DNA of 64,000 nt from contig JAAWBD010000085.1 of the NCBI GenBank assembly GCA_022792495.1, forward strand, positions 1 through 64,000. The letters run 5' to 3'. Source of the stretch: Oscillospiraceae bacterium. Its GTDB lineage: Bacteria > Bacillota > Clostridia > Oscillospirales > Oscillospiraceae. The stretch's first letter is position 1, and each line of letters starts with the position of its first letter. The position numbers and the translations under genes were made by a program. Below, in pieces: positions 1 to 64,000 of the stretch. The notes under the pieces are model-generated. The model worked only from the letters and a program-made list of their open reading frames with translations, ran no database searches and had not been told where the DNA came from.

Positions 1-431
1 GGGTGCTGGAGGGTGAGGGGAACCTTCCAAAAGCCCCTGTATCCGTCCGCATAGGGCAGGGGGTATTTCAGTACTTCCTCCAGAGAGACCTCCTTTGAAA
101 AACCGGAGAGAACCGCCCAGATCCACTGAAAGTCCTCCCTCTCCACAATGGCGGTCAGCTCCTCCCCGCTCAGCCAGCAGTACTTGCCGCACCGGAGCCG
201 TTTTTCTACCTGCGGATCTGAGGGATAACAGGTACAGTCTGTGATCAGCCACCGGTAATTTTTTTGAAAATCTCCCATGGAGGAGAAAATCTTTTTCAAA
301 TAGGTGTAGTATTCTTCCCCTTTTTCCAGGATCCCGCCATATGCCACCACAGGCCCCCCCTTTCCACAAACAAGCTTTCCGCTCTCCGCTCCCGAAATGA
401 TCTTTCCCCTATCCTCAGGGCTGTCTCCCGC
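1..431 (-). CDS. Orphan partial reading frame, function unknown
   Basis: An open frame runs on the minus strand from just after a TGA at 432-434 to the window edge, so its C-terminus lies outside. It reads as a plausible soluble protein, with segments such as LITDCTCYPSDP, GKYCWLSGEELTA and FQWIWAVLSGF. I do not recognise the family. There is no ATG near its beginning; the first usable start would be a GTG around position 350 or the ATG of SSMGDF near 276. The same frame upstream of the TGA carries the tail of the broken metallophosphoesterase. It may therefore be a gene that lost its 5' end, or the 3' piece of a rearranged gene. The ORF track omits it because it has no stop in the window. 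Confidence 0.4.
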
Positions 432-1158
432 TCAGCGGAAGGGGCCAAGGGTCTGCGTCGGGGCATCGTTGCTCTGGTTTTCCAGGATCCAGGGCATCCA
501 GCAAGCATAGATATTTTTCTTGGTATGGGCCTTCCAGAGGGGCGGACCCGTCACCACCTCCGTCAGCCTTCCAGGGCCTCATCCTCTATCACCCCTGCCA
601 TGGTGCTGTCTCGATCCCCGTACACGTTGCAGTCCAGGGAGAGAAGCCAGAGTTCATCCGTCAGAGGGGCCAGGTAGCTCATGGTGTCCTCGTCCCGGCT
701 GAGAGCCTGAGCCCAACCAAAGGCCCCGTACAGCTCCTCCAGGGTCTCCGGCGGCAGGTCACGATCCAGGTCATGGTTCCCCATGGTCACAAAGATGTTC
801 ACCCCGACGGCCTGGGGCTCCTCCAGCAAGCGGCCAGGGGCTGATGCTCCTCCAGGCGCCCGCTGTTGGTCAGATCTCCGCAGAGCACCAGGGTCTCAGG
901 CCGATCCCGCTCCACCTGATCCAGCAGAGTTCTCAGGATCTCCTCCAGCCAGGGGATCTGGGAGGGTTGCAGGTCTAAGCCCTGCCAGTGGAGGTCGGCG
1001 AATACATAGAGGGTCTGGGAGCCCTCCGGCCAAGGCAAGGGGTCTGCCCGCTCCTCCCGGGCGGTGGATCGGGCGGTACAGCCAGCGAGAAGGAGCATCA
1101 ACAACACCCCAATCCAAGCCTTTCCTCTCACCACGCCTCCCCCCTTCCCCCTCTCCAT
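432..1158 (-). pseudogene. Metallophosphoesterase lipoprotein, frameshifted
   Basis: The first 119-codon ORF has a lipoprotein signal (GVLLMLLLAGC), then a calcineurin-like phosphoesterase start (FADLHWQG) and a GDLTNSG motif. The reading continues in another frame from about 829 with TMGNHDLD, the metal-binding GNH(D/E) block of this superfamily, and SLDCNVYGD. A second frame change near 565 and a TGA at 432-434 end it. The motifs occur in the correct order across frames, so this is one gene broken by at least two indels. Sequencing error could mimic this. An intact product would be a membrane-anchored extracellular phosphoesterase. It lies downstream of the SLH protein gene on the same strand. 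Confidence 0.65.
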
Positions 1159-1169
1159 CCCTGAACAAC

Positions 1170-1200
1170 AGAATAGGAAGGCTTATTGCCTTCCTATTCT
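1170..1200 (-). terminator. Perfect 13-bp inverted repeat after the SLH gene
   Basis: AGAATAGGAAGGC and GCCTTCCTATTCT flank a 5-base loop, just past the stop of the 824-aa gene. There is no clear T-run on the minus strand, so termination is likely but not of the classical kind. Confidence 0.5.
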
Positions 1201-1250
1201 AACATATGTTCGAGTTGTTTGTAAAGGGTGCCTTGGAAGAAATGGGAAGG

Positions 1251-3725
1251 TCAGGTCTTTTGGCTGGTAAATTCGATGCGGTAGATCTTTCCGTTCTTCT
1301 GGACAAAGCCCCGGCCATCGGGGCCGATCCTGCCGCACCTGTCGAACCACTCGGTGGCGGGGCTTCCGTCGGGCCAGCGGTAGTATGTTCCGTCCGGCAA
1401 AGTGCTCAGTCCGCCCCAGTTCTGCCAGTCTGAGAAAGCTTGAAGCTCTGTCTCCTTTTCCTCCCACAGCCCCTCTGACCAGGGGATATATTCCCCCTCC
1501 AAGGTCAGAATACCCACAGGCGAGGCATACGTGGAACCTCCATCTTCAAATTCTCCCACCACGCAGCAGGGATAGGTCTCCTGCATATACCAACTGGAAA
1601 ATACACCATCTTTCAGATGGGTGAGGGTGTAGCCCTCCCCTTCCTTCGGCATGGGCTTGGGGGGCGCTGTCAGCCGCTGGCTCTCGTCCAGGATACGGGC
1701 CACCATGACGGCGGCCTCAGCCCGGGTCAGAGTCTTGGCGGAATCAAAGGTGCCGTAGGGATCCACCCCGCCGACGATCCCGGCCTCATACAGCTTGTAG
1801 AGATGGTCGTTGCCTCCATCCGGAATTGACGGAACGTTGAACTTTTTGGGTAGATCGGTAACCGTTCCCAGCAGGTCGGCAAAGCCGCCCCGGTAGTCCT
1901 CATTTCCAAAAAGCAGAAGGAAACCGGAAAATATGTTCTTCCAGCCCTTCTGGTCGATGGTATAGAGAAGGTCGGCCCACCACTGGGTGGGGGGAGCCGT
2001 ATGATAGCAGACATCGAACATCAGATGATTGAGTGTGGGATCCTCCGGCTCAAACCCAAAGAAATTGTCCTGCTCATAGCGGCCCGAGCCGCGGTACATG
2101 TGCTCCAGGGTGCCCCGGTACTCCTTCCCGCCGAAGGTCAGGGTGGCTTCCCCCGACGCCCCGCCCGTATATTCTCCATATCCCCGCAGGCACAGCCGGT
2201 AGCCCTCGGCGGAATAATGGATATTCGGCACTTCCCACAAGCTTCTGTCTCCGGCATAGCCCTCATGAACAAAGCTGCCGTCGTCGGAGATGATCCTGAT
2301 ATAGCCATAGTCCTCCGGCATTTTCAGCAGGGAGCCGTCGCCGCCATTGGTCTGGTCGTAGAGGCGGTAGCCCAGCATCAAAGTCTCAGCGTCGGTGAGG
2401 GTGGCGTTGGGGGAGAAGGTGTCCTCCCCGGTGCCCACCATGATGCCGTTTTGGGCGCAGGTCATGACCCCCTCCTCAAACCAGCTCCCGGCGGGGACGT
2501 CGGTGAAGGTGGGGGCGGGAACCTCCGGCTTGTTTTCTTCGGGCTCCTCCGTTCTCTTGTTCAGGGGATTTTTCAGTAGGCCGTAAACCCCGTCCACCGT
2601 TACGGCGGCATACCCGTGGTCAAAATGGCCTACGGTATCATAGATACAGGGAACCACCAGCTCCCCCGCCTCATTCCGAAACCCCCAAGGGATTCCATAG
2701 TTATAGCCAAAGCCCACATCGTTTCCCTGGGCATTGACCCACGCCAAGCCTTCATGGAGGTCTCTTTTCCAGTTGGGAACGCCGCCCTCCTCTACCTGGT
2801 TCCCCCAGGCATCAATAAAAATGGTTTCATTCCCTTTATACACTTCGGCTACCCCAGTTGTCTCATCGAACCAATTACCCCGCATAAAACCTTTGGGGGT
2901 TACACGGTATTCAAATTGGGGGGTGATCACCACGGCGCCTGTCCCGTCACAAAATCCTACCTTGCCCGTTTCGTTGTCCACATATCCCCAAAGGCCAAGT
3001 CCTGCCCGCCAGGGTTTTGTCCCAATCGGCTCCGACAAAAGCTCCTGCCCTTCGGCATCGATGATATTGTAGACCGAGTCATATCCGATCTTGTAATAGA
3101 CGATGGCGTAGCCATCCTCACTGAAATCGCCGCCCCCCATCTTCGCGTCGTTCATTATAAGTCCGATATACTTCTGCTCCGTGACAGCCCTGCCGGCAGT
3201 ATCGATAAAACCCCACCCATCCGTACCATCGGTAACAAAGGAAAACCCGTTGAAAAAGGGTCTCCAGGCCCAGAAGTCATATCCGGTGAGCAGGGTTCCG
3301 TCCAGCTTCGCCAGGGCATAGGGAGGCTCCTCCGGCCGCTTGCTGACAAATCTTACCCCCACCTCGTCCCTTGCTTCCTCCTGGGTATCGTAGACAAAGT
3401 CTGTCACCGTGCCGCCATTCCGGTCGATCTTTCCCCACTTGCCGTTCTTCATGGCCGCCGCGTGACCCTGGGCGTCATATTCCCCGATGGCGTCAAAGAC
3501 GGGGTCGGTGTATTTTGTCCCGTCCAGGCCGTAGAGGGCACAAAGGTTGTCTTTCACCAGGATCATCCGGTCGGTGCCGTACAGGCGGGAGAGAACGTCC
3601 CAGTCGGAATACCAGGTCACATCCAGATCGGCAGCCTGGATGGGCTCCTTCCCGGCGGCGTTGGCGGCGGGAAGCAGGCCCAGGAGCATAGCGAGCATTA
3701 TGGCGAAGGAGGCAACACGTTTCAT
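1251..3725 (-). CDS. WG-repeat and SLH-domain surface protein
   Basis: This 824-aa exported protein starts with a signal peptide of about 23 residues (MKRVASFAIMLAMLLGLLPAANA). Residues of about 60-400 hold several WG repeats (GKWGKIDRNG, DGWGFIDTAG, GLWGYVDNE, IPWGFRNEAG), a beta-strand module common in clostridial surface proteins. An S-layer homology block begins near residue 410 (FTDVPAGSWFEEGVMTCAQNGI). A second SLH-like block (LYEAGIVGGVDPYGTF, LTRAEAAVMVARIL) follows some 190 residues later. SLH domains bind secondary cell-wall polymers, so cell-surface location is expected; the role is unknown. The long insert between SLH blocks (GYIRIISDDGSF onward) is unusual. It is preceded by the glyA terminator and looks monocistronic. 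Confidence 0.8.
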   Translation of the reverse strand: MKRVASFAIMLAMLLGLLPAANAAGKEPIQAADLDVTWYSDWDVLSRLYGTDRMILVKDNLCALYGLDGTKYTDPVFDAIGEYDAQGHAAAMKNGKWGKIDRNGGTVTDFVYDTQEEARDEVGVRFVSKRPEEPPYALAKLDGTLLTGYDFWAWRPFFNGFSFVTDGTDGWGFIDTAGRAVTEQKYIGLIMNDAKMGGGDFSEDGYAIVYYKIGYDSVYNIIDAEGQELLSEPIGTKPWRAGLGLWGYVDNETGKVGFCDGTGAVVITPQFEYRVTPKGFMRGNWFDETTGVAEVYKGNETIFIDAWGNQVEEGGVPNWKRDLHEGLAWVNAQGNDVGFGYNYGIPWGFRNEAGELVVPCIYDTVGHFDHGYAAVTVDGVYGLLKNPLNKRTEEPEENKPEVPAPTFTDVPAGSWFEEGVMTCAQNGIMVGTGEDTFSPNATLTDAETLMLGYRLYDQTNGGDGSLLKMPEDYGYIRIISDDGSFVHEGYAGDRSLWEVPNIHYSAEGYRLCLRGYGEYTGGASGEATLTFGGKEYRGTLEHMYRGSGRYEQDNFFGFEPEDPTLNHLMFDVCYHTAPPTQWWADLLYTIDQKGWKNIFSGFLLLFGNEDYRGGFADLLGTVTDLPKKFNVPSIPDGGNDHLYKLYEAGIVGGVDPYGTFDSAKTLTRAEAAVMVARILDESQRLTAPPKPMPKEGEGYTLTHLKDGVFSSWYMQETYPCCVVGEFEDGGSTYASPVGILTLEGEYIPWSEGLWEEKETELQAFSDWQNWGGLSTLPDGTYYRWPDGSPATEWFDRCGRIGPDGRGFVQKNGKIYRIEFTSQKT

Positions 3726-3755
3726 AGCGGGCTCCTTTCTCCCCTAAGGGAAGGG

Positions 3756-3797
3756 GCAAAAAATGATGGAGACAGCGGTGTTTGCTGTCTCCATCAT
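3756..3797 (-). terminator. Rho-independent terminator of glyA
   Basis: A 14-bp perfect stem (ATGATGGAGACAGC paired with GCTGTCTCCATCAT, 7-base loop) is followed by TTTTT on the minus strand. It lies directly after the glyA stop. Confidence 0.85.
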
Positions 3798-3827
3798 ATC
3801 ATGGTTGCTGGGGAAAAGCAACCAAAC

Positions 3828-5072
3828 TCAGCCCTCGTAAAGGGGGAAGCGGCTGGTAAGTTCCGCCACCATGGCCCGGATCTGGTCGGCCTTGGTATCG
3901 AAGTCTTTGGCGGTGAGGGAAATGCACTTAGCGATCACCGCCATCTCCTCCTCCCGGAAGCCCCGGCTGGTGACGGCGGGGGTACCGATACGGACGCCGC
4001 TGGTGACGAAGGGTTTTTCGGGGTCGTTGGGGACGGCATTCTTGTTGGCGGTGATGTGCACCTCGTCCAGCTGCTTCTCCAGCTCCTTGCCTGTAAGGCC
4101 CATCCGTCGGAGATCCAGGAGCATCAGGTGATTGTCGGTGCCGCCGGAGACCAGGTCGAAGCCTTCGTTCAGCAGGCCCTGGGCCAGGGCGGCGGCGTTT
4201 TTGACGATCTGGGTCTGGTAGGTCTTGAACTCGGGCTTCAGCGCCTCCCCCAGGGCCACGGCTTTGGCGGCGATAACGTGCTCCAGGGGGCCGCCCTGGC
4301 TGCCGGGGAAGATGGCGGAGTCGATCTTCTTGGCGTACTCCTCCCGGCAGAGGATCAGGCCCCCACGGGGGCCCCGGAGGGTCTTGTGGGTGGTAGTAGT
4401 CACCACATCGGCGTAGGGCACCGGGGAGGGATGGAGCCCCGCGGCCACAAGGCCAGCGATGTGGGCCATGTCCACAAAGAGGTAGGCACCTACCTCGTGG
4501 GCGATCTCTCCGAAGGTCTTAAAGTCAATGATCCGGGGGTAGGCGGAGGCCCCGGCGATAATCATTTTTGGCTTCTCCTTTTTGGCGATCTCCCGCACTT
4601 TATCATAATTGATGCGGCCGTCCTCCCCCACTCCGTAGAATACCATGCGGTAGTTCTTGCCGGAGAAGTTTACCGGAGAGCCGTGGGTCAGGTGGCCGCC
4701 GTTGGAGAGATCCATGCCCAGCACCGTGTCGCCGGGTTCACACAGGGCGGCATAGACGGCGTAATTGGCCTGGGCGCCGGAGTGGGGCTGGACGTTGGCG
4801 TGGTCAGCCCCAAAGAGCTCACATGCCCGCTTCCGGGCCAGCTCCTCGGCCAGATCCACACACTGGCAACCGCCGTAGTACCGCTTTCCCGGGTAACCCT
4901 CGGCATATTTGTTGGTGAGAACGCTGCCCTGGGCCAGCATCACCGCGGGGCTGGTGAAATTCTCCGAAGCGATAAGCTCAATGTTCCGCTGCTGGCGGGC
5001 GTACTCGGCCCGAATGGCTTCTCCCAGCTCCGGATCCTGGGCCGTGATATAGTCCATCATTTCTTTCAGCAT
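3828..5072 (-). CDS. glyA: Serine hydroxymethyltransferase
   Basis: This 414-aa PLP enzyme interconverts serine plus tetrahydrofolate with glycine plus methylene-tetrahydrofolate, feeding one-carbon metabolism in the cytosol. The family start ([17 protein letters not shown]) is near residue 30. The PLP-lysine motif [14 protein letters not shown] and the glycine-rich GKRYYGGCQ segment are present. Length matches bacterial GlyA (about 410-420). The track ORF begins 61 codons upstream, but that extension has no family similarity and runs across the promoter. The chosen ATG follows AAGGGGGA at a good distance. It is transcribed divergently from nth. Confidence 0.97.
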
Positions 5073-5120
5073 GGTCAGTTCCCCCTTACGTGATTTTCCT
5101 GTCGCATTTTTGCTTCTACT

Positions 5121-5149
5121 ATGATATGATATTCTTACCGATTTTGCAA
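5121..5149 (-). promoter_or_regulatory. Sigma-A type promoter for glyA
   Basis: On the minus strand TTGCAA and TATCAT are separated by 17 bases, about 50 bases upstream of the glyA ATG. It lies in the 90-bp gap shared with divergent nth. Confidence 0.6.
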
Positions 5150-5162
5150 GGGGAATCCTACC

Positions 5163-5804
5163 ATGAAAAAGAAAGAAAGAGCGGCCCTCATCGTTGAAGC
5201 ACTGAAGCAGGAGTATCCCATGGGGATCTGCTCCCTGCAGTATCCAAAACCTCACGAGCTACTGTTCTCTGTACGGCTGTCCGCCCAATGCACCGACGAA
5301 CGGGTAAACCAGGTGACCCCCGCCCTCTACGCCCGCTTCCCCACCCTGGAGGCCTTTTCGGAGGCCGACATACACGAGGTGGAGGAGCTGATCCACTCCT
5401 GCGGCTTCTTCCGGGCCAAAGCCCATGATATCGTCGCCTCCGCCCAGATGCTGCTGCGGGACTTCGGCGGGAAGGTTCCTGACAATATGGAGGATCTGCT
5501 GAAGCTGCCCGGAGTAGGGAGAAAAACAGCCAACCTGATCCTGGGTGATATCTACAACACCCCCGGTGTGGTGGTGGCCGACACCCATTGTATCCGGATC
5601 TCCGGGCGGCTGGGACTCACCGACGGCACCAAGGATCCAGGGAAGGTGGAGATACAGCTTCGGAAGATCCTCCCCCCGGAGGAGTCCAACGACTTCTGTC
5701 ACCGGCTGGTTCTCCACGGCCGGGCGGTGTGCACCGCCCGTACCACCCCTTATTGCGACAAGTGCTGCATCCGGAAGTGGTGCGATATGTATAATAAAAA
5801 GTGA
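5163..5804 (+). CDS. nth: Endonuclease III, DNA glycosylase/AP lyase
   Basis: This 213-aa protein excises oxidised pyrimidines and nicks abasic sites in base-excision repair. The helix-hairpin-helix motif LPGVGRKTA (residues 115-123) contains catalytic Lys121. The second catalytic residue is Asp140 in VVADTHCIR. The C-terminal [4Fe-4S] ligands are C190, C198, C201 and C207, with C-x7-C spacing for the first pair, one residue longer than the usual x6. Length fits the family (about 210). The gene stands alone on the plus strand, divergent from glyA and convergent with the ECF sigma operon. Confidence 0.95.
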
Positions 5805-5813
5805 TGCTTTAGA

Positions 5814-5843
5814 AAAGGACAGGCGGAAAACCGCCTGTCCTTT
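5814..5843. terminator. Bidirectional terminator between nth and the sigma operon
   Basis: AAAGGACAGGCGG and CCGCCTGTCCTTT form a 13-bp perfect stem with an AAAA loop. The A-rich and T-rich flanks suit both the plus-strand nth and the minus-strand anti-sigma gene. Confidence 0.85.
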
Positions 5844-5847
5844 CACT

Positions 5848-6903
5848 TTATTTCTCTTCCACGGGCAGTAGGTCATGGTGGGCGGATTCTACCTTCCCGG
5901 GGAGCTTATCGGGGAGCTCTCTGATCCCACCGTCATAATAAGGCTCAATGGCCTCCAGATCCTCGTCGGGAACGGGAGCATCGTTGGGGTCTTCTGTGGC
6001 GAAGTGGGGAGCAGGATCCTCCCCCTCCTCCGGATCCACGGCATCTACATCGGGGACAGTCACGCCGCCGGGAACGGGATCAACACTCTCGCCCATGGGA
6101 GCGGGGCCTTTCATCAGATCCTGGGTCACCGTGGTCTGCCCCTCAATAACCCGGATCAGGATAGCGTCATCGTCAGGGTCAATCTTGGCAATGGCGGATA
6201 AAAGATCGTCAGGCAGAGGCTCGGAAACGTCCAAAACGATACGGTTCTGATCGTCATAGATACCCCAGGTTGCAGGAATACCCTTGCCATCCAAAAGCTT
6301 CAGAAGCTCCCCGTTCATCCGCTCCAGGTCATTGCGGCTATACTTGGCACTGGTGAAGCCTACGGGAAGATCCCCCACAGCCTCCAGCACCTCCAGCTCC
6401 AGGGTCTTGTCCCCCGGATCCTGATCCTCCACCAGCAGAACCATCAGGGAACCTCTATCGGTAAAATAGGCCCCGCCGTACCAGTCGGGCCGGGTGCCGC
6501 CAAAGTGATCCATGAGCAGCTGATAGGCATCGGCCCCCAGCTGGACAGGGACTTCGCCGATATAGGCCCCCCCGGGCAGATCTCCGGTGTTGGGTTCCTC
6601 CTCTTCCTCCCCGCCCTTATCCAAACCCTGGGCGGTGGTCTCCTGCTGGTATTCCTTTTTGACCGCCGCTGGGTCACCGTCCTCCAGGGTAATATAGCTG
6701 TGGAGCCTGCCCTCAGCCATAAAAGGCAAAGTATAATATAAGCTGATGGCAAAGACAGCGCAGGCCGCGGCGGCGAGACCACCCCACATGGGTCTCCTCC
6801 GTCTGGGGGCCGTTATCTGCTCCAGCTTGTCCTGGAGTGCACTTTTAGCCCCCCCGCTGGGGCACAGCTGAGCCCGCATGGAGGCAAACAGCTCATTCTC
6901 CAT
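5848..6903 (-). CDS. Probable membrane anti-sigma factor, partner of the ECF sigma
   Basis: This 351-aa protein has a basic N-terminal cytosolic part of about 40 residues and one transmembrane helix (about 42-62, GGLAAAACAVFAISLYYTL). A long acidic extracytoplasmic region follows (for example EEEEEPNTGDLPGG and a Pro/Asp-rich C-terminus). The topology and the overlap of its start with the sigma-factor stop by 11 bp are typical of an anti-sigma factor translated together with its sigma factor. No zinc-binding HxxxC motif is visible, so the anti-sigma call rests mainly on context. It could instead be a sigma-regulated membrane protein. The signal it senses is unknown. Confidence 0.6.
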   Translation of the reverse strand: MENELFASMRAQLCPSGGAKSALQDKLEQITAPRRRRPMWGGLAAAACAVFAISLYYTLPFMAEGRLHSYITLEDGDPAAVKKEYQQETTAQGLDKGGEEEEEPNTGDLPGGAYIGEVPVQLGADAYQLLMDHFGGTRPDWYGGAYFTDRGSLMVLLVEDQDPGDKTLELEVLEAVGDLPVGFTSAKYSRNDLERMNGELLKLLDGKGIPATWGIYDDQNRIVLDVSEPLPDDLLSAIAKIDPDDDAILIRVIEGQTTVTQDLMKGPAPMGESVDPVPGGVTVPDVDAVDPEEGEDPAPHFATEDPNDAPVPDEDLEAIEPYYDGGIRELPDKLPGKVESAHHDLLPVEEK

Positions 6904-7399
6904 GAAAATAATCTCCTTTCAAAAGGGTGCGAAGCTGGTCTCTCCCACGGCTCAGCCGCATCCGTACCGTGCCGGGACGGATGGCCAGGATCTTGGCGAT
7001 CTCCTGGGTGGACAGCTCCTCAAAATAAAAGAGGTAAATGGGCAGGCGGTACTCCTCGGCAAGGCTCTGGAGGGCCTGCCAGACCTGGTTCTCCTCGGGC
7101 TCCCGGAAGGGCAAGGCCACCCCCTCCCCCTCCTCCAGGGGCACCACCTTGCTCCGGTAGGTGGAGGCGGTAACCCGGCGGCTCAGGTTCAGGGCGGTGC
7201 GGAGGAGCCAGGCTTTGCGGTGTTCCTCCTCCCGGAAGGTTTTTCCCGTGCGGTAGTAGGCCAGAAAGGTCTCCTGAAACACATCGTCCGCGTCGGCGGC
7301 CGACCCAGTCCGGGCCAGGGCCAAACCGTAGACCATGCTCTGATAGCGGTGGATGATCTCCTCCAACTCGCCGCCCGTACGCAGCGGCTTGGTCTCCAT
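6893..7399 (-). CDS. ECF-type RNA polymerase sigma factor
   Basis: This 168-aa protein has sigma region 2 in the first half (IIHRYQSMVYGLALARTG, DADDVFQETFLAYY) and region 4 near residues 110-160 (LPIYLFYFEELSTQEIAKIL, RPGTVRMRLSRGRDQLR). Size and two-domain layout fit group IV sigma factors, which redirect RNA polymerase to stress or envelope regulons. It is the first gene of a two-gene operon with the membrane protein overlapping its 3' end. The start ATG follows AAAGGAGG at suitable spacing. Its target promoters cannot be identified from this window. Confidence 0.9.
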   Translation of the reverse strand: METKPLRTGGELEEIIHRYQSMVYGLALARTGSAADADDVFQETFLAYYRTGKTFREEEHRKAWLLRTALNLSRRVTASTYRSKVVPLEEGEGVALPFREPEENQVWQALQSLAEEYRLPIYLFYFEELSTQEIAKILAIRPGTVRMRLSRGRDQLRTLLKGDYFHGE

Positions 7400-7513
7400 A
7401 GGCAGAACCTCCTTTCACCATAAACTCAAAGTTGAGGGTGGAATTGTCACAGAAAAAGGGTTCTTTTTTCTTTAGACGGCAGACAGCGGAATGTGGTTCC
7501 CATCTCATATCCT

Positions 7514-7541
7514 GAAAAAAAGGACGGCCTTATGGCCGTCC
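7514..7541 (-). terminator. Terminator overlapping the XRE stop codon
   Basis: GGACGGCC and GGCCGTCC with a 4-base loop are followed by TTTTTTT on the minus strand. The TAA of the XRE gene lies inside the loop and stem. Confidence 0.8.
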
Positions 7542-8006
7542 CGCTTCTTTTTGAAGCTTTTTTCTCCGGTACCACACCTGGGCCAAAATATCCTTCAGTA
7601 CCAGGAAGGTATCCAACTCATTGTAGCCATAGTCCCTTTTCAGCTCCTCCAGCATAAGCTCCAGCTTCGCCGTGTACCGCTCCACATTCACCGTTCCCTG
7701 GTACTGAAGCAAAATGGGATACCGCTTGCCCCAGGCCTTTGTCCAATTGATCTTTTCCTCCACCGCCTCGCTGGTTCGCTCAATGACCTCCACTACCTCC
7801 TGGACATCCAGGTCAAAGTCAATGAGCTCATCCAAGGTCAGATGGTACAGCCCGGCCAGCCGTTTGGCCTGGCGAATGTCAAGAAGGGTCTCCCCTGTCT
7901 CCCATTTGGAGATGGTCTGCCGGCTCACCCCCAGCTTCTCTGCCACCTCTTCCTGAGAGAGTCCCTGCTTTTTTCTTGCGTAGAACAAATGATTTCCCAA
8001 TTCCAT
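7530..8006 (-). CDS. XRE-family transcriptional regulator
   Basis: This 158-aa protein carries an N-terminal Cro/C1 helix-turn-helix (residues about 4-60: LFYARKKQGLSQEEVAEKLGVSRQ overall, recognition helix SRQTISKWETGE). The C-terminal half (about 75-155) is helical, contains LVLKDILAQVWYRRKK, and matches no domain I know. It is flanked by terminators on both sides, so it is a single-gene unit. Such proteins usually repress their own or a neighbouring promoter. No target is evident. Confidence 0.85.
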   Translation of the reverse strand: MELGNHLFYARKKQGLSQEEVAEKLGVSRQTISKWETGETLLDIRQAKRLAGLYHLTLDELIDFDLDVQEVVEVIERTSEAVEEKINWTKAWGKRYPILLQYQGTVNVERYTAKLELMLEELKRDYGYNELDTFLVLKDILAQVWYRRKKLQKEAGRP

Positions 8007-8130
8007 ATGGCTCTCGCCTCCTTCGTGCTTCAGTATAGGGCCTTTTATGGGGAAAGTCTATCTCCTTTCCCTTGCAATTTCGCCCGCGCATTTTACCACA
8101 GGGAGCGGTCTGCCAGATCATTTCCAGATA

Positions 8131-8166
8131 AAAAAGCGGAGGCGTCCCCTTTTGCGGACGCCTCCG
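8131..8166 (-). terminator. Terminator after the HAD hydrolase
   Basis: CGGAGGCGTCC and GGACGCCTCCG flank an 8-base loop, followed on the minus strand by TTTTTT. It closes the HAD gene and probably the transketolase transcript upstream. Confidence 0.8.
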
Positions 8167-8174
8167 GCTTTCCT

Positions 8175-9002
8175 TTACTTTCCTAAAATGAACCGCTCCA
8201 CCGCCTGTCCGACCCCAGCTTCGTGGTTGGACGCCGTCTGATGCTTGGCGGCGGCCTTGGCCTCCTCCGTGGCGTTTGCCATGGCAAAGGACCAGCCCGC
8301 CCAGCGGAGCATGGTCAGATCGTTTCCAGCGTCTCCAAAGGCCATGACCTCATCCGGCCCAAGTCCCAGCCGGGCGGCCAGGGTAGCCAAGGCTTTGCCC
8401 TTACTGACTCCCCCGAAATTGAATTCCATATTCTTTTCCAGCGCTCTGGAAACCTCCACCGGGCCGATGGCCATCGCCATCTGCTCCAAGGCCTCCTTCC
8501 GCTCCTCAGGGGCGTAGAAAAGGTTGATCTTCTCCATCGGGCAGTTCCCCAGAGCCTCCACCAGATCGGGAACCACCTTTACTCCCTGCTTCAAGTATAC
8601 CTCAGCAAACTGCGGGGTCAAAAGAGCCTCCCCCAAACGGTCTGCATCCTCGGGGCGCAGATAGTTCTGTCCCCGGCAGTATACCTCGAAGGGAAGGTTC
8701 TCCCCCTCCAGGGCCCGGATCAAAGCGGCTGCCTGCGCCGGAGGAAAGCCATTTTCATAGATAAACTCTCCGGTAGTACAATCCAGAATGGAGGCTCCGT
8801 TGGCCAGAATGGCGTAGTCCACACCCCCCATCTGTCCCACCGCATCCCGGAGGATACACCAGGTGCGGCCACTGGCTACAGCCAACTTGATCCCAGCCTC
8901 CCGGGCCTTCCGGAGGGCGGCGATATTTCGGGCGGGAACGGTGGCATGATCCTCGTCCAGCAGAGTGCCGTCCATATCTGTCACGATCAATTTGATAGAC
9001 AA
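8175..9002 (-). CDS. Cof-type HAD-superfamily phosphatase
   Basis: This 275-aa HAD IIB hydrolase starts with the catalytic motif VTDMDGTLLDED (residues about 7-18; nucleophile and acid aspartates), has SGRT for motif II, and ends with motif IV FGDAGNDLTML. The cap domain lies between. Such enzymes dephosphorylate small sugar phosphates or cofactors in the cytosol; the substrate cannot be read from sequence. It lies 12 bases after the transketolase C-terminal gene on the same strand, so it is probably co-transcribed, which hints at a sugar-phosphate substrate. Confidence 0.9.
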   Translation of the reverse strand: MSIKLIVTDMDGTLLDEDHATVPARNIAALRKAREAGIKLAVASGRTWCILRDAVGQMGGVDYAILANGASILDCTTGEFIYENGFPPAQAAALIRALEGENLPFEVYCRGQNYLRPEDADRLGEALLTPQFAEVYLKQGVKVVPDLVEALGNCPMEKINLFYAPEERKEALEQMAMAIGPVEVSRALEKNMEFNFGGVSKGKALATLAARLGLGPDEVMAFGDAGNDLTMLRWAGWSFAMANATEEAKAAAKHQTASNHEAGVGQAVERFILGK

Positions 9003-9014
9003 TGGGATCTTCCT

Positions 9015-9962
9015 TTATTTCTTCAGTTTCAGAGCCTGGCGGGCCTTTTCCGCCAGCTTCTCCGCGGTAAGGCCGTAATGCTCCAGAACCAGAGGCGCCT
9101 TGCCGGAGCGGCCAAAGGTGTCCTCCACCCCGTGGCGCAGCACAGGAACGGGGCAATTCTCGCTGACGTAGGAGCACACCGCCTCGCCCAGGCCGCCGAT
9201 CACGCTGTGCTCTTCGCTGGTGATGATACAGCCCGTCTCCTGGGCGGCCTTCTTCACCAGCTCGGTGTCCAGCGGCTTGATGGTATGCATGTCAATGACC
9301 CGAGCGTGGATCCCTTCTGCGGCCAGCATGTCGGCCGCCTTCAGAGCCTCCAGAACCATAAGGCCCACAGCGATGATGGTCACGTCATTTCCCTCCCGGA
9401 GGGTAACGCCCTTGCCCAGCTCAAACTTATATCCGGGGATGGCATCGGTAACGTTCTCCGTCGCCAGACGGCACATCCGCAGATAGGCGGGCCCCTCATA
9501 GTCCAGGAAGGCCTTTACCGCGGCCTTCATCTCGTTTCCGTCGCAGGGACAGCAGACCACCATACCGGGGATGGTACGCATCAGGGCCATATCCTCACAG
9601 CACTGATGGGTGGCCCCATCCTCGCCTACGCTGAGGCCGCCGTGGGAACCCACCACCTTTACATTCAGACGGGGGTAGGCCACACTGTTCCGAACCTGCT
9701 CAAAGGCACGGCCGGCGGAGAACATGGCAAAGGAATTCACAAAGGGCTTCTTGCCGCAGGTGGCCAGGCCAGCGGCCACGCCCACCATGTTGCATTCGGC
9801 GATCCCCATGTCGAAAAAGCGGTCGGGATAGGTCTGGGAAAACTTTTTGGTCATAGTAGCGCTGGCCAGATCCGCGTCCAGCACCACCAGCTCGGGATAC
9901 TCCTCTGCCAGGGCCACAATAGCCTCGCCGTAAGCGGCTCTTGTTGCGATTTTATCCGCCAT
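9015..9962 (-). CDS. Transketolase, C-terminal subunit
   Basis: This 315-aa protein is the pyrimidine-binding plus C-terminal half of a split transketolase (compare RAAYGEAIVALAEEYPELVVLDADL, DMGIAECNMVGVAAGLA, SHGGLSVGEDGATHQ). It pairs with the N-terminal half encoded just upstream to form the TPP-dependent enzyme of the non-oxidative pentose phosphate pathway. The track ORF starts 32 codons earlier inside the upstream gene. The chosen ATG lies one base after that gene's TGA, with GAGTGGAGTG-like sequence upstream. The length of about 310 residues is normal for the split form. Confidence 0.94.
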   Translation of the reverse strand: MADKIATRAAYGEAIVALAEEYPELVVLDADLASATMTKKFSQTYPDRFFDMGIAECNMVGVAAGLATCGKKPFVNSFAMFSAGRAFEQVRNSVAYPRLNVKVVGSHGGLSVGEDGATHQCCEDMALMRTIPGMVVCCPCDGNEMKAAVKAFLDYEGPAYLRMCRLATENVTDAIPGYKFELGKGVTLREGNDVTIIAVGLMVLEALKAADMLAAEGIHARVIDMHTIKPLDTELVKKAAQETGCIITSEEHSVIGGLGEAVCSYVSENCPVPVLRHGVEDTFGRSGKAPLVLEHYGLTAEKLAEKARQALKLKK

Positions 9963-9963
9963 T

Positions 9964-10809
9964 TCACTCCACCTCCAATTCTGCGATCCGGGCAGCCAAC
10001 TCCTCATGGGCCTTGGCGTACTGCTCATCGTTGGGCGCCTTGCCGTGCCAGCCGGCATCGTTCTCCATAAAGGAGACGCCCTTGCCCTTGGTGGTCTTTG
10101 CCAGGATCACTGTGGGCTGCCCCTTGTGGGCGGCGGCCGCCTCGAAGGCGGCGGCGATGGCGGCCAGGTCGTGGCCATCCACCTTGATCACGTTCCAGTT
10201 AAAGGCCGCGAACTTCTGATCCAGCGGCTCGGAGGGCATCACGTCAGCGGTGGAGCCGTCGATCTGAAGGCCATTCACATCCACCACAGCGCAGAGGTTG
10301 TCCAGGTGATACTTGGCCGCGGCCATAGCTGCCTCCCAAACCTGGCCCTCCTCGATCTCGCCGTCGCCCAGGGCGGCGTAGACCCGGTAATCCTTCTTAT
10401 CCAGCTTCCCCGCCAGAGCCATGCCCACAGCGGCGGAGATCCCCTGTCCCAAAGAGCCGGTGGACATATCCACCCCAGGCACATGAACCATATCGGGGTG
10501 ACCGGACAGATGTCCCTTGATAGAGCGGAAGAGCTTCAGCTCCTCCTCGGAGAAAAAGCCCCGCAGCGCCAGAACCGCATAGAGGGCGGGCGTGGTGTGG
10601 CCCTTGGATAACACAAACCGATCCCGGTCAGGAGCCTTGGGATTCTTGGGATCCACCTTCATAACGCGGAAGTAGAGGGTAGTCAGTACGTCGGTGATGG
10701 AGAGGGATCCGCCGATATGACCCGCGCCGGCGGTGTAGACCTCATCCATGGCCAGGGAGCGGGCCTTGGCCGCAGTGAGGGCCAGGGCCTTTTGTTCCTT
10801 CATGTCCAT
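9964..10809 (-). CDS. Transketolase, N-terminal subunit (TPP-binding)
   Basis: This 281-aa protein has the TPP-diphosphate-binding half of transketolase: GHIGGSLSITDVLTTLYF near residue 30, and the TPP motif starting GDGEIEEGQVWEAAMAAAKYH with the downstream VDVNGLQIDG. It forms a complex with the next gene product to transfer two-carbon units between sugar phosphates. A split transketolase is common in Clostridia and archaea. The start ATG has AGGA seven to eight bases upstream; a second in-frame ATG two codons later is also possible. Confidence 0.94.
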   Translation of the reverse strand: MDMKEQKALALTAAKARSLAMDEVYTAGAGHIGGSLSITDVLTTLYFRVMKVDPKNPKAPDRDRFVLSKGHTTPALYAVLALRGFFSEEELKLFRSIKGHLSGHPDMVHVPGVDMSTGSLGQGISAAVGMALAGKLDKKDYRVYAALGDGEIEEGQVWEAAMAAAKYHLDNLCAVVDVNGLQIDGSTADVMPSEPLDQKFAAFNWNVIKVDGHDLAAIAAAFEAAAAHKGQPTVILAKTTKGKGVSFMENDAGWHGKAPNDEQYAKAHEELAARIAELEVE

Positions 10810-10881
10810 GTGTATTTCCTGCCTTTCCTGATAAATATGTAAAGGGTTTGATCCAACTGCTTTAAAGGGATCCCGGAAAAA

Positions 10882-11532
10882 TCACTTCGTTCCGAAGATC
10901 CGGTCTCCCGCGTCACCCAGACCGGGAACAATGTAGCCCACCTCGTTGAGCTTCTCGTCCACCGCGCCAGCGTAAATATCCACATCGGGATGCTGCTCTT
11001 GCACCATATCGATCCCCTGGGGAGCGGCCACCAGCACCATAAGCTTGATATTCTTGCAGCCCCGCTTCTTCATCTCCTCAATGGCCGCACAGGCAGAGCC
11101 GCCGGTGGCCAGCATGGGATCCACGATCATAATGTCCCGGTCGGCGATGTCCTTGGGCATCTTGCAGAAGTACACATGGGGCTCCAGGGTCTCCTCATCC
11201 CGGAACATGCCGATGTGTCCCACCCGGGCGGAAGGAACCATCTTCAGGACGCCGTCCACCAGCCCCAGGCCGGCCCGGAGAATGGGAACCACAGCGATCT
11301 TCTTGCCCGCCAAGGTGGGCTGCTGGCTTTTGCAGATGGGGGTCTCGATCTCCTTCGAGGTCAGGGGCAGATCACGGGTGGCCTCATAGGTAATGAGCAT
11401 ACCCACCTCCCCTACCAGTTCCCGGAAATCCTTGACGCTGGTGTCCTTGTTCCGCATAATGGTCAGCTTGTGGGCCACCAGAGGGTGATCCATAATGTGG
11501 ACTTTGCTGTTTCCTTCGTACATGGCTGTCAT
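10882..11532 (-). CDS. upp: Uracil phosphoribosyltransferase
   Basis: This 216-aa salvage enzyme converts uracil plus PRPP to UMP. Family signatures include [13 protein letters not shown], the PRPP loop [18 protein letters not shown] and the C-terminal uracil-binding [17 protein letters not shown]. Length is slightly above the usual 208-209 residues; the first three residues (MTA) may belong upstream and translation may begin at the second ATG. It lies 9 bases downstream of tsaB, so it may be co-transcribed with tsaE-tsaB. Confidence 0.96.
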
Positions 11533-11541
11533 TCCCTTCCG

Positions 11542-12249
11542 TTATTTTGTGGACTGCTCCCGGGCCAGCCGCTCCCGCTCCGCCTGGGAAAGGCGGTGGT
11601 AGTCGGGGGTCAGTTCCTTCGCGGGGATCAGCATATCTCGCCGGGCCAGCTCCAGTCCTCCCCTGGCCACCCCCCATGCGCTTTGATAACGCAGGTTCGG
11701 CGGCGTCAGGCGAACAGGAAGGCCCATTTTCATAAATTGATTATAGCACAACCAAGCTCCGTCTCCAACTAAAATTTGCGGTTCTTTTATATTTTTTAAT
11801 TCTTCCGCCAGCTCCTCCAATCCGATGGCACGATCCGGCGTCAAACGGGCGACGGTCTCCCCATCGGAGTGAAACCGGGCGTTGTATACCTGCTCCCGCC
11901 GGGCATCCATCACCGGGCATATCTCCCCGGGGAAAAAGGCCAGATTCCAGGCCATGGCCTCCAGGGTGGAAACCTTGGCGCAGGGCTTATCCAGCGCCCA
12001 AGCCAGTCCCTTGGCCGCGGAAATCCCGATCCGCAGGCCGGTAAAGGATCCCGGCCCTGCCGCCGCAGCGATCACATCCACGTCCCCCAAGGCCACACCG
12101 CAGTTTTTCAGCAGCTCCTCCGCCATGGGAAGGAGGGTCTTGGAATGGGTCATTCCACTGTTCTCATAGGACTGGGCGATAAGCTCTTCATCCTCGGTCA
12201 GGCAGACCGAGCAGGCCACCGCAGAGGACTCCAGGGCAAGTATTTTCAT
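11542..12249 (-). CDS. tsaB: tRNA t6A biosynthesis protein TsaB
   Basis: This 235-aa protein of the Kae1/ASKHA fold begins with KILALESSAVACSVCL and has the family hallmark AAAAGPGSFTGLRIGISAAKGLA. TsaB scaffolds TsaD and TsaE when threonylcarbamoyl is attached to A37 of ANN-reading tRNAs. The start overlaps the tsaE stop as ATGA. The track ORF extends 50 codons upstream in a frame antisense to family logic and is rejected. Length fits (about 220-240). Confidence 0.94.
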   Translation of the reverse strand: MKILALESSAVACSVCLTEDEELIAQSYENSGMTHSKTLLPMAEELLKNCGVALGDVDVIAAAAGPGSFTGLRIGISAAKGLAWALDKPCAKVSTLEAMAWNLAFFPGEICPVMDARREQVYNARFHSDGETVARLTPDRAIGLEELAEELKNIKEPQILVGDGAWLCYNQFMKMGLPVRLTPPNLRYQSAWGVARGGLELARRDMLIPAKELTPDYHRLSQAERERLAREQSTK

Positions 12250-12671
12250 TCCCCTTCCCCCTCCTTGATAATAATGATCCGGTGGTTGTCCCCCGATCCC
12301 CGGCGTATGTCGACCTCCACGGCTCCCGCCACCGCGTCGGGCACCTTCTCGCTCCACTCCACGGCACAGATCCCTTTCCGGCGAAGGTAATCCTCCCACC
12401 CGATATCAAAAAGCTCCTCCGAGCTTTCCAGCCGGTACATATCAAAGTGAAACAGGGGCAGGCGGCCTCCCTCATACTCATTGACAATGGTAAAGGTAGG
12501 ACTGGTGATTCGATCCATAATTCCCAGCCCCCGGGCAAGCCCCCGGGTAAAGGCCGTCTTTCCCGCCCCCAGATCCCCGGTAAAGGCCAAAACCGTCCCC
12601 GGCAAAAGCTCCCGCCCCAAGGACTCCCCTATCTCCTCTGTCTCCCGCTCGCTGTGGGTGTGGTATTCCAT
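12246..12671 (-). CDS. tsaE: tRNA t6A biosynthesis ATPase TsaE
   Basis: This 141-aa P-loop protein has Walker A GDLGAGKTAFTRGLA (about residues 32-46), SPTFTIVNEY, and the FHFDMYRL and AVEWSEK segments typical of TsaE. It drives turnover of the TsaB-TsaD complex in t6A synthesis. The selected ATG lies 9 bases after AAAGGAGGTGG; the track ORF extends 39 codons further upstream through the promoter. A genuine tsaD was not found next to it. The TsaD-like gene at 54 kb looks like a paralogue. Confidence 0.94.
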   Translation of the reverse strand: MEYHTHSERETEEIGESLGRELLPGTVLAFTGDLGAGKTAFTRGLARGLGIMDRITSPTFTIVNEYEGGRLPLFHFDMYRLESSEELFDIGWEDYLRRKGICAVEWSEKVPDAVAGAVEVDIRRGSGDNHRIIIIKEGEGE

Positions 12672-12731
12672 CCCGGCCCCACCTCCTTTCCCCAAGTTCA
12701 TTTCTAAGGAATTTGTGAATTTGCCGCTGAT

Positions 12732-12764
12732 AGTATAGCACAAACGGGAAAGAAATGGTATACT
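12732..12764. promoter_or_regulatory. Divergent extended -10 promoters for tsaE and rodA
   Basis: On the minus strand TGCTATACT (-10 at 12732-12737) points to tsaE. On the plus strand TGGTATACT (-10 at 12759-12764) points to rodA. Both have the TGn extension and weak -35 regions. The two boxes are about 22 bp apart, so the polymerases would compete for the site. Confidence 0.5.
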
Positions 12765-12770
12765 ATCCAG

Positions 12771-12888
12771 GAAAGATTTTATTCCCATCGGCGCTCTGAT
12801 CCCGGGCTAAACCAGCGGAGCTCCACCTCAGCGCCGACTACCCACCTTGCCCAACGACCTATCAAACCCTTATCATTTTAAGGAGGAG
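12771..12888 (+). other. Structured leader of the rodA gene
   Basis: About 120 bases between the putative rodA start site and its ribosome-binding site contain CGGCGCT paired with AGCGCCG around an inner GCT/AGC stem, then a C-rich single-stranded stretch (ACTACCCACCTTG). No riboswitch family I know matches. No coding frame is convincing. It may be a leader element or part of a small RNA. Confidence 0.3.
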
Positions 12889-12898
12889 GTGACCACCT

Positions 12899-14089
12899 AT
12901 GTCATGGCTTCGGGATTCTCTGCGGGATTTTTGGCGCAGGGGAGATAAGCTGCTGCTGGCTTTATGTCTGGCAGCCAGTGCTTATGGCCTTATCCTTATC
13001 TACTCCGCCACCCGGTATCTCACTGTGGATCGGAACCGTAGCGTACTCATCCAGACCATCGGTATCCTCCTGGGCGTAGTGGTCTACATTCTCCTTTCCT
13101 CCGTGGATGTGGAGCTTTTTGTGGAGCGCTCCTGGAAGCTACTGCTCCTATTTGACATCGGCTTTAATCTGCTGGTTCGCACCCCCCTGGGAGTGTCAGC
13201 AGGAGGCAACCTGAGCTGGATCCGCTTTCCCGGTCTGCCAATGAATATCCAGCCCGCCGAGGTCACCAAGCTCACCTTCATTCTCCTCTTTGCCTGGCAG
13301 TGTACCCGCCTCCAAAAGAAGGGTATCAGCAAGATCTCCTCTGTATTTCAGCTTGTAGCCCATACCCTGATGACTGCCGGCGTTATCGCCGTGGCCTCAG
13401 GAGACTACGGCATGACTCTGGTCTACCTGTTCCTTTTTGTTGTCATGTGCTGGTGCGCCGGCGTCCAATTGCGCTGGTTCGCCCTGGCCGCAGCGGTGAT
13501 CGTGGTGGGAGTCGTGGTGGTCTGGCCCCACATCAGCGATCAGTACTTCGCCAAGCGAATCACGGTAGTTATCGACCACATCACCGGTAACCAGGCCACC
13601 CTGGACAGCCAGACCCAGGGGGTGGGCTGGCAGCAGACCCGCTCCATCTTAGCCATCGGCTCCGGGGGACTTTTCGGTCGGGGATATCTCCAGGGTATCC
13701 AGACCCAAAGCCCCTATGAGACATCACTCAATGCCCGGAGCACCGACGAGATCTTCGCTGTCTGTGGGGAGGAGCTTGGCCTGGTGGGCTGCACCGTTAT
13801 CATCCTACTTTTAGGGGCCATCATCGCCCGGTGCGTCTGGGTGGCCCGGCAGGCCCCCAGCTCTATGACCGCCCTCACCGCCATGGGCTACGCCGGTATG
13901 CTTCTGTTCCAGAGCGTTCTCAACATCGGCATGTGCCTCTACGTCCTGCCCATCGTGGGACTGACCCTTCCCTTCTTCAGCTATGGCGGCAGTTCTATCA
14001 TCACCATGTTTGCTGCCATGGGTGTGGTCTCCTCCGTCAAGACCCGATCCCTCCCCAGCTGGCTGAGAGACCGAAGTTCCTTCTCCTGA
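12899..14089 (+). CDS. RodA/FtsW/SpoVE-family peptidoglycan glycosyltransferase
   Basis: This 396-aa SEDS protein has about ten transmembrane helices. Conserved loops include WIRFPGLPMNIQPAEVTKLTFIL, SGDYGMTLVYLF, and the C-terminal LPIVGLTLPFFSYGGSSI. SEDS proteins polymerise lipid II together with a class B penicillin-binding protein. The lone gene lacks neighbouring mreBCD, pbp2 or division genes, so RodA (elongation) versus FtsW/SpoVE (division or spore cortex) cannot be settled; the PFFSYGGSS loop is shared by all. AAGGAGGAGGTGACC precedes the ATG. Confidence 0.92.
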   Translation: MSWLRDSLRDFWRRGDKLLLALCLAASAYGLILIYSATRYLTVDRNRSVLIQTIGILLGVVVYILLSSVDVELFVERSWKLLLLFDIGFNLLVRTPLGVSAGGNLSWIRFPGLPMNIQPAEVTKLTFILLFAWQCTRLQKKGISKISSVFQLVAHTLMTAGVIAVASGDYGMTLVYLFLFVVMCWCAGVQLRWFALAAAVIVVGVVVVWPHISDQYFAKRITVVIDHITGNQATLDSQTQGVGWQQTRSILAIGSGGLFGRGYLQGIQTQSPYETSLNARSTDEIFAVCGEELGLVGCTVIILLLGAIIARCVWVARQAPSSMTALTAMGYAGMLLFQSVLNIGMCLYVLPIVGLTLPFFSYGGSSIITMFAAMGVVSSVKTRSLPSWLRDRSSFS

Positions 14090-14093
14090 ACAC

Positions 14094-14125
14094 AAAAGCG
14101 CGGGCCAATTACGGCCCGCGCTTTT
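14094..14125. terminator. Bidirectional terminator, rodA and ABC operon
   Basis: AAAAGCGCGGGCC and GGCCCGCGCTTTT flank a 6-base loop between two convergent genes. Confidence 0.88.
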
Positions 14126-14137
14126 CTATTCTTTTAC

Positions 14138-14953
14138 TCAATCCGCCTTAGAGATATCCGTCCCAAAATACTTATTGGACAGCTCGGTGAGAACGCCCTC
14201 CTCCGCCAACTCGGCGATAGCCTGATCGATGGCCTCCCGGAGGGTCTTGGTCTCCTCCCCCTTCCGCAGAGGAATGGCCACGCTGTCCGCCTCCTCCGCC
14301 AGACAGGCGATCTTCAGATCAGCCTCAGGATGCTGGGCCATATAATCATAATAGGTCACCTCAGCATTGAGGGTCGCGTCGATCCGGCCGGAGTACAGAA
14401 GCTCAAAGGTGGCCGCCAGATCATCCACCCCTGTCACCTCCGCCCCATAGGCCCGGGCAGTCTCAGCATAGGTGGAGGAAATAGTATTGGCCGTCTTTTT
14501 CCCGCTGAGATTCTCCATACTCTGGATCTCCTCGTTATCTCCCTTCACAATGACCGCCATGCGGTTATAGGCGTAGGGGGTGGAAAAATCATACTTCTCC
14601 GCCCGCTCAGAGGTCACATCCACCCCGTTGACCATCACGTCATAGCGCCCCGCATCCAGGCCCGCCAGCAGGCCGTCCCATTCCCCCTCCACAAAGGTGG
14701 CGGTGACCCCCAGCTTCTCCGCGATGGCCTGCGCCACCTCGGTGTCGTAACCCACCAGGGCCCCGCTCTCATCATGGTATGTCCAGGGAGCCCAAGTCCC
14801 CTCCATGGCCACCACCATCTCCCCCTTGGCCTGGATCCTGGCCAGCAGATCCTCCCCCTGGCCCGTCTCCTCCGGAACCTTCGTCCCGCCGCAGGCGGAA
14901 AGGGCGGTCAGCAGCAGCCCTCCGGCAAGGATAGTCGTAAAGTACTTTCTCAT
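14138..14953 (-). CDS. Polar amino-acid ABC transporter, substrate-binding lipoprotein
   Basis: This 271-aa protein starts with a lipoprotein signal (LAGGLLLTALSACGG; Cys near 21). A family 3 solute-binding domain follows: GTWAPWTYHDESGALVGYDTEVAQAIAEKLG, DVMVNGVDVTSERAEKYDFSTPY and GRIDATLNAEVTYYDY. It captures a polar amino acid or cystine-like ligand outside the membrane. It is the third gene of a permease-ATPase-binding protein operon. The ATG at 14953 is preferred because AAGGAG lies 7 bases before it; the track start overlaps the ATPase stop. Confidence 0.92.
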   Translation of the reverse strand: MRKYFTTILAGGLLLTALSACGGTKVPEETGQGEDLLARIQAKGEMVVAMEGTWAPWTYHDESGALVGYDTEVAQAIAEKLGVTATFVEGEWDGLLAGLDAGRYDVMVNGVDVTSERAEKYDFSTPYAYNRMAVIVKGDNEEIQSMENLSGKKTANTISSTYAETARAYGAEVTGVDDLAATFELLYSGRIDATLNAEVTYYDYMAQHPEADLKIACLAEEADSVAIPLRKGEETKTLREAIDQAIAELAEEGVLTELSNKYFGTDISKAD

Positions 14954-14973
14954 CTCAGTTCTCCTTTCTTTTG

Positions 14974-15720
14974 TCAACGCTCCTCCCCATGGATGGTTCG
15001 CAAAAATGCCCGTGTGCGCTCCTCTCTGGGGTTGGCAAAAAACTCCTTGGCGGGGCCGGCCTCTAAGACCACCCCGTCCTCCATAAAAATAACCTTTGTG
15101 GACACGTTCCTGGCGAAATTCATCTCGTGGGTCACCACCAGCATGGTCATCCCCTCCTCCGCCAGCCTCCGCATAACGGCCAGAACCTCCCCGATCAGCT
15201 CCGGATCCAATGCCGAGGTTGGCTCGTCAAAGTAGATGATCTCCGGATCTGTTGCCAGGGCCCGGGCGATGGCAACCCTCTGCTGCTGCCCGCCGGAAAG
15301 CTGGCTGGGATAGTGATCCTTCCGATCCAGCATCCCCACCCGCTCCAAGGCCCGCTCCGCCTTCTCCACCGCCTCCGCCTTTGGCATCCTCCGGGCGGTG
15401 ATAAGCCCCTCAGTCACATTCTCCAGGGCCGTCTTGTTCAGAAACAGGTTGTAATTCTGGAACACAAAGGCGGTCTTTTTCCGCAGCCGCAGGATGTCCT
15501 TCCTGCTCATGTGGCTCAGCTCAAAGCTCTCTCCATCAAAGATCAAGGCTCCGGCGTCCGCCTGCTCCAAAAAATTGATGCACCGCAGAAGGGTGGTCTT
15601 TCCCGAACCGCTGGGGCCCAGAATGGCCACCACATCCCCCTGCTCCACCCGTAGGTCGATCCCCTTCAGAACCTCCAGGGCTCCAAACCGCTTGGCGATC
15701 CCTCTGACCTCCAAGGTCAT
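14974..15720 (-). CDS. Polar amino-acid ABC transporter, ATP-binding protein
   Basis: This 248-aa ATPase has Walker A GPSGSGKTTLLRCINFLE, Q-loop VFQNYNLF, signature LSGGQQQRVAIARALA, Walker B IIYFDEPTSALDPE and the H-loop VTHEM. The motif set and length match the GlnQ/TcyC family that energises polar amino-acid import. It follows the permease stop directly: its ATG is next to the TAA at 15721. Confidence 0.95.
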   Translation of the reverse strand: MTLEVRGIAKRFGALEVLKGIDLRVEQGDVVAILGPSGSGKTTLLRCINFLEQADAGALIFDGESFELSHMSRKDILRLRKKTAFVFQNYNLFLNKTALENVTEGLITARRMPKAEAVEKAERALERVGMLDRKDHYPSQLSGGQQQRVAIARALATDPEIIYFDEPTSALDPELIGEVLAVMRRLAEEGMTMLVVTHEMNFARNVSTKVIFMEDGVVLEAGPAKEFFANPREERTRAFLRTIHGEER

Positions 15721-16398
15721 TTACACCGTCCCCTTTCTCTCATAGCTGGAAAGCTTTTTCTCCCCCCAGCTCTGCACCCGGGTAAGCACAGTGCAGAACA
15801 TCAGGTAGATAAAGGCCACCTCCAGATAGAGGGCCAAGGGCTCGTAATAGAGGGCGTTGAGCTGCTTGGTGGCCATCATCATCTCCGCCACCGTCACCAC
15901 CGAGGCCAGAGAGGTATCCTTCACCATGGCGATCAGTGAGTTGGCCAGAGAGGGAAAGGCTGTACGCATGGCCTGGGGCAAAATAATCCGGCGGATGATC
16001 TGCAGATAGCTCATGCCCACGCAGTATCCCGCCTCCATCTGTCCCCTGGGCACCGACTCCAGCGCCGCCCGGATGATCTCGGCGGCATAGGCTCCCTCAT
16101 TGATGGAGAAAACCGCGATGGCAGCCGGGAAGGGATCAATGACCACCCCCACATGGGGAAGGCCAAAAAACACCACAAACAGCTGCACCAGCAGCGGTGT
16201 CCCCCGAATGACCCAGATGTACAGCCGGCACAGCTGCTTCAGCCCCCCGACATTGGCGAACTGCACTAACGCCACCGCCACCGCCAGCACCATGGCCAGA
16301 GAAAAGGAGATGGCTGTCAGGGGAATGGTTCGAACCAGGCCCGGGATCAGGATCTTGGGGAAGGAATCGATAAGTATCTCTACTATTCGAGCGTTCAT
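15721..16398 (-). CDS. Polar amino-acid ABC transporter, permease
   Basis: This 225-aa membrane protein of the HisM/GlnP type has about five helices and the ABC inner-membrane motif region MEAGYCVGMSYLQIIRRIILPQAMR. The start RTIPLTAISFSLAMVLAVAVALV is characteristic. The track ORF adds 39 upstream residues without membrane character; the ATG at 16398 gives the usual length. Its ribosome-binding site (AAAGGA) is about 14 bases away, which is long, so the start carries some doubt. It is the first gene of the operon. Confidence 0.92.
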   Translation of the reverse strand: MNARIVEILIDSFPKILIPGLVRTIPLTAISFSLAMVLAVAVALVQFANVGGLKQLCRLYIWVIRGTPLLVQLFVVFFGLPHVGVVIDPFPAAIAVFSINEGAYAAEIIRAALESVPRGQMEAGYCVGMSYLQIIRRIILPQAMRTAFPSLANSLIAMVKDTSLASVVTVAEMMMATKQLNALYYEPLALYLEVAFIYLMFCTVLTRVQSWGEKKLSSYERKGTV

Positions 16399-16612
16399 AC
16401 CAGGAAAAACAGTCCTTTCCAAATACACCTGGAGAAAAAGGGTACTTTTTCCTCCGTTTTCACTTTGGTAATCATACAATAAAAGAGGAGAAAAGTCCAG
16501 CCTTAAATCGGCCAAACCCTTTGCGTCCCTATTGTATTCTGCCGTCGCAGATATGGCAAATACTCATTTCAAATATCAAGATATGCCTAAATAGAATATC
16601 CCGTCTCCTATA

Positions 16613-16644
16613 CAAAAAAGCTCCTGCGGCAAAACCGCAGGAGC
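16613..16644 (-). terminator. Terminator of tRNA-Gly
   Basis: GCTCCTGCGG and CCGCAGGAGC with a 5-base loop are followed by TTTTTT on the minus strand, five bases after the tRNA 3' CCA. Confidence 0.88.
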
Positions 16645-16648
16645 CCTT

Positions 16649-16722
16649 TGGAGCAGGTGAGGGGAATCGAACCCCCGTGTTCAGCTTGGGAAGCTGACAT
16701 TCTACCATTGAACTACACCTGC
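16649..16722 (-). tRNA. tRNA-Gly (anticodon CCC)
   Basis: The minus strand folds into a cloverleaf: acceptor GCAGGTG/CACCTGC, D-arm with AATGGTAGA, anticodon stem TCAGC/GCTGA with loop TTCCCAA (anticodon CCC), and a T-arm containing GGTTCGATTCC. The 3' CCA is encoded. It decodes GGG codons, which are common in this GC-rich genome. It has its own promoter and terminator. Confidence 0.95.
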
Positions 16723-16747
16723 ATACCATTTAGAGGTCAGCTAAGGT

Positions 16748-16776
16748 ATATTACCACATTTTCCCCAAAAAGGCAA
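16748..16776 (-). promoter_or_regulatory. Promoter of tRNA-Gly
   Basis: On the minus strand TTGCCT and TAATAT are 17 bases apart, placing the start about 20 bases before the tRNA 5' end. Confidence 0.65.
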
Positions 16777-16842
16777 GAGGTTTTTTTGCCGAATCCTGCC
16801 CCAAAACAGAATAAATCATTTTCTCTTTTTCGCTTCCCAAAA

Positions 16843-17142
16843 TCAAAGCAGGTAATTGTTCTCCCGGTCTGCCTTTTGGAACCCCACCAGCTTATAAGTG
16901 GCGTATCCTCCGGCCACCAAAGGCTCCCGCTCGCAAAGAGCCTCCGCCTCCTCCCTGCTCTCCGCTTTCAGGATATACATCCCCGCCATCCCCGGGTATC
17001 CTTTGAATACGCCGCAGATCTCCAGCCTTCCCTCTTCATCCAGACTCCTTATATTTTCAACGTGCTCCGTCACAATCTGCTTGGTGAGTCTGTTGTATGT
17101 CTTTGTCTTTTCAAGCATTACCATATACATCTGTTTTTCCAT
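16843..17142 (-). CDS. YciI-like protein
   Basis: This 99-aa protein has the small alpha-beta dimeric fold of the YCII family: YMVMLEKTKTYN, a central DEEGRLEICGVFKGYPGMAGMYIL, and ESREEAEALCEREPLVAGG, which resembles the usual EAxxxxxxDPF/PY tail. Family members are small cytosolic proteins of largely unknown or muconolactone-isomerase-like function. It sits alone between a promoter and the tRNA, so its role cannot be inferred from neighbours. Confidence 0.75.
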   Translation of the reverse strand: MEKQMYMVMLEKTKTYNRLTKQIVTEHVENIRSLDEEGRLEICGVFKGYPGMAGMYILKAESREEAEALCEREPLVAGGYATYKLVGFQKADRENNYLL

Positions 17143-17174
17143 GCCCTCTCCCCCATTAAATAAATATCTATTTT

Positions 17175-17203
17175 ATTTTATCATACCCCACTTTCCAATT
17201 CAA
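17175..17203 (-). promoter_or_regulatory. Promoter of the YciI-like gene
   Basis: On the minus strand TTGAAT and TAAAAT are separated by exactly 17 bases, about 30 bases upstream of the ATG. Confidence 0.6.
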
Positions 17204-17225
17204 TCTTTTTTCCATCCTACGTAAA

Positions 17226-17248
17226 GGTGACGCCCACTGGGCATCACC
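17226..17248. terminator. Hairpin at the end of the oxidoreductase gene
   Basis: GGTGACGCCC and GGGCATCACC pair with one mismatch and overlap the stop codon. The minus-strand T-run is short (TTTAC), so it is a weak terminator. Confidence 0.45.
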
Positions 17249-18564
17249 TATTTTTCTCCCCCGCCCCAATCCTTGGCGGCAGGATCGTTCAAAAGCCTTC
17301 CCCTCTCGTCAAACCGGGAGCCATGGCAAGGGCAATCCCAGCTGTGCTCCCGGGGATTCCATTTGAGCACACATCCCATATGGGGACATCGACGCAGGCT
17401 TGGGGTCAGCAGCCCCACAGTGGAGGAGAGAATATTGGCAGCCAAAGGTATCGGCTTCATGGCACGGGCCGGATCAAAAACCCAGCCCCAGTCCGCCTTT
17501 CCTTTTGTCACCATATCCCGAAGGAGAAGGGCTGCCGCCATGGAGGAGGTCATCCCCCACTTGTTGAAGCCGGTGGCCACATACCACTCCGGTACAGCGG
17601 GAGAATAGGCTCCGATATAGGGCGCCCCGTCCAGGGTCATACAGTCCTGGGCCGCCCAATGGGCCACCTCCCGGCTTTGCGGCCAAAAGTAATTGGCCGC
17701 CTGGCGCAGCTCCTCCCAGCCTCCTCCCCGCTTTCCCGTTCTGTGTCCCCCGCCCCCCAGCAGGAGCAGCTCCCCCGCCCGCCGGAAGGACAGACCGTGC
17801 TCCCTCTCGTCAATATACATCCCCCGGGGGCTCCAGGCCCCCTCCAGGGCCAGAACATAGGAGCGATCCTGATACATCTTCATAAAGTAGCAGCCCCGCC
17901 GGTCTATGAAGGGAAAATGGGTACAAAAGATGATCCTTTTGGCCCGGATGATCCCCCGGTCGGTGAAAGCGATCCCCCCCTTCACCTTCCGAACCATGGT
18001 CTCCTCCCGAATGTTCAGCCCCGGCAGGATCCCCTTCAAAAACCGCAGGGGATCAAACTGGGCCTGCCCCGGCATCTCAAGAGCCCCCGCCACCGGAAAG
18101 GGAAGCTCTGTCCCCCCGTGCCACTCAGTTTCACAGCCGATGCTCTCCAGGATCTGCTTTTCCCGCCAGAGCTTTTTGGTATCCCCCAGGGTATAGACAA
18201 AGGCCGGCTTTTCCACCAGCGCACAGTCCAGCTCCCGCCCCAGGACCTTGTATTCTTTCAGCCCCCGCTGATTGGCCCGCAGGTAATCCGCTGCCCCCTC
18301 CCGCCCCCTGTCTCTGGTCAGCTCCTGATAAATCAGTCCATGCTGCACGGTAAGCTTGGCGGTGGTATTTCCGCTGACTCCGCTCCCCACCCGACGGGCC
18401 TCCACCACCAGGCAGTCCACCCCTGCCTTCTTCAGCTGATATGCGCACAACAATCCTGCCAGTCCGCCGCCGATAATGAGCACATCGGTGACCGTATCTC
18501 CCTCCAAGGAGGAAAACCGGGGCAGCTGGGTCTCCTTATGCCAGATAGACTGCGCTCTCTCCAT
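17248..18564 (-). CDS. FAD-dependent oxidoreductase with C-terminal Rieske domain
   Basis: This 438-aa protein has a DAO-type FAD-binding fold from about residue 28 (VLIIGGGLAGLLCAYQLKKAG, VVEARRVGSGVSGNTTAK). It ends in a Rieske [2Fe-2S] domain whose ligands are visible as CPHMGC and CPCHGS (CxH...CxxH). This architecture is a known cytosolic iron-sulfur flavoprotein family in Firmicutes with no firmly assigned substrate. The SD AAGAGGTG lies in the 3' arm of a terminator-like hairpin directly upstream, which may control its translation or transcription. Confidence 0.9.
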   Translation of the reverse strand: MERAQSIWHKETQLPRFSSLEGDTVTDVLIIGGGLAGLLCAYQLKKAGVDCLVVEARRVGSGVSGNTTAKLTVQHGLIYQELTRDRGREGAADYLRANQRGLKEYKVLGRELDCALVEKPAFVYTLGDTKKLWREKQILESIGCETEWHGGTELPFPVAGALEMPGQAQFDPLRFLKGILPGLNIREETMVRKVKGGIAFTDRGIIRAKRIIFCTHFPFIDRRGCYFMKMYQDRSYVLALEGAWSPRGMYIDEREHGLSFRRAGELLLLGGGGHRTGKRGGGWEELRQAANYFWPQSREVAHWAAQDCMTLDGAPYIGAYSPAVPEWYVATGFNKWGMTSSMAAALLLRDMVTKGKADWGWVFDPARAMKPIPLAANILSSTVGLLTPSLRRCPHMGCVLKWNPREHSWDCPCHGSRFDERGRLLNDPAAKDWGGGEK

Positions 18565-18604
18565 AAAAAATCACCTCTTGGGGGTAGTATCCTCCCCCAA
18601 GAGG
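18563..18604 (-). promoter_or_regulatory. Terminator-like hairpin that holds the oxidoreductase ribosome-binding site
   Basis: CCTCTTGGGGG and CCCCCAAGAGG form an 11-bp perfect stem with a 9-base loop. On the minus strand the 3' arm ends AAGAGG, followed by TGATTTTTT and then the ATG. The same bases therefore serve as the stem of an intrinsic terminator for the 5'-nucleotidase gene and as the Shine-Dalgarno site of the next gene. Confidence 0.7.
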
Positions 18605-18617
18605 CGATCCATTCCTT

Positions 18618-20537
18618 TTATCTGGTTTTTCTCCGGCGGCTGCGGGACAGAAGCCGCCGAACCAGCAGACCCACCCCCGCCGTCAACGCCAGAAGCACCG
18701 CCAGGGCCGCCAGAGTGATCCATCCTGGAGCCCATACCAGCTCCACCGGGTTCCAGCTCCAGCTCACAGCCTTTCTCCCATCGGGAGCTCTATACCGCTC
18801 CGGGATCCCCTCCTGTCCAAAGCTTCTCAGGTATGCGGCCAGCGCGTACCACTCCTTGATCTCATTTCCCTCTCCATCCCGGAGAATGCAAGCGTCAAAA
18901 TCGGTGACCGGGCTCCCGTCCGCCATCTTGGGCTCCAGCGAGAGCAGCCCCATGGATTTGTCCTTCACCGTCCCCAGCATCTGCGCGGAGTACATCCCCG
19001 TCACCACCCGGTAGAGCTGGTCGTCATGGATGTCCTCAAAGGTACTCTCCGCCAGCACATGGCCGGGAGACATCTCCCCGGCCGCCTCCCGGTGGAGCCT
19101 GATCCCGGTCACCCGGTCAAAGAACATCCGGTGGACATTGAAGGAGTAATCCACCCCCGCCATATAGAGCTGGGCAGCGTTCATTATGGGGGTCACCGAA
19201 GCGTCCACCTCAGCAGCCGCCCGTAGCTCCCTCCCCGTCAGGTAGACCCCCACCAGGGGAAAGCCGGAGGTTCCGTCGCTCCCCACCCCCATGGACAGTA
19301 CATCAAAGGCCATTGAGGTAGTGATACTTCCCCGGGCCAGACCGGCCCGGAGCACTCCGTCCGCAGTAACCGTTACTGTGGGGATATCAGGCCCGTCCGC
19401 CTCCAGATTCTCCGTAGCCCAGAGAAAGGCGTCGGCCACCAGCTCCCCCAGAGCATTCCCCATCTGTACCCCCGACACTGGGGTGGACAGGTCAAACTCC
19501 GTATGGGTCAGCACCTGGTCGTAGGTAAGCCCATACCGGGACAGATAGGTCTGCCCCACCTGCTCCTTCCATCCCTCCACCAGATCCCTGATTTCCGGAT
19601 CCTCCGGCAAACTCTCGTCAATAGGGATCAGCCTATACTCCACCAGGCTTTTCTCTCCCGTCTTATCCCAGCGTAACGTAAGACTTCCCAGATTTCTGCA
19701 GTAGGGCCCGGCAGAGACGATATAGGTATCCCCCACCACAATGGGCTCAGAGAGGGTGGTGTGGGTGTGACCCGAGACGATAACGTCGATACCCTCAACC
19801 GCCCTGGCCAACTCATAGTCCTCCCCCTTCCCTTCCTCGGTTCCCGAGTGGGACAGGCAGATGATAAACTCCGCCCCCTGTCCCCTCAGCCGGGCCACCT
19901 GCTCCTGGGCCGCCTGGGCCATATCCTCCAGTTCGAAGCCGGATGTGGGCGCGCAGTCGTCGGAATCCACCCCCATCAGCCCAAAAATTCCATAGGTGAT
20001 CCCGCCCCGCTCCAGGAGTATATTTCTGGTCACCCCATAGCTCTCCATGGCCTCCAGTATAAATTCCCCGTCCGGGTCATCTGCCGCCGGCCTATAGTTT
20101 GCCTGAACCACCGCCGGAAGGGCCCCCTGCCATCCCTCCGCCGCAGCATTCAGCATCTCTCCAAAGCCTCTTCCCCGGTGGTCAAACTCGTGGTTTCCTA
20201 TGGTGGTGGCGTCATAGCCCAGCATCCCCATGGTTCGCAGCTCCGCCCCCCGGGTGGTATACAGGGTCTGGATCAGAGAACCGATGGAAAAGTCCCCTCC
20301 GTCCAGTGTCAGTGCGTTGGGATACCGCTCCCTCTGTTCCTCCAGCGCAGAGGCCAGCCTGGCATATCCCCCGCTCTCCCCGCCTCCCTCCTCCGGCATC
20401 GGGAGGAAATGTGAGTGAAGATCGTGGGTAAACAGGATCGTAGTATCATTCTCCGGCGTCGGCGGCGTGGCCCACGCGGGTAAAATAAGCCCCAGACTCA
20501 GTAGCGCCGCCAGGATCAGCGTTATTTTCCTTCTCAT
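18618..20537 (-). CDS. Membrane-anchored 5'-nucleotidase/2',3'-cyclic phosphodiesterase family
   Basis: This 639-aa exported enzyme has a signal peptide (residues about 1-23). A metallophosphatase domain follows, with FTHDLHSHFLP, DGGDFSIGS, GNHEFDHRGRG, CLSHSGTE and VSGHTHTTLSEP as the five metal-site blocks. The 5'-nucleotidase C-terminal substrate domain covers about 330-570 (NALGELVADAFLWA, GVDYSFN). A C-terminal transmembrane helix (about 607-630) plus Arg-rich tail replaces the LPxTG anchor seen in many Gram-positive homologues. It probably hydrolyses extracellular nucleotides or UDP-sugars for salvage. Confidence 0.92.
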   Translation of the reverse strand: MRRKITLILAALLSLGLILPAWATPPTPENDTTILFTHDLHSHFLPMPEEGGGESGGYARLASALEEQRERYPNALTLDGGDFSIGSLIQTLYTTRGAELRTMGMLGYDATTIGNHEFDHRGRGFGEMLNAAAEGWQGALPAVVQANYRPAADDPDGEFILEAMESYGVTRNILLERGGITYGIFGLMGVDSDDCAPTSGFELEDMAQAAQEQVARLRGQGAEFIICLSHSGTEEGKGEDYELARAVEGIDVIVSGHTHTTLSEPIVVGDTYIVSAGPYCRNLGSLTLRWDKTGEKSLVEYRLIPIDESLPEDPEIRDLVEGWKEQVGQTYLSRYGLTYDQVLTHTEFDLSTPVSGVQMGNALGELVADAFLWATENLEADGPDIPTVTVTADGVLRAGLARGSITTSMAFDVLSMGVGSDGTSGFPLVGVYLTGRELRAAAEVDASVTPIMNAAQLYMAGVDYSFNVHRMFFDRVTGIRLHREAAGEMSPGHVLAESTFEDIHDDQLYRVVTGMYSAQMLGTVKDKSMGLLSLEPKMADGSPVTDFDACILRDGEGNEIKEWYALAAYLRSFGQEGIPERYRAPDGRKAVSWSWNPVELVWAPGWITLAALAVLLALTAGVGLLVRRLLSRSRRRKTR

Positions 20538-20613
20538 CCAAAATCGCCTCCTCCCCTCTATTGTGCCACAGCCCGCCCCAAAAGAAAAGCACTTTTTCCC
20601 AAAACATCAAAAG

Positions 20614-20649
20614 GCCGCCGTCCTCCCCCATAAGAGGGAGGGCGGCGGC
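20614..20649 (-). terminator. Terminator at the end of the pilus operon
   Basis: A GC-rich 14-bp stem (GGCCGCCGTCCTCCC side) sits about 20 bases past the last sortase stop, followed by CTTTTGATG on the minus strand. Confidence 0.7.
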
Positions 20650-20670
20650 AATAGAGAAAAACAATGAAAC

Positions 20671-21282
20671 TCAGATTTCTTCCGCCACCCGCTCACAGCG
20701 GATGGTGGTGCGGTACTGCCCACCCAAAGTACAGGTAAACAGACTCAATGCCCAGTCTCCCGACAGCATCCGCGCCGCCTCCTCTGGGTTCAGCTGCTCC
20801 TTCTCCGCCACAGCGTACTCGAAGCAGTTTCCATCGATGTCGATGAACTCCACCCGATCCCCAATCTCCAGTTGGATCAGCCCCCCAAAGTGGTGGGGAT
20901 AATTGTGGGCGCACACCACCAGATCGTCCAGATAGGCCGACCCCGCATACCGGCACGGGGCCACCTTCAGCTTCTTGTAGCTCCAGGTTCGCATCACCGG
21001 CAGATCAATGCCGATGGCCGGAATACTGATATAGCCGATGTATTCCTCCCCATCCAGCTCCACCGCCGGCATCTCCATCTCCGGCGCCAGCTCATGATCC
21101 GGGATCATCCCCTCGGGAAGCTCCCGCTGAGCCGGGATGATCTGCTCCATCTGCCGCATCACACTCGCCACGCTCTCAGCCGCCCGGCTCTCGTCCCAAA
21201 GGTTATACCCGGCCAGCCCAGCGGCTCCCAGCAGCAGGAGAAGCCCCAGCGCCATCAGCAGCGTTCCTTTTTTATTCCTCAT
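20671..21282 (-). CDS. Sortase (second of the pilus locus, subclass uncertain)
   Basis: This 203-aa protein has an N-terminal membrane helix (LLMALGLLLLLGAAGLAGYNLW), the sortase start GYISIPAIGIDLPVM, catalytic His in VVCAHNYPHHFG, catalytic Cys in LFTCTLGGQYRTTIRC and Arg four residues further. It lacks the C-terminal helix of pilus class C sortases and may attach finished pili or other LPxTG proteins to peptidoglycan. The ATG at 21282 lies inside the end of the ancillary pilin gene; the longer track ORF is rejected because the extra 43 residues are Cys/Trp-rich nonsense. Confidence 0.85.
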   Translation of the reverse strand: MRNKKGTLLMALGLLLLLGAAGLAGYNLWDESRAAESVASVMRQMEQIIPAQRELPEGMIPDHELAPEMEMPAVELDGEEYIGYISIPAIGIDLPVMRTWSYKKLKVAPCRYAGSAYLDDLVVCAHNYPHHFGGLIQLEIGDRVEFIDIDGNCFEYAVAEKEQLNPEEAARMLSGDWALSLFTCTLGGQYRTTIRCERVAEEI

Positions 21283-22357
21283 CCTCGCCGCTCCATCTCC
21301 GCCGCCGGGCAATCCCCAGCAGCAGCAACGCCGCGCCCCCCATGGCCAGCAGGGGCACCGGCCACCAGAGCTGTCCTGTCTGGGGCAGCCTGGCCAGAGG
21401 CGGCTCCTCATCCTCCAGCTCCTCTTCCTCGGAAGGCGGCAGCTCCTCCTCCCACCCGCTCAGGGGGGGCTTCCAGTCCGTGATGTCCTCTTCCTCTGGC
21501 GGCAGCTCCTCCCTGTTCTCCGCAGGCGGCGTCTCCGGGCCTCTCTCCAGATAGCTGTTGGTGATCACAAAGGTGATCCCCCCCTGGGAGACCGATACGC
21601 TGTACCCCTTGGACTCCCGCTCCGCCACCTGCCAGTTCCCTCCGGCGTCCAGTCCCGTCCAGTCGTGCCGCCAGTTGTTCCCTTGGTTCAGCTCCACGCT
21701 GTCATAGACCTGGCCATCCCGGAGCAGCTCCACCGTCACCCTCTCCGGCCGCTCCTCCTCGTGCCCCCGGTCCTCCCAGACCTTCAGCACTCGATAGCTC
21801 ACCGTCTCCGGATCGGTGGAATCTCCCCCGCCGGTAGACCTCCGCCCATACTTGGCGTAGGTCACCACATCCGCCTCCCAACTGCGCCCGTCCGCAGTGT
21901 AGGGTAGCGACAGCAAAAAGGGAGTTGGAGTGTACACATACCCATCCAGACTTCTGGCATCCCCCACGATCAGATACAGCCCCTTCTCCAGCTGGGAGAA
22001 GCTCACCCTCCCCTCCCCGTCAGTCAAGCCAGCGGTGGTAGGCAGGATCTGATCCCGGGCCACATATCCCGATAGGGTCATGGCTCGAGCCAGCCAGTCG
22101 GAGGCAGTCACCTGATACTTCCGGTACTCCTCCAGCAGTCGGAAGGTCATCGCGTCCGTGATCTCAGCCACCCGGTAAAGGCGGAACTCCACCCCCTCCA
22201 TGGCCCGATCCTCATCCACCACATAGCTCAGCTCCAGGGAGCACTTCTCCACCTCGTCCAGCGCGGCGGCAAGACCCCTCCCAGGCAGACAGGCTCCGCA
22301 CAGCACAAAGCACAGCAGAAACGCCGCCACGCGCCGGAGCTCAATTTTTCTTCTCAT
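21272..22357 (-). CDS. LPxTG-anchored ancillary pilin with Cna-B domain
   Basis: This protein of about 361 aa has a signal peptide (LLCFVLCGACLPGRGLAAA). An N-terminal pilin-like domain (LELSYVVDEDRAMEGVEFRLYRVA) and a CnaB-type domain (YRVLKVWEDRGH ... VTVELLRDGQVYDSV ... GYSVS) follow. A Glu/Pro-rich stalk precedes the sorting signal LPQTG, hydrophobic helix and RRRRW tail. It is probably a minor or base pilin joined by the locus sortases. Two ATGs are possible; the downstream one (AGGG seven bases upstream) is used. It overlaps both neighbouring sortase genes. Confidence 0.85.
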   Translation of the reverse strand: MRRKIELRRVAAFLLCFVLCGACLPGRGLAAALDEVEKCSLELSYVVDEDRAMEGVEFRLYRVAEITDAMTFRLLEEYRKYQVTASDWLARAMTLSGYVARDQILPTTAGLTDGEGRVSFSQLEKGLYLIVGDARSLDGYVYTPTPFLLSLPYTADGRSWEADVVTYAKYGRRSTGGGDSTDPETVSYRVLKVWEDRGHEEERPERVTVELLRDGQVYDSVELNQGNNWRHDWTGLDAGGNWQVAERESKGYSVSVSQGGITFVITNSYLERGPETPPAENREELPPEEEDITDWKPPLSGWEEELPPSEEEELEDEEPPLARLPQTGQLWWPVPLLAMGGAALLLLGIARRRRWSGEDEE

Positions 22358-23258
22358 GTTCCGATCCCTGCCTTTCCCCACCCTGTCCGGGCGGCGGAGT
22401 GGTCTCCATTCTCTTTCCCCTTTTGATCCGTTTTCCGGATCTTTTCTTTTGGGGGCTCCTGGTCATGGACCATACCATCAAAAGCGCCAGCATAGGCGCC
22501 GCCGCGATGGGGGCCACGATCACCGGGTCAATGCGCATGGCCTCCGCCGTGACCCGTACCACCGCCGCGTTCTCCCGGTTGGCCACCCGGTGTCCCCGCA
22601 CCAGCAGCCGGTGGCTGTTCACCCCATAGGGCGTACATGTCACCAGCGTGCAGTAGTCCTTCCCCTCCTCAATGGCCAGATCCTCCAGCTCCGTGGGCAA
22701 CACGATGTGGATCTGATCCACCTCATAGGTCATGGTCTCGTTCAGGATCTGCAGCAGGAAGATATCCCCCTCGCTCAGCCGGTCCAAATCGGTAAAGAGC
22801 TTCGCGCTGGGCAGCCCCCGGTGCCCCGACAGCACGCTGTGGGTGGTGACCCCCCCTACCGGCAGGGAGGTTCCCTCCAGATGCCCCACCGCGATCTGCA
22901 GCACCGCCTCGTCGGTTCCATGGTAGATAGGCAGCTCACAGTGGATCTCCGGGATACTGATATACCCCATCACCCCTGTACCGGAAACATCCAGCAGGCT
23001 GTTGTACCACTCACGCTCCTCCTCCGGCATATAGAGCGGATTGCTCTTCTCCGCCAGGCTCCTGTTGTACTCCCCCGCCGCCCTCCACATCTCCTCATAG
23101 AGGGCACTGTCCATCTCATGGATGCTCTCGGCATAGCTGGCAATGGCCCGGGACTGATGGAAGGAATTCCAGTAGTCGCTGACCGTGGGATACAGCAGCA
23201 GCCCCACCCCGATCAAAAGGGTCAGACTCAGGAGCAGATTGACCAGTTTCTTTTTCAT
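22341..23258 (-). CDS. Class C (pilus-polymerising) sortase
   Basis: This protein of about 305 aa has an N-terminal helix (LVNLLLSLTLLIGVGLLLYP). The lid-type segment before the domain includes DVSGTGVMGYISIPEI. Catalytic His is in LSGHRGLPSAKLF, and Cys/Arg are in TLVTCTPYGVNSHRLLVRG. A C-terminal transmembrane helix (about 265-283) plus basic tail are hallmarks of pilin polymerases. It links pilin subunits through LPxTG threonine to pilin lysine. It lies between the major and ancillary pilin genes. Confidence 0.93.
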   Translation of the reverse strand: MKKKLVNLLLSLTLLIGVGLLLYPTVSDYWNSFHQSRAIASYAESIHEMDSALYEEMWRAAGEYNRSLAEKSNPLYMPEEEREWYNSLLDVSGTGVMGYISIPEIHCELPIYHGTDEAVLQIAVGHLEGTSLPVGGVTTHSVLSGHRGLPSAKLFTDLDRLSEGDIFLLQILNETMTYEVDQIHIVLPTELEDLAIEEGKDYCTLVTCTPYGVNSHRLLVRGHRVANRENAAVVRVTAEAMRIDPVIVAPIAAAPMLALLMVWSMTRSPQKKRSGKRIKRGKRMETTPPPGQGGERQGSEHEKKN

Positions 23259-23342
23259 AAGGGTCACTTTCCGCCGCCGCGCCCGAAGGGATCCACTCCC
23301 CCCGGACGCGGCAGATCAGCTTTTCAAGCTCTATGTGTTTCC

Positions 23343-24818
23343 TCAGTCCTCTTCCTCAGCGCCCATGCGCTTCTTGGTCACCAGCAGGATCCCAGCCCCC
23401 AGGGCCAGCGCGCCGCCGGTAATGTAGAAGATAGTGGTGCCGATACCGCCGGTGCTGGGCAGCTCCGCGCCGGTCAGGTTCTCCACCCGGAGTCCTCCGG
23501 ACAGATAGACCGTCTTGCCGTCGACCTCGTTGGTCTCCACCTTGCCCAGGCTCTTCTCCGGGCCGACCTCCACAAGAACGCGCTCATTCAGCTTGTTGTA
23601 GCCGCTGGGCTGCTTGGTCTCCTCCAGGTAATAGCTGCCCTCGCCCAGGCCCTTGATGGTGGCGATGCCGGCGGCGATAACGGTGGTGCCGGTCTCCCCC
23701 TCCTCAGCGGGACGGTAGTAGCTCCCATTCACCTCGTCCTCCACGAACACCAGGGAGACAGCCTCCCCCGCCTCAGCGGTGGTGTAGAGAGCGAACTCGG
23801 CCCCCGTCAGGATCTGGTTGCCGGAGGCCACGCTGCTGGTCTTGGCCAGATCAAACTCAAACAGCTCGGAATCGGTGGTGCTGGGCTTGGTCTCCACGGT
23901 GTGGTTGTTCTCGCCGTAATCCATGTGGGCCACGTTGTTCACCGTGTCCACCGTCAGCGCCTCAGCGGTGATGGTGGCGGAGTAGGTCACCACGATCTGG
24001 GTCTCCTCGGTGATGGTGTCCAGATAGCTCTGGGCAAATACCAGATGGAAGGTGCAGCCGTCGGTCAGCCCATCGGTGACCACAGTGTAGTTGGCGGCGT
24101 CCACACCGGCCACGGCCACATCATTGTTGAAGCTCAGCCCCTTGCCCATGGCATCGTGCATCACATAGGCCTCCGCCCCCGGCTGGGCGGTGATGGTCAC
24201 CTTATAGTCCTTGCTGTCACCCACGCTGGGCTGGTTCTCGTCGGCCTTCTTGACCTCCTCCTTCACGATGACCGGCTTTTTGTTCTTCTCGGTGATGGTC
24301 ACCGTGGTGTTGGTGGTGTCCAGGGCACACAGGCTGCCCACAGTGGAGGAGACCAGGTAGTAACCCAGAACCAGCTCTCCAAAGCTGGCAGTGGTGGTAG
24401 CCTCCGCCTCAGTCCCCTCGGGAGCCGCCTCAGTCACGGTGACCGCGTCAGCCTTCACGCTCTTCTCCACGGCCCAGTCCATGGCGGCCTTGGCCAGGGC
24501 CTTCACATCCGCCCCGTCCTTCCAGGTCACATAGCCCTGGTCGTCCACGTTCACATAGGCGGCGCCGGGGGCTCCCTCCGCTACAAAGCCGGCCCAATTG
24601 GCGTTGACCTTATAGGAGTGGGGTGCGTTTTCCTCATTGCTGCCCTCTCCGCCATAGCTTTCCAGGTCGAAAAGCCGGTAGGCCTTGTACTCCTGCCCAT
24701 AGGGAGCCTTGTCAATGGTGATGCTGGCTGTTTCTCCCGCGGCAAAGGCGGGGGCGGCCAGGCACAGGGTCATGACCAGGGCCAGCGCGGCGCTGGCAAG
24801 TCTCTTCATCGTTTTCAT
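23343..24818 (-). CDS. Major pilin, isopeptide-forming fimbrial subunit
   Basis: This 491-aa exported protein has a signal peptide (RLASAALALVMTLCLAAPAFA). Fimbrial D1/D2 domains with isopeptide features follow (KDYKVTITAQPGAEAYVMHDAMGKGLSF). The SpaA-type C-terminal domain has the E-box YYLEETKQPSGYNKL. The sorting signal is LPSTGG, hydrophobic helix and KKRMG. It forms the pilus shaft, polymerised by the adjacent class C sortase. Start choice: AAAGGAG lies 8 bases before the ATG at 24818, while the track begins at a TTG six codons earlier inside that site. Confidence 0.92.
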   Translation of the reverse strand: MKTMKRLASAALALVMTLCLAAPAFAAGETASITIDKAPYGQEYKAYRLFDLESYGGEGSNEENAPHSYKVNANWAGFVAEGAPGAAYVNVDDQGYVTWKDGADVKALAKAAMDWAVEKSVKADAVTVTEAAPEGTEAEATTTASFGELVLGYYLVSSTVGSLCALDTTNTTVTITEKNKKPVIVKEEVKKADENQPSVGDSKDYKVTITAQPGAEAYVMHDAMGKGLSFNNDVAVAGVDAANYTVVTDGLTDGCTFHLVFAQSYLDTITEETQIVVTYSATITAEALTVDTVNNVAHMDYGENNHTVETKPSTTDSELFEFDLAKTSSVASGNQILTGAEFALYTTAEAGEAVSLVFVEDEVNGSYYRPAEEGETGTTVIAAGIATIKGLGEGSYYLEETKQPSGYNKLNERVLVEVGPEKSLGKVETNEVDGKTVYLSGGLRVENLTGAELPSTGGIGTTIFYITGGALALGAGILLVTKKRMGAEEED

Positions 24819-24906
24819 TGTTTTGTCTCCTTTCAATATGTGGTGCCTGAGGTGAATCTGTCTCTTTTGTGTATTCCTCTTGCTCTCTCTCCTTGCCGGG
24901 GAAGGT

Positions 24907-27900
24907 TTATCCCCATACCCCCTCCCCCTCTCTCTGACTCCACTGCTTCTTTTTATACATCAGGAAAGCCGCCCCCATCAGGGTCAGGACTCCCATTGTA
25001 TACCAAAGGGTGGTTCCGCTGCCGCCTGTGGCAGGCAGCTCGTAGTCGGCGGTGTTGATAAAGGTCACCCATGTCAGCTTCCCCGGCGTCACCGCCCCGG
25101 AGGTCACTGCCGACACGTCGGCTCCAAACCGCTCCACCTTCTCCTCGCCGTTCTCTCCCACCACCGTGTGGATCTCGGTACGGTAGCCCTGCTTGAACTC
25201 CCCCACCTCAGTGATGGTGTACCGGGTGTTCTCCGGCAGATGGTGGATCACCAGGATCTCCCCCGGCTCCAGCTCAAAGATCCCGTCGTTTCCGATGGCG
25301 TCTCCCCCATCCCGGTCGGAGGTGCTGATCTGTCCGTCCGGATCCCGGTGGAGGTACTGGATCTCATAATTGTCCGCCCCGTCCAGGCCCAAGGTGAACC
25401 GGAAGGGCGTATTGTCCTCCATGCCGCCCATCTGCTTCTCGATCCGGATAGTCCCCGTGTCCTGTTCGATCAGATCCTGGATCTGGGTCTCCAGATCCAC
25501 TCCCACCACCGTGGGCAGGGTGTACTGCATCCAGCAAGTGGAGCCCGAGGCTCCCCGCTCCGTGTAGAAGAAGGTGAGCCGGTAAGTTACCCGGGTATCC
25601 GGGGCCCACTCGTCGGTGCTGATATAGTCCCAAAGATCCACATACTGGCCTGCGGAGGGATGCACACCACCGATATCCACGATCTGCCGGGAGCCCTTCA
25701 GCGTCTCATTCCCGTCCCCATCCTTCTCCACCTGGCTGAGGAACACCCACATGTCATCGTCGCCGAAGAAGTAGTACTCCAACGGCCCGATATAGTTCTT
25801 GGTCAGCTCAAAGTCCACGGCAAAATTCATGCCGAAGTAGCCGTTGTGATCCTTTCCGTCATCGCTGTAAGGCAAGCTGGCCGCGTTGGCCTGCCCGTCA
25901 TTGGCCCGCTTCACCACATCCTTCTTGCCAAAGATGATGTCGTGTCCCTTCGCGCCCCAGGTGCTGGCCGAATCCATGGGCCAGAAATCGTTGCTCCAGA
26001 CCCCGGAGTTCAGCCGGAAGCTGTCCAGCTCCCTGGCCACAGTGCCGGGGATCTGGGTCAGGGTGTAGGTATCCCCCACCCGGCTGAATTGGATCCCGTC
26101 AATCTCCTGGAGCAGGGTCTTTCCCTCCTGGGCCCCGCCGCCGAACAGGACAGGCCCCACGATATCGTCGTCAAAGAACACATCATTCCCCTGCTCGTTC
26201 ATCCCCTTCACCAGCCCATAGGCACCGCCCTTAAAGGTGATATCCACCCGGTTGGGCCACTTGCCGCTTGCGTTGCGCTGGTTGATCAGATTCCCCAGGG
26301 AATCGGTGCCATTTTTCAGGCTTTCCGTTGTGCCCGTATTGGCATTTCCAAAGGCAAACCGGGCCTTGCCCCAGGGAATGTCCCCCCCATTGATCCCGAA
26401 GTTCTTGCCATCTCTGCTTGTGATCATATTTGTGGCGCCCACCCCGTGGGTGCCGTCGCTGATATCGTAATCATAGAAATCCGCCGGGAAAACCTCATCC
26501 TTTTGCTGGGGGTCGTAGATCAGCCGGATCACATCCTCCCCCTCCACCAAAATGTAGTTCTCATTGGCCTGTGCCGTCTCAGGGCGGTTGGTAAACCGGG
26601 TCACCCCCTCCTCATAGGGGAGCACCAGCCAATCCGCCGCTTCCGTACTGGTAGGATCTCCCTGTCCCCCCTTCTGGATCCAGATCTCATGGACTCTATA
26701 TTGGATATCCTGCACATTGCTTACCATATTAAAGTACTGCAGGCCGGGGGCGTCGAAATATTCAAACCGGCTGCCCTTCCGGGGATCATAGCCCCCCTCC
26801 TCGCCCCGCTTGTAGATCTCCGTCAGGATCCGCTGGGTCTCCACCTGACCGTCCGCCTTCACATAGATATTACGGACAACTGCGGAGGTCGCTCCCTTTT
26901 CGGGGAAGCTGCCCCCCACCTTCCGGCTGGTGTCCATCACATCCAGCGCGGTCCCGCTACCGTTCGCGGTGACCAGCCGATCCATCCAGGCGTAGTACTG
27001 CACATAGAAAACCACGTTGGCCCCCTGGGTCACCGAGTAGCCTACAGTGCCCCGCCGCTGGGTATATGCCTTAAAGTGGAGCTCCATGGCCTCACTCTTC
27101 TCCTCAGCGGTTTCCCCCTCCAGCTCCAGGGTCATCAGCCCCAGATCCTCGGGGCTGTCCAGCATCTCCTGGAAGGCCTGGGTGGGCTCCACCTCCAGGC
27201 TCACCTCGCACCCGGTCAGATCCACGGCCTCTCCGTTGTAGGTCAGGGTGTAGTCCAGAGCTCCCACCATCATGACCTCGCCGTCCTCGGCCGCCAGGCT
27301 GGCGTACTCATCATAGGCCTCCATATCCTCCGACTGGGTGACCGCCAGCTGGAACCCGGTCTCCTCTCCCTCCGTCTGGGGCACCAGGGCGATCCCTTCC
27401 GCCCGAAGGGTCAGGAGCACCGCTCCGTCCTCGCTCTCCGCGGTAAAGCTCTCCTGCAGCTCCACCGCCTCCGGCTCGGGCAGGGGCTCTTCCAGGCATT
27501 GCTCCACATGGGTGTGCTCGGGAATGTTACACTTCAGCTCCCCATCCTCAAAGAAGCACTCCTCCACATGGGTGTGCTCCATCAGGAAGCCGCAGTAATA
27601 ATGGATCTTCTCCTCCAGCTCCAGGGCCAGATAGCAATTGTCGTCGTGGGTATGCTCCTCCAGAGCGCAGGTAAGCGTCCGCAGCTCCTCCGTCTCCTCC
27701 GCCCCCTCGGCGTAGCAGCTCTCACTATGGCTGTGGCCCTCCCTCTCTTCCAGAGTGCAGGCCTCCCGGGTCACCGTCTCAAAGCAGGCCTCCCCGTGGC
27801 TGTGGCCTTCCCTTTCCTCCAGAGTACAGCTCAGTTTCTCGCTCCACTCGTAGCAGCTGTCGCTGTGCGCATGGGGAATGGACTCGGTGACAGTCTCGGT

Positions 27901-28449
27901 AACGGTCTCCATCACAGTTTCGGTCACCAGCTCGGTGACGGCCTCGGTCTCCACCACCGTCTCGCCGTTCTCGTCCACTCTCTCCCTCTCCACATCCACG
28001 CTGATCTCCCGGCTGATTTCCCGGGGAACCTCCCGGGTCACCTCCCGCTCCACGGTCTCCTCTGTCTCGGTGCAGATCAGCTCCCCCCGAAGGGAAACGT
28101 AGCAACTCTCATCATGGCTGTGGCCCTCCCCCTCAGTGAGAGCACAGGTCAGCTCCTCAGTCTCTCCCGCCCCACAGCTCTCACTGTGCGTATGGCCCTG
28201 GGCCTCCGCCAGCTCGCAGGTCGGCTCGCCGCTGCGGGTCACCGTCTCCACAGTGTAGCATTCCTCAGTGTGGACATGCTCGGGGATCTCGCACTGCAGG
28301 GGAGTGGTCATGGTGATGGCGGGAAGGATCAGGGCGTAGGTAGTGCAGAACACGACCACACCGGCCAATCCGGTGACCACCTTCTGCCAGCGGCTTTCCT
28401 TCCGCTGGGTAGCCAGATACTGCTTCGCCTGCCGTCTGACTCGTTCCAT
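24907..28449 (-). CDS. Giant LPxTG adhesin/tip pilin with HxH-C repeats and fibro-slime domain
   Basis: This 1180-aa surface protein has an unusual N-terminus: about 23 basic residues, then one hydrophobic helix (VVTGLAGVVVFCTTYALILPAI). Residues 53-318 carry about nine repeats of the form C-x-(I/L)-x(3-6)-H-x-H-x(3)-C (for example CEIPEHVHTEEC, CALTEGEGHSHDESC), split by a Thr/Glu/Val-rich stalk. A mixed region follows. A fibro-slime/PA14-like ligand domain lies near 800-950 (YYFFGDDDMWVFL, VDIGGVHPS). A SpaA-like domain and LPATGG sorting signal with helix and KKKQW tail end it. It is probably the adhesive pilus tip; the ligand is unknown. Confidence 0.85.
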   Translation of the reverse strand: MERVRRQAKQYLATQRKESRWQKVVTGLAGVVVFCTTYALILPAITMTTPLQCEIPEHVHTEECYTVETVTRSGEPTCELAEAQGHTHSESCGAGETEELTCALTEGEGHSHDESCYVSLRGELICTETEETVEREVTREVPREISREISVDVERERVDENGETVVETEAVTELVTETVMETVTETVTESIPHAHSDSCYEWSEKLSCTLEEREGHSHGEACFETVTREACTLEEREGHSHSESCYAEGAEETEELRTLTCALEEHTHDDNCYLALELEEKIHYYCGFLMEHTHVEECFFEDGELKCNIPEHTHVEQCLEEPLPEPEAVELQESFTAESEDGAVLLTLRAEGIALVPQTEGEETGFQLAVTQSEDMEAYDEYASLAAEDGEVMMVGALDYTLTYNGEAVDLTGCEVSLEVEPTQAFQEMLDSPEDLGLMTLELEGETAEEKSEAMELHFKAYTQRRGTVGYSVTQGANVVFYVQYYAWMDRLVTANGSGTALDVMDTSRKVGGSFPEKGATSAVVRNIYVKADGQVETQRILTEIYKRGEEGGYDPRKGSRFEYFDAPGLQYFNMVSNVQDIQYRVHEIWIQKGGQGDPTSTEAADWLVLPYEEGVTRFTNRPETAQANENYILVEGEDVIRLIYDPQQKDEVFPADFYDYDISDGTHGVGATNMITSRDGKNFGINGGDIPWGKARFAFGNANTGTTESLKNGTDSLGNLINQRNASGKWPNRVDITFKGGAYGLVKGMNEQGNDVFFDDDIVGPVLFGGGAQEGKTLLQEIDGIQFSRVGDTYTLTQIPGTVARELDSFRLNSGVWSNDFWPMDSASTWGAKGHDIIFGKKDVVKRANDGQANAASLPYSDDGKDHNGYFGMNFAVDFELTKNYIGPLEYYFFGDDDMWVFLSQVEKDGDGNETLKGSRQIVDIGGVHPSAGQYVDLWDYISTDEWAPDTRVTYRLTFFYTERGASGSTCWMQYTLPTVVGVDLETQIQDLIEQDTGTIRIEKQMGGMEDNTPFRFTLGLDGADNYEIQYLHRDPDGQISTSDRDGGDAIGNDGIFELEPGEILVIHHLPENTRYTITEVGEFKQGYRTEIHTVVGENGEEKVERFGADVSAVTSGAVTPGKLTWVTFINTADYELPATGGSGTTLWYTMGVLTLMGAAFLMYKKKQWSQREGEGVWG

Positions 28450-28499
28450 CTCTACGCCCTCCTTTCTTCCCGATTTGTTTCTTTTTGGGTTGTTTTATT

Positions 28500-28526
28500 G
28501 GTTACAGCGGTTACAAATTGGTAACA
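28500..28526. promoter_or_regulatory. Third GGTTACA cluster, upstream of the adhesin gene
   Basis: GGTTACA at 28500 and 28509 and GGTAACA at 28520 lie in the 89-bp gap between lepB and the adhesin. GGTTACAAAT is identical to the core in the duplicated element 1.2 kb upstream. No convincing -10 box follows here, so an internal promoter is possible but not shown. Confidence 0.4.
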
Positions 28527-28538
28527 GCTTTTCCGTCC

Positions 28539-29123
28539 TCAGCCCACCGGCCCGATCCCCTCCCAGGGCCAGATCCGGAAGATCAGCCTGCCCACGATCT
28601 GCTCGTCAGACACACATCCCACCGCCGTATTCCGGGAATCCAGCGATACGCTGCGATGGTCTCCCATCACAAAGATCCGGGATTCCGGCACCTGGTAGGG
28701 AAGCTCAATGTTGCACTGCCCCAGGGCTTTTTCCTGCAAATAGGGCTCCTCCAAAACCTCTCCGTCCAGGTAGACCGTCCCGTTCTCATCGATGTCCACC
28801 CACTGTCCGGCAGTGGCGATGACCCGTTTCACCAAAACCTTGTTGTCAAAGTAAAACGCGATCACATCGCCGGGCTTATACTTGGAGCCGTTCATGGACA
28901 CCACGATATCCCCTTCCAGCAGGTTGGGCGCCATGGAGGTTCCCGTGATCTGAAGCACCGGCAGCAGCAGAGTTGCGATCAAAACTGCCGCAGCTGCCAC
29001 GGTGATAAGGGTATAAATGGTGTTGCGAAGTACGCTTCGGTAGCGCTTTCGGTAATTTTCCCGGCGCAGCTCGGCTTCCAGCACCTCCACCGAGGGCCGC
29101 TTTTCCGGAAACCGTCTTTTCAC
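28539..29123 (-). CDS. lepB: Signal peptidase I
   Basis: This 194-aa membrane protease has an N-terminal cytosolic arm, one helix (about 34-55), catalytic Ser in ITGTSMAPNL and catalytic Lys in NKVLVKRVIATAG, then box E FVMGDHRSVSLDSRN. It removes signal peptides at the outer membrane face. Its place directly ahead of the pilin genes suggests a dedicated role for the pilin precursors, as in other sortase pilus loci. It starts with GTG in a GTGA overlap with the upstream gene, with GGGAGG as ribosome-binding site. Confidence 0.93.
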   Translation of the reverse strand: MKRRFPEKRPSVEVLEAELRRENYRKRYRSVLRNTIYTLITVAAAAVLIATLLLPVLQITGTSMAPNLLEGDIVVSMNGSKYKPGDVIAFYFDNKVLVKRVIATAGQWVDIDENGTVYLDGEVLEEPYLQEKALGQCNIELPYQVPESRIFVMGDHRSVSLDSRNTAVGCVSDEQIVGRLIFRIWPWEGIGPVG

Positions 29124-29632
29124 GTTTTTTCCTCCCGGGTTCTATTCTGGGTCCGACGGAGCAGCCATTCGGTCAGCTCCTCATGATCGGTCAGGTACTG
29201 CTCCAGCCGGCGGGACACCTCGTTCCAATAGCTGTCCGCCTCCCGCTGGGCCTGGGCGGTCATCTCCTCACAGGAGCGCTTGGTCTCCTCCTCCAGAGTC
29301 CGGCACCGCTGGGCGGCCTCGGCGATCATGGCCTCCGCCCGCTCCTTGGCCTTGGTCTCCAGCTGGTCGGCCTGGAGACTGTACCGTGTCTCCATGATCC
29401 TGATGTTCTCCAGATATTGGGCGGCGGCCTCGTCAGCGGCCTGGAACACAGCATTGAGCCGGAGGGCCGCCTCAGCCATAGTTCCGGCCTCCTGAAGGAT
29501 GATCTCCCGCTCCTCCAGCTTTGCCTGGGCCAGGGCCAACTCCTCCTCCAGGGCATCGCCCTTTTGGGTCTGCTCAATAAGCATCTGCAGCAACTCATCC
29601 CGGCGAAGCTTCTTCATCTCTTTGCCAGTCAT
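29120..29632 (-). CDS. Coiled-coil protein at the head of the pilus operon
   Basis: This 170-aa soluble protein is almost wholly helical and charged. Heptad-rich stretches run from about 15 to 55 (LEEELALAQAKLEEREIIL) and 85-150 (DQLETKAKERAEAMIAEAAQRC). No signal peptide or membrane helix is visible. It resembles DivIVA/GpsB-like scaffolds in general character only; I cannot assign a family. As first gene of the operon, overlapping the signal peptidase, it may position the secretion or sortase machinery. The ATG at 29632 is preferred over one 11 codons upstream, though its SD (GGGAGG) is distant. Confidence 0.65.
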   Translation of the reverse strand: MTGKEMKKLRRDELLQMLIEQTQKGDALEEELALAQAKLEEREIILQEAGTMAEAALRLNAVFQAADEAAAQYLENIRIMETRYSLQADQLETKAKERAEAMIAEAAQRCRTLEEETKRSCEEMTAQAQREADSYWNEVSRRLEQYLTDHEELTEWLLRRTQNRTREEKT

Positions 29633-29670
29633 GCTCTCTTTTTCGCCTCCCGCGGAATTCAACACTCTTT

Positions 29671-29812
29671 GTTATGCCCCATTCGGGGGCATAACACAAA
29701 GGCGTACGCCTTTGCCCTTTTCCTTTTTTGCACATTATAGCATATGCCGGTTACAGAATCGGTTACAAATTACACATTTTCTTTCAAAGTATTTCGCCGT
29801 TTTTAACAAAAT
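29671..29812 (-). repeat. Promoter-leader repeat, copy 1 (proximal)
   Basis: Copy 1 of a roughly 140-bp element directly repeated about 207 bp away. It contains GTTATGCCCC/GGGGCATAAC (10-bp stem, 29671-29695), then AC, then the perfect palindrome AAAGGCGTACGCCTTT (29698-29713), a T-rich tract, ATTATAGCA and two GGTTACA boxes. Read on the minus strand it is promoter first and hairpins second, ending about 40 bases before the coiled-coil gene. Confidence 0.85.
29734..29767 (-). promoter_or_regulatory. Proximal pilus-operon promoter with GGTTACA direct repeat
   Basis: On the minus strand TGCTATAAT is an extended -10 box. TGTAACC boxes at 29749-29755 and 29761-29767 recur with a 12-bp period over the spacer and -35 region, which has no TTGACA. 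This looks like activator-dependent transcription. The leader to the first ATG would be about 95 bases with both hairpins. Confidence 0.65.
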
Positions 29813-29877
29813 TCAGTGTAAGATTTTAGGCAATATGCCAGTCACACCGGCAATATTTTAGGAGTATAGTCCTTCTT

Positions 29878-30020
29878 GCTATGCCCCGTAGAAGGGGCAT
29901 AGCACAAAGCCGTACGGCTTTGGCGTTTTCTGGATTACAGCTACATTATAGCACACGCCGGTTACAAAAACAGTTACAAATCGCATATTTTCATTCAAAT
30001 TCCACCGTCATTTTAACCAA
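29878..30020 (-). repeat. Promoter-leader repeat, copy 2 (distal)
   Basis: Copy 2 has GCTATGCCCC/GGGGCATAGC (29878-29903), AC, then AAAGCCGTACGGCTTT (29906-29921), ATTATAGCA and two GTTACA boxes in the same order as copy 1. Two paired positions differ between the copies and pairing is kept in both (T-A to C-G in the first stem; G-C to C-G in the palindrome). Confidence 0.85.
29945..29978 (-). promoter_or_regulatory. Distal pilus-operon promoter with GGTTACA direct repeat
   Basis: On the minus strand GTGCTATAAT is an extended -10 box (29945-29950), with TGTAACC at 29960-29966 and TGTAACT at 29972-29978, again 12 bp apart. It duplicates the proximal promoter and reads through copy 1. Confidence 0.6.
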
Positions 30021-30126
30021 TTTTATCCAGTCTTTTTTTGTGCAATATGTATCCTCTCTTCCTCCTCCCGGTTACAAAACGATTCGCACAAGCTTGGTCA
30101 ATGTTTGCTTTTCCCTTGGATATCAT

Positions 30127-30155
30127 TTGACAGGCAGCACTTTTCATTGTAAAAT
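30127..30155 (+). promoter_or_regulatory. Sigma-A promoter of the hybrid kinase gene
   Basis: TTGACA and TAAAAT with a 17-base spacer, about 75 bases upstream of the kinase ATG. It is near consensus, unlike the divergent pilus promoters. Confidence 0.75.
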
Positions 30156-30228
30156 GATGAAAAATTTAACCAACAAAATGGTAGATCAATGCCGCCCTGG
30201 AAAGAAATCTGAGTTGGGAGGGATCGGG

Positions 30229-33200
30229 ATGTACCGCTGCCATATCCAATTTTATTTGCTGACCCATCGGATAGAGGAATTCAGATGCATTCAGGAGATT
30301 CCTCCCCTGGATGCCTTTACCCATGACTTCTCGATCTCCGACTGCATCCAGGCCCCCGCCCTGGAGGGGGCGGATGTGATCCTGGCCGATCTGCGGGAGC
30401 TAAATGCCGATGAGGCCCTGACTGTCCTGGCCGCAGGAAAGAAGAAGCAGGCAGAGCTGATCCTGCTGGCCGAGGAGGGACAGCTGGAGGAGACGGCTCT
30501 CCTGCCGGAGTTGGTGGCAGACCTTTGGCGGCTACCCATGACAGAGGGCGAGCTGCGCTTCCGGTTTTCCCGCTGGCAGAGAGAGTTCAAGCGGACCAAG
30601 GACGCCTGGCAGACCAGCCAGTTTTTGGAGGAGACCATCAACCACATCCCCAACCTTATTTGGTATAAGACCAAGCACGGTATCCACGAGAAGGTAAACG
30701 ACAGCTTCTGCCAGACGGTAAACAAGACCAAGGCCCAGGTGGAGGGCCGCGGCCACGCTTACATCTGGGATGTGGAGCAGGATGATCCAGCCTGTATTGA
30801 GTCAGAGCGGATCGTCATGACCAGCAGAGAGACCTGCGTTTCCGAGGAGACCGTGATGACCGGGGATGGCACCAAGCTACTGACCACCTATAAATCCCCC
30901 CTCTATGATCTGGACGGCAGCGTGATGGGCACGGTGGGCGTGGCCATCGATGTGACCCAGGAGCGGGCCTATGAGCAGGAGATCGTACGGAAAAACCGGA
31001 CTCTGGAGACCCTTTTCACCACATTGGACTGCGGTATTCTCTGCCACACGGTAGACGGCGCCCACATCCTTAGCATCAACCGGGCGGCCCTGACTTTGCT
31101 GGGCTACTCCTCCCAGCGGGAGATGGAAGCGGCCGGCTTTGACATGGTGGCCGAGTCCGTGCTGGAGGAGGACAAGGAGCTTCTGCGCCGGGCCATCCGC
31201 AGTCTGAAAACCGTTGGGGACACGGTGAATGTAGAGTACCGGGTGATCCACAGCGACGGCGAGATACTGCACATCATGGGCAGCATCAAGCTGCTGGAGG
31301 AAAACGGCAGACTCTTTTATCAGCGCTTTCTCCTGGATGTGACAGAGCAGAAGCTCCAGGCAAAGCGGGAGGAGCAGCACCAATTCGGACTGATCCAGGC
31401 CCTGAGCGTGGACTATAACCTGGTGTGCTACTTCGATCTGAACTCAGGGCGGGGAAGCTGTCTGCGGATCAGCGACTGCCCCTACGGGGTGCTGGAATCC
31501 CTTTTTGCCGGGGAGCCCATGATGGATGAGAGCCTGGCCGGCTATATAGAGACCTGCGTCTACTCCGAGGATCGGGAGATGATGCGCCAGACCCTGTCCC
31601 GGGATCACCTGAGAAAGACCCTGGCGGAAAAGAACATTGCCTACGCCAACTACCGCACCATCTGCAACGGGGAAATGCGGTACTTCCAGATGAAGGCGGT
31701 GCTGGCCGGCTCCCAGGACGAGAGCTGCGGCATTGTGCTGGGCTTCCGGAGCGTGGATCAGGAGACCCGCAGGGAGATGGAGAAAAAGAGCCTGCTGGAA
31801 AACGCTCTGGCCCAGGCCAACCGGGCCAATGAGGCCAAGAGCATCTTTCTGTCCAACATGTCCCATGACATCCGCACCCCCATGAACGCCATCATCGGCT
31901 TTACCACTCTGGCCTCCTCCCACATGGACAACCGAGAGCAGGTGGAGCTATATCTGAAAAAGATCATGGCCTCCGGCAACCATCTGTTGAGCCTGATCAA
32001 CGATGTGTTGGATATGAGCCACATTGAAAGCGGAAAGATCCAGCTGGAGGAAAAGCGGTACAGTCTGCCGGAGATCCTTCAGGATCTGCGCACCATGGTG
32101 CAGGGGGACGCCCAGGCCAAGGGGCTGGAGCTTCACATCGACAGGGCGGACATCCGGAATGAGGATATCTACTGCGACAGGCTTCGGCTCAACCAGGTCT
32201 TTTTGAATCTGCTGAGCAACGCCATCAAATACACCAACCCCGGGGGCTCCATCCACATCCTCGTGTCCGAGAGGCCGGCCGCCGTTCAGGGCTACGCCAA
32301 CTATGAATTCCAGGTACGGGATACGGGGATCGGGATGAGCCAGGAGTTCCTCGGCCGGATCTTCGACCCCTTTGAGCGGGAACGAAATTCCACCATCAGC
32401 GGCATTCAGGGCACAGGCCTTGGTATGGCCATCACCAAAAATATCGTGGATATGATGGGCGGCTCCATCACGGTGGAGAGTCGGCAGGCGGAGGGCACCC
32501 TTGTCACGGTCTCCTTCCCCTTCCGCATCGATGCCGACGAGACCCTTCTCCCCCTCCCGGAGTGGGAAAATAAACGGATCCTGGTGGCGGCCGAGCAGGG
32601 GGAGGATATTCTCCAGGTCCTGCGCCGCCTTAAGATCAGCGGCGAGGCCCTGCCGCCGGAGGAGGTTCTCCGGCGATTGAATGAGGGCGGGGAGGCCGCC
32701 GTCTATCACGCCTACCTTGTGGACTGGCCCTGCCCATATGGAACCGATATTCTCCGGGCCATCCGCAGCCACAGGGGAGAAAGCGCCCCGGCGGTGGTTT
32801 TGTCCGAGGCCGACTGGGCGGATATTGAAGCGGAGACCAGACAGGCTGGGGCCGCCGGATACTGCGGTAAGCCCCTGTTTCTGTCCCAGCTCCGCTCCTG
32901 CCTTGCCTCCCTCTCCGGTGAGGGAAACGCCGAAGAGGAGCAGGCACCAGAAAGGCCTCCACTCCGGTCAGGGCGGATTTTGCTGACTGAGGACAACCTG
33001 CTGAACCAGGAGATCGCTGTGGCAATCCTGGAGGAGGCCGGATTCCAGGTCGAAGTGGCCGACAACGGGGCCATCGCGGTGGAGATGCTGGGCCGGGCGG
33101 AGCCGGGCTACTACCAGTTGGTGCTGATGGATCTGCAGATGCCGGTGATGAACGGGTTTCAGGCCGCTGAGGCCATCCGTGCCCTGGAGGATCCCGCGTT

Positions 33201-33345
33201 GGCGGCTATCCCGATCATCGCCATGACGGCCAACGCCTTTGAGGAGGATAAGCAGGAGGCCCTGCGGCATGGGATGAACGGACACATCGCAAAGCCCATT
33301 GATGTGGGGATCCTTTTTGAGACGCTGGATCAGATCCTGAGGTAA
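30229..33345 (+). CDS. Hybrid sensor histidine kinase with PAS and receiver domains
   Basis: This 1038-aa cytosolic kinase begins with a receiver-like domain (about 1-110, DVILADLRELNADEAL). PAS-type regions follow at about 120-235 and 250-370, with a third diverged one to about 510. HisKA has His546 in SHDIRTPMNAI, and HATPase has DTGIGM and GTGLGMAI. A degenerate receiver (Asp832 in YLVDWPCP) is followed by an intact receiver with Asp968 in VLMDLQMPVMNG and Lys in HIAKPID. There are no membrane helices and no DNA-binding output domain, so it must signal onward. It diverges from the pilus operon. The ATG at 30229 has GGGAGG six bases upstream; the track start 116 codons earlier crosses the promoter. 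Confidence 0.9.
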   Translation: MYRCHIQFYLLTHRIEEFRCIQEIPPLDAFTHDFSISDCIQAPALEGADVILADLRELNADEALTVLAAGKKKQAELILLAEEGQLEETALLPELVADLWRLPMTEGELRFRFSRWQREFKRTKDAWQTSQFLEETINHIPNLIWYKTKHGIHEKVNDSFCQTVNKTKAQVEGRGHAYIWDVEQDDPACIESERIVMTSRETCVSEETVMTGDGTKLLTTYKSPLYDLDGSVMGTVGVAIDVTQERAYEQEIVRKNRTLETLFTTLDCGILCHTVDGAHILSINRAALTLLGYSSQREMEAAGFDMVAESVLEEDKELLRRAIRSLKTVGDTVNVEYRVIHSDGEILHIMGSIKLLEENGRLFYQRFLLDVTEQKLQAKREEQHQFGLIQALSVDYNLVCYFDLNSGRGSCLRISDCPYGVLESLFAGEPMMDESLAGYIETCVYSEDREMMRQTLSRDHLRKTLAEKNIAYANYRTICNGEMRYFQMKAVLAGSQDESCGIVLGFRSVDQETRREMEKKSLLENALAQANRANEAKSIFLSNMSHDIRTPMNAIIGFTTLASSHMDNREQVELYLKKIMASGNHLLSLINDVLDMSHIESGKIQLEEKRYSLPEILQDLRTMVQGDAQAKGLELHIDRADIRNEDIYCDRLRLNQVFLNLLSNAIKYTNPGGSIHILVSERPAAVQGYANYEFQVRDTGIGMSQEFLGRIFDPFERERNSTISGIQGTGLGMAITKNIVDMMGGSITVESRQAEGTLVTVSFPFRIDADETLLPLPEWENKRILVAAEQGEDILQVLRRLKISGEALPPEEVLRRLNEGGEAAVYHAYLVDWPCPYGTDILRAIRSHRGESAPAVVLSEADWADIEAETRQAGAAGYCGKPLFLSQLRSCLASLSGEGNAEEEQAPERPPLRSGRILLTEDNLLNQEIAVAILEEAGFQVEVADNGAIAVEMLGRAEPGYYQLVLMDLQMPVMNGFQAAEAIRALEDPALAAIPIIAMTANAFEEDKQEALRHGMNGHIAKPIDVGILFETLDQILR

Positions 33346-33366
33346 GGTGGGCTCTTGAAAAAAGAG

Positions 33367-33403
33367 AGAGGCTCTGGAGCTGTGTGGCTCCAGAGCCTCT
33401 TTG
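33367..33403 (+). terminator. Terminator of the hybrid kinase gene
   Basis: AGAGGCTCTGGAGC and GCTCCAGAGCCTCT form a 14-bp perfect stem with a 6-base loop, ending in TTT. Confidence 0.85.
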
Positions 33404-33439
33404 GTTCAAGGGGAAATACCCTTGCAGGTTAAGGATGGA

Positions 33440-33503
33440 AAAAGCACCTGCTTTTTTGAAGCAAGTGCTTTTGGGGTTCGAGTGACTGGAATTGAACCAG
33501 CGG
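33440..33503 (-). repeat. Partial tRNA-Pro tail plus terminator, duplicated copy
   Basis: The last 25 bases of the tRNA-Pro gene (33622-33646) recur at 33479-33503 with one mismatch. The adjoining terminator-like stem (AGCACTTGC / GCAGGTGCT) recurs too, at 33440-33470 versus 33584-33612. No 5' half exists, so it is not a functional tRNA. Between the copies is a strong hairpin, GCCAGTCGC-TTT-GCGACTG, inside matching G and C runs. Confidence 0.7.
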
Positions 33504-33582
33504 GGGGCCAGTCGCTTTGCGACTGCCCCGCCTGACGGCGGATCGAAATGACAGGAGGCCGCCGGTTCTGCTCCAGGCAAAA

Positions 33583-33613
33583 GAAAAGCACCTGCCCTTT
33601 AAAGCAAGTGCTT
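33583..33613 (-). terminator. Terminator of tRNA-Pro
   Basis: On the minus strand AAGCACTTGC pairs imperfectly with GCAGGTGCTT directly after the CCA end, followed by TTCTTTT. Confidence 0.6.
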
Positions 33614-33616
33614 TTT

Positions 33617-33693
33617 TGGTCCGAGTGACTGGACTTGAACCAGCGGCCTCCTGAACCCCATTCAGGCGCGATACCAAACTTCGCCACACCCGG
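33617..33693 (-). tRNA. tRNA-Pro (anticodon GGG)
   Basis: The minus strand gives acceptor CCGGGTG/CACTCGG with one G-T pair, anticodon stem CCTGA/TCAGG with loop ATGGGGT (anticodon GGG), T-arm GCTGGTTCAAGTCCAGT and encoded CCA. It reads CCC/CCU codons. Confidence 0.93.
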
Positions 33694-33722
33694 ATATTCT
33701 CTTTTCCCGAAAGGGCTTAATC

Positions 33723-33751
33723 ATATTAGCATAATTTCCCCCGCTTTGCAA
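33723..33751 (-). promoter_or_regulatory. Promoter of tRNA-Pro
   Basis: On the minus strand TTGCAA and TAATAT are 17 bases apart, about 30 bases upstream of the tRNA. Confidence 0.65.
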
Positions 33752-33875
33752 GCCCTTTTCCGAAATTTTTTTATCCGGTTTTCCCGTCCCCCTCCACTCA
33801 CCCTTTCCCCGCCCCAGCATAGACTGGGATTGAAAGGCTCCGCCTTTCCCCATTCTCATTCGGGAGGTAACAAGT

Positions 33876-34715
33876 ATGCCTGAAAAGGTCATGCCCGGCC
33901 CCGTTTCGGATACTGCCGGTATCCGGGAGGCCGTATGCGTACACACCAAGAAAATCATGGACGCCTGCCGCGACAAGGACTGCATCGAGGATCTGAGGGT
34001 CTATCTCACCAAGAGCTCCCAGTGCGCCCTCGACCGGGCCTGCAATGTGAAGGCCGGCTGCGCCGAGCTGCTGTACGTATCCACCAACGTGGACCCCATC
34101 TGCTTCAACAAGGGCTTCTATACCGTGGATGTGCGGTACTTCTACCGCATCACCGCTGACGCCTTTGTGGGCGCTGCCCGGCCGGTGGAGGTCTCCGGCC
34201 TTGCCGTCTTTGACAAGAGGGTCATCCTCTTCGGCGGCGAGGGAAGCTCCAAGACCTTCACCTCCGATATGGCTGACTGCCCCGACCTGCAGAACCTGCC
34301 CCAGGCCAACCAGCCTGTGGCCGTGGTGGAGGCGGTGGATCCCCTTGTCCTGGGGATGAAGCTGGTGGATCCCTGCGACTGCCACTGCCACTGTGACTGC
34401 TGCGAGCTGAGTGATGTGCCCCCCTGCATCTGCTCCTGCTTTGGCAGCGACCTGGACTTCTCCACCGAGGGTAAGCGGCTGTATGTATCCCTGGGTCAGT
34501 TCTCCCTGATCCGGCTGGAGCGGGATACTCAGCTGCTGATCCCCGTCTACGACTACTGCATGCCGGAGAAGGAGTGCGTCTGCGACGGCGGCGCCTGCGA
34601 GGAGGATCCCTGTGAGCTGTTCCGCCATGTGAAGTTCCCTGTGAACGAGTTCTTCCCCACCGACCGGCATCCCGCCCCTGACGGGGGCTGTGGGTGCGGC
34701 TGCTGCGGCGGCTGA
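33876..34715 (+). CDS. Cys-rich clostridial protein, function unknown
   Basis: This 279-aa protein has no signal peptide. Residues of about 1-160 look like a well-folded domain (VCVHTKKIMDACRDKDCIEDLRVYLT, FNKGFYTVDVRYFYRITADAF, GLAVFDKRVILFGGEGSSK). A Cys/His cluster CDCHCHCDCC lies near residue 170, and the C-terminus is GGCGCGCCGG. From memory, similar proteins recur in spore-forming Clostridia. A spore-coat or metal-binding role is possible but unproven. GGGAGG precedes the ATG by 7 bases. It is monocistronic. Confidence 0.75.
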   Translation: MPEKVMPGPVSDTAGIREAVCVHTKKIMDACRDKDCIEDLRVYLTKSSQCALDRACNVKAGCAELLYVSTNVDPICFNKGFYTVDVRYFYRITADAFVGAARPVEVSGLAVFDKRVILFGGEGSSKTFTSDMADCPDLQNLPQANQPVAVVEAVDPLVLGMKLVDPCDCHCHCDCCELSDVPPCICSCFGSDLDFSTEGKRLYVSLGQFSLIRLERDTQLLIPVYDYCMPEKECVCDGGACEEDPCELFRHVKFPVNEFFPTDRHPAPDGGCGCGCCGG

Positions 34716-34734
34716 GGCATCCCTCCTCCGCGTC

Positions 34735-34769
34735 AAAAAGCTCCCCAGGTTTCCCCTGGGGAGCTTTTT
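34735..34769. terminator. Bidirectional terminator
   Basis: AAAAAGCTCCCCAGG and CCTGGGGAGCTTTTT pair perfectly (15 bp) between the Cys-rich gene and the convergent oxidoreductase gene. Confidence 0.9.
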
Positions 34770-34774
34770 TGTCT

Positions 34775-35728
34775 TTAGTAGGGGCGGATCCGGCTCAGGA
34801 TGGTTACCGCCTCCCCGCTGATATCCAGAAGCTCCTCTGCCCGGGAGAGCCGGGCATTGTCCACCATATCCTGAAAGGCCTGGAACTCGGGGGCCATACG
34901 GTGGCTTACCGGAGGGAATTCCCGGAGGATGACCTCCCCGGAGCGGAGAGTGATCCGGTAGCCAGGGCCGCTGCTCAGAGGGCCCTGAAGCTCCATCCAG
35001 CCCTTCTCCCCAATGATGAGGGTGGGGTTGGGGCCCTGACTGTCCTTGGCGGCGATGCAGACCGCCTTCATCCCTCCATAATCCAAGGTCAGCACGCCGC
35101 TGGTATCCACCCCCCGCTGGAGATTGGGGGCGTATGCCGCCGTCTGGGGAGGGCCAAAGAGATAGAGGAGGGCGTGGAGGTTATAGACATTCAGATCCAT
35201 GAGGGCTCCCCCTCCCAGAGCCGGGTCAAAGGCGGGGGCGGTCTCTCCCCGGAGGAAGGCGTCGTACCGGGAGGAATACTGGCTGTAGTTGACGGTGACT
35301 GTCCGGATCCGGCCCAGCAGAGGCAGGTCGGACTTCATCCGGCGCAGGGCGGGCAGATAGTGGAGGGTCATGGCCTCCACCAGGATGCGGGCCTGGGCAT
35401 GGGCCAGAACGCGAAGCTCTTGGAACTCCTCCGGCGTCATCACCATGGGCTTTTCCAGGATCGCATGCTTGCCCTTCAGGAGCGCGGCCTTGGCGAACTC
35501 GAAATGAAGGGTGTTGGGAAGGCCTACGTAGACGGTATCCGCGTCGCTCTCCAGCAATTGGTCATAGCGGAAAAACAAATGTGGGATACGGTACTGCCGG
35601 GCCAGGGTCTCCCCATGCTCCCGGTGTCTCTCCGTCCCCAGGAGGGCATAGGGGGAAATGTCCAGGCTCTCCAGCACGGGGAGAAGCTCCCGGACGATCA
35701 TTCCCGTTCCTAAAAGGGCCAGCCTCAT
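34775..35728 (-). CDS. Gfo/Idh/MocA-family oxidoreductase
   Basis: This 317-aa NAD(P)-dependent dehydrogenase has a Rossmann start (RLALLGTGMIVRELLPVLE) and the family EKPMVMTPEE segment with its conserved Lys. The C-terminal domain (GGGALMDLNVYNLHALLYLFG) matches sugar or inositol dehydrogenase relatives. The substrate is not determinable. It follows the cardiolipin synthase gene by 17 bases on the same strand and may be co-transcribed. Confidence 0.9.
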   Translation of the reverse strand: MRLALLGTGMIVRELLPVLESLDISPYALLGTERHREHGETLARQYRIPHLFFRYDQLLESDADTVYVGLPNTLHFEFAKAALLKGKHAILEKPMVMTPEEFQELRVLAHAQARILVEAMTLHYLPALRRMKSDLPLLGRIRTVTVNYSQYSSRYDAFLRGETAPAFDPALGGGALMDLNVYNLHALLYLFGPPQTAAYAPNLQRGVDTSGVLTLDYGGMKAVCIAAKDSQGPNPTLIIGEKGWMELQGPLSSGPGYRITLRSGEVILREFPPVSHRMAPEFQAFQDMVDNARLSRAEELLDISGEAVTILSRIRPY

Positions 35729-35745
35729 CTATTTTCCCTCCTTTT

Positions 35746-37287
35746 TTACATCAGCGGGGCAAACATACGCAGTACAGAGCGGAAGAGCAGGCGGAGGAAG
35801 GAGTGATCCTCCGCATCCCGCAGAGTGATCTCCTGGCTCTTCGCCTGGGTATCCAGAAAGTCCGCCTTCACATCCAGGACAGTGGGGTCGCCGCAGAGCC
35901 AGACACCGTTTTCAAAGTGGAGGAACATACTGCGATAATCCATATTCACTGTACCCACGGTGGCGTAGAGATCATCCACAGCAAAGCATTTGGAGTGGAC
36001 AAAGCCGGGGGTGTACTCATAGATCCGAACCCCCGCCTCCAGAAGGGGGACGTAGTGGGCTTGCGTCAGTTCAAAGACCGTCCGCTTATCCGGCACATGG
36101 GGGGTGATGATCCGGATATCCACCCCGCTCTTGGCCGCGGAGCACAGGGCCTTGTTGACGCTGTCGCCGATGATGAGGTAGGGCGTCATGATATAGACAT
36201 AGCTTCTGGCCTTGCTGATAAGGTTCAGGTACACCGTCTCCCCCACAGGCTCGGTATCCAGGGGACTGTCGCCGTAAGGCTGTACCCACCGGTTCACTCC
36301 CAGGGCCGCCTCCGGGGGCTGAGAGGCGGGGCGGTAGGCTTCATAGCTTTCCCGCCTTCCGCACAGATACTCCCACATGTTGAGGAACATCACCGTCATG
36401 GACCAGACCCCCTCCCCCTTCAGGAGGATGGCGTTGTCCTTCCAATGTCCATACTTCACCCGCTGGTTGACATACTCGTCGGCCAGGTTCATCCCGCCTG
36501 TGAAGGCGGTGTGGCCGTCAATGATACACATTTTCCGGTGATCCCGGTTGTTGAGACGCACCGACAGCACCGGCACAAAGCGGTTGAATACCCTGCAGCG
36601 GATCCCCTTCTCCTCCAGGGTTTTAGCGTAATCCTTGGGGAGCGTGTAGAGGCTGCCTACATCATCATAGATCACCCGCACATCTACCCCCTGGCAGGCC
36701 TTCTCCTCCAGGATGGCCAGGATAGCATCCCAGAAGGCGCCGGAGTCGATGATGAAATACTCCAGAAAGATATACCGCTCCGCCTTTTTCAGCTCCTCCA
36801 GCATGGGCTGCAAAGCCTCGTCCCCCAGGGGATAATAGCGGGTCCAGGTATTGGTGTAGAGGGGACAGTGGGCATACTCCTCCAGATACCGGGACTGATT
36901 CACCGCATCCAGGCCAAAGGGGATCAGCTCCTCCGCCTTCTTGTCCTTGTCCAGGCAGTCCACCATCCGGCGATCCAGGCCCTCCATCTTCCGCCGGGCG
37001 CTCTGGGACAAGCCGTTACCGCCGCAAAGGATATACACCAGTCCCCCAAAGACGGGCACCAGGAGGATGGGGACGATCCAGGCGATCTTATACCCCGGAT
37101 CGCTCTTTTTTCCAATGATATGGAGCACGGTCAGCAGGGAGACGGCCACGCAGAGCAGGTAAAAGTAGACGAAATAGTCAGAAAAGCGGAGCACCATAGC
37201 CACCAGAAGCCCCACCTGGAGCAGCAGCGTGATGGCAACCAGTACGGTACGGTGAAACAGCAGAGAAAGTATTTTCTTTAGATTCAT
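35746..37287 (-). CDS. cls: Cardiolipin synthase
   Basis: This 513-aa membrane enzyme condenses two phosphatidylglycerols. Two N-terminal helices (about 10-55) and a short cytosolic nuclease-like linker precede two phospholipase D motifs: HRKMCIIDGHTAFTGGMN and HSKCFAVDDLYATVGTVNMD. Length matches bacterial Cls (about 480-510). It may form a unit with the downstream dehydrogenase. Confidence 0.94.
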   Translation of the reverse strand: MNLKKILSLLFHRTVLVAITLLLQVGLLVAMVLRFSDYFVYFYLLCVAVSLLTVLHIIGKKSDPGYKIAWIVPILLVPVFGGLVYILCGGNGLSQSARRKMEGLDRRMVDCLDKDKKAEELIPFGLDAVNQSRYLEEYAHCPLYTNTWTRYYPLGDEALQPMLEELKKAERYIFLEYFIIDSGAFWDAILAILEEKACQGVDVRVIYDDVGSLYTLPKDYAKTLEEKGIRCRVFNRFVPVLSVRLNNRDHRKMCIIDGHTAFTGGMNLADEYVNQRVKYGHWKDNAILLKGEGVWSMTVMFLNMWEYLCGRRESYEAYRPASQPPEAALGVNRWVQPYGDSPLDTEPVGETVYLNLISKARSYVYIMTPYLIIGDSVNKALCSAAKSGVDIRIITPHVPDKRTVFELTQAHYVPLLEAGVRIYEYTPGFVHSKCFAVDDLYATVGTVNMDYRSMFLHFENGVWLCGDPTVLDVKADFLDTQAKSQEITLRDAEDHSFLRLLFRSVLRMFAPLM

Positions 37288-37317
37288 CTGTTTCCCCCTC
37301 TTTTCTCTCTTTGGCCT

Positions 37318-40300
37318 TTATTTTACCACCACATTTTCCGACCCAAACATCTCCTTCATCGCCCCCAGCAGAGCCGGGTGGAGCTGAGCCGCCGCCCCCA
37401 GCTGCTTGCGGGTATCGGCGCAGAGGAGGATCACCTGCTGAGTGCCGGGAAACATGTTGAGCACCAGCCTTGCCTTCCGCAGCAGGGGGTGGTCGATGGA
37501 GGGCACCTTCACATACAGCTTTCCCGGGATCGGCTCCCGGGAGCCCTGGCCACTCTGGGGCGCCGTCCGCTCCACAGAGTGCTCCGTCAGGGGGCGGATC
37601 CGGTCGCACATAAGCTGGGGGGCCTTCTCATCCCGGACGGAGAGCTTTCCCTCCACCAGCAGGGCGGCGCCCTCCTGCAGGAAGGAGCCGCTCTCCCCCA
37701 GGGTACGGGAGAAGCAGAGCATCTCCATGGCTCCGGTATCGTCCTCCAGGCCCACGTAAGCCATAAGGCTGTTGTTCTTGGTGGTCTTGGTCTTAACCGT
37801 GGACACCACCCCCGCCAGGGTCACCCGCTGGCCATCCCGGTAGGTCTGAGGGCCCTCCTCCCCGTCAAAATCGGACAAGATAGCCCCGATGGGGGCCGCC
37901 CGGAGCCTCTTCACCAGCTCCCGGTAATCATCCATGGGGTGACCGGTGAGATAGAGGCCGGTAGTATCCTTCTCCATCTTCATCAGCTCCTGCCGGGAAA
38001 ACTCCGGAATGTTGGGCAGGGGGATCTCCGGGGCAGAGCCGGCGCTGCCCTCGCAGCCGCCAAAGAGGTCATACTGTCCCTCAATGGTATCCCGCTTGGC
38101 CTTGGCGATGGCGTCCATGGTCTTTTCCGCCACGCCCATAAGCTGGGAACGCTTGGCCCCCAGGCTGTCGAAGGCGCCGCATTTGATCAGGCTCTCCACC
38201 ACCCGCTTATTGCACTCCGCGCCAAACATCCGCTGGCAGAAATCGGCCAGGGAGCGGAAGGGCCCGTTCTCCTGCCGCTGGGCGATCATCTGGAGGGCTC
38301 CCCCCCGGCCCACGCCCTTGATGGCGGCCAGCCCAAAGCGGATCCCCTCCTCTGTGGCGGTGAAATCGGCCCCGGACCGGTTCACATCGGGGGGCAGCAG
38401 GGCGATACCGCAGGCTTTACACTCGGCAATATACTCCGCCACCTTCTCACTGGAGTCCAGCACCGAGGTGAGGAGGGCGGCCATGTACTCCCTGGTGTAA
38501 TGACATTTGAACCAGGCTGTCTGGTAGGCCACGATGGCGTAGGCCAGGGAGTGGGCCTTGTTGAAGGCGTAGTTGGCGAAATCATAGATCTCATCGTAAA
38601 TGGATTGGGCCACCGCCTCGGGGATGCCGTTGGCCACGCAGCCCTTGATGCTTCGCGCTGGATCCCCATGGAGGAAAGCCTCCCGCTCCCGCTCCACATC
38701 CTTGGCCTTCTTCTTGCTCATGGCCCGGCGAACCATGTCGGCCTGGCCCAGGGAATAGCCTGCCAGCTTCCGGAATATCTCGATGACCTGCTCTTGGTAG
38801 ACGATACAGCCATAGGTGGTCTCCAGAATAGGCTCCAGCATGGGATGCTTATACTTTACCAGCTTGGGGTCATGCTTGCAGGCCACAAACCTGGGGATAG
38901 AGTCCATGGGGCCGGGGCGGTAGAGGGCAATGATGGCGCACACGTCCTCCAGATCCTTGGGCTTCAGGCTGACGCAAACCCCCGTCATGCCGGTGGACTC
39001 CATCTGAAATACCCCCGAGGTCCGCCCCTCAGAGAGCATTTTCAGCACCTCCGGATCGTCATCGGGAATGTCCGCCAGGGTAAATCCGGGATGGGTCTTT
39101 TGAACCTCCTTCACCGTGTCGTCCAGCACTGTCAGGTTCCGAAGCCCCAGAAAGTCCATTTTTAGAAGGCCCAACTCCTCCAGGGTCACCATGGTATACT
39201 GGGTGACCACCGACTCGTCGTTCTTGGCCAGGGGCACATAGTCCTCCACCGGCAGCCGGGTGATGACTACTCCCGCCGCATGGGTGGAGGCGTGACGGGG
39301 CATCCCCTCAATGGCCTGGGCGGTGTCGATAAGAAGCTTGATCTGCTCATCCTCGTCATACATGTCCCGCAGGGGCTTGGAGAGCTTCAGGGCGTCGGAC
39401 AGGGTGATATGAAGGGCCCCGGGGCCTGCGGGCACCTGCTTGGCCACCTTGTCCACCTGGTCGTAGGGCATATTGAGGACCCGGCCCACATCTCGGATGG
39501 CCCCCCGGGCCGCCATGGTGCCAAAGGTGACGATCTGGGCCACGTGGTCGGCGCCGTACTTGCTCCGGACATAATCAATGACCTCCTCACGGCGGCGGGG
39601 GCAGAAATCGATATCAATATCGGGCATAGTGACCCGCTCGGGGTTCAAGAACCGTTCGAAGAAGAGGCCGTACTTCATGGGATCCACTTCCGTGATGGCC
39701 AGGCAGTAGGCCACCATGGAGCCCGCCGCCGAGCCGCGGCCGGGCCCCACAGGAATGTCATGGCTCTTGGCGTAACCAATGAAGTCGGAAACGATGAGGA
39801 AGTAATCCACAAAGCCCATCTTGCGGATGACCTCCATCTCATATTCCAGCTGCTCCAGGTACTCCCCGGGACGATGGGGGTAGCGGCGCTCAAAGCCCTG
39901 GCGGCACAGCTTTTCAAAGTAGGCGTCCGGGTCGCTCTCCCCCTCGGGAAGATGGAATTCCGGCAGGTGGTATTTCCCAAACTCGAACTCCACATTACAC
40001 ATATCCGCGATCCTGAGGGTGTTCTCCATGGCCTCGGGATATTTGCCGAAGAGGGCCTCCATCTCCTCGGTGCTTTTGATATACATCTCGCTGCCCTCAA
40101 ACTTCATCCGATCCGGATCAGCCTCGGTCTTTCCCGTCTGGATACACATAAGGATATCCTGCATCCGGGCGTCCTCTCTGGTGAGATAGTGGGCATCATT
40201 GGTACAGACCAGGGGGATGCCCGTCTCCTCATGGAGGCGGAGCAGTCCGGCGATCACGGCGGGATCAGCCTCCAGGCCGTGATCCTGAAGCTCCAGGTAG

Positions 40301-40809
40301 TAGCTTCCCCGGCCGAAAAGCTGATCCATCTCCAGAGCGTGGGCCTTTGCCCCCTCATAATCCCCGTTCCGCAGCCGCCGGGACAGCTCACCGGCCAGGC
40401 AGGCAGACAGGCAGATCAGCCCCTCGGAACGCTCGTGGAGGAGATCCAGGTCGATCCGGGGCTTGATGTAGAAGCCCTCCGTATAGGACTGGCTCACCAT
40501 GTGGGAGAGATTGCGGTAGCCCACCTCATCCTTACACAGAAGGATCAGGTGCCGGGCCCTGCTGTCCAGCTCGTGGATCCGGTCAAACCGGGTACGGGGG
40601 GCCACATAGACCTCGCAGCCGATGAGGGGCTTGATCCCCTCCGCCTTGCAGGCCCGGTAGAAGTCGATGACCCCGTACATGGTGCCGTGGTCAGTGATGG
40701 CCACGGCGGGCTGTCCCAGTTCCTTCACCCGCTGCACCAGCTTGGGGATCCGGCAGGCCCCGTCCAGGAGGGAATATTCGGTGTGGTTGTGCAGGTGGAC
40801 AAAGGACAT
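37318..40809 (-). CDS. dnaE: DNA polymerase III subunit alpha
   Basis: This 1163-aa replicative polymerase has an N-terminal PHP domain (HLHNHTEYSLLDG, ITDHGTMYGV), the palm with catalytic aspartates in MPDIDIDFCPRRR, fingers (SNxAFNKAHSLAYA-type FANYAFNKAHSLAYAI), helix-hairpin-helix region and a C-terminal OB fold near 1000 (VTLAGVVSTVKTK). The lack of an exonuclease domain separates it from PolC. Length fits DnaE1-type enzymes. Confidence 0.96.
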   Translation of the reverse strand: MSFVHLHNHTEYSLLDGACRIPKLVQRVKELGQPAVAITDHGTMYGVIDFYRACKAEGIKPLIGCEVYVAPRTRFDRIHELDSRARHLILLCKDEVGYRNLSHMVSQSYTEGFYIKPRIDLDLLHERSEGLICLSACLAGELSRRLRNGDYEGAKAHALEMDQLFGRGSYYLELQDHGLEADPAVIAGLLRLHEETGIPLVCTNDAHYLTREDARMQDILMCIQTGKTEADPDRMKFEGSEMYIKSTEEMEALFGKYPEAMENTLRIADMCNVEFEFGKYHLPEFHLPEGESDPDAYFEKLCRQGFERRYPHRPGEYLEQLEYEMEVIRKMGFVDYFLIVSDFIGYAKSHDIPVGPGRGSAAGSMVAYCLAITEVDPMKYGLFFERFLNPERVTMPDIDIDFCPRRREEVIDYVRSKYGADHVAQIVTFGTMAARGAIRDVGRVLNMPYDQVDKVAKQVPAGPGALHITLSDALKLSKPLRDMYDEDEQIKLLIDTAQAIEGMPRHASTHAAGVVITRLPVEDYVPLAKNDESVVTQYTMVTLEELGLLKMDFLGLRNLTVLDDTVKEVQKTHPGFTLADIPDDDPEVLKMLSEGRTSGVFQMESTGMTGVCVSLKPKDLEDVCAIIALYRPGPMDSIPRFVACKHDPKLVKYKHPMLEPILETTYGCIVYQEQVIEIFRKLAGYSLGQADMVRRAMSKKKAKDVEREREAFLHGDPARSIKGCVANGIPEAVAQSIYDEIYDFANYAFNKAHSLAYAIVAYQTAWFKCHYTREYMAALLTSVLDSSEKVAEYIAECKACGIALLPPDVNRSGADFTATEEGIRFGLAAIKGVGRGGALQMIAQRQENGPFRSLADFCQRMFGAECNKRVVESLIKCGAFDSLGAKRSQLMGVAEKTMDAIAKAKRDTIEGQYDLFGGCEGSAGSAPEIPLPNIPEFSRQELMKMEKDTTGLYLTGHPMDDYRELVKRLRAAPIGAILSDFDGEEGPQTYRDGQRVTLAGVVSTVKTKTTKNNSLMAYVGLEDDTGAMEMLCFSRTLGESGSFLQEGAALLVEGKLSVRDEKAPQLMCDRIRPLTEHSVERTAPQSGQGSREPIPGKLYVKVPSIDHPLLRKARLVLNMFPGTQQVILLCADTRKQLGAAAQLHPALLGAMKEMFGSENVVVK

Positions 40810-40854
40810 AAGACGACCCCCAAACTCTTTGTTTATTCTGATACTGCGCTATCC

Positions 40855-41421
40855 TTATTTCGGGACGCGCTCGGGCAATCGCAAGGAAATATGGAACCCC
40901 AGCATACCCGCTGTATCCCCCTGCTCCGCCCGAACCAATTCCATGTCAAAGGTGATATTTCCACTGGTCACTTCGTAGTTGGCGGTATATTGACTCACGC
41001 CATTTTTCCGGCTGACTCCCCAGCCCCGGCGCTTCATGGAGAAGGTATCCCCGCCGCCACTCTCTTCCCATACCTGGCATACCTGGTCAAATCCTGTTAC
41101 AAACTCCTCCCGTTCCATCAGACCGGGATACATCCACTCATAGGCCGCATCTCCGTCCCCATCCACAATGGCTTGCAGTACCTTCTCCGCCATGGCCGGG
41201 GATTCCTTGTCTGCGTACATCATGCCCAAAAGCACTATGGTCATTACCGCAAAGATGGCCACTATAACGCCTATCACAAGGAGAAGCTTCTTCCAGCCCT
41301 TCCCCTTCTTTTTCCCGCCTTTTTCTAATTCTGCCAGCTTCTGCTCCATCTCCTGGAACCGCTGGTCATTTTCTGCCAGTTTTTGCTCCAGCTCCTCTTT
41401 TGTCAGATCCTTCTCTTCCAT
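40855..41421 (-). CDS. Coiled-coil, single-pass membrane protein, unknown
   Basis: This 188-aa protein has an N-terminal coiled coil (residues about 5-36, EELEQKLAENDQRFQEMEQKLAELEK). A Lys-rich stretch, a transmembrane helix (about 45-67, LLLVIGVIVAIFAVMTIVLLG) and an extracytoplasmic domain (about 75-188) resembling small NTF2-like or DUF3887/DUF4878 domains follow (AEKVLQAIVDGDGDAAYEWM). The function is unknown. It lies between whiA and dnaE on the same strand. Confidence 0.7.
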   Translation of the reverse strand: MEEKDLTKEELEQKLAENDQRFQEMEQKLAELEKGGKKKGKGWKKLLLVIGVIVAIFAVMTIVLLGMMYADKESPAMAEKVLQAIVDGDGDAAYEWMYPGLMEREEFVTGFDQVCQVWEESGGGDTFSMKRRGWGVSRKNGVSQYTANYEVTSGNITFDMELVRAEQGDTAGMLGFHISLRLPERVPK

Positions 41422-41491
41422 TTGAAGCCCTTCCTTTCATGCGCAGTATCTCCATGACAAAGTCACAGAAAATGACGTTTTCTTCCTCTTT

Positions 41492-42415
41492 TCATTCATT
41501 TTCTGCCCGATCGCGGTGGAGATCTGCCCCCCCAAATTTGGTAATTTTATCCAGCCGGTACTTAAAAGTTGACTTGGTGATGGGGGGCTGGCAGAGCTGT
41601 CCCAGCTCCGTCAGCGTCAGGTCAGGGTTGTCCAATCTTAGCTTGGCCGCCTCGGCCAGCTTGGGGGGCAGCTCCTCCAGCTCCATCCGCTCCGAAAGCC
41701 GGCGGATGACCTCGATTTGAGCCTGGGCGGCGTCCACCGCCTTGTCCAGATTGTGGGCGTCACAGTTCACCCGGCGGTTCACGCCTCCCCGGAGATCCTT
41801 CTCCGCCTTGGCGTTCATCAGCTCCATGGCCGCCAGGGGGGCCCCCATGGCGGTGAGGAAATCGGCGATAGCCTCGCTCTGCTTAAAATAGGCCATATGG
41901 ACGCCGTTCCGGTCTGCCGACTTGGGGTCGAAGCCCGCCTCCCGCAGGAGGGTCAGTAGCTCCCGATCCACGGAGCGGTGGGTGGTGGTCAGCTCCAGAT
42001 GGTAGCTCTTGCTGGGGTCGGTGACCGACCCCCCCGCCAGAAAAGCCCCCCGGAAGAAGGCAGTCCGGCAGTGCTCCTCCTCCAGCACGGCAAAATTGAT
42101 ATGATGGGCCACCGAGGTATCCGGGTCATAGCCAAAGGCAGCCCACAGGGCGGCAAGCTTGTCCGGAGCGGTGATGGAAAAGATCCGCTTGCCAGGCTCC
42201 TGCTCTGGCAGACGGTCAAAGGTAAGGTGGAAGGCCTTTTTGAACAGCAGGGGCAGCCGGGCGGCCAGATCTGCCGACTCGGTGATGATCCGGGCCTCCC
42301 CATGTCCAAACCGGTTGGCGTAAAGAAGGATCCCATAGCACTCCGCCTGGGCACAGCATTTGCGGGCGATTTCCTGGCGGCAAAGTTCCGCCTTGGTGTC
42401 GCTGGAAAAGGACAT
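41492..42415 (-). CDS. whiA: DNA-binding protein WhiA
   Basis: This 307-aa protein has a LAGLIDADG-like N-terminal region (FSSDTKAELCRQEI, AFFRGAFLAGGSVTDPSKSYHLE) and a C-terminal sporulation-regulator HTH (LTLTELGQLCQPPITKSTFKYRLDKI). WhiA influences cell division and chromosome behaviour in Firmicutes. The ATG at 42415 follows GGAGAGGAGGAG and removes 21 non-conserved residues from the track ORF. It is the last gene of the conserved murB-rapZ-yvcK-whiA set. Confidence 0.95.
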   Translation of the reverse strand: MSFSSDTKAELCRQEIARKCCAQAECYGILLYANRFGHGEARIITESADLAARLPLLFKKAFHLTFDRLPEQEPGKRIFSITAPDKLAALWAAFGYDPDTSVAHHINFAVLEEEHCRTAFFRGAFLAGGSVTDPSKSYHLELTTTHRSVDRELLTLLREAGFDPKSADRNGVHMAYFKQSEAIADFLTAMGAPLAAMELMNAKAEKDLRGGVNRRVNCDAHNLDKAVDAAQAQIEVIRRLSERMELEELPPKLAEAAKLRLDNPDLTLTELGQLCQPPITKSTFKYRLDKITKFGGADLHRDRAENE

Positions 42416-42484
42416 GGGGCTCCTCCTCTCCTTGGTATTTATTGTATCAATGAAATATACTTTACACGGCAAGCCCATCTGTTT

Positions 42485-43498
42485 TTAAAAAACCTTGGTG
42501 TCCGCCCGCTCCTCGTAAAGCTCCATGGTGACCTCCCCCAGCCGTTCCGGAGAATGGCGGGCGTATCGGGAGGCGCTGGAGATCATAGGCCGCTCCACCA
42601 CCTCTACCCCCAGGGCTTCGATACGCTCCTTGTCCACGGCTATGGGGTCGGCGTCCTCCGCCTTATACCTTTGGATAAGGGTGGGATCCACCGGGGCAGA
42701 GTTGGCCACGCACAGGTCGATAAGCCCCGGCCCAGAGTGCTCCAGCAGGGCCGAGACATGGTCGGAGAGGGTCATGCCCTCGGTCTCCCCGTCCTGGGTC
42801 ATGATATTGCCAATGTAGATCTTCAACGCATCGCTTTCACAGATGGCCTGGGCCACCCCCTCCACCAGGAGGTTGGGGATCACGCTGGTGTAGAGACTGC
42901 CCGGGCCCAGAACGATAAGGTTTGCCTTCCGGATGGCCTCCAGAGCCGCCGGGGTGGCGGCAGGCCGCTCCGGCAGGAGCCGCACCTTGCTGATCCTGCA
43001 GTCCTGGGCCTTTTTGAAGTCGGCGATAAGGCTCTCCCCCACTACCGCCGTGCCATTTTCAAAGGTGGCCTCCAGCTTCACGTCGGCGCTGGTGACGGGC
43101 AGAACCCGGCCCGAGATGGCCAGCACCTGGCTCATCTGGGCCACCGCCTCCTCAAAGGAGCCCGCCACCCCGTTCAGGGCGGCCAGGATCAGGTTCCCGA
43201 AGGACTGGCCGGTGAGCCGTCCAGAGCCCACAGGGAAGCGGTAGGCCAGCAGCTGCTGCATAATGGGCTCGGCGTTGGCCAGGGCCTCCATACAGTGGCG
43301 GATATCCCCGGGAGGGGGCATCCCCAGATCCTGGCGAAGAACACCGGAGCCGCCGCCGTCGTCAGCCACGGTGACGATAGCGGTAAGATTCTTCGTGCGG
43401 CTTTTCAGTCCCCGGAGCATAGTGGAAAGACCGGTGCCGCCGCCGATGGCCACCACCCTGGGGCCGTGCTCCCAACGGTACTTTGATTTCTCTTCCAT
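42485..43498 (-). CDS. yvcK: YvcK/CofD-like gluconeogenesis and morphology factor
   Basis: This 337-aa protein has the CofD-type fold: VVAIGGGTGLSTMLRGLK, VTVADDGGGSGVLRQDLG, PPPGDIRHCMEAL, GNLILAALN and VLGPGSLYTSVIPNLLV. YvcK homologues bind UDP-sugars and are needed for normal peptidoglycan synthesis on gluconeogenic carbon. The ATG three bases after the rapZ stop has GAGGG upstream; a TTG two codons earlier overlaps that stop. Confidence 0.94.
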   Translation of the reverse strand: MEEKSKYRWEHGPRVVAIGGGTGLSTMLRGLKSRTKNLTAIVTVADDGGGSGVLRQDLGMPPPGDIRHCMEALANAEPIMQQLLAYRFPVGSGRLTGQSFGNLILAALNGVAGSFEEAVAQMSQVLAISGRVLPVTSADVKLEATFENGTAVVGESLIADFKKAQDCRISKVRLLPERPAATPAALEAIRKANLIVLGPGSLYTSVIPNLLVEGVAQAICESDALKIYIGNIMTQDGETEGMTLSDHVSALLEHSGPGLIDLCVANSAPVDPTLIQRYKAEDADPIAVDKERIEALGVEVVERPMISSASRYARHSPERLGEVTMELYEERADTKVF

Positions 43499-43500
43499 AC

Positions 43501-44370
43501 TCAAGCCCTCGTCATATCCCGGTGGTTTTCGTTTGCGTCATAGCCCTTCCGGCGAATGAACTCGGCCAGGGCGCGGGCCACCGCCACCGAGCGGTGCTGG
43601 CCCCCGGTACAGCCGATGGCGATGACCAAAGCGGTCTTTCCCTCCTCCACATACTGAGGGAGAAGAAAGCCGATGAGCCGCTCCAGATAGGTCATGAAAT
43701 CCTTGCTCTGCTGATAACCGAACACAAAATCATAGACCGGCGCGTCCAGCCCCGTCTGACGGCGAAGCTCGGCGATGTAGAAGGGGTTAGGCAGGAACCG
43801 CACATCAAAGACCAGATCGGCCTCAATGGGGATCCCGTACTTGAAGCCAAAGGAGATCACGCTGACGTTCATCGCCTGCTGGGGCCCGCCGTCCCCAAAG
43901 ACCCGGAGGATCTCCCCCCGCAGCTTGGCAGTGGAGAGGGCCGTAGTATCCACAATGTAGTCCGCCCGGGCCCGGACGGGAGCCAGAATAGTCCGCTCCT
44001 GGCGCACCGCCTCGTCCAGGGAGCGGTTCCCCTTGGCCAGGGGGTGCCGCCTTCTGGTCTCCTTGTACCGCTTGATGATGGTTTCAGGGCTGGCCTCCAT
44101 GTAAAGGATCTTATGCTCACAGCCCATGGTGCTCAAGTCCTCCAAAGCGGAAAAGAGCCCGTCGAAGGTCTGCCCGCCCCGGATGTCGCAGACGATGGCC
44201 ACCCGGTCATACTGGGCTTGGCTCGCCATGCACAGCTCGGCAAATTTGGGGATCAGGGGGACCGGCATATTATCCACGATAAAGTAGCCGATATCCTCCA
44301 AAACAGAGACCGCCTTGCTCTTTCCCGCTCCGGACAGACCGGATATCACGATAAATTCCACGGAGCTCAC
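43501..44370 (-). CDS. rapZ: RNase adapter / nucleotide-binding protein RapZ
   Basis: This 289-aa P-loop protein has Walker A SGLSGAGKSKAVSVLEDIG, LDTTALS-like VDTTALSTAKL, and a conserved C-terminal domain (IGCTGGQHRSVAVARALAE). In Proteobacteria RapZ steers RNase E decay of a small RNA; in Firmicutes YvcJ binds GTP and affects competence. It starts with GTG in a GTGA overlap with murB. Confidence 0.94.
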   Translation of the reverse strand: MSSVEFIVISGLSGAGKSKAVSVLEDIGYFIVDNMPVPLIPKFAELCMASQAQYDRVAIVCDIRGGQTFDGLFSALEDLSTMGCEHKILYMEASPETIIKRYKETRRRHPLAKGNRSLDEAVRQERTILAPVRARADYIVDTTALSTAKLRGEILRVFGDGGPQQAMNVSVISFGFKYGIPIEADLVFDVRFLPNPFYIAELRRQTGLDAPVYDFVFGYQQSKDFMTYLERLIGFLLPQYVEEGKTALVIAIGCTGGQHRSVAVARALAEFIRRKGYDANENHRDMTRA

Positions 44371-45314
44371 ACCCCCAATGTTTTGACTTCCAGCTCCAGG
44401 GCCACCCCGGTCTGGTCAAAGACCTGCTTTTTCACTTCTCCGATCAGGGACAGAATATCGGCGGCGGTAGCCCCGCCCTTGTTAATGATGAACCCGGCGT
44501 GTTTTTCCGACACCTGGGCTCCCCCCACCGTCAGGCCTTTGAGCCCGCACTGGTCGATGAGGGCGGCGGCGTAGACAGGGGTGCCATCGGGCCGGGGGAC
44601 AGGGCGTTTGAAGGTGGAGCCCGCCGAGGGATATTCCAGGGGCTGCTTGGCTTTGCGCTGGGCGGAAAGGTCGGCCATTTTGGCCTTGATGGCGGCTGGT
44701 TCGCCGGGGGTCAAGGAAAATGCAGCCCCCAAAATCAGTCTTTTTTCGAGCCTTTTTCCATCGGAGAAAGCACTTTGGCGGTAGGAAAAACCACAGCCGC
44801 TATTTCGGGTATACAAAGATCGGCCCTCCTGATCCATGGAAAGCACCCTGCAAAGGCACTGCGCGATCTCCCCACCGTAGGCCCCGGCGTTCATGGTCAC
44901 CCCTCCACCTACGGTGCCGGGGATCCCAGCAGCAAATTCCAGCCCACTTAGGCCTTGTTCGGCGGCGGCATGGGCCACCCGGGAGAGAAGCGCGCCACTC
45001 TCCGCCCAAAGATCGGTCTCCATTTGCACGATCCCGTCAAGCCCTGTGGTTTTCAGCACCAAGCCGTCATACCCGTCATCGGACACAAGCAGGTTGGAGC
45101 CATTGCCCAGGAAGAAGGGCTTCACATTCTGACTGGCCGCAACACGCACCGCCAGTTCGACCTCGTTTTTATTTTTGGGCAGGATCATCATGGCCGCCGG
45201 GCCGCCCACCCGGAAGGTGGTGTGTCTGCTCATGGGCTCGTTTTTTCGCAGCTCCAAAGTCGGGCAGGCTTTCTGTAATTCCTTCTCCAGGGTGTCCAGT
45301 GTAGTCATGGTCAT
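44367..45314 (-). CDS. murB: UDP-N-acetylenolpyruvoylglucosamine reductase
   Basis: This 315-aa FAD enzyme reduces UDP-GlcNAc-enolpyruvate to UDP-MurNAc in peptidoglycan synthesis. Motifs: HTTFRVGGPAAMMILP, GNGSNLLVSDDGY, GIPGTVGGGVTMNAGAYGGE, YRQSAF and EYPSAGSTFKRP with the catalytic Ser. Two nearby ATGs are possible (45314 or 45308); the SD GAGGGAGGG suits both. Confidence 0.95.
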   Translation of the reverse strand: MTMTTLDTLEKELQKACPTLELRKNEPMSRHTTFRVGGPAAMMILPKNKNEVELAVRVAASQNVKPFFLGNGSNLLVSDDGYDGLVLKTTGLDGIVQMETDLWAESGALLSRVAHAAAEQGLSGLEFAAGIPGTVGGGVTMNAGAYGGEIAQCLCRVLSMDQEGRSLYTRNSGCGFSYRQSAFSDGKRLEKRLILGAAFSLTPGEPAAIKAKMADLSAQRKAKQPLEYPSAGSTFKRPVPRPDGTPVYAAALIDQCGLKGLTVGGAQVSEKHAGFIINKGGATAADILSLIGEVKKQVFDQTGVALELEVKTLGV

Positions 45315-45340
45315 CCCTCCCTCCTGTCAGTGTATGCGTT

Positions 45341-47032
45341 TTACAGGGATTTCTTGTACGCCTCCGCCCCGTCCAGCAGCTCTCCCGCACTGTCCAAGGC
45401 CGCCCGGCCCACATGATCGCCGGAGGTAAGTCTTGCCAGCTCGGCCTGCCTTCTTCCCCGATCCAGGGCCTCCACCGCTGTATAGGTACGCCCCTCCCGC
45501 TCCCCCTTCTCCACAGAAAAGTGGACGTCGGCCATGGCGGCCAGCTGGGGCAGGTGGGTAACGCAGAGCACCTGCTTGTGCCGGGCCACCTGGGCCAGCT
45601 TTTCCGCCACCTTCTGGGCCGCCCGGCCGGAGACCCCTGTATCCACCTCGTCAAAAACCAAGGTTCCCACGTCGTCGTTCTCGGCCAGTACATTTTTCAG
45701 CGCCAGCATGATCCGGGCCAGCTCACCCCCTGAGGCGATCCTCTGAATAGGCTTCAGATCCTCCCCCACATTGGCGGACATGAGGAAGCGCACCACATCC
45801 ATGCCGTCGGCGTTTAAGCCGGTTTCATTCTCCACCGGGCCAAACTCCACCCGAAAGCGAACCTTTGGCATATCCAGCTGGGCAAGCTCCCCCTGGATCC
45901 GCTCCTCCAGCGCCGCTCCCGCCTTCTTCCGATCCTCCGAGAGCTTTTGGCCCAAGGCCCTGGCCCTCTCCAAGGCCCTCTCCCGCTCCTCCTCCAGGCG
46001 GAGAAGAGCGTCGCCGGCAAACTGGATCTCGTCCAGCTCCTTCTGACATCGCTCCAGATACTCCAGCATCTCCTCCACGCTGCCGCCGTATTTCTTTTTC
46101 AGCCGGTAGAGCAGATCCAGCCGGCCCTCCAGCTGATCCAGCTCCCCGGGCTCAAAGTCAAAGCCGCCCGAGAGCTCCCGGGCGGAATCGGCCACATCCT
46201 GGGCCTGGCAGCGGCAGTCGGTGAGCCGCTCCCGCAGCTCATCCAATTCAGGGCTTACCCCCGCCACCGCCTCCAACGCCCGCTCCGCCTCCATGAGAAG
46301 GGCCACCGCCCCGGCGCTGTCCTCATCTCCGGAGAGGGCGAAATGGGCCCCCTGGGCCGCCTGGCTAAGGTCAGCGGCGTTGCGAAGGATATCCCTGCGC
46401 TCCCCAAGGGCCTCCTCCTCCCCCGCCGAAAGCTCTGCCCGCTCCAGCTCGCCGATCTGGAACTGGAGGGTATCCACCCGCCTGGCCTTCTCCCCCTCAT
46501 CCATCTGGAGGGAGGCGATCTTCCTATCCAGCCCGGTCAGGGTCTCGTAGGCAGAGCGGAAGGCGGCCAGAGGCTTCTCCGTTCCCCCAAACCGATCCAG
46601 ATACTCCAGATGGCAGCCCTCGTCCAAAAGCTGCTGGCCGTCATGCTGGCCATGGATATTCAGCAGCTGTCTGCCCAATCCCTTCAGCTGGGCCACTGTC
46701 ACCGGACGGCCGTTGACCCGGCAGACATTTTTGCCGTCGGGCATGATCTCCCGCTGAAGGAGCAGCTCCCCGTTCTCATCAGCCTCCAGCCCGTTTTCCT
46801 CCAGCCAGGGCAAAGCCTTCACCCCGGAAAATGTCCCGCTGACCAGGGCGGATCTGGCCCCTGTGCGGATCAGCTCCCGGCTGGTCCGCTCCCCCGTCAC
46901 GGCGCTCATGGCGTCCACCACGATGGACTTGCCCGCTCCCGTCTCTCCGGTCAGGGCGTTGAAGCCGGGGCCAAAGAGGATATCCGCCGACTCAATGACC
47001 GCGATATTTTCGATGTGCAGAACTGATAGCAT
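45341..47032 (-). CDS. recN: DNA repair protein RecN
   Basis: This 563-aa SMC-like ATPase acts at double-strand breaks. It has Walker A LTGETGAGKSIVVDAMSAV, a central coiled coil (about 150-370), ABC signature RIASGGELARIMLALK and Walker B TLVFDEVDTGVSG. The ATG at 47032 (SD GGGGAG five bases upstream) trims five residues from the track start. The argR-recN order is conserved in Firmicutes. Confidence 0.96.
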   Translation of the reverse strand: MLSVLHIENIAVIESADILFGPGFNALTGETGAGKSIVVDAMSAVTGERTSRELIRTGARSALVSGTFSGVKALPWLEENGLEADENGELLLQREIMPDGKNVCRVNGRPVTVAQLKGLGRQLLNIHGQHDGQQLLDEGCHLEYLDRFGGTEKPLAAFRSAYETLTGLDRKIASLQMDEGEKARRVDTLQFQIGELERAELSAGEEEALGERRDILRNAADLSQAAQGAHFALSGDEDSAGAVALLMEAERALEAVAGVSPELDELRERLTDCRCQAQDVADSARELSGGFDFEPGELDQLEGRLDLLYRLKKKYGGSVEEMLEYLERCQKELDEIQFAGDALLRLEEERERALERARALGQKLSEDRKKAGAALEERIQGELAQLDMPKVRFRVEFGPVENETGLNADGMDVVRFLMSANVGEDLKPIQRIASGGELARIMLALKNVLAENDDVGTLVFDEVDTGVSGRAAQKVAEKLAQVARHKQVLCVTHLPQLAAMADVHFSVEKGEREGRTYTAVEALDRGRRQAELARLTSGDHVGRAALDSAGELLDGAEAYKKSL

Positions 47033-47087
47033 AATACCGCTCCCCATCAGATAAAAAAGGTTTTAAGCGCCGCCTCCCGGCCCTCTC

Positions 47088-47540
47088 TCAGCTCAGCATC
47101 TCCCGCACTTCCTCACAGAACTCCGCGGCGGAGTCATTGGTGCGCATAATGAGAATAGTGGTATCATCCCCCGAGAGGGAACCCACCATATCAGGGATCT
47201 CCATACCGTCAATGGCGGCGCCCACAGCGCTGCCCAGACCAGACATGGCCTTGATCACCACAATGTTCTGGGCAAAGTCAAAGGAGATCACGCTCTCCCT
47301 AAAGATCGTCCGCAGCCGGCCGGCGAAGTTGGCCGCTGTCTTGTGGTGAGAGACGGCGTATTTATAGATCCCCCCGGCGGTCAGCTCCTTCACCAGATGG
47401 AGCTGCTTAATATCTCGGGAAATGGTAGCCTGGGTGGTGGAGATCCCCCGGGCCTTCAGCCGCTCCAGAAGCTGCTCCTGGGTCTCGATCTCCTGGGCGG
47501 CGATGATATCCAGAATCTCCTGCTGCCGTGTACTTTTCAC
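47088..47540 (-). CDS. argR: Arginine repressor
   Basis: This 150-aa protein has a winged-helix DNA-binding domain (about 1-70, RQQEILDIIAAQEIETQEQLLERL, TTQATISRDIKQL). A C-terminal hexamerisation and arginine-binding domain follows (IVVIKAMSGLGSAVGAAIDG, GDDTTILIMR). It represses arginine synthesis genes when arginine is high. It overlaps the nadK stop (ATGA) and precedes recN. Confidence 0.95.
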   Translation of the reverse strand: MKSTRQQEILDIIAAQEIETQEQLLERLKARGISTTQATISRDIKQLHLVKELTAGGIYKYAVSHHKTAANFAGRLRTIFRESVISFDFAQNIVVIKAMSGLGSAVGAAIDGMEIPDMVGSLSGDDTTILIMRTNDSAAEFCEEVREMLS

Positions 47541-48406
47541 CTGTCATGTCCTCCCAACTTTTGATTGACCACCGTATAGAAGCTCCGGCTGGTCAGCCGG
47601 AGCAATTTCGCTCTGGATTTGGAGCGGTGGATCTCCACCTGGTCGCCGGCCCCCAAGTGGAAGGCCCGCCCCCCGTCCACCGACAGATAGGCGGTTTTCC
47701 GGGACTGGCGGCTCATCCGCACCGCCACCGCCCGGCTCCGATCCAGGACAAAGCTCCTGGCGTGAAGCGCGTGGGGACAGATCGGGGTGACCAGGATATT
47801 CTCCACCGTAGGCTCCACAATGGGCCCCCCGGCGGACATGGCGTAAGCGGTGGAGCCGGTGGGGGTGGAAACGATGACCCCATCCCCGGCAAAGCGGCCC
47901 ACGCTCACCCCGTCGGCCTTCACCTCCAGATCAATGATCCGGGCCACCGCCCCCTTGGTGATCACCGCGTCATTGAGGGCCAGATCCCGGTAGATCGTCC
48001 TCCCCTCCCGGCGGACTGACACGTCCAGCATCATACGCTCCTCTGTGCGGTATTTTCCCTGGGGAAGCCGCTCCAGCAGGGAGAGCTGGTCTGACTCCAG
48101 CTCCGCCATAAAGCCCACGCTGCCCAGATTCACCCCCAGGGCCGGGATCCCGTGGCGCTGGGCGTCCTTGGCGGCGTGGAGGATGGTGCCGTCCCCCCCG
48201 AAGCAGACCAGAAGATCCGCATTCCGAAAGGCCTCCTCCTCCGGGAGAAACTCCAGGTGGGCAGGCACCTCCACATGCTCCCTCTCCAGCTCGAAGGGAA
48301 AGCACATGCAGGTCTCCACCCCCGCCTGCCGCAGCACCCGTTCCGCGTTCTGGGCCGTTTTCAGGCCCTTATCCCGGTAGGGATTGGGGCTCAATACGAT
48401 TTTCAT
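47537..48406 (-). CDS. nadK: NAD kinase
   Basis: This 289-aa enzyme phosphorylates NAD to NADP. It carries the GGDGT motif (LLVCFGGDGTILHAAKD), GVNLGSVGFMAELE, the DGVIVSTPTGSTAYAMSAGGPI block and TPICPHAL. Both ends overlap neighbours by 4 bp, so it is translationally coupled to tlyA and argR. Confidence 0.96.
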   Translation of the reverse strand: MKIVLSPNPYRDKGLKTAQNAERVLRQAGVETCMCFPFELEREHVEVPAHLEFLPEEEAFRNADLLVCFGGDGTILHAAKDAQRHGIPALGVNLGSVGFMAELESDQLSLLERLPQGKYRTEERMMLDVSVRREGRTIYRDLALNDAVITKGAVARIIDLEVKADGVSVGRFAGDGVIVSTPTGSTAYAMSAGGPIVEPTVENILVTPICPHALHARSFVLDRSRAVAVRMSRQSRKTAYLSVDGGRAFHLGAGDQVEIHRSKSRAKLLRLTSRSFYTVVNQKLGGHDR

Positions 48407-49227
48407 TCGCCATCCTCCCCCCTCGGGTCGTGCTCCGACAGGCAGGCATGGGATCCCTCCACCACAGCGGAAAGCTCCCCCTGCCAGGCCGCCCCCTCCT
48501 CTGTAGAGAGCCAGCCCAGATATTCAATATTGCCCTCCGGCCCCCGGATGGGGGACCAGGTGACCCCCCGGACTGTAAATCCAGCCGCCTGGGCGTGGTC
48601 AAAAAAGTGCTCCAGTACCTCCTGATGTACCCCCCTGTCCCGGACGACCCCCTTCTTCCCCACCTTGTCCTTCCCCGCCTCAAACTGGGGCTTGATCAGG
48701 CACACCCCCTGCCCTCCAGCGGCCATCAGGGGCCGAAGCGGGGGCAGGATCAGGCTCAGGGAGATAAAGGAAACATCCACACTGAAAAAGTCCAGGGAAT
48801 CGGGGATCTGCTCCCGGGTCAGGTAGCGGGCGTTGGTGCGCTCCAGGCAGGCCACCCGGGGATCGCTGCGCAGCTTCCAGGCAAACTGTCCATAGCCCAC
48901 ATCCACAGCATAGACTCTGCCCGCGCCATTCTGGAGCATACAGTCGGTAAATCCCCCGGTAGAGGCCCCAATATCGGCGCAAACCTTCTCCTTCAGGGTG
49001 ATGGGCCAGGTGTCCATGGCCTTCTCCAGCTTATATCCTCCCCGGCTCACATACTTCAGCCCCCCGCCCCGGATCTCCAGGGGTGCCTCGGGATCGGTGG
49101 GAGCTCCCGCCTTGTCCACCTTCTGCCCCTTCACATAGACCTGCCCCGCCATAATGAGAGCCTGGGCCTTCTGCCGGGACTCAATGAGCCCCTTCTCAAC
49201 CAGAAGAACGTCCAGTCGCTTTTTCAA
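48403..49227 (-). CDS. tlyA: TlyA-family rRNA 2'-O-methyltransferase
   Basis: This 274-aa protein has an N-terminal S4 RNA-binding domain (RLDVLLVEKGLIESRQKAQALIMAGQVYVKGQKV) and an FtsJ/RrmJ-type methyltransferase domain (CADIGASTGGFTDCMLQNGAGRVYAVDVGYGQ, FFSVDVSFISLSLILP). Homologues methylate 16S and 23S rRNA or are annotated as hemolysins. It starts with TTG after AAGGAGG; this start lies 32 bp inside dxs. Confidence 0.93.
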   Translation of the reverse strand: MKKRLDVLLVEKGLIESRQKAQALIMAGQVYVKGQKVDKAGAPTDPEAPLEIRGGGLKYVSRGGYKLEKAMDTWPITLKEKVCADIGASTGGFTDCMLQNGAGRVYAVDVGYGQFAWKLRSDPRVACLERTNARYLTREQIPDSLDFFSVDVSFISLSLILPPLRPLMAAGGQGVCLIKPQFEAGKDKVGKKGVVRDRGVHQEVLEHFFDHAQAAGFTVRGVTWSPIRGPEGNIEYLGWLSTEEGAAWQGELSAVVEGSHACLSEHDPRGEDGE

Positions 49228-51064
49228 GGTCGGTCACCTCCTTGATCTGCCGGGCGATGCTCCCGGCGTCCAGATTGTTCATCCGGCGCAGCTGCTCCAC
49301 CGTCCCCTGGGGGGGCACCCGGTCTCCCAGGTTGCGTAAAGTGATATACCTTACTCCCACATTCCCTACAGCCAAGTCGGCCGCGATCCTCCGGCCCACA
49401 CAGTTGAACTCCATAGCCTCCTCGCAGAACCAGAGGGCTTTTGTCTTACTGATCGAGGTCAGAAACACCTCTCCGGCAGGCGTAGGTGTAATGGCATTCA
49501 GCTTTACGACCTCCGCCGAGATCCCCTCCCCCTCCAACAGCTCCGCGGCCTCCAAAAGAGCGTTGATCTGAACCCCATACCCCGCCAGTGTCACATCCCT
49601 GCCGGGCCGGAGCACCGTCACAGGCTGCCCGTCCCAGGAGCCCTGATAGGCCCCCTCTCCCCCTCTGGGGTAACGAACCGCCACAGGCCCCTTGATCTGA
49701 TGTATCGCCTTCTCCAGCATCTGCTCCAGCTCCCGGTAACTCGCCGGGCAAAGCACCGTTATGCCGGGAATGGTATCCAGAAATCCCACGTCAAAAACCC
49801 CGTGGTGGGTCTCGCCGTCCTCCCCCACCAGCCCTGCCCGATCCACGCAGAACACCACATGAAGGTTCTGGAGGGCCACGTCGTGGATCAGCATATCGTA
49901 GGATCGCTGCAAAAAAGTGGAGTAGACAGCAAAAACCGGGATCATCCCCTGCTTGGCCATCCCGGCGCACATGGTGACGGCGTGGCCCTCGGCAATGCCC
50001 ACATCAAAAAACCGCTTGGGAAACCGGCTGGCAAACTCATCCAGCCCCGTCCCCGGCTGCATGGCGGCAGTGACGGCGCAGATCCGCTCATCCTTCTCCG
50101 CCAGGGCGCACAGAGCGCTTCCGAAGGCGGAGGAAAAGCTCCTCCCCCCCTGGGACAAAGCCTTCCCTGTAGCGGGATCAAACCGTCCCACCCCGTGGAA
50201 CCGGTCAGGCTCCGCCTCCGCAGGGGGATACCCCTTCCCCTTCACCGTCCGCACATGGAGCAGTACCGGCCCCTCCAGCTCCCTGGCATAGCGCAGAAGC
50301 TTGGTCAGCCCCCTCACATCATGGCCGTCCACCGGCCCCAAATATGTAAAGCCCATGTCCTCAAACAGAGAACAGGGCAGAAGGGTCTCCTTCACCGCCG
50401 TCTTTACCTTGTGGGTCACCTTGTAGATCCTCCGCCCCAAGGAAAAGGCCTGCATCACCCGGCGGTATCCCTTCTTGAAGCTGAGGTACTGGGGCTTCAG
50501 CCGCTGCCGTGCCAGATGCCGGGCCACCCCACCCATGCTCTGGGTAATGGACATACCATTGTCGTTGAGCACCACCAGCAAAGCCTCGCCGCTGTCCCCC
50601 GCGTCGGAGAGCCCCTCATAGGCCAACCCCCCGGACAGGGCCCCATCCCCCAGCAGGGCCACCACCCGGTAATCCTTCCCCAAAAGCGTCCGGGCCCGGG
50701 CCATCCCCACCGCCGCCGACACCGCCGTGGAGGCGTGTCCCACCACAAAAGAGTCGCACACGCTCTCCCCCGGCTTGGGAAAGCCGGAGAGCCCTCCGAA
50801 GGAACGAAGGGTCTCCATGGCCCCATCCCGACCTGTGAGCATTTTGTGGCAATAGCTCTGGTGCCCCACGTCAAAAACGATCCGATCCCTCTCCGGGGCA
50901 AATACCCGGTGTAGGGCCACCGTCAGCTCCACCGCCCCCAGATTGGAGGCCAGATGTCCCCCAGTCTTGGAGACGGTCTCGATCAAACGCTGCCGAAGCT
51001 GCCCGCAAAGGGCCTCCGCTTCGGCGTCGGTAATGAGATGGAGATTGGAAGGGATATCCAGCAT
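49196..51064 (-). CDS. dxs: 1-deoxy-D-xylulose-5-phosphate synthase
   Basis: This 622-aa TPP enzyme makes the first committed intermediate of the MEP isoprenoid pathway from pyruvate and glyceraldehyde-3-phosphate. Motifs: HLASNLGAVELTVALH, DVGHQSYCHKMLTGR, TPP motif GDGALSGGLAYEGLSDAG...LNDNGMSI, and FDVGIAEGHAVTMCAGMA. The track start is 30 codons upstream in non-homologous sequence; the ATG at 51064 follows GAGGGA. ispA two genes upstream belongs to the same pathway. Confidence 0.96.
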   Translation of the reverse strand: MLDIPSNLHLITDAEAEALCGQLRQRLIETVSKTGGHLASNLGAVELTVALHRVFAPERDRIVFDVGHQSYCHKMLTGRDGAMETLRSFGGLSGFPKPGESVCDSFVVGHASTAVSAAVGMARARTLLGKDYRVVALLGDGALSGGLAYEGLSDAGDSGEALLVVLNDNGMSITQSMGGVARHLARQRLKPQYLSFKKGYRRVMQAFSLGRRIYKVTHKVKTAVKETLLPCSLFEDMGFTYLGPVDGHDVRGLTKLLRYARELEGPVLLHVRTVKGKGYPPAEAEPDRFHGVGRFDPATGKALSQGGRSFSSAFGSALCALAEKDERICAVTAAMQPGTGLDEFASRFPKRFFDVGIAEGHAVTMCAGMAKQGMIPVFAVYSTFLQRSYDMLIHDVALQNLHVVFCVDRAGLVGEDGETHHGVFDVGFLDTIPGITVLCPASYRELEQMLEKAIHQIKGPVAVRYPRGGEGAYQGSWDGQPVTVLRPGRDVTLAGYGVQINALLEAAELLEGEGISAEVVKLNAITPTPAGEVFLTSISKTKALWFCEEAMEFNCVGRRIAADLAVGNVGVRYITLRNLGDRVPPQGTVEQLRRMNNLDAGSIARQIKEVTDLEKATGRSSG

Positions 51065-51202
51065 AGAAAAAAGTCCCTCTTTTCGAGAAAAAACTAAATC
51101 AAAGAAAAACAGAAGGCAAAGGGAGCCTTTCCGGCGCAGCCAAGTCCCAGTCACAACAAGCCGCTTCCGGCCTCGCCAAAAGCTTTCCCTCCCGCCTTCT
51201 CC

Positions 51203-51667
51203 TCAGCCCCACAAATAGGCCCCGCCCCACCCCACGGCGATCCCCAGCAAGGCCCCCATCAGCACCTGGAGGGGGGTGTGGCCCACCAGCTCCTTCAAAG
51301 CCCGGTCAAAGATCTCCTCCGGCTTCATCTGCGCCCAGTGCTCCATCATATAGTTGAGGATCCGCGCCTGCTTTCCCGTCTCCTGCCGAACGTTGAAGGC
51401 GTCATACATCACCACCACCGCCACTACGGCGGCAATGGCGAAAAGGGCGGAGCGCATTCCATAGAGATACCCCACCGCCGCCGCGCAGGCGCATACGCAG
51501 GCCGAATGGGAGCTGGGCATCCCGCCGCTGGACAGAAGGTGCTGCCAGTCCCACCGCCGCTCGGTGATCAGGGTCACAAACAGCTTCAGCACCTGGGCGG
51601 CCGCCCAGCCCAAAAAAGCCAGATTAATGATCAGATTCCCCGTGAGGAAGTCCACCGCGTTTCTCAT
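51203..51667 (-). CDS. Divergent PAP2 family membrane protein (YuiD-like)
   Basis: This 154-aa protein has about four helices and the divergent-PAP2 signature SGGMPSSHSACVCACAAAVGY (the SGxxPSxHS catalytic-like block) and YDAFNVRQETGKQA. Members may act on lipid or isoprenoid diphosphates. Its place between ispA and dxs supports a link to isoprenoid phosphate metabolism, but this is inference. Confidence 0.85.
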   Translation of the reverse strand: MRNAVDFLTGNLIINLAFLGWAAAQVLKLFVTLITERRWDWQHLLSSGGMPSSHSACVCACAAAVGYLYGMRSALFAIAAVVAVVVMYDAFNVRQETGKQARILNYMMEHWAQMKPEEIFDRALKELVGHTPLQVLMGALLGIAVGWGGAYLWG

Positions 51668-51679
51668 TTCCGTTCCTCC

Positions 51680-52558
51680 TCAGTTGGTACGGCCCACCAA
51701 AACCCGGGCCAGCTCCTCCAGGAACCATGGCTCTTCAAAGCCGGACAGGGCGTCAATAGCCTCGTCAGTGAGCCGCTCCACCAGCCGCGCGCACTCCTCC
51801 AGCCCCTTCAGGGTCACAAAGGTGGTCTTTTCCGAGCTCACGTCAGAGCCGATGGGCTTGCCCAGGCTGTCCTGGTCTCCCTCCACATCCAGCATATCGT
51901 CCCGGATCTGGAAGGCAAGCCCCAGCTTCTGGGCGTAGGTTCGCACCGCGGCCCGCTCGGTCTCCCCGCCGCCGCCGGCAATGACCCCCAGCTCCGCTGC
52001 GGCGGAGATCAGGGCCCCGGTTTTCAGCTTCTGCAGCTCCTCCACGTCGGCCAGGGTAAGGGCTCTTCCCTCCCCCGCCATATCCAGGGCCTGTCCCCCC
52101 ACCATGCCGGCAGGGCCGGCGGCTTCGGCCAGCACGGCCAGAGCCGCCGCCACCCTCTCCGCCGGAAGATAGGCCCCCGCGCCCAGGGCGGTCTCAAAGG
52201 CGGCGGTGAGCAGTCCATCCCCCGCCAGCACCGCTGTGGCCTCCCCGTAGGCCATATGACAGGTAGGCTTCCCCCGGCGGAGCTCATCATTGTCCATACA
52301 GGGCAGGTCATCGTGGATCAGGGAGTAGGTGTGGATCATCTCCACCGCACAGGCCAGGGACAGGGCGGCCGTGTCCGTTCCTCCGCACAGCCTGCAGCAC
52401 TCCAATGTCAGCACCGGCCGGATCCGCTTCCCCCCCGCCAGAAGGCTGTAATTCATGGCGTCATACAGATCCGCATGAGGCGGACAACCTCGGAAGAGAT
52501 TGCCCAGAGCCCTCTCTACCAGCTCCTTATCCTCTATAAATCGCTCGGTAAATTTCAC
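51680..52558 (-). CDS. ispA: Farnesyl/geranylgeranyl diphosphate synthase
   Basis: This 292-aa prenyltransferase condenses isopentenyl diphosphate with allylic diphosphates. The first Asp-rich motif is IHDDLPCMDNDELRRGKPT and the second is FQIRDDMLDVEGD. It begins with GTG in a GTGA overlap with xseB; the track ORF adds 33 residues antisense to family expectation. It works upstream of lipid carriers such as undecaprenol. Confidence 0.95.
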   Translation of the reverse strand: MKFTERFIEDKELVERALGNLFRGCPPHADLYDAMNYSLLAGGKRIRPVLTLECCRLCGGTDTAALSLACAVEMIHTYSLIHDDLPCMDNDELRRGKPTCHMAYGEATAVLAGDGLLTAAFETALGAGAYLPAERVAAALAVLAEAAGPAGMVGGQALDMAGEGRALTLADVEELQKLKTGALISAAAELGVIAGGGGETERAAVRTYAQKLGLAFQIRDDMLDVEGDQDSLGKPIGSDVSSEKTTFVTLKGLEECARLVERLTDEAIDALSGFEEPWFLEELARVLVGRTN

Positions 52559-52791
52559 GATTCCATCTCCTCCATCGGCTCCTCCACCGGGGAGCCGTCT
52601 CCAGCAGGAAACAGCTTGGACACCTTCTGTTCCGCTTGATCCAAGGCCTTGCTGCACTGCTTCATCAGGGCGGTTCCCTCCTCAAAAAGGGTCATGGCCT
52701 CCTCCAGCGGAGAATTCCCCTTCTCCAGCAGTCCCACAATGATCTCCAGCCGGGCCATAGCCTCCTCAAACGTCAGCTTTTTTGCCGCCAT
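52555..52791 (-). CDS. xseB: Exodeoxyribonuclease VII small subunit
   Basis: This 78-aa helical protein has the XseB pattern FEEAMARLEIIVGLLEKGNSPLEEAMTLFEEG. It binds XseA to form exonuclease VII, which degrades single-stranded DNA. The chosen ATG matches family length (about 75-80); the track ORF adds 20 residues. Confidence 0.93.
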   Translation of the reverse strand: MAAKKLTFEEAMARLEIIVGLLEKGNSPLEEAMTLFEEGTALMKQCSKALDQAEQKVSKLFPAGDGSPVEEPMEEMES

Positions 52792-52860
52792 ACCAAGATC
52801 CCCCTCAGGTAAAATTAAAATGAAAGGTGAAAGCCTTTCTGTGACCCTCAAGGACGCCCG

Positions 52861-54099
52861 CTATAACCCCTCCGGTAAGACCGGGCGGGATCCCTTTTCA
52901 TTTTTCATTTTCTTCTTCGCTTCACAGATGATGCTTCCATCTGAAACCCGCAGCTCCAATTCATCTCCGGCCTCCACATCCCCCACCGCCCCAACGATCC
53001 CTCTGGGGCCCTTGGCGATGGTATAGCCCCGTCCCAGCACCTTCAAGGGGCTCAAGGCGTCCAGACTGGCCGCCAGCCGCGCGGCGTCCCGCCGTTCCCG
53101 CTCCAGTAACGCCCGCAAGCCGTAGCCCAGCCTCTCCTGCTGCCGATCCAGCAGCATCCGCCGGTCCTCCACCCAGGTCATGGGATCCCGGAGCAAACGG
53201 TTCTCCCCCATCCGCTCCAGGCGGGCCCGGCTCTCTCCCAGCTGTCTCTCCACCGCCTTCCCCATACGGCGGGTCATGTGGCGGAGGGCTCCGTACTGCT
53301 CGTTCTGATCCGGCACCGCCAGCTCCGCCCCGTTGGAGGGGGTGGAGGCCCGGGCGTCAGCCACATAATCGGCGATGGTCACGTCGGGCTCATGGCCCAC
53401 AGCGGAGATCACAGGGATCCGGGAGGCGTAGATGGCCCGGGCCACCCCCTCGTCGTTGAAGCACCACAGATCCTCCATGGAACCTCCCCCCCGGCCTGTG
53501 ATGATCAGGTCGGCGGCGTCCTGGGCGTTGACCCAGGAAATGGCTCCGGCGATCTCAGCCGGCGCCTCCGCCCCCTGCACCCGGCAGGGGACAACATACA
53601 CCTCCGCCATGGGCCAGCGGGCTCCCAATATCCGGATCATATCCCGCACCGCCGCCCCCGCGGGGGAGGTGACCAGCGCGATCCGCCCGGGATACCGGGG
53701 AAGCTCCTTCTTGTGGGCCTCGTCAAAAAGTCCCTCCGCCTCCAGCCGGGCCTTCAGCGCCTCAAAGGCGGCGTGAAGATCCCCCACCCCATCAGGGGTC
53801 ATGGTGGATACATAGAGCTGGTACGCCCCATCCCTGGGATAGACCGAGACCCGGCCGAAGGCGATCACCTTCATGCCGTTCTGGGGCCGGAAGCGGAGAC
53901 TCATAGCGTCCCGCCGAAACATAACGCAGCGCAGACTCCCCTCCGGATCCTTCAGGGAAAAATAATGGTGCCCCGAGGGGTAGAGCTTATAGTTGGAGAC
54001 CTCCCCCCGGACAAACAGCCCCGACAGGGCCGTATCCATATCCAGCAGGCTCTTCACATGCTCATTGACCTGGGTCACCGAATAGACAGGGTACTTCAT
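52861..54099 (-). CDS. xseA: Exodeoxyribonuclease VII large subunit
   Basis: This 412-aa nuclease has an N-terminal OB-fold (VYSVTQVNEHVKSLLDMD, GEVSNYKLYPSGHHYFSLKD) and the catalytic Exonuc_VII_L domain (RIALVTSPAGAAVRDMIRIL, LIITGRGGGSMEDLWCFNDE, SAVGHEPDVTIADYVADARASTPSNGAEL). Complexed with XseB it trims single-stranded DNA ends in repair. Confidence 0.95.
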   Translation of the reverse strand: MKYPVYSVTQVNEHVKSLLDMDTALSGLFVRGEVSNYKLYPSGHHYFSLKDPEGSLRCVMFRRDAMSLRFRPQNGMKVIAFGRVSVYPRDGAYQLYVSTMTPDGVGDLHAAFEALKARLEAEGLFDEAHKKELPRYPGRIALVTSPAGAAVRDMIRILGARWPMAEVYVVPCRVQGAEAPAEIAGAISWVNAQDAADLIITGRGGGSMEDLWCFNDEGVARAIYASRIPVISAVGHEPDVTIADYVADARASTPSNGAELAVPDQNEQYGALRHMTRRMGKAVERQLGESRARLERMGENRLLRDPMTWVEDRRMLLDRQQERLGYGLRALLERERRDAARLAASLDALSPLKVLGRGYTIAKGPRGIVGAVGDVEAGDELELRVSDGSIICEAKKKMKNEKGSRPVLPEGL

Positions 54100-54112
54100 G
54101 CCCTCTTCCCCT

Positions 54113-54271
54113 TTATTCCTGGTTCTCGTTCTTCCAAAGCTCCTTGGCCATTTCCCTCAGCAGATCCTTCACCGCGCTTCGGACTGCCGCCCGGATCACA
54201 CAATAGAGCCCGGCAAAGACCAGCAGGATCACCGCCAGCGCCACCAGCCAGTTCAGCAAGATCTCATTCAT
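54113..54271 (-). CDS. Small single-pass membrane protein, 52 aa
   Basis: Too short for the supplied track. The ATG at 54271 overlaps the end of the TsaD-like gene by 8 bp and the TAA lies 13 bases before the xseA ATG. The sequence begins MNEILLNWLVALAVILLVFAG (one helix, about 6-27), followed by a basic-then-charged amphipathic tail (AVKDLLREMAKELWKNEN). The tight spacing within an otherwise gap-free operon supports coding. The function is unknown. Confidence 0.65.
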   Translation of the reverse strand: MNEILLNWLVALAVILLVFAGLYCVIRAAVRSAVKDLLREMAKELWKNENQE

Positions 54272-55211
54272 CACACTCTCTCCTTTCTCCGCCCATCAGC
54301 CGATGAGCCAAAATCGCCACCCCCATGGCATTGTCGGTAGAATATTGGGGCGGGGCAAATATCCCCTGGCAGAATTCCGTCAACTCATACCGCAACCGGC
54401 GGTTGGAGGCCACCCCTCCCGAGCACAGCAGGGGCAGCCCGGGAAAGCGGTTCTGCGCCTCCACCGTCACCCGGCGGACTGTGTCCGCCACCGTATTCAA
54501 AACAAACCGGGCCACGTGGGCCGGGGCCTCCCCCTTCTCCACCCGGTTCTTCACCTGATTCTCCACCCCGGACAGGGAGAACTCCAGCTGATCCACCTTC
54601 ACCCGAAAGCCCTCCCCAGACTGGGACTGCCGGGACAGCTCGTCCAGGGCCCGGCCCGCCGGAAAGGCAAGGCCCAGCAGGACTCCCGTCCTGTCAATGA
54701 GCTGTCCCGCCGAGATATCGGTGGTGCCGCCGATCCGCTCCGCCCTCATATTGAGCCCCTCCGGCTCCACATAGAGAAGCTCCGTAGTCCCCCCCGACAG
54801 GTGCCAGGCCAGAAAAGGGGCGTTCATCAGCTCCCCCCGTCCCGCCGACCAGGCCGCGGCGGCCAGGTGCCCCTGCTGGTGGGAAACCGAAAAGAAAGGG
54901 ACGTTCAATAGCGCCGAGATGCTCCGTCCCAAACTCTCCCCCGCCAGAAAGCAGGGCATATAAGAGCCCTCCACCGCCCGGGGCCGGGTGGAGGCCGCCA
55001 CGGCGGAGATCCCCTCCAGCAGCCCCACCTCCCGCAGCTGTCCCATCCGCTCCGGCAGGGCCTTTATATGCTGAAACAGGGCCTCAGACTGGCGCAGGCC
55101 CTTCTCTCCGGGCCGAACCTCCAGCAGCTTCCCCTCATTGTATCCCCCCTCCCCGTCAAAGACGGCGGCGGAGGTGGTGTAGTTGCTGGTATCCAGCCCT
55201 AAAACTCTCAC
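54264..55211 (-). CDS. TsaD/Kae1-like ASKHA protein (paralogue)
   Basis: This 315-aa protein starts RVLGLDTSNYTTSAAVFDG, has the metal-ligand pair HQQGH (TsaD has HxEGH), and later FLAWHLSGGTTELLYV, GRALDELSRQ and LLCSGGVASNRRLR. These match the TsaD/Gcp family, but the shorter length (typical TsaD is 335-340), the altered first blocks and the position between nusB and xseA suggest a clostridial paralogue. A role in t6A synthesis or a different carbamoyl transfer is possible. It overlaps nusB by 4 bp. Confidence 0.8.
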   Translation of the reverse strand: MRVLGLDTSNYTTSAAVFDGEGGYNEGKLLEVRPGEKGLRQSEALFQHIKALPERMGQLREVGLLEGISAVAASTRPRAVEGSYMPCFLAGESLGRSISALLNVPFFSVSHQQGHLAAAAWSAGRGELMNAPFLAWHLSGGTTELLYVEPEGLNMRAERIGGTTDISAGQLIDRTGVLLGLAFPAGRALDELSRQSQSGEGFRVKVDQLEFSLSGVENQVKNRVEKGEAPAHVARFVLNTVADTVRRVTVEAQNRFPGLPLLCSGGVASNRRLRYELTEFCQGIFAPPQYSTDNAMGVAILAHRLMGGERRECDE

Positions 55212-55711
55212 CTCTCCCCCTCCGGGGCGTCAAAAATGGCTCCCGGCGCCGGGGCCTGGGGCTGGGGCAGGGTCTCGGTGCGGACAAAGGAGCCCAGGAT
55301 CCCATTGACAAAGGAGGCCAACTCCGGCTCCTCATAATGCTTGGTCAGCTCCACCGCCTCGTTGATGGCGGCGGCGTTGGGCACGTCCTGCATGTACAGG
55401 ATCTCAAACATACACACCCGCAGGATGGCCACCACCACCCGGGGCAGACGGTTGAAGTTCCAGCCGATGGCATACTTGCTGATGTACCCGTCCAGCTCCG
55501 CTCCGTGCTCCTCCACCCCCCGCACCAGGGTGGTGATGTACTCCCGCTGCTCCACATTGGGGAACTCCGCGTACAGCGGCTCCATCTGGCTGATGCTCTC
55601 AAACACCGGGCGCTTCAGGGCTTCCTCCAGCAATTCCTCCGCCCGCTGTCCTGAAAAGCCCAGCTCAAAAACGAAATGGACGGCCAATTCTCTGGCGTTG
55701 CTTCTTGTCAT
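55208..55711 (-). CDS. nusB: Transcription antitermination factor NusB
   Basis: This 167-aa helical protein matches NusB: ARELAVHFVFELGFSG at the start, YAIGWNFNRLPRVVVAILRVCMFEILYMQDVPNAAAINEAVELTKHY, then FVNGILGS. With NusE/S10 it binds boxA to support rRNA transcription. It is first in a run reaching recN. Confidence 0.94.
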   Translation of the reverse strand: MTRSNARELAVHFVFELGFSGQRAEELLEEALKRPVFESISQMEPLYAEFPNVEQREYITTLVRGVEEHGAELDGYISKYAIGWNFNRLPRVVVAILRVCMFEILYMQDVPNAAAINEAVELTKHYEEPELASFVNGILGSFVRTETLPQPQAPAPGAIFDAPEGER

Positions 55712-55759
55712 GGGTCATCCTCCCAAGGGCCTACCTGCCCATTTTTTAGGGTATCCATC

Positions 55760-55765
55760 ATTATA
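55760..55765 (-). promoter_or_regulatory. Putative -10 box upstream of nusB
   Basis: TATAAT on the minus strand, about 50 bases before the nusB ATG. The -35 region is weak (TTCCTT). It is the only plausible promoter before the nusB-recN run. Confidence 0.4.
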
Positions 55766-55817
55766 CACTCTTTTATGCAAAAAGGAAACCCCCAAAGTGA
55801 AATGTCAGAAAGAAAAA

Positions 55818-56651
55818 TCAGCCCCCATCCCGCAGCAGAACAGAGAGCATGGACATGGCGTTTTTCTCCACCCCGTTGAGAATAAAACCCGCCAGGTCGC
55901 AGGCGTAGAACGGCCCCTCCGTCTCCAGCCCCCGCTGCTGAATATACTGCGCCAAAGCCTCATGCCCTTCCGAGATATCCCACCGTCCCCGACAGCAGAG
56001 ATAGAGATAAATCCCCGCCGGCTTGCGCCTATAATAGGGGCTCCTGCCTCCCTCCTTGATCCTTGTGTAAAGATGGGTGATCTCCCCCGGCCTCTGCCCC
56101 CCCTGGTGGATAGCCCCCAGCTGGTGATCGGTCTGGAGCCCATACTGGCGGCACAGGTTCCGGCACTGCTCCAGCACCTCCATCAGCCTCTCGTCCTCCC
56201 CCGCCCCCAGATCCAGCCTCCGCTCCAGCTCTTCCACCGGAAGGGCCAAGAGATGCTCCTCCTCAAAATACCGCTTCTCCACCCGCCACTCTGTCTGCTC
56301 TCCAAGCTCCAGATTCTCAATAGTCCGGGAGAGTACAAAATCCATCCCTTCCAGCTCCCTGCGTGTCCTTTCCAGCCTTTGGCGCTGTTTTTTCAGGCTC
56401 TCCAGGGTCTCGGCAGGCTCCCGCCCCCTCAGGCAGCGGCGGATCTCCTCCAGTGGCGTCCCTGTCTGGCGGAAGATCGAGATGGCGTAAAAATCATAAA
56501 ATTGTTCCGGAACATAGTAAAAATATCCGTTTTCTCCCTGTATTCTGGGAAGCAGGAGCCCCAAGTCCTTATAATGACGCAGGGTCTCCTTGGTCGTGTC
56601 ACAGAGCCGGGCAAACTGCCCCGAAGTAAGCCTCGCTTTGGATGTATCCAC
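55818..56651 (-). CDS. MerR-family transcriptional regulator
   Basis: This 277-aa protein has the N-terminal MerR winged helix (LTSGQFARLCDTTKETLRHYKDLGLL). A dimerisation coiled coil (about 85-120) and a C-terminal effector domain of the BmrR/GyrI type (about 130-270) follow. It starts with GTG (GGGAGG nine bases upstream) and diverges from the MATE gene. It probably senses a drug-like ligand and activates the efflux gene through the 19-bp-spacer promoter. Confidence 0.88.
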   Translation of the reverse strand: MDTSKARLTSGQFARLCDTTKETLRHYKDLGLLLPRIQGENGYFYYVPEQFYDFYAISIFRQTGTPLEEIRRCLRGREPAETLESLKKQRQRLERTRRELEGMDFVLSRTIENLELGEQTEWRVEKRYFEEEHLLALPVEELERRLDLGAGEDERLMEVLEQCRNLCRQYGLQTDHQLGAIHQGGQRPGEITHLYTRIKEGGRSPYYRRKPAGIYLYLCCRGRWDISEGHEALAQYIQQRGLETEGPFYACDLAGFILNGVEKNAMSMLSVLLRDGG

Positions 56652-56679
56652 TCAAAATTTCCTCCCTCATCAAAAACAC

Positions 56680-56710
56680 TTGACTGTGTGGTTACCCCAT
56701 AGTTTATGAT
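56680..56710 (+). promoter_or_regulatory. MerR-type promoter with 19-bp spacer and operator dyad
   Basis: TTGACT and TATGAT are separated by 19 bases, the overlong spacer characteristic of MerR-activated promoters. The spacer lies in an imperfect dyad (ACTGTGTGG-TTA-CCCCATAGT). It drives the MATE gene. Confidence 0.7.
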
Positions 56711-56764
56711 ACCCTTTGTAACCTACTTTTGCAAGGAAAAAATACCATATCAAGGAGAAATACT

Positions 56765-58102
56765 ATGGATCAAAAACCGGATTCCTACCACCAGCCGGTG
56801 ACCGCCCGGAACATTCTGCGTTTCGCCCTGCCCACCATTGTAATGACGGTGTTCAATACCTTCTACACCATGGTGGACGGGCTCTTTGTCTCCAACCTCA
56901 TCGGCACCGACGCCCTCTCCGCCATCAATCTCACCGCCCCCGCCATCGGGCTGATCACAGCGGTGTCCGGGATGCTGGCCACCGGCGGCAGCGCGGTGGT
57001 GATGCGGAAGATGGGAGAGGGAAAGGAGCAGGAGGCCCGGGAGGACTTTACTCTGCTCATCCTCACCAACGCCGCGGTGGGCGCGGTGATGATGGCCCTG
57101 GGCTATGGCTTTATGGACGAGCTTTTGGGCTCAATGGGCCTCTCCGCCCAGGTATTTGGCTATTGCCGGGATTACCTGAGCCGTTACCTGATCTTCACCA
57201 TCCCCATCCTGCTGATGTACAACTTCTCCCTCTACCTCATAGCCGCCGACCGCTCCAGGCTTTCCCTGGCCTGCACCGTGGCCGGAGGGGTGACCAACAT
57301 CCTGCTGGACTATGTCCTCATCTCCCTGCTGGATATGGGCATACGGGGGGCCGCTGTGGCCACTGGAGTGGGATACTCCATCACCGCGGTGGTGGGCTTT
57401 TTGGTGTTCCGGCGCAGGGATCAGCTCCTGCGCTTCCAAAAGCCTACATTCCGGGGAAAAACCCTGCTCCACGCCTCCACCAACGGTATCTCGGAGCTGG
57501 CCACCTCCCTGGTCTCCGGCATCACCACGCTGCTGTTCAACCTGGCTATGCTGAGATATATTGGAGAGGACGGAGTTGCGGCCATTACCATCATCATGTA
57601 CGTACTGATGTTTGTCAGCGCCCTCTTTATCGGCTACTCCTACGGAGTTGCGCCCATGATCAGCTATTACCACGGGGAGGGAAACAGGGAAAAGCTGAAA
57701 AAGCTGGTGGGATTCAGCCTCCGGTTTATCCTGGGCGTCTCGCTCCTCTGCACCCTGGCCTCCATCCTGGTCACCCCCGGGCTGGTGGGGATCTTTACCC
57801 GGCCGGACAGCCCGGTCTACGCCCTGGCGGTGACGGGAAACCGGCTTTGCTCCCTGGCCCTTCTGTTCCTGGGGTTCAACGTGTTTGCCAGCGGGATGTT
57901 CACCGCCCTGTCCAACGGGCCAGTCTCTGCCCTGCTGGCCTTCTCCCGCTCCTTCCTCTTTACTGCCGGGGCTATCCTGCTGATACCCGTCCTGCTGGGC
58001 GGAGTCACGGGAGTGTGGCTGGCCACCCCGGCGGCGGAACTGTTGGGCCTTGGGATGAGCGTCTTTTTCCTTCTGCGGTACCGGAAACGGTACGGTTACT
58101 GA
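56765..58102 (+). CDS. MATE-family multidrug efflux transporter
   Basis: This 445-aa protein has about twelve helices and MatE repeats (LRFALPTIVMTVFNTFYTMVDGLFVSNLIGTDALSAINLTAP; the second half begins NGISELATSLVSGITTLLFN). It exports cationic compounds in exchange for Na+ or H+. The ATG at 56765 has AAGGAG seven bases before it; the track begins at a TTG 12 codons earlier. The divergent MerR gene suggests drug-induced expression. Confidence 0.93.
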   Translation: MDQKPDSYHQPVTARNILRFALPTIVMTVFNTFYTMVDGLFVSNLIGTDALSAINLTAPAIGLITAVSGMLATGGSAVVMRKMGEGKEQEAREDFTLLILTNAAVGAVMMALGYGFMDELLGSMGLSAQVFGYCRDYLSRYLIFTIPILLMYNFSLYLIAADRSRLSLACTVAGGVTNILLDYVLISLLDMGIRGAAVATGVGYSITAVVGFLVFRRRDQLLRFQKPTFRGKTLLHASTNGISELATSLVSGITTLLFNLAMLRYIGEDGVAAITIIMYVLMFVSALFIGYSYGVAPMISYYHGEGNREKLKKLVGFSLRFILGVSLLCTLASILVTPGLVGIFTRPDSPVYALAVTGNRLCSLALLFLGFNVFASGMFTALSNGPVSALLAFSRSFLFTAGAILLIPVLLGGVTGVWLATPAAELLGLGMSVFFLLRYRKRYGY

Positions 58103-58105
58103 AAA

Positions 58106-58138
58106 AAAGAGCCTGCCGCATGCCGCGGCAGGCTCTTT
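58106..58138. terminator. Bidirectional terminator, MATE and acetyltransferase
   Basis: AAAGAGCCTGCCGC and GCGGCAGGCTCTTT pair perfectly around a 5-base loop between convergent genes. Confidence 0.88.
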
Positions 58139-58154
58139 TGGGTGCGGGGCTTTC

Positions 58155-58622
58155 TCAGAGATGGCCGGAATGATCCTCCCCTTCCTTGGGAAGCCATTGG
58201 ATAAAGGCTGTTTTATCTGTACTGTTATAGCCCGCCCTTCTGTAAAAGTCCAGCGTCTCCTTCTCTTTGCTTCCCGTCAAAAGCATCAGCTTATAGCAAT
58301 CCCTTTGCATGGCGAGCTCCTTTGCGTACTCCAGACATTCCGACGCCAGCCCCCGGCCCCGGAAGTCCCTGTGGGTAACAACATTTTCCACCAGGGCATA
58401 GGGCCGTACATTTCGGGTCAAATTAGGAATGATAACGCAGGCGCAGGAGGACAGGATCCTTCCGGCCACCTCGTTTACGATCAGATGGTGGTTCTCATCC
58501 TCCATGATCCGCCTCCATGTATGAAGCAGGTGCTCTGACTCCTCCGGAACCGAATCCTCATGGAGGCACAGGTACAGCTCCAATATCCCCCTCAGATCTT
58601 CCCATCCGGCCTCTCTCACCAT
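58155..58622 (-). CDS. GNAT-family N-acetyltransferase
   Basis: This 155-aa protein has the GNAT fold: REAGWEDLRGILELYLCLHED at the start, ALVENVVTHRDFRGRGLASECLEYAKELA (the acetyl-CoA R/QxxGxG/A loop RGRGLA), and FYRRAGYN near the end. The acceptor is unknown. It is separated from the Asp23 gene by a terminator, so it is its own unit. Confidence 0.9.
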   Translation of the reverse strand: MVREAGWEDLRGILELYLCLHEDSVPEESEHLLHTWRRIMEDENHHLIVNEVAGRILSSCACVIIPNLTRNVRPYALVENVVTHRDFRGRGLASECLEYAKELAMQRDCYKLMLLTGSKEKETLDFYRRAGYNSTDKTAFIQWLPKEGEDHSGHL

Positions 58623-58674
58623 ATCCGCTATACCCTCCGTTCCAGACAGAAGCCCTCCCCGGCTCCCGTATTAC

Positions 58675-58709
58675 AAAAGACCAGAAGCCCGGGGGCTTCT
58701 GGCCTTTTC
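58675..58709 (-). terminator. Terminator of the spoIIIA-Asp23 transcript
   Basis: CCAGAAGCCC and GGGCTTCTGG form a perfect 10-bp stem followed by TCTTTTG on the minus strand. Confidence 0.8.
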
Positions 58710-58712
58710 CTT

Positions 58713-59099
58713 TTATCTGCTCTTACGCTGGTTGGGGAAGGATACCCCGGCTATGTGGACGTTAACCGCCGAGACCGACAGGCCGCTGGCGTTGGCGATG
58801 GCCTCTCCGACGGCAGTCTGGACTGCCTTGGCAGCCGCCTGCACAGAGGAGCCGTACTTCACCAGCAGAGAGATATCCACCGTGACACAGTCCTCCACCA
58901 TGGTGACCCGGACGCCCTTGCTCAGGTTCCGCCGTCCAGCCAGCAGCTCGGCAAGGTCGCTGCCCAGGTTGGCGGCCAGGCCGCCGATCCCCTCCACCTC
59001 CAGGGCCGCGGCGGCGGCGGTCACCGCCAGCACGTCCTCGGAAATGTGGATATTCCCCAGCTCATCGGGGCAGGAGATGTACTCTCTCGCTTCTGCCAT
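58713..59099 (-). CDS. Asp23/Gls24 family protein (YqhY-like)
   Basis: This 128-aa cytosolic envelope-stress-type protein has the Asp23 pattern GNIHISEDVLAVTAAAAALEVEGIGGLA and GVRVTMVEDCVTVDISLLVKYG. In B. subtilis the YqhY homologue is tied to lipid metabolism and sits beside nusB. The ATG at 59099 follows GGAAGGGAG; the track start adds 10 residues. It lies at the end of the spoIIIA operon. Confidence 0.92.
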   Translation of the reverse strand: MAEAREYISCPDELGNIHISEDVLAVTAAAAALEVEGIGGLAANLGSDLAELLAGRRNLSKGVRVTMVEDCVTVDISLLVKYGSSVQAAAKAVQTAVGEAIANASGLSVSAVNVHIAGVSFPNQRKSR

Positions 59100-59204
59100 A
59101 CTGTTCTCCCTTCCTTTCCTTTGGTTCATGTTTTCTTACCTCTCATTTTACCACAGAAAAGGAAAATTACAATCCCAATTTTTCATCCCGGCCAAGTTTT
59201 TTCT

Positions 59205-59783
59205 TCAGCCCTCCGCCCCGATAATGGTGATCTGGCTGGCGGGGACCCCCGTCTCGTCCATGACGATCTCGGTGATCCGGGCCACGTCGGCGTCCTGAAG
59301 GCCGTTCTCCACGTTGGAGACCACCACGGAGACACCCCCCTCGCTGATGAAGGCCACACAGTCGGCATAGCCCTTGGCGATGACCAGATTCTCGATCTGG
59401 GCCTCGGAGACGGTGGAGGCGGCCAGGGTCTCGATGGCGGCCCCGGCGTTGGCCTTGGCGGCCTCCTCAGAGGCGTCGCTGTTCAAGGTATCCTGGAGCA
59501 TCCCCAGAGCGGAGTCCCGGGCCTGCTGGCGGTTGAGACGGGCGGTGGAGAAGTAGCCAGTGGCGGTTCCGGAGGGCTGGGCGGGCTCCCCGCTCTCGGC
59601 AGGGGCGGAGGAGGCCTGCAGAAGGGGATCGCCGGTCTGACTGCCCACCAGGGTTGCCTGGCCCAGGGTCTTTCCGGCGTCCACATTGGCCTCGTCCTGC
59701 TGATAGGACCAGTTGAGATAGACCGCCACACACACAAAGAGGACGATGGCTGCCACTACTGCGTTACGCTTCCAGAGTTTCAT
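59205..59783 (-). CDS. spoIIIAH: Stage III sporulation protein AH
   Basis: This 192-aa protein has one helix (about 8-25) and a C-terminal YscJ/FliF-like ring domain (IENLVIAKGYADCVAFISEGGVSVVVSN). In the mother-cell membrane it contacts forespore SpoIIQ, forming the feeding-tube channel. The central Ala/Ser/Pro region is a linker. Confidence 0.9.
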   Translation of the reverse strand: MKLWKRNAVVAAIVLFVCVAVYLNWSYQQDEANVDAGKTLGQATLVGSQTGDPLLQASSAPAESGEPAQPSGTATGYFSTARLNRQQARDSALGMLQDTLNSDASEEAAKANAGAAIETLAASTVSEAQIENLVIAKGYADCVAFISEGGVSVVVSNVENGLQDADVARITEIVMDETGVPASQITIIGAEG

Positions 59784-59793
59784 AGGTTTTTCC

Positions 59794-60303
59794 TCACTTT
59801 CCCTTACAAATCGAAATTTGGTCTGTCCGCAGTCCCGTCAGCGCCGAGACCGCCTGACAAAGCGCCAGCTTTACACGGGGCTCCTCCCCACCGGGGCACA
59901 CCACCAGGGCCCCCTGGTACACCGGGCCCAGCTCCTGGAGCACAGCCGGCTCCTGATAGCCGGAGCCCTTGGAGAGAAGGATGGTGGAGGTCTCCCGGTG
60001 GGTACGCTCCCCCTCCTCCACGGCGCTGCCGTCCTGGGCCAGCACCTGGCGGGGGCCGCCCTGGAGGGTGAGCACCACCGTCACCTCCCCCGCCCCCTCC
60101 ACCTGGGAGAGAGCTTTTTCCAGCTTTTTTTCCAGCTGCTCCACCTGGAAGATATCCCGGCCGGCCTCCGGCTGGGCGGCGGCCTCCTTTTCCTCCCCGG
60201 CAGGCCATGCCAGGAGAAGGACTCCCACAAGGACTACCAGGAGAACATACCGGTATTTCCCCAGGCCTGCGGCAATTTTTCGGATCCCTTCCGTTCCTTT
60301 CAT
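59794..60303 (-). CDS. spoIIIAG: Stage III sporulation protein AG
   Basis: This 169-aa protein has a membrane helix near residues 18-34 (YVLLVVLVGVLLLAWP) and a ring-building domain (QVEGAGEVTVVLTLQGG, GALVVCPGGEEPRVKLALCQAVSALTGL). It forms the large ring of the A-Q complex during engulfment. It overlaps spoIIIAF by 4 bp. Confidence 0.92.
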   Translation of the reverse strand: MKGTEGIRKIAAGLGKYRYVLLVVLVGVLLLAWPAGEEKEAAAQPEAGRDIFQVEQLEKKLEKALSQVEGAGEVTVVLTLQGGPRQVLAQDGSAVEEGERTHRETSTILLSKGSGYQEPAVLQELGPVYQGALVVCPGGEEPRVKLALCQAVSALTGLRTDQISICKGK

Positions 60304-60773
60304 GTTCCCTCCTCCCGGAAGCTCTGCCGTTCAACGGGGATGCCCAGATCCTCCTCCACCGCCCGGGAGAGCGACTTTTTCTGCTCCGCCGTCCAGGCCC
60401 CGGAGATCTCCGCCTCCCAAGGCACCGGCCAGCCGGAGCCGTCCAGGGCCACCCCCACCCTGACCTCGCATTGGAGGCCCAGGGACTGGCCTTTGTCCAC
60501 AATATATGCGCCCGCTTTTTGGGCTATGAGGGTTTTCATCACCTCTTCCCCACTTTGTCCCGCCTCCTCCACCGTCATGGCTGGAGCGGCGGGGGCAAAG
60601 GTGTTCCACCCCAAGCCCTCCAGCTGTAAAAGGGGCCGGGTGGCCGCCAGCAGCAGAACCAAGCCCCCCACCAGCCGGCCGATCTTTTTTATGGTTCCCT
60701 CCGGCGTGAGGGCCTGGGCCAGGGACACCGCCAGGGCGGCGGCGGTCACGCCCAGGAGCCATGTTTTCAGCAT
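60300..60773 (-). CDS. spoIIIAF: Stage III sporulation protein AF
   Basis: This 157-aa protein has two N-terminal helices (MLKTWLLGVTAAALAVSLAQAL, IGRLVGGLVLLLAATRPLL) and a C-terminal periplasm-like domain. The ATG at 60773 has AGGGAAGG eight bases upstream, three codons after a GTG used by the track. Confidence 0.88.
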   Translation of the reverse strand: MLKTWLLGVTAAALAVSLAQALTPEGTIKKIGRLVGGLVLLLAATRPLLQLEGLGWNTFAPAAPAMTVEEAGQSGEEVMKTLIAQKAGAYIVDKGQSLGLQCEVRVGVALDGSGWPVPWEAEISGAWTAEQKKSLSRAVEEDLGIPVERQSFREEGT

Positions 60774-60830
60774 GGGCAGCACCTTCCCTTGATAAGAGTA
60801 TCGGGATCCACGCCCCCAAAGCCTCAGCAG

Positions 60831-61904
60831 TCATACTCCTCCCACAGCTTGTATGGAGGTGATGAGGGCGATGTAGAGGATCATACCGCCGCCCCCCACC
60901 AGGCCCAGCATCAAGGCAAAGGCGGAGCCGATGGCGTCTATGAGACCCGCCATGGGACCGTTGACCACTGTGGCGGTGAGCGCGGCGGCCCCCTTGTAGA
61001 CCAGGTAATGGATCCCCAGCCGTAGAAAGGGACCCAGGCACATGGCCAGCACCACCAGAAGCCCCATCACCCCCACTGTGCCCTTCACCATCCCCGCCCC
61101 CGCAGCCACGGTCTCGGCGGCGTCGGAGAGGATCCCCCCCACCACGGGGATCATGCCGGAGATAGCGGTCTTGGCCGCCTTCTGGGCCATGACGTCGGCG
61201 CTCCCCGCCACCGCCCCGGAGACCGAGAGATAGAACACAAAGCCGGTGAGCAGCAAGCTCAGAAGGCAGGTGGCCGACCATTTGATCAGAGCCGACAGCC
61301 GCTTGAGGCCATCGTTCCCCAGGGCGGCGTGGGCGGCGGAGGCTGCCACATAGGCGTAGATCATGGGCAGGGCCAGCCGATCCGCCAGGGTCAGGAGCAG
61401 ACCCAGAAAGAGAAGCACCGCCCCCTGCCGGGCCACCGCCCCGGCGGGCATCCCGGCGGCGGCTCCCGCCGCGGTCACCGTGGGAAGAAGCAGCTTGGAG
61501 AAGGCGTCCAGCTCCTCCAGGGTGGCTTTTCCAAGTCCCATCAGGGCGTTCACATCGGCCACCGCCAGGGCGGTGACCGCGGCGGCCCCGGCCAGGCGCA
61601 CCGGATCCAGGTCTCCGCCCCCCCAATCCTCCCGGACTGCCTCCGCCAGATTACAGAGCATGGCCACCGCAAGAAGGAGCATCCCGCTTTTCAGGCCCCG
61701 GCGGAGGATTCCCTGAAGCTCCCCCAGGCCCCCCTCCAGAATGGAGGCGGCCCCGGCGGAGAAATCCTTTCCGGTGAGCCCGTCCACATCCAGGTAGCCC
61801 TCCAGGTAGGCCTCCGCCGCCGGGGTGAGGGCGTCCAGCCCCACAGCGGCAGAAAGCTCCGAGGCCTGCGCCGCCGGGGAAAACAGCAGAAGCAGGGCTA
61901 TCAC
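60831..61904 (-). CDS. spoIIIAE: Stage III sporulation protein AE
   Basis: This 357-aa multi-pass protein has a signal-like start (MIALLLLFSPAAQA) and about seven helices. The conserved stretch is IYAYVAASAAHAALGNDGLKRLSALIKWSATCLLSLLLTGFVFY and VMAQKAAKTAISGMIPVVGGILSDAAETV. The track reports a 739-aa ORF to 63050, but that runs in a wrong frame across spoIIIAD-AB. The true start is the GTG in a GTGA overlap with spoIIIAD. Confidence 0.9.
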   Translation of the reverse strand: MIALLLLFSPAAQASELSAAVGLDALTPAAEAYLEGYLDVDGLTGKDFSAGAASILEGGLGELQGILRRGLKSGMLLLAVAMLCNLAEAVREDWGGGDLDPVRLAGAAAVTALAVADVNALMGLGKATLEELDAFSKLLLPTVTAAGAAAGMPAGAVARQGAVLLFLGLLLTLADRLALPMIYAYVAASAAHAALGNDGLKRLSALIKWSATCLLSLLLTGFVFYLSVSGAVAGSADVMAQKAAKTAISGMIPVVGGILSDAAETVAAGAGMVKGTVGVMGLLVVLAMCLGPFLRLGIHYLVYKGAAALTATVVNGPMAGLIDAIGSAFALMLGLVGGGGMILYIALITSIQAVGGV

Positions 61905-62284
61905 AACAGCCCCCCCAAGGTATCGAAAACCGCCTCTACCAGTGGAAGAGCGGCCAGCAGAGCCAGGGCGGAGCCCGCCGTCTCCAAAAAGGCGGCCAGC
62001 CCCCCCTCCCCCGCGTCCTTGCAGACGGCGGAGGAGAGGCGGGTCACCACCCCGATCCCCACGGTTTTCCACACCGGGGCCCAGATCCGGGGGGAGAGCC
62101 CGGCGGTGCGGGACAGGGCGTCGGCCAGGCCCCGAACGCCGGCCAGAGCACTCACCGAGCCGCCCAGGAGCAAAGTCCCCGCCGCCAGGGTGAGAACCAG
62201 GGCCAGCCCGGGCACCTGTCCGCGCAGGGTCAGGGCGCACAGGGCAGCGGTCACCGCCAGGGCGGAAAGTTTGAAAATATCCAT
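61901..62284 (-). CDS. spoIIIAD: Stage III sporulation protein AD
   Basis: This 127-aa membrane protein has three to four helices (LSALAVTAALCALTLRG, VPGLALVLTLAAGTLLLGG, SALALLAALPLVEAV). It has the size and order of SpoIIIAD, whose membrane partner role is in the channel. GAGGGGAT precedes the ATG. Confidence 0.9.
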   Translation of the reverse strand: MDIFKLSALAVTAALCALTLRGQVPGLALVLTLAAGTLLLGGSVSALAGVRGLADALSRTAGLSPRIWAPVWKTVGIGVVTRLSSAVCKDAGEGGLAAFLETAGSALALLAALPLVEAVFDTLGGLL

Positions 62285-62290
62285 ATCCCC

Positions 62291-62485
62291 TCACAGCCCA
62301 AACAGGCCCTTCACCAGGGCAAATAGATCGCTGATCTTTTCCACCACCATCATCAGCACCACCACCAGCCCCGCCAGGGTGGTCAGCATGGCCTGCTCGT
62401 CCCGGCCGGAGCGGGAGAGTACCTGGTTCAGGACCGACACCAAAATACCGATGGCGGCGATACGAAATATAAAATCCACGTCCAT
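62291..62485 (-). CDS. spoIIIAC: Stage III sporulation protein AC
   Basis: This 64-aa protein has two helices (FIFRIAAIGILVSVLNQVL, MLTTLAGLVVVLMMVVEKI) and closely follows the SpoIIIAC pattern. It is six bases before spoIIIAD. Confidence 0.92.
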   Translation of the reverse strand: MDVDFIFRIAAIGILVSVLNQVLSRSGRDEQAMLTTLAGLVVVLMMVVEKISDLFALVKGLFGL

Positions 62486-62536
62486 ACTGCCCTCTCATCT
62501 CCCGTCTGTCCAAGGTACGGACATCCTTTTTCCACA

Positions 62537-63052
62537 TCACAACAGTAAGATCACCAGGAGCCCGGCCAGGGACAGTCCCAGAGTCCCATAGACCCTCCCC
62601 TGCCGGCCAAGCTCCGGGCGGAGCTGGGAGGCTCGGAGGGTCAGGGTCTGCCGGACGGTCTCCACCGCCGACCGCTGCTCCTCCCAGCCGCAGCGGCCCA
62701 GAAAGCTTCCCAGGCTTACGATCGGCTCCATGTCCTCCGGCGCAAGGCCGCCTCCCCCCCCACCGGTCACCGCCTTGGCCCAAATGTCCTGGAATGACTG
62801 CTCCCCCAGGTTCTCCAGGCCTATCCCCGCCCGAAAAAAGGTATCTCTGGCGGGTGGGATGGTTCGGGTGGCCAGGATCTCCAGCAGCTGGGCCATATCG
62901 GGCAGGCGAAAGGACAGCTCCCCGGCCAGAAGGGCCAGGGCGTTGTCCCAGGCCTCCAGCGCCTGGATCCGGCGGCGGGTCTCCCCTGCCAGGCTCAGCC
63001 CCAGATAGAGCCCGCCGCTCAACAGTAGGACCGCCCCTATCCATTTCCACAT
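62537..63052 (-). CDS. spoIIIAB: Stage III sporulation protein AB
   Basis: This 171-aa protein resembles type II secretion GspF-like domains: an N-terminal helix (IGAVLLLSGGLYLGLSLA), RRRIQALEAWDNALALLAGELSF, and a C-terminal helix (LGLSLAGLLVILLL). The ATG at 63052 lies inside the spoIIIAA end with GAGGGG upstream; the track start adds 13 residues. Confidence 0.9.
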   Translation of the reverse strand: MWKWIGAVLLLSGGLYLGLSLAGETRRRIQALEAWDNALALLAGELSFRLPDMAQLLEILATRTIPPARDTFFRAGIGLENLGEQSFQDIWAKAVTGGGGGGLAPEDMEPIVSLGSFLGRCGWEEQRSAVETVRQTLTLRASQLRPELGRQGRVYGTLGLSLAGLLVILLL

Positions 63053-63942
63053 GGCAGCAGCCCCTCCACCTGATACCGGGGGGTTGTCCACCGGCGCAGG
63101 ATCACCGCTTTCTCAAACAGGCCCCGCTCCAGAAGTTCCCGGTAGAGGGGCTTGCGGCGCAGATCCTCCCGATCCTCGGCGTGGACGGTGCACAGCAGCT
63201 TCACCCCGCAGTTGCCGCACTCGGCCAGGGCCGCGCAGTCGGCGGGGGCGGTGATCTCATCACAGCAGAGGATCTGGGGGTTCATCCCCCGCAGGAGCAT
63301 CAAAAGCCCCTGGGCCTTTGGACAGCCCTCCAGCACATCGGTTTTGGCTCCCACATCAAATTGGGGCGTTCCCTCCCACAGGGCGGCCACCTCCCCCCGC
63401 TCATCGGCCAGGCCTACCCGGCGGGGTGGGGCGCAGGCCCCGTCGGACAGCAGGCGGATCAAGTCCCGGAGAAGCGTGGTTTTTCCCCCGCCCGGCGGGG
63501 AGAGCAGGAGGGTGCTCTGGAACCGTCCCTCCTGGAAGAGCTGGGGAAGGATCTCTCCCCCGCAGCCGGGAACGGCGTGGGCCACCCGGATATTCAAAGA
63601 GGAGATGCGGCGCAGGTTTCTCACCTGGCCGCCCTCCGTCCAAATGCTGCCGCACAGGCCAATTCTGTGACCTCCACGAACTGTAAAGTAGCCCTGCCTT
63701 ACGCTTTCCAGGGCAGTGTGGGCGCTGGCACGGGTGGCGATCTCCACCGTCAGCTCCAGATCCCGGCCCTCTACCGGCAGAGCAGACAGGGGCAGCTCCT
63801 CCTCACCAACGACCGCTGTGGGGGGCCTTCCCGAGCGCAGGCGGATCTCCTCCACCCGGCGCTTCACCAGGGGGGGTAGAGCCTGAGCCTCCCGGCGAAG
63901 GGATGGAGGCAGCAGGGCCACGGCTTCCTCAAAGGCTTTCAT
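63037..63942 (-). CDS. spoIIIAA: Stage III sporulation ATPase AA
   Basis: This 301-aa secretion-type ATPase has Walker A SPPGGGKTTLLRDLIRLLSDG, Walker B ILCCDEITAPADC and VHAEDREDL. It is thought to power assembly or export at the SpoIIIA channel. It is the first gene of spoIIIAA-AH; GAGGAGG precedes the ATG and the operon promoter is probably just beyond the window edge. Confidence 0.94.
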   Translation of the reverse strand: MKAFEEAVALLPPSLRREAQALPPLVKRRVEEIRLRSGRPPTAVVGEEELPLSALPVEGRDLELTVEIATRASAHTALESVRQGYFTVRGGHRIGLCGSIWTEGGQVRNLRRISSLNIRVAHAVPGCGGEILPQLFQEGRFQSTLLLSPPGGGKTTLLRDLIRLLSDGACAPPRRVGLADERGEVAALWEGTPQFDVGAKTDVLEGCPKAQGLLMLLRGMNPQILCCDEITAPADCAALAECGNCGVKLLCTVHAEDREDLRRKPLYRELLERGLFEKAVILRRWTTPRYQVEGLLPCGNG

Positions 63943-64000
63943 AGCGTTTCCTCCTCTTTGGTACTGGGCTATATGTATGAGGGGCTGTCCACTTTTATGA

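Follow-up and report, generated by a model that had tools for sequence, protein, structure and literature searches.

A probable forespore promoter nested in a ribosome-binding-site-sequestering, terminator-like hairpin ahead of a YhfW-like Rieske oxidoreductase gene in an Oscillospiraceae bacterium

Introduction

In Bacillus subtilis, a large hairpin ahead of sigG (spoIIIG) has been proposed to block translation of the RNA that reads through from spoIIG, and this hairpin cannot form in RNA produced from the promoter of sigG itself; early sigma-G activity is harmful (PMC5942855). A comparable arrangement has been described for gene e and I-TevI of phage T4, where a long early RNA hides the ribosome-binding site and the RNA from the late promoter, made without the structure, is translated (PMC3014915). 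Among open-licence papers, we found no sporulation case other than B. subtilis sigG, and our search of that literature returned no description of such a layout for yhfW-like genes or spoIIR, nor as a general feature. In B. subtilis, yhfW encodes an FAD-Rieske protein and belongs to the sigma-F regulon (PMC3416734, PMC7317962); YhfW has been reported in the spore coat, and loss of the gene slows germination (PMC7317962). Here, we examine a hairpin located directly ahead of a YhfW-like gene in a 64,000-nt stretch of DNA from an Oscillospiraceae bacterium (contig JAAWBD010000085.1, positions 1 to 64,000; hereafter, the window), and compare it with the corresponding regions of orthologs and of other forespore genes.

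Results

The element occupies the minus strand, with a 5'-nucleotidase gene before it and the Rieske gene after it (Table 1), and its parts follow one another in mRNA sense as TAA-AAGGAATGG-ATCGCCTCTTGGGGG-AGGATACTA-CCCCCAAGAGGTGAT-TTTTT-ATG. The perfect 11-bp stem reported in a first-pass annotation of this DNA, formed by CCTCTTGGGGG (18604-18594) and CCCCCAAGAGG (18584-18574), was recovered together with its T6 run, and it can be lengthened to 15 bp if one G-U pair is allowed (18608-18594 with 18584-18570) around a 9-nt loop, leaving a gap of 9 nt between the nucleotidase stop codon and the 15-bp stem. The coordinates likewise agree with the earlier observation that the 3' arm carries the Shine-Dalgarno sequence (SD) of the Rieske gene, with the ATG directly after the T-run. 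This hairpin is more than a chance occurrence: the fold of the 101-nt region has a z-score of -3.3 (computed on the plus strand, where the palindrome is identical), and none of 200 shuffles was as good. Moreover, the pairing between promoter spacer and leader, at -32.3 kcal/mol, is the strongest among 135 orthologs, and of 228 ordinary gene starts sharing this geometry, just 2 (about 1%) reached -20 kcal/mol. The terminator scan did not list the hairpin, probably because the 9-nt loop exceeds the limit of 8 set in that scan. A separate hairpin, AGGTGACGCCC-ACT-GGGCATCACCT, is found right after the stop codon of the Rieske gene (17222-17252) with a T-run (ATTTTTCT) on the plus strand, an orientation resembling that of a terminator acting on the opposite strand.

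Table 1. Features of the predicted promoter-hairpin element and its flanking genes (window coordinates)
Feature	Position	Strand	Basis
Metallophosphatase / 5'-nucleotidase gene, upstream neighbour, candidate source of read-through RNA	18618..20537	-	ORF; Pfam Metallophos and 5_nucleotid_C; behind codirectional sortase/pilin cluster
Nucleotidase stop codon TAA	18620-18618	-	
-35-like element GGAATG of predicted forespore promoter	18610..18615	-	Two-block ortholog motif; whole-site leave-out score (see text)
5' arm of hairpin, ATCGCCTCTTGGGGG; also most of the putative promoter spacer	18594..18608	-	Sequence and fold
Hairpin loop, AGGATACTA, 9 nt, with -10-like element GATACTA (18591-18585)	18585..18593	-	CATAMTA-like sequences at the same place in orthologs
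Predicted start of transcription, roughly 7 nt beyond the -10, within the 3' arm	18577..18579	-	Expected from usual promoter spacing
3' arm of hairpin, CCCCCAAGAGGTGAT, including SD AAGAGGTGAT (18579-18570)	18570..18584	-	SD opening-cost computation
T6 run from SD to ATG; candidate U-tract of an intrinsic terminator	18565..18570	-	Terminator score; kept in L002
FAD-dependent oxidoreductase with C-terminal Rieske [2Fe-2S] domain (YhfW-like)	17248..18564	-	Pfam DAO 5.5e-36, Rieske 3.4e-7; orthologs
ATG of Rieske gene	18564-18562	-	

The upstream regions of 190 orthologs, gathered from genome searches and contigs, were submitted to a two-block motif search seeded with the sigma-G consensus. A motif of the forespore (sigma-F/G) type, [G/T]GHATA-N16/17-NCATAMTA, was found 5' of the start codon at 9 bits or above in 162 of these regions, ending mostly 15-33 nt before the ATG, and its -10 block carried 7.6 bits of information as compared with 3.5-4.4 bits when training was done on shuffles. 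The site in the window, GGAATG-N17-GGATACTAC, matches this ortholog motif (GHATR-N16/17-CATAMTA) near the ATG; with close relatives left out of training, it scored 13.3 bits (p = 0.0015, from 2000 shuffled versions of the 130 nt around it). In this layout, the 5' arm would act as the spacer and the loop as the -10 element, with the predicted start located in the 3' arm at the position of the SD. A sigma-70 scan of the 3' part of the nucleotidase gene detected no minus-strand promoter between 18564 and 19100. The first-pass annotation had pointed out that there is no room for a separate promoter after the hairpin, which is indeed the case, but a promoter-like site sits inside the hairpin itself. 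Because the -10 of the motif shared by the orthologs coincides with the loop, transcription is predicted to begin beyond the 5' arm—the very outcome that had been named as refuting the initial proposal, and which is now the better-supported reading. The notion that expression of the Rieske gene requires read-through and opening of the stem together is probably wrong; the hairpin very probably contains the gene's own spore-stage promoter.

As to which sigma factor would recognise this promoter, the bin of the organism (68% complete) contains SASP, spoIIR, gpr and spoVT genes, and a sigG-like gene is present in all ten same-genus genomes searched and absent from this 68%-complete bin. The terminal A of the -10 element and the 16-nt spacer of the orthologs are closer to the SASP and gpr promoters than to that of spoIIR, pointing to sigma-G. 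A weight matrix trained on SASP promoters scored the orthologs as a group at 9.5, against 4.7 for shuffles; the window site received only -0.3 bits and was not recognised, so that this matrix failed as independent proof of the site. Compared with SASP-type promoters, the window site has a spacer that is one base longer and a -35 element reading GGAATG instead of the GCATA type. Owing to the matrix score, we assign the window promoter to sigma-G tentatively, with sigma-F as a possible candidate.

Computed folding energies separate the two kinds of transcript that could reach the Rieske gene. Opening the 10-nt SD would cost 14.4 kcal/mol in read-through RNA versus 1.5-2.6 kcal/mol in RNA starting at 18581-18577, suggesting that the former should be silent and the latter translatable. 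The terminator score was +31.6 for the 15-bp stem, in which a GC-rich stem runs directly into the T-run, and about 0 for the 11-bp stem; since T6 scores clearly positive with the 15-bp stem only, termination at this position is plausible but not certain. Both the occlusion of the SD in any RNA arriving from the nucleotidase gene and the terminator character of the hairpin, as first annotated, are supported by these values. A role as RNA thermosensor was also considered and is unlikely, with the opening of the SD still costing 11.5 kcal/mol at 55 °C. We propose that RNA from the nucleotidase gene and from the pilus cluster behind it would fold the full hairpin, hide the SD of the Rieske gene and probably also terminate at T6, while RNA from the nested promoter would lack the 5' arm and leave the SD free. 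Synthesis of the Rieske protein would be restricted to the time at which the forespore sigma factor is active, and its gene would be insulated from neighbouring transcription. On the whole, we consider it probable that the forespore promoter of this YhfW-like gene is nested in an SD-sequestering, terminator-like hairpin.

The genomic context bears on the question of which gene the hairpin serves. A sortase/pilin cluster (20671-28449, minus strand) runs codirectionally toward the nucleotidase gene, and the nucleotidase gene that closes it is a plausible source of the unwanted RNA; the cluster comprises two sortases, Cna_B and SpaA-type pilins, and a large protein with a DUF7601 domain. Within the genus, adjacency of nucleotidase and Rieske genes is limited to the window and one close relative. 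Same-genus nucleotidases with no Rieske gene behind them lack this hairpin, and Rieske genes located behind unrelated or divergent neighbours keep the promoter and often the hairpin. The hairpin therefore belongs to the Rieske gene and not to the nucleotidase gene, to which the first-pass annotation had assigned it. Stems are little commoner behind codirectional neighbours than otherwise (23% vs 15%, with crude gene calls).

The T6 directly after the stem and the positive score of the 15-bp stem would also suit a conventional intrinsic terminator for the pilus/nucleotidase unit whose overlap with promoter and SD came about through genome compaction, with SD occlusion as a by-product; T-runs are, in addition, somewhat commoner after the stems found at spoIIR (p = 0.04) and spoVT (p = 0.009). 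However, YhfW-like genes show no excess of T-runs (p = 0.19), and L016, L031 and L091 have none, yet the SD core is part of the 3' arm of all 15 stems, and other nucleotidases of the genus end differently. We thus hold this explanation to be unlikely. Quite improbable, in our assessment, is a promoterless Rieske gene under a terminator and SD lock, expressed solely via regulated read-through and stem opening, be it by attenuation or by translational coupling to the nucleotidase. Such a model would accommodate the strong stem, the T6 run, the SD in the 3' arm and the short gap after the nucleotidase stop codon, but it conflicts with the promoter motif in the great majority of orthologs and with the rarity of the nucleotidase-Rieske adjacency, and an Rfam scan of 16000-21500 returned a tRNA (16652-16722) as sole match, with no riboswitch or catalogued leader RNA.

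The predicted promoter lock gains support from the orthologs. Spacer-to-leader pairing at p ≤ 0.05 occurs in 23% of the orthologs in which the -10 ends within 21 nt of the ATG, in 7% of those with a -10-to-ATG distance of 31-40, and in 5.7% of the 228 ordinary genes matched for geometry (23% vs 5.7%, Fisher 1.3e-4); overall, 19% of YhfW-like genes display spacer-to-SD complementarity above chance. GC-matched swapping of spacers among orthologs yielded z = -5.6, or -4.8 without the genus of the window. A plain swap of spacers and leaders across genomes (z = -6.7) was set aside as GC-confounded, and GC-matched swaps and local controls were used instead. The 14 strong stems comprise 9 unrelated arm sequences, and their 3' arm always includes the SD; this speaks for a lock made of RNA more than for an operator bound by a protein. 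A repressor could make use of the perfect palindrome that surrounds the -10, but we regard it as highly improbable that the inverted repeat acts as DNA, serving a dyad-binding regulator as an operator over the promoter, and not as an RNA structure. The arm sequences are entirely different from one lineage to the next (9 clusters in the 14 strong cases, and 15 among 24 in spoIIR), which makes them unfit for one protein, and the constant feature is pairing with the SD. Since a significant stem is lacking in about 80% of the orthologs, we view the hairpin as a recurrent option and not a universal trait of this gene. Within the window's own clade we found no compensatory changes; L002 and L027 each break one pair.

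The same layout recurs at other forespore genes of related gut bacteria. Pairing with the leader at p ≤ 0.05 was detected at 35% of 107 spoIIR sites (binomial 1.7e-21; GC-matched z = -10.8), 28% of 32 sigG sites (z = -3.9) and 37% of 30 spoVT sites (z = -2.6), against a chance level of 4-6% in gpr, SASP and ordinary genes—the sequences are related, so these pairing p-values overstate independence. With 4% each, gpr and SASP showed no excess over chance; their promoters are usually further from the SD. At spoIIR, perfect stems around the -10, followed by SD, T-run and ATG, are seen in L321, L314, L325, L383, L323 and L247, and the 24 strong stems represent 15 unrelated arm sequences. Because the arms shift in register, the consensus fold of 11 spoIIR hairpins is weak, with compensatory changes at 4 of 7 pairs. 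We see about an even chance that, in clostridia of the Oscillospirales/Lachnospirales type, low-dose forespore genes (spoIIR, sigG, spoVT and yhfW-like) repeatedly evolve a spacer complementary to their own SD, such that the promoter would double as a read-through lock, with gpr and the SASP genes, whose products are abundant in spores, going without it.

Some further regularities were noted in these leaders. The spacer of the spoIIR sigma-F promoter is complementary to its own SD in approximately one third of the species, L386, L379 and L342 being further cases. SASP leaders of the window's own genus (L060, L063-L067, L069, L075 and L086-L088) share an almost unchanging block, GCTCGGATTCTCGATCC, which follows the -10 immediately, and spoIIR leaders of the genus (L249, L251, L255 and L267) contain a conserved block, CTCACATAGAAAGGTGTG, before a TTG start codon.

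Discussion

A compact genome offers little space to terminators, and the expression of cell-type-specific spore genes still has to be correctly timed. If the promoter itself supplies the hairpin, leaky expression would be prevented without any regulator, and the recurrence of this layout at four unrelated forespore genes, with differing stems, turns the idea into a testable general principle. Should the general rule prove true, cell-type-specific expression would become leak-proof by this means. A promoter nested in a hairpin could also serve as a simple design for leak-proof expression cassettes.

Among known elements, an intrinsic terminator resembles the window hairpin in having a GC-rich stem followed by T6. 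In the window, however, the 3' arm is an SD, the start codon comes at once afterwards and a promoter-like site lies inside. The encoded protein is similar to B. subtilis YhfW in combining an FAD-dependent oxidoreductase with a C-terminal Rieske domain, and the B. subtilis gene belongs to a forespore (sigma-F) regulon; orthology is judged here from domain order and promoter type, and the -10 elements of the orthologs are more sigma-G-like. With gene e of phage T4, the locus would share a promoter overlapping the 5' strand of the structure, which in the window is recognised by motif and paired with a predicted start. The T4 case depends on a phage late sigma factor and has no described T-run, whereas a sporulation sigma factor is expected to act in the window. 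The likeness to B. subtilis sigG extends to a forespore gene behind a codirectional neighbour and to a proposed read-through-blocking hairpin that is absent from RNA of the gene's own promoter, features that are predicted for the window. Here, the gene is a different one, the -10 would form the loop and a T-run precedes the ATG; the B. subtilis stem is described as having 20 bp or more. Drawing from these parallels, we propose that the window element works like the hairpins of sigG and T4 gene e.
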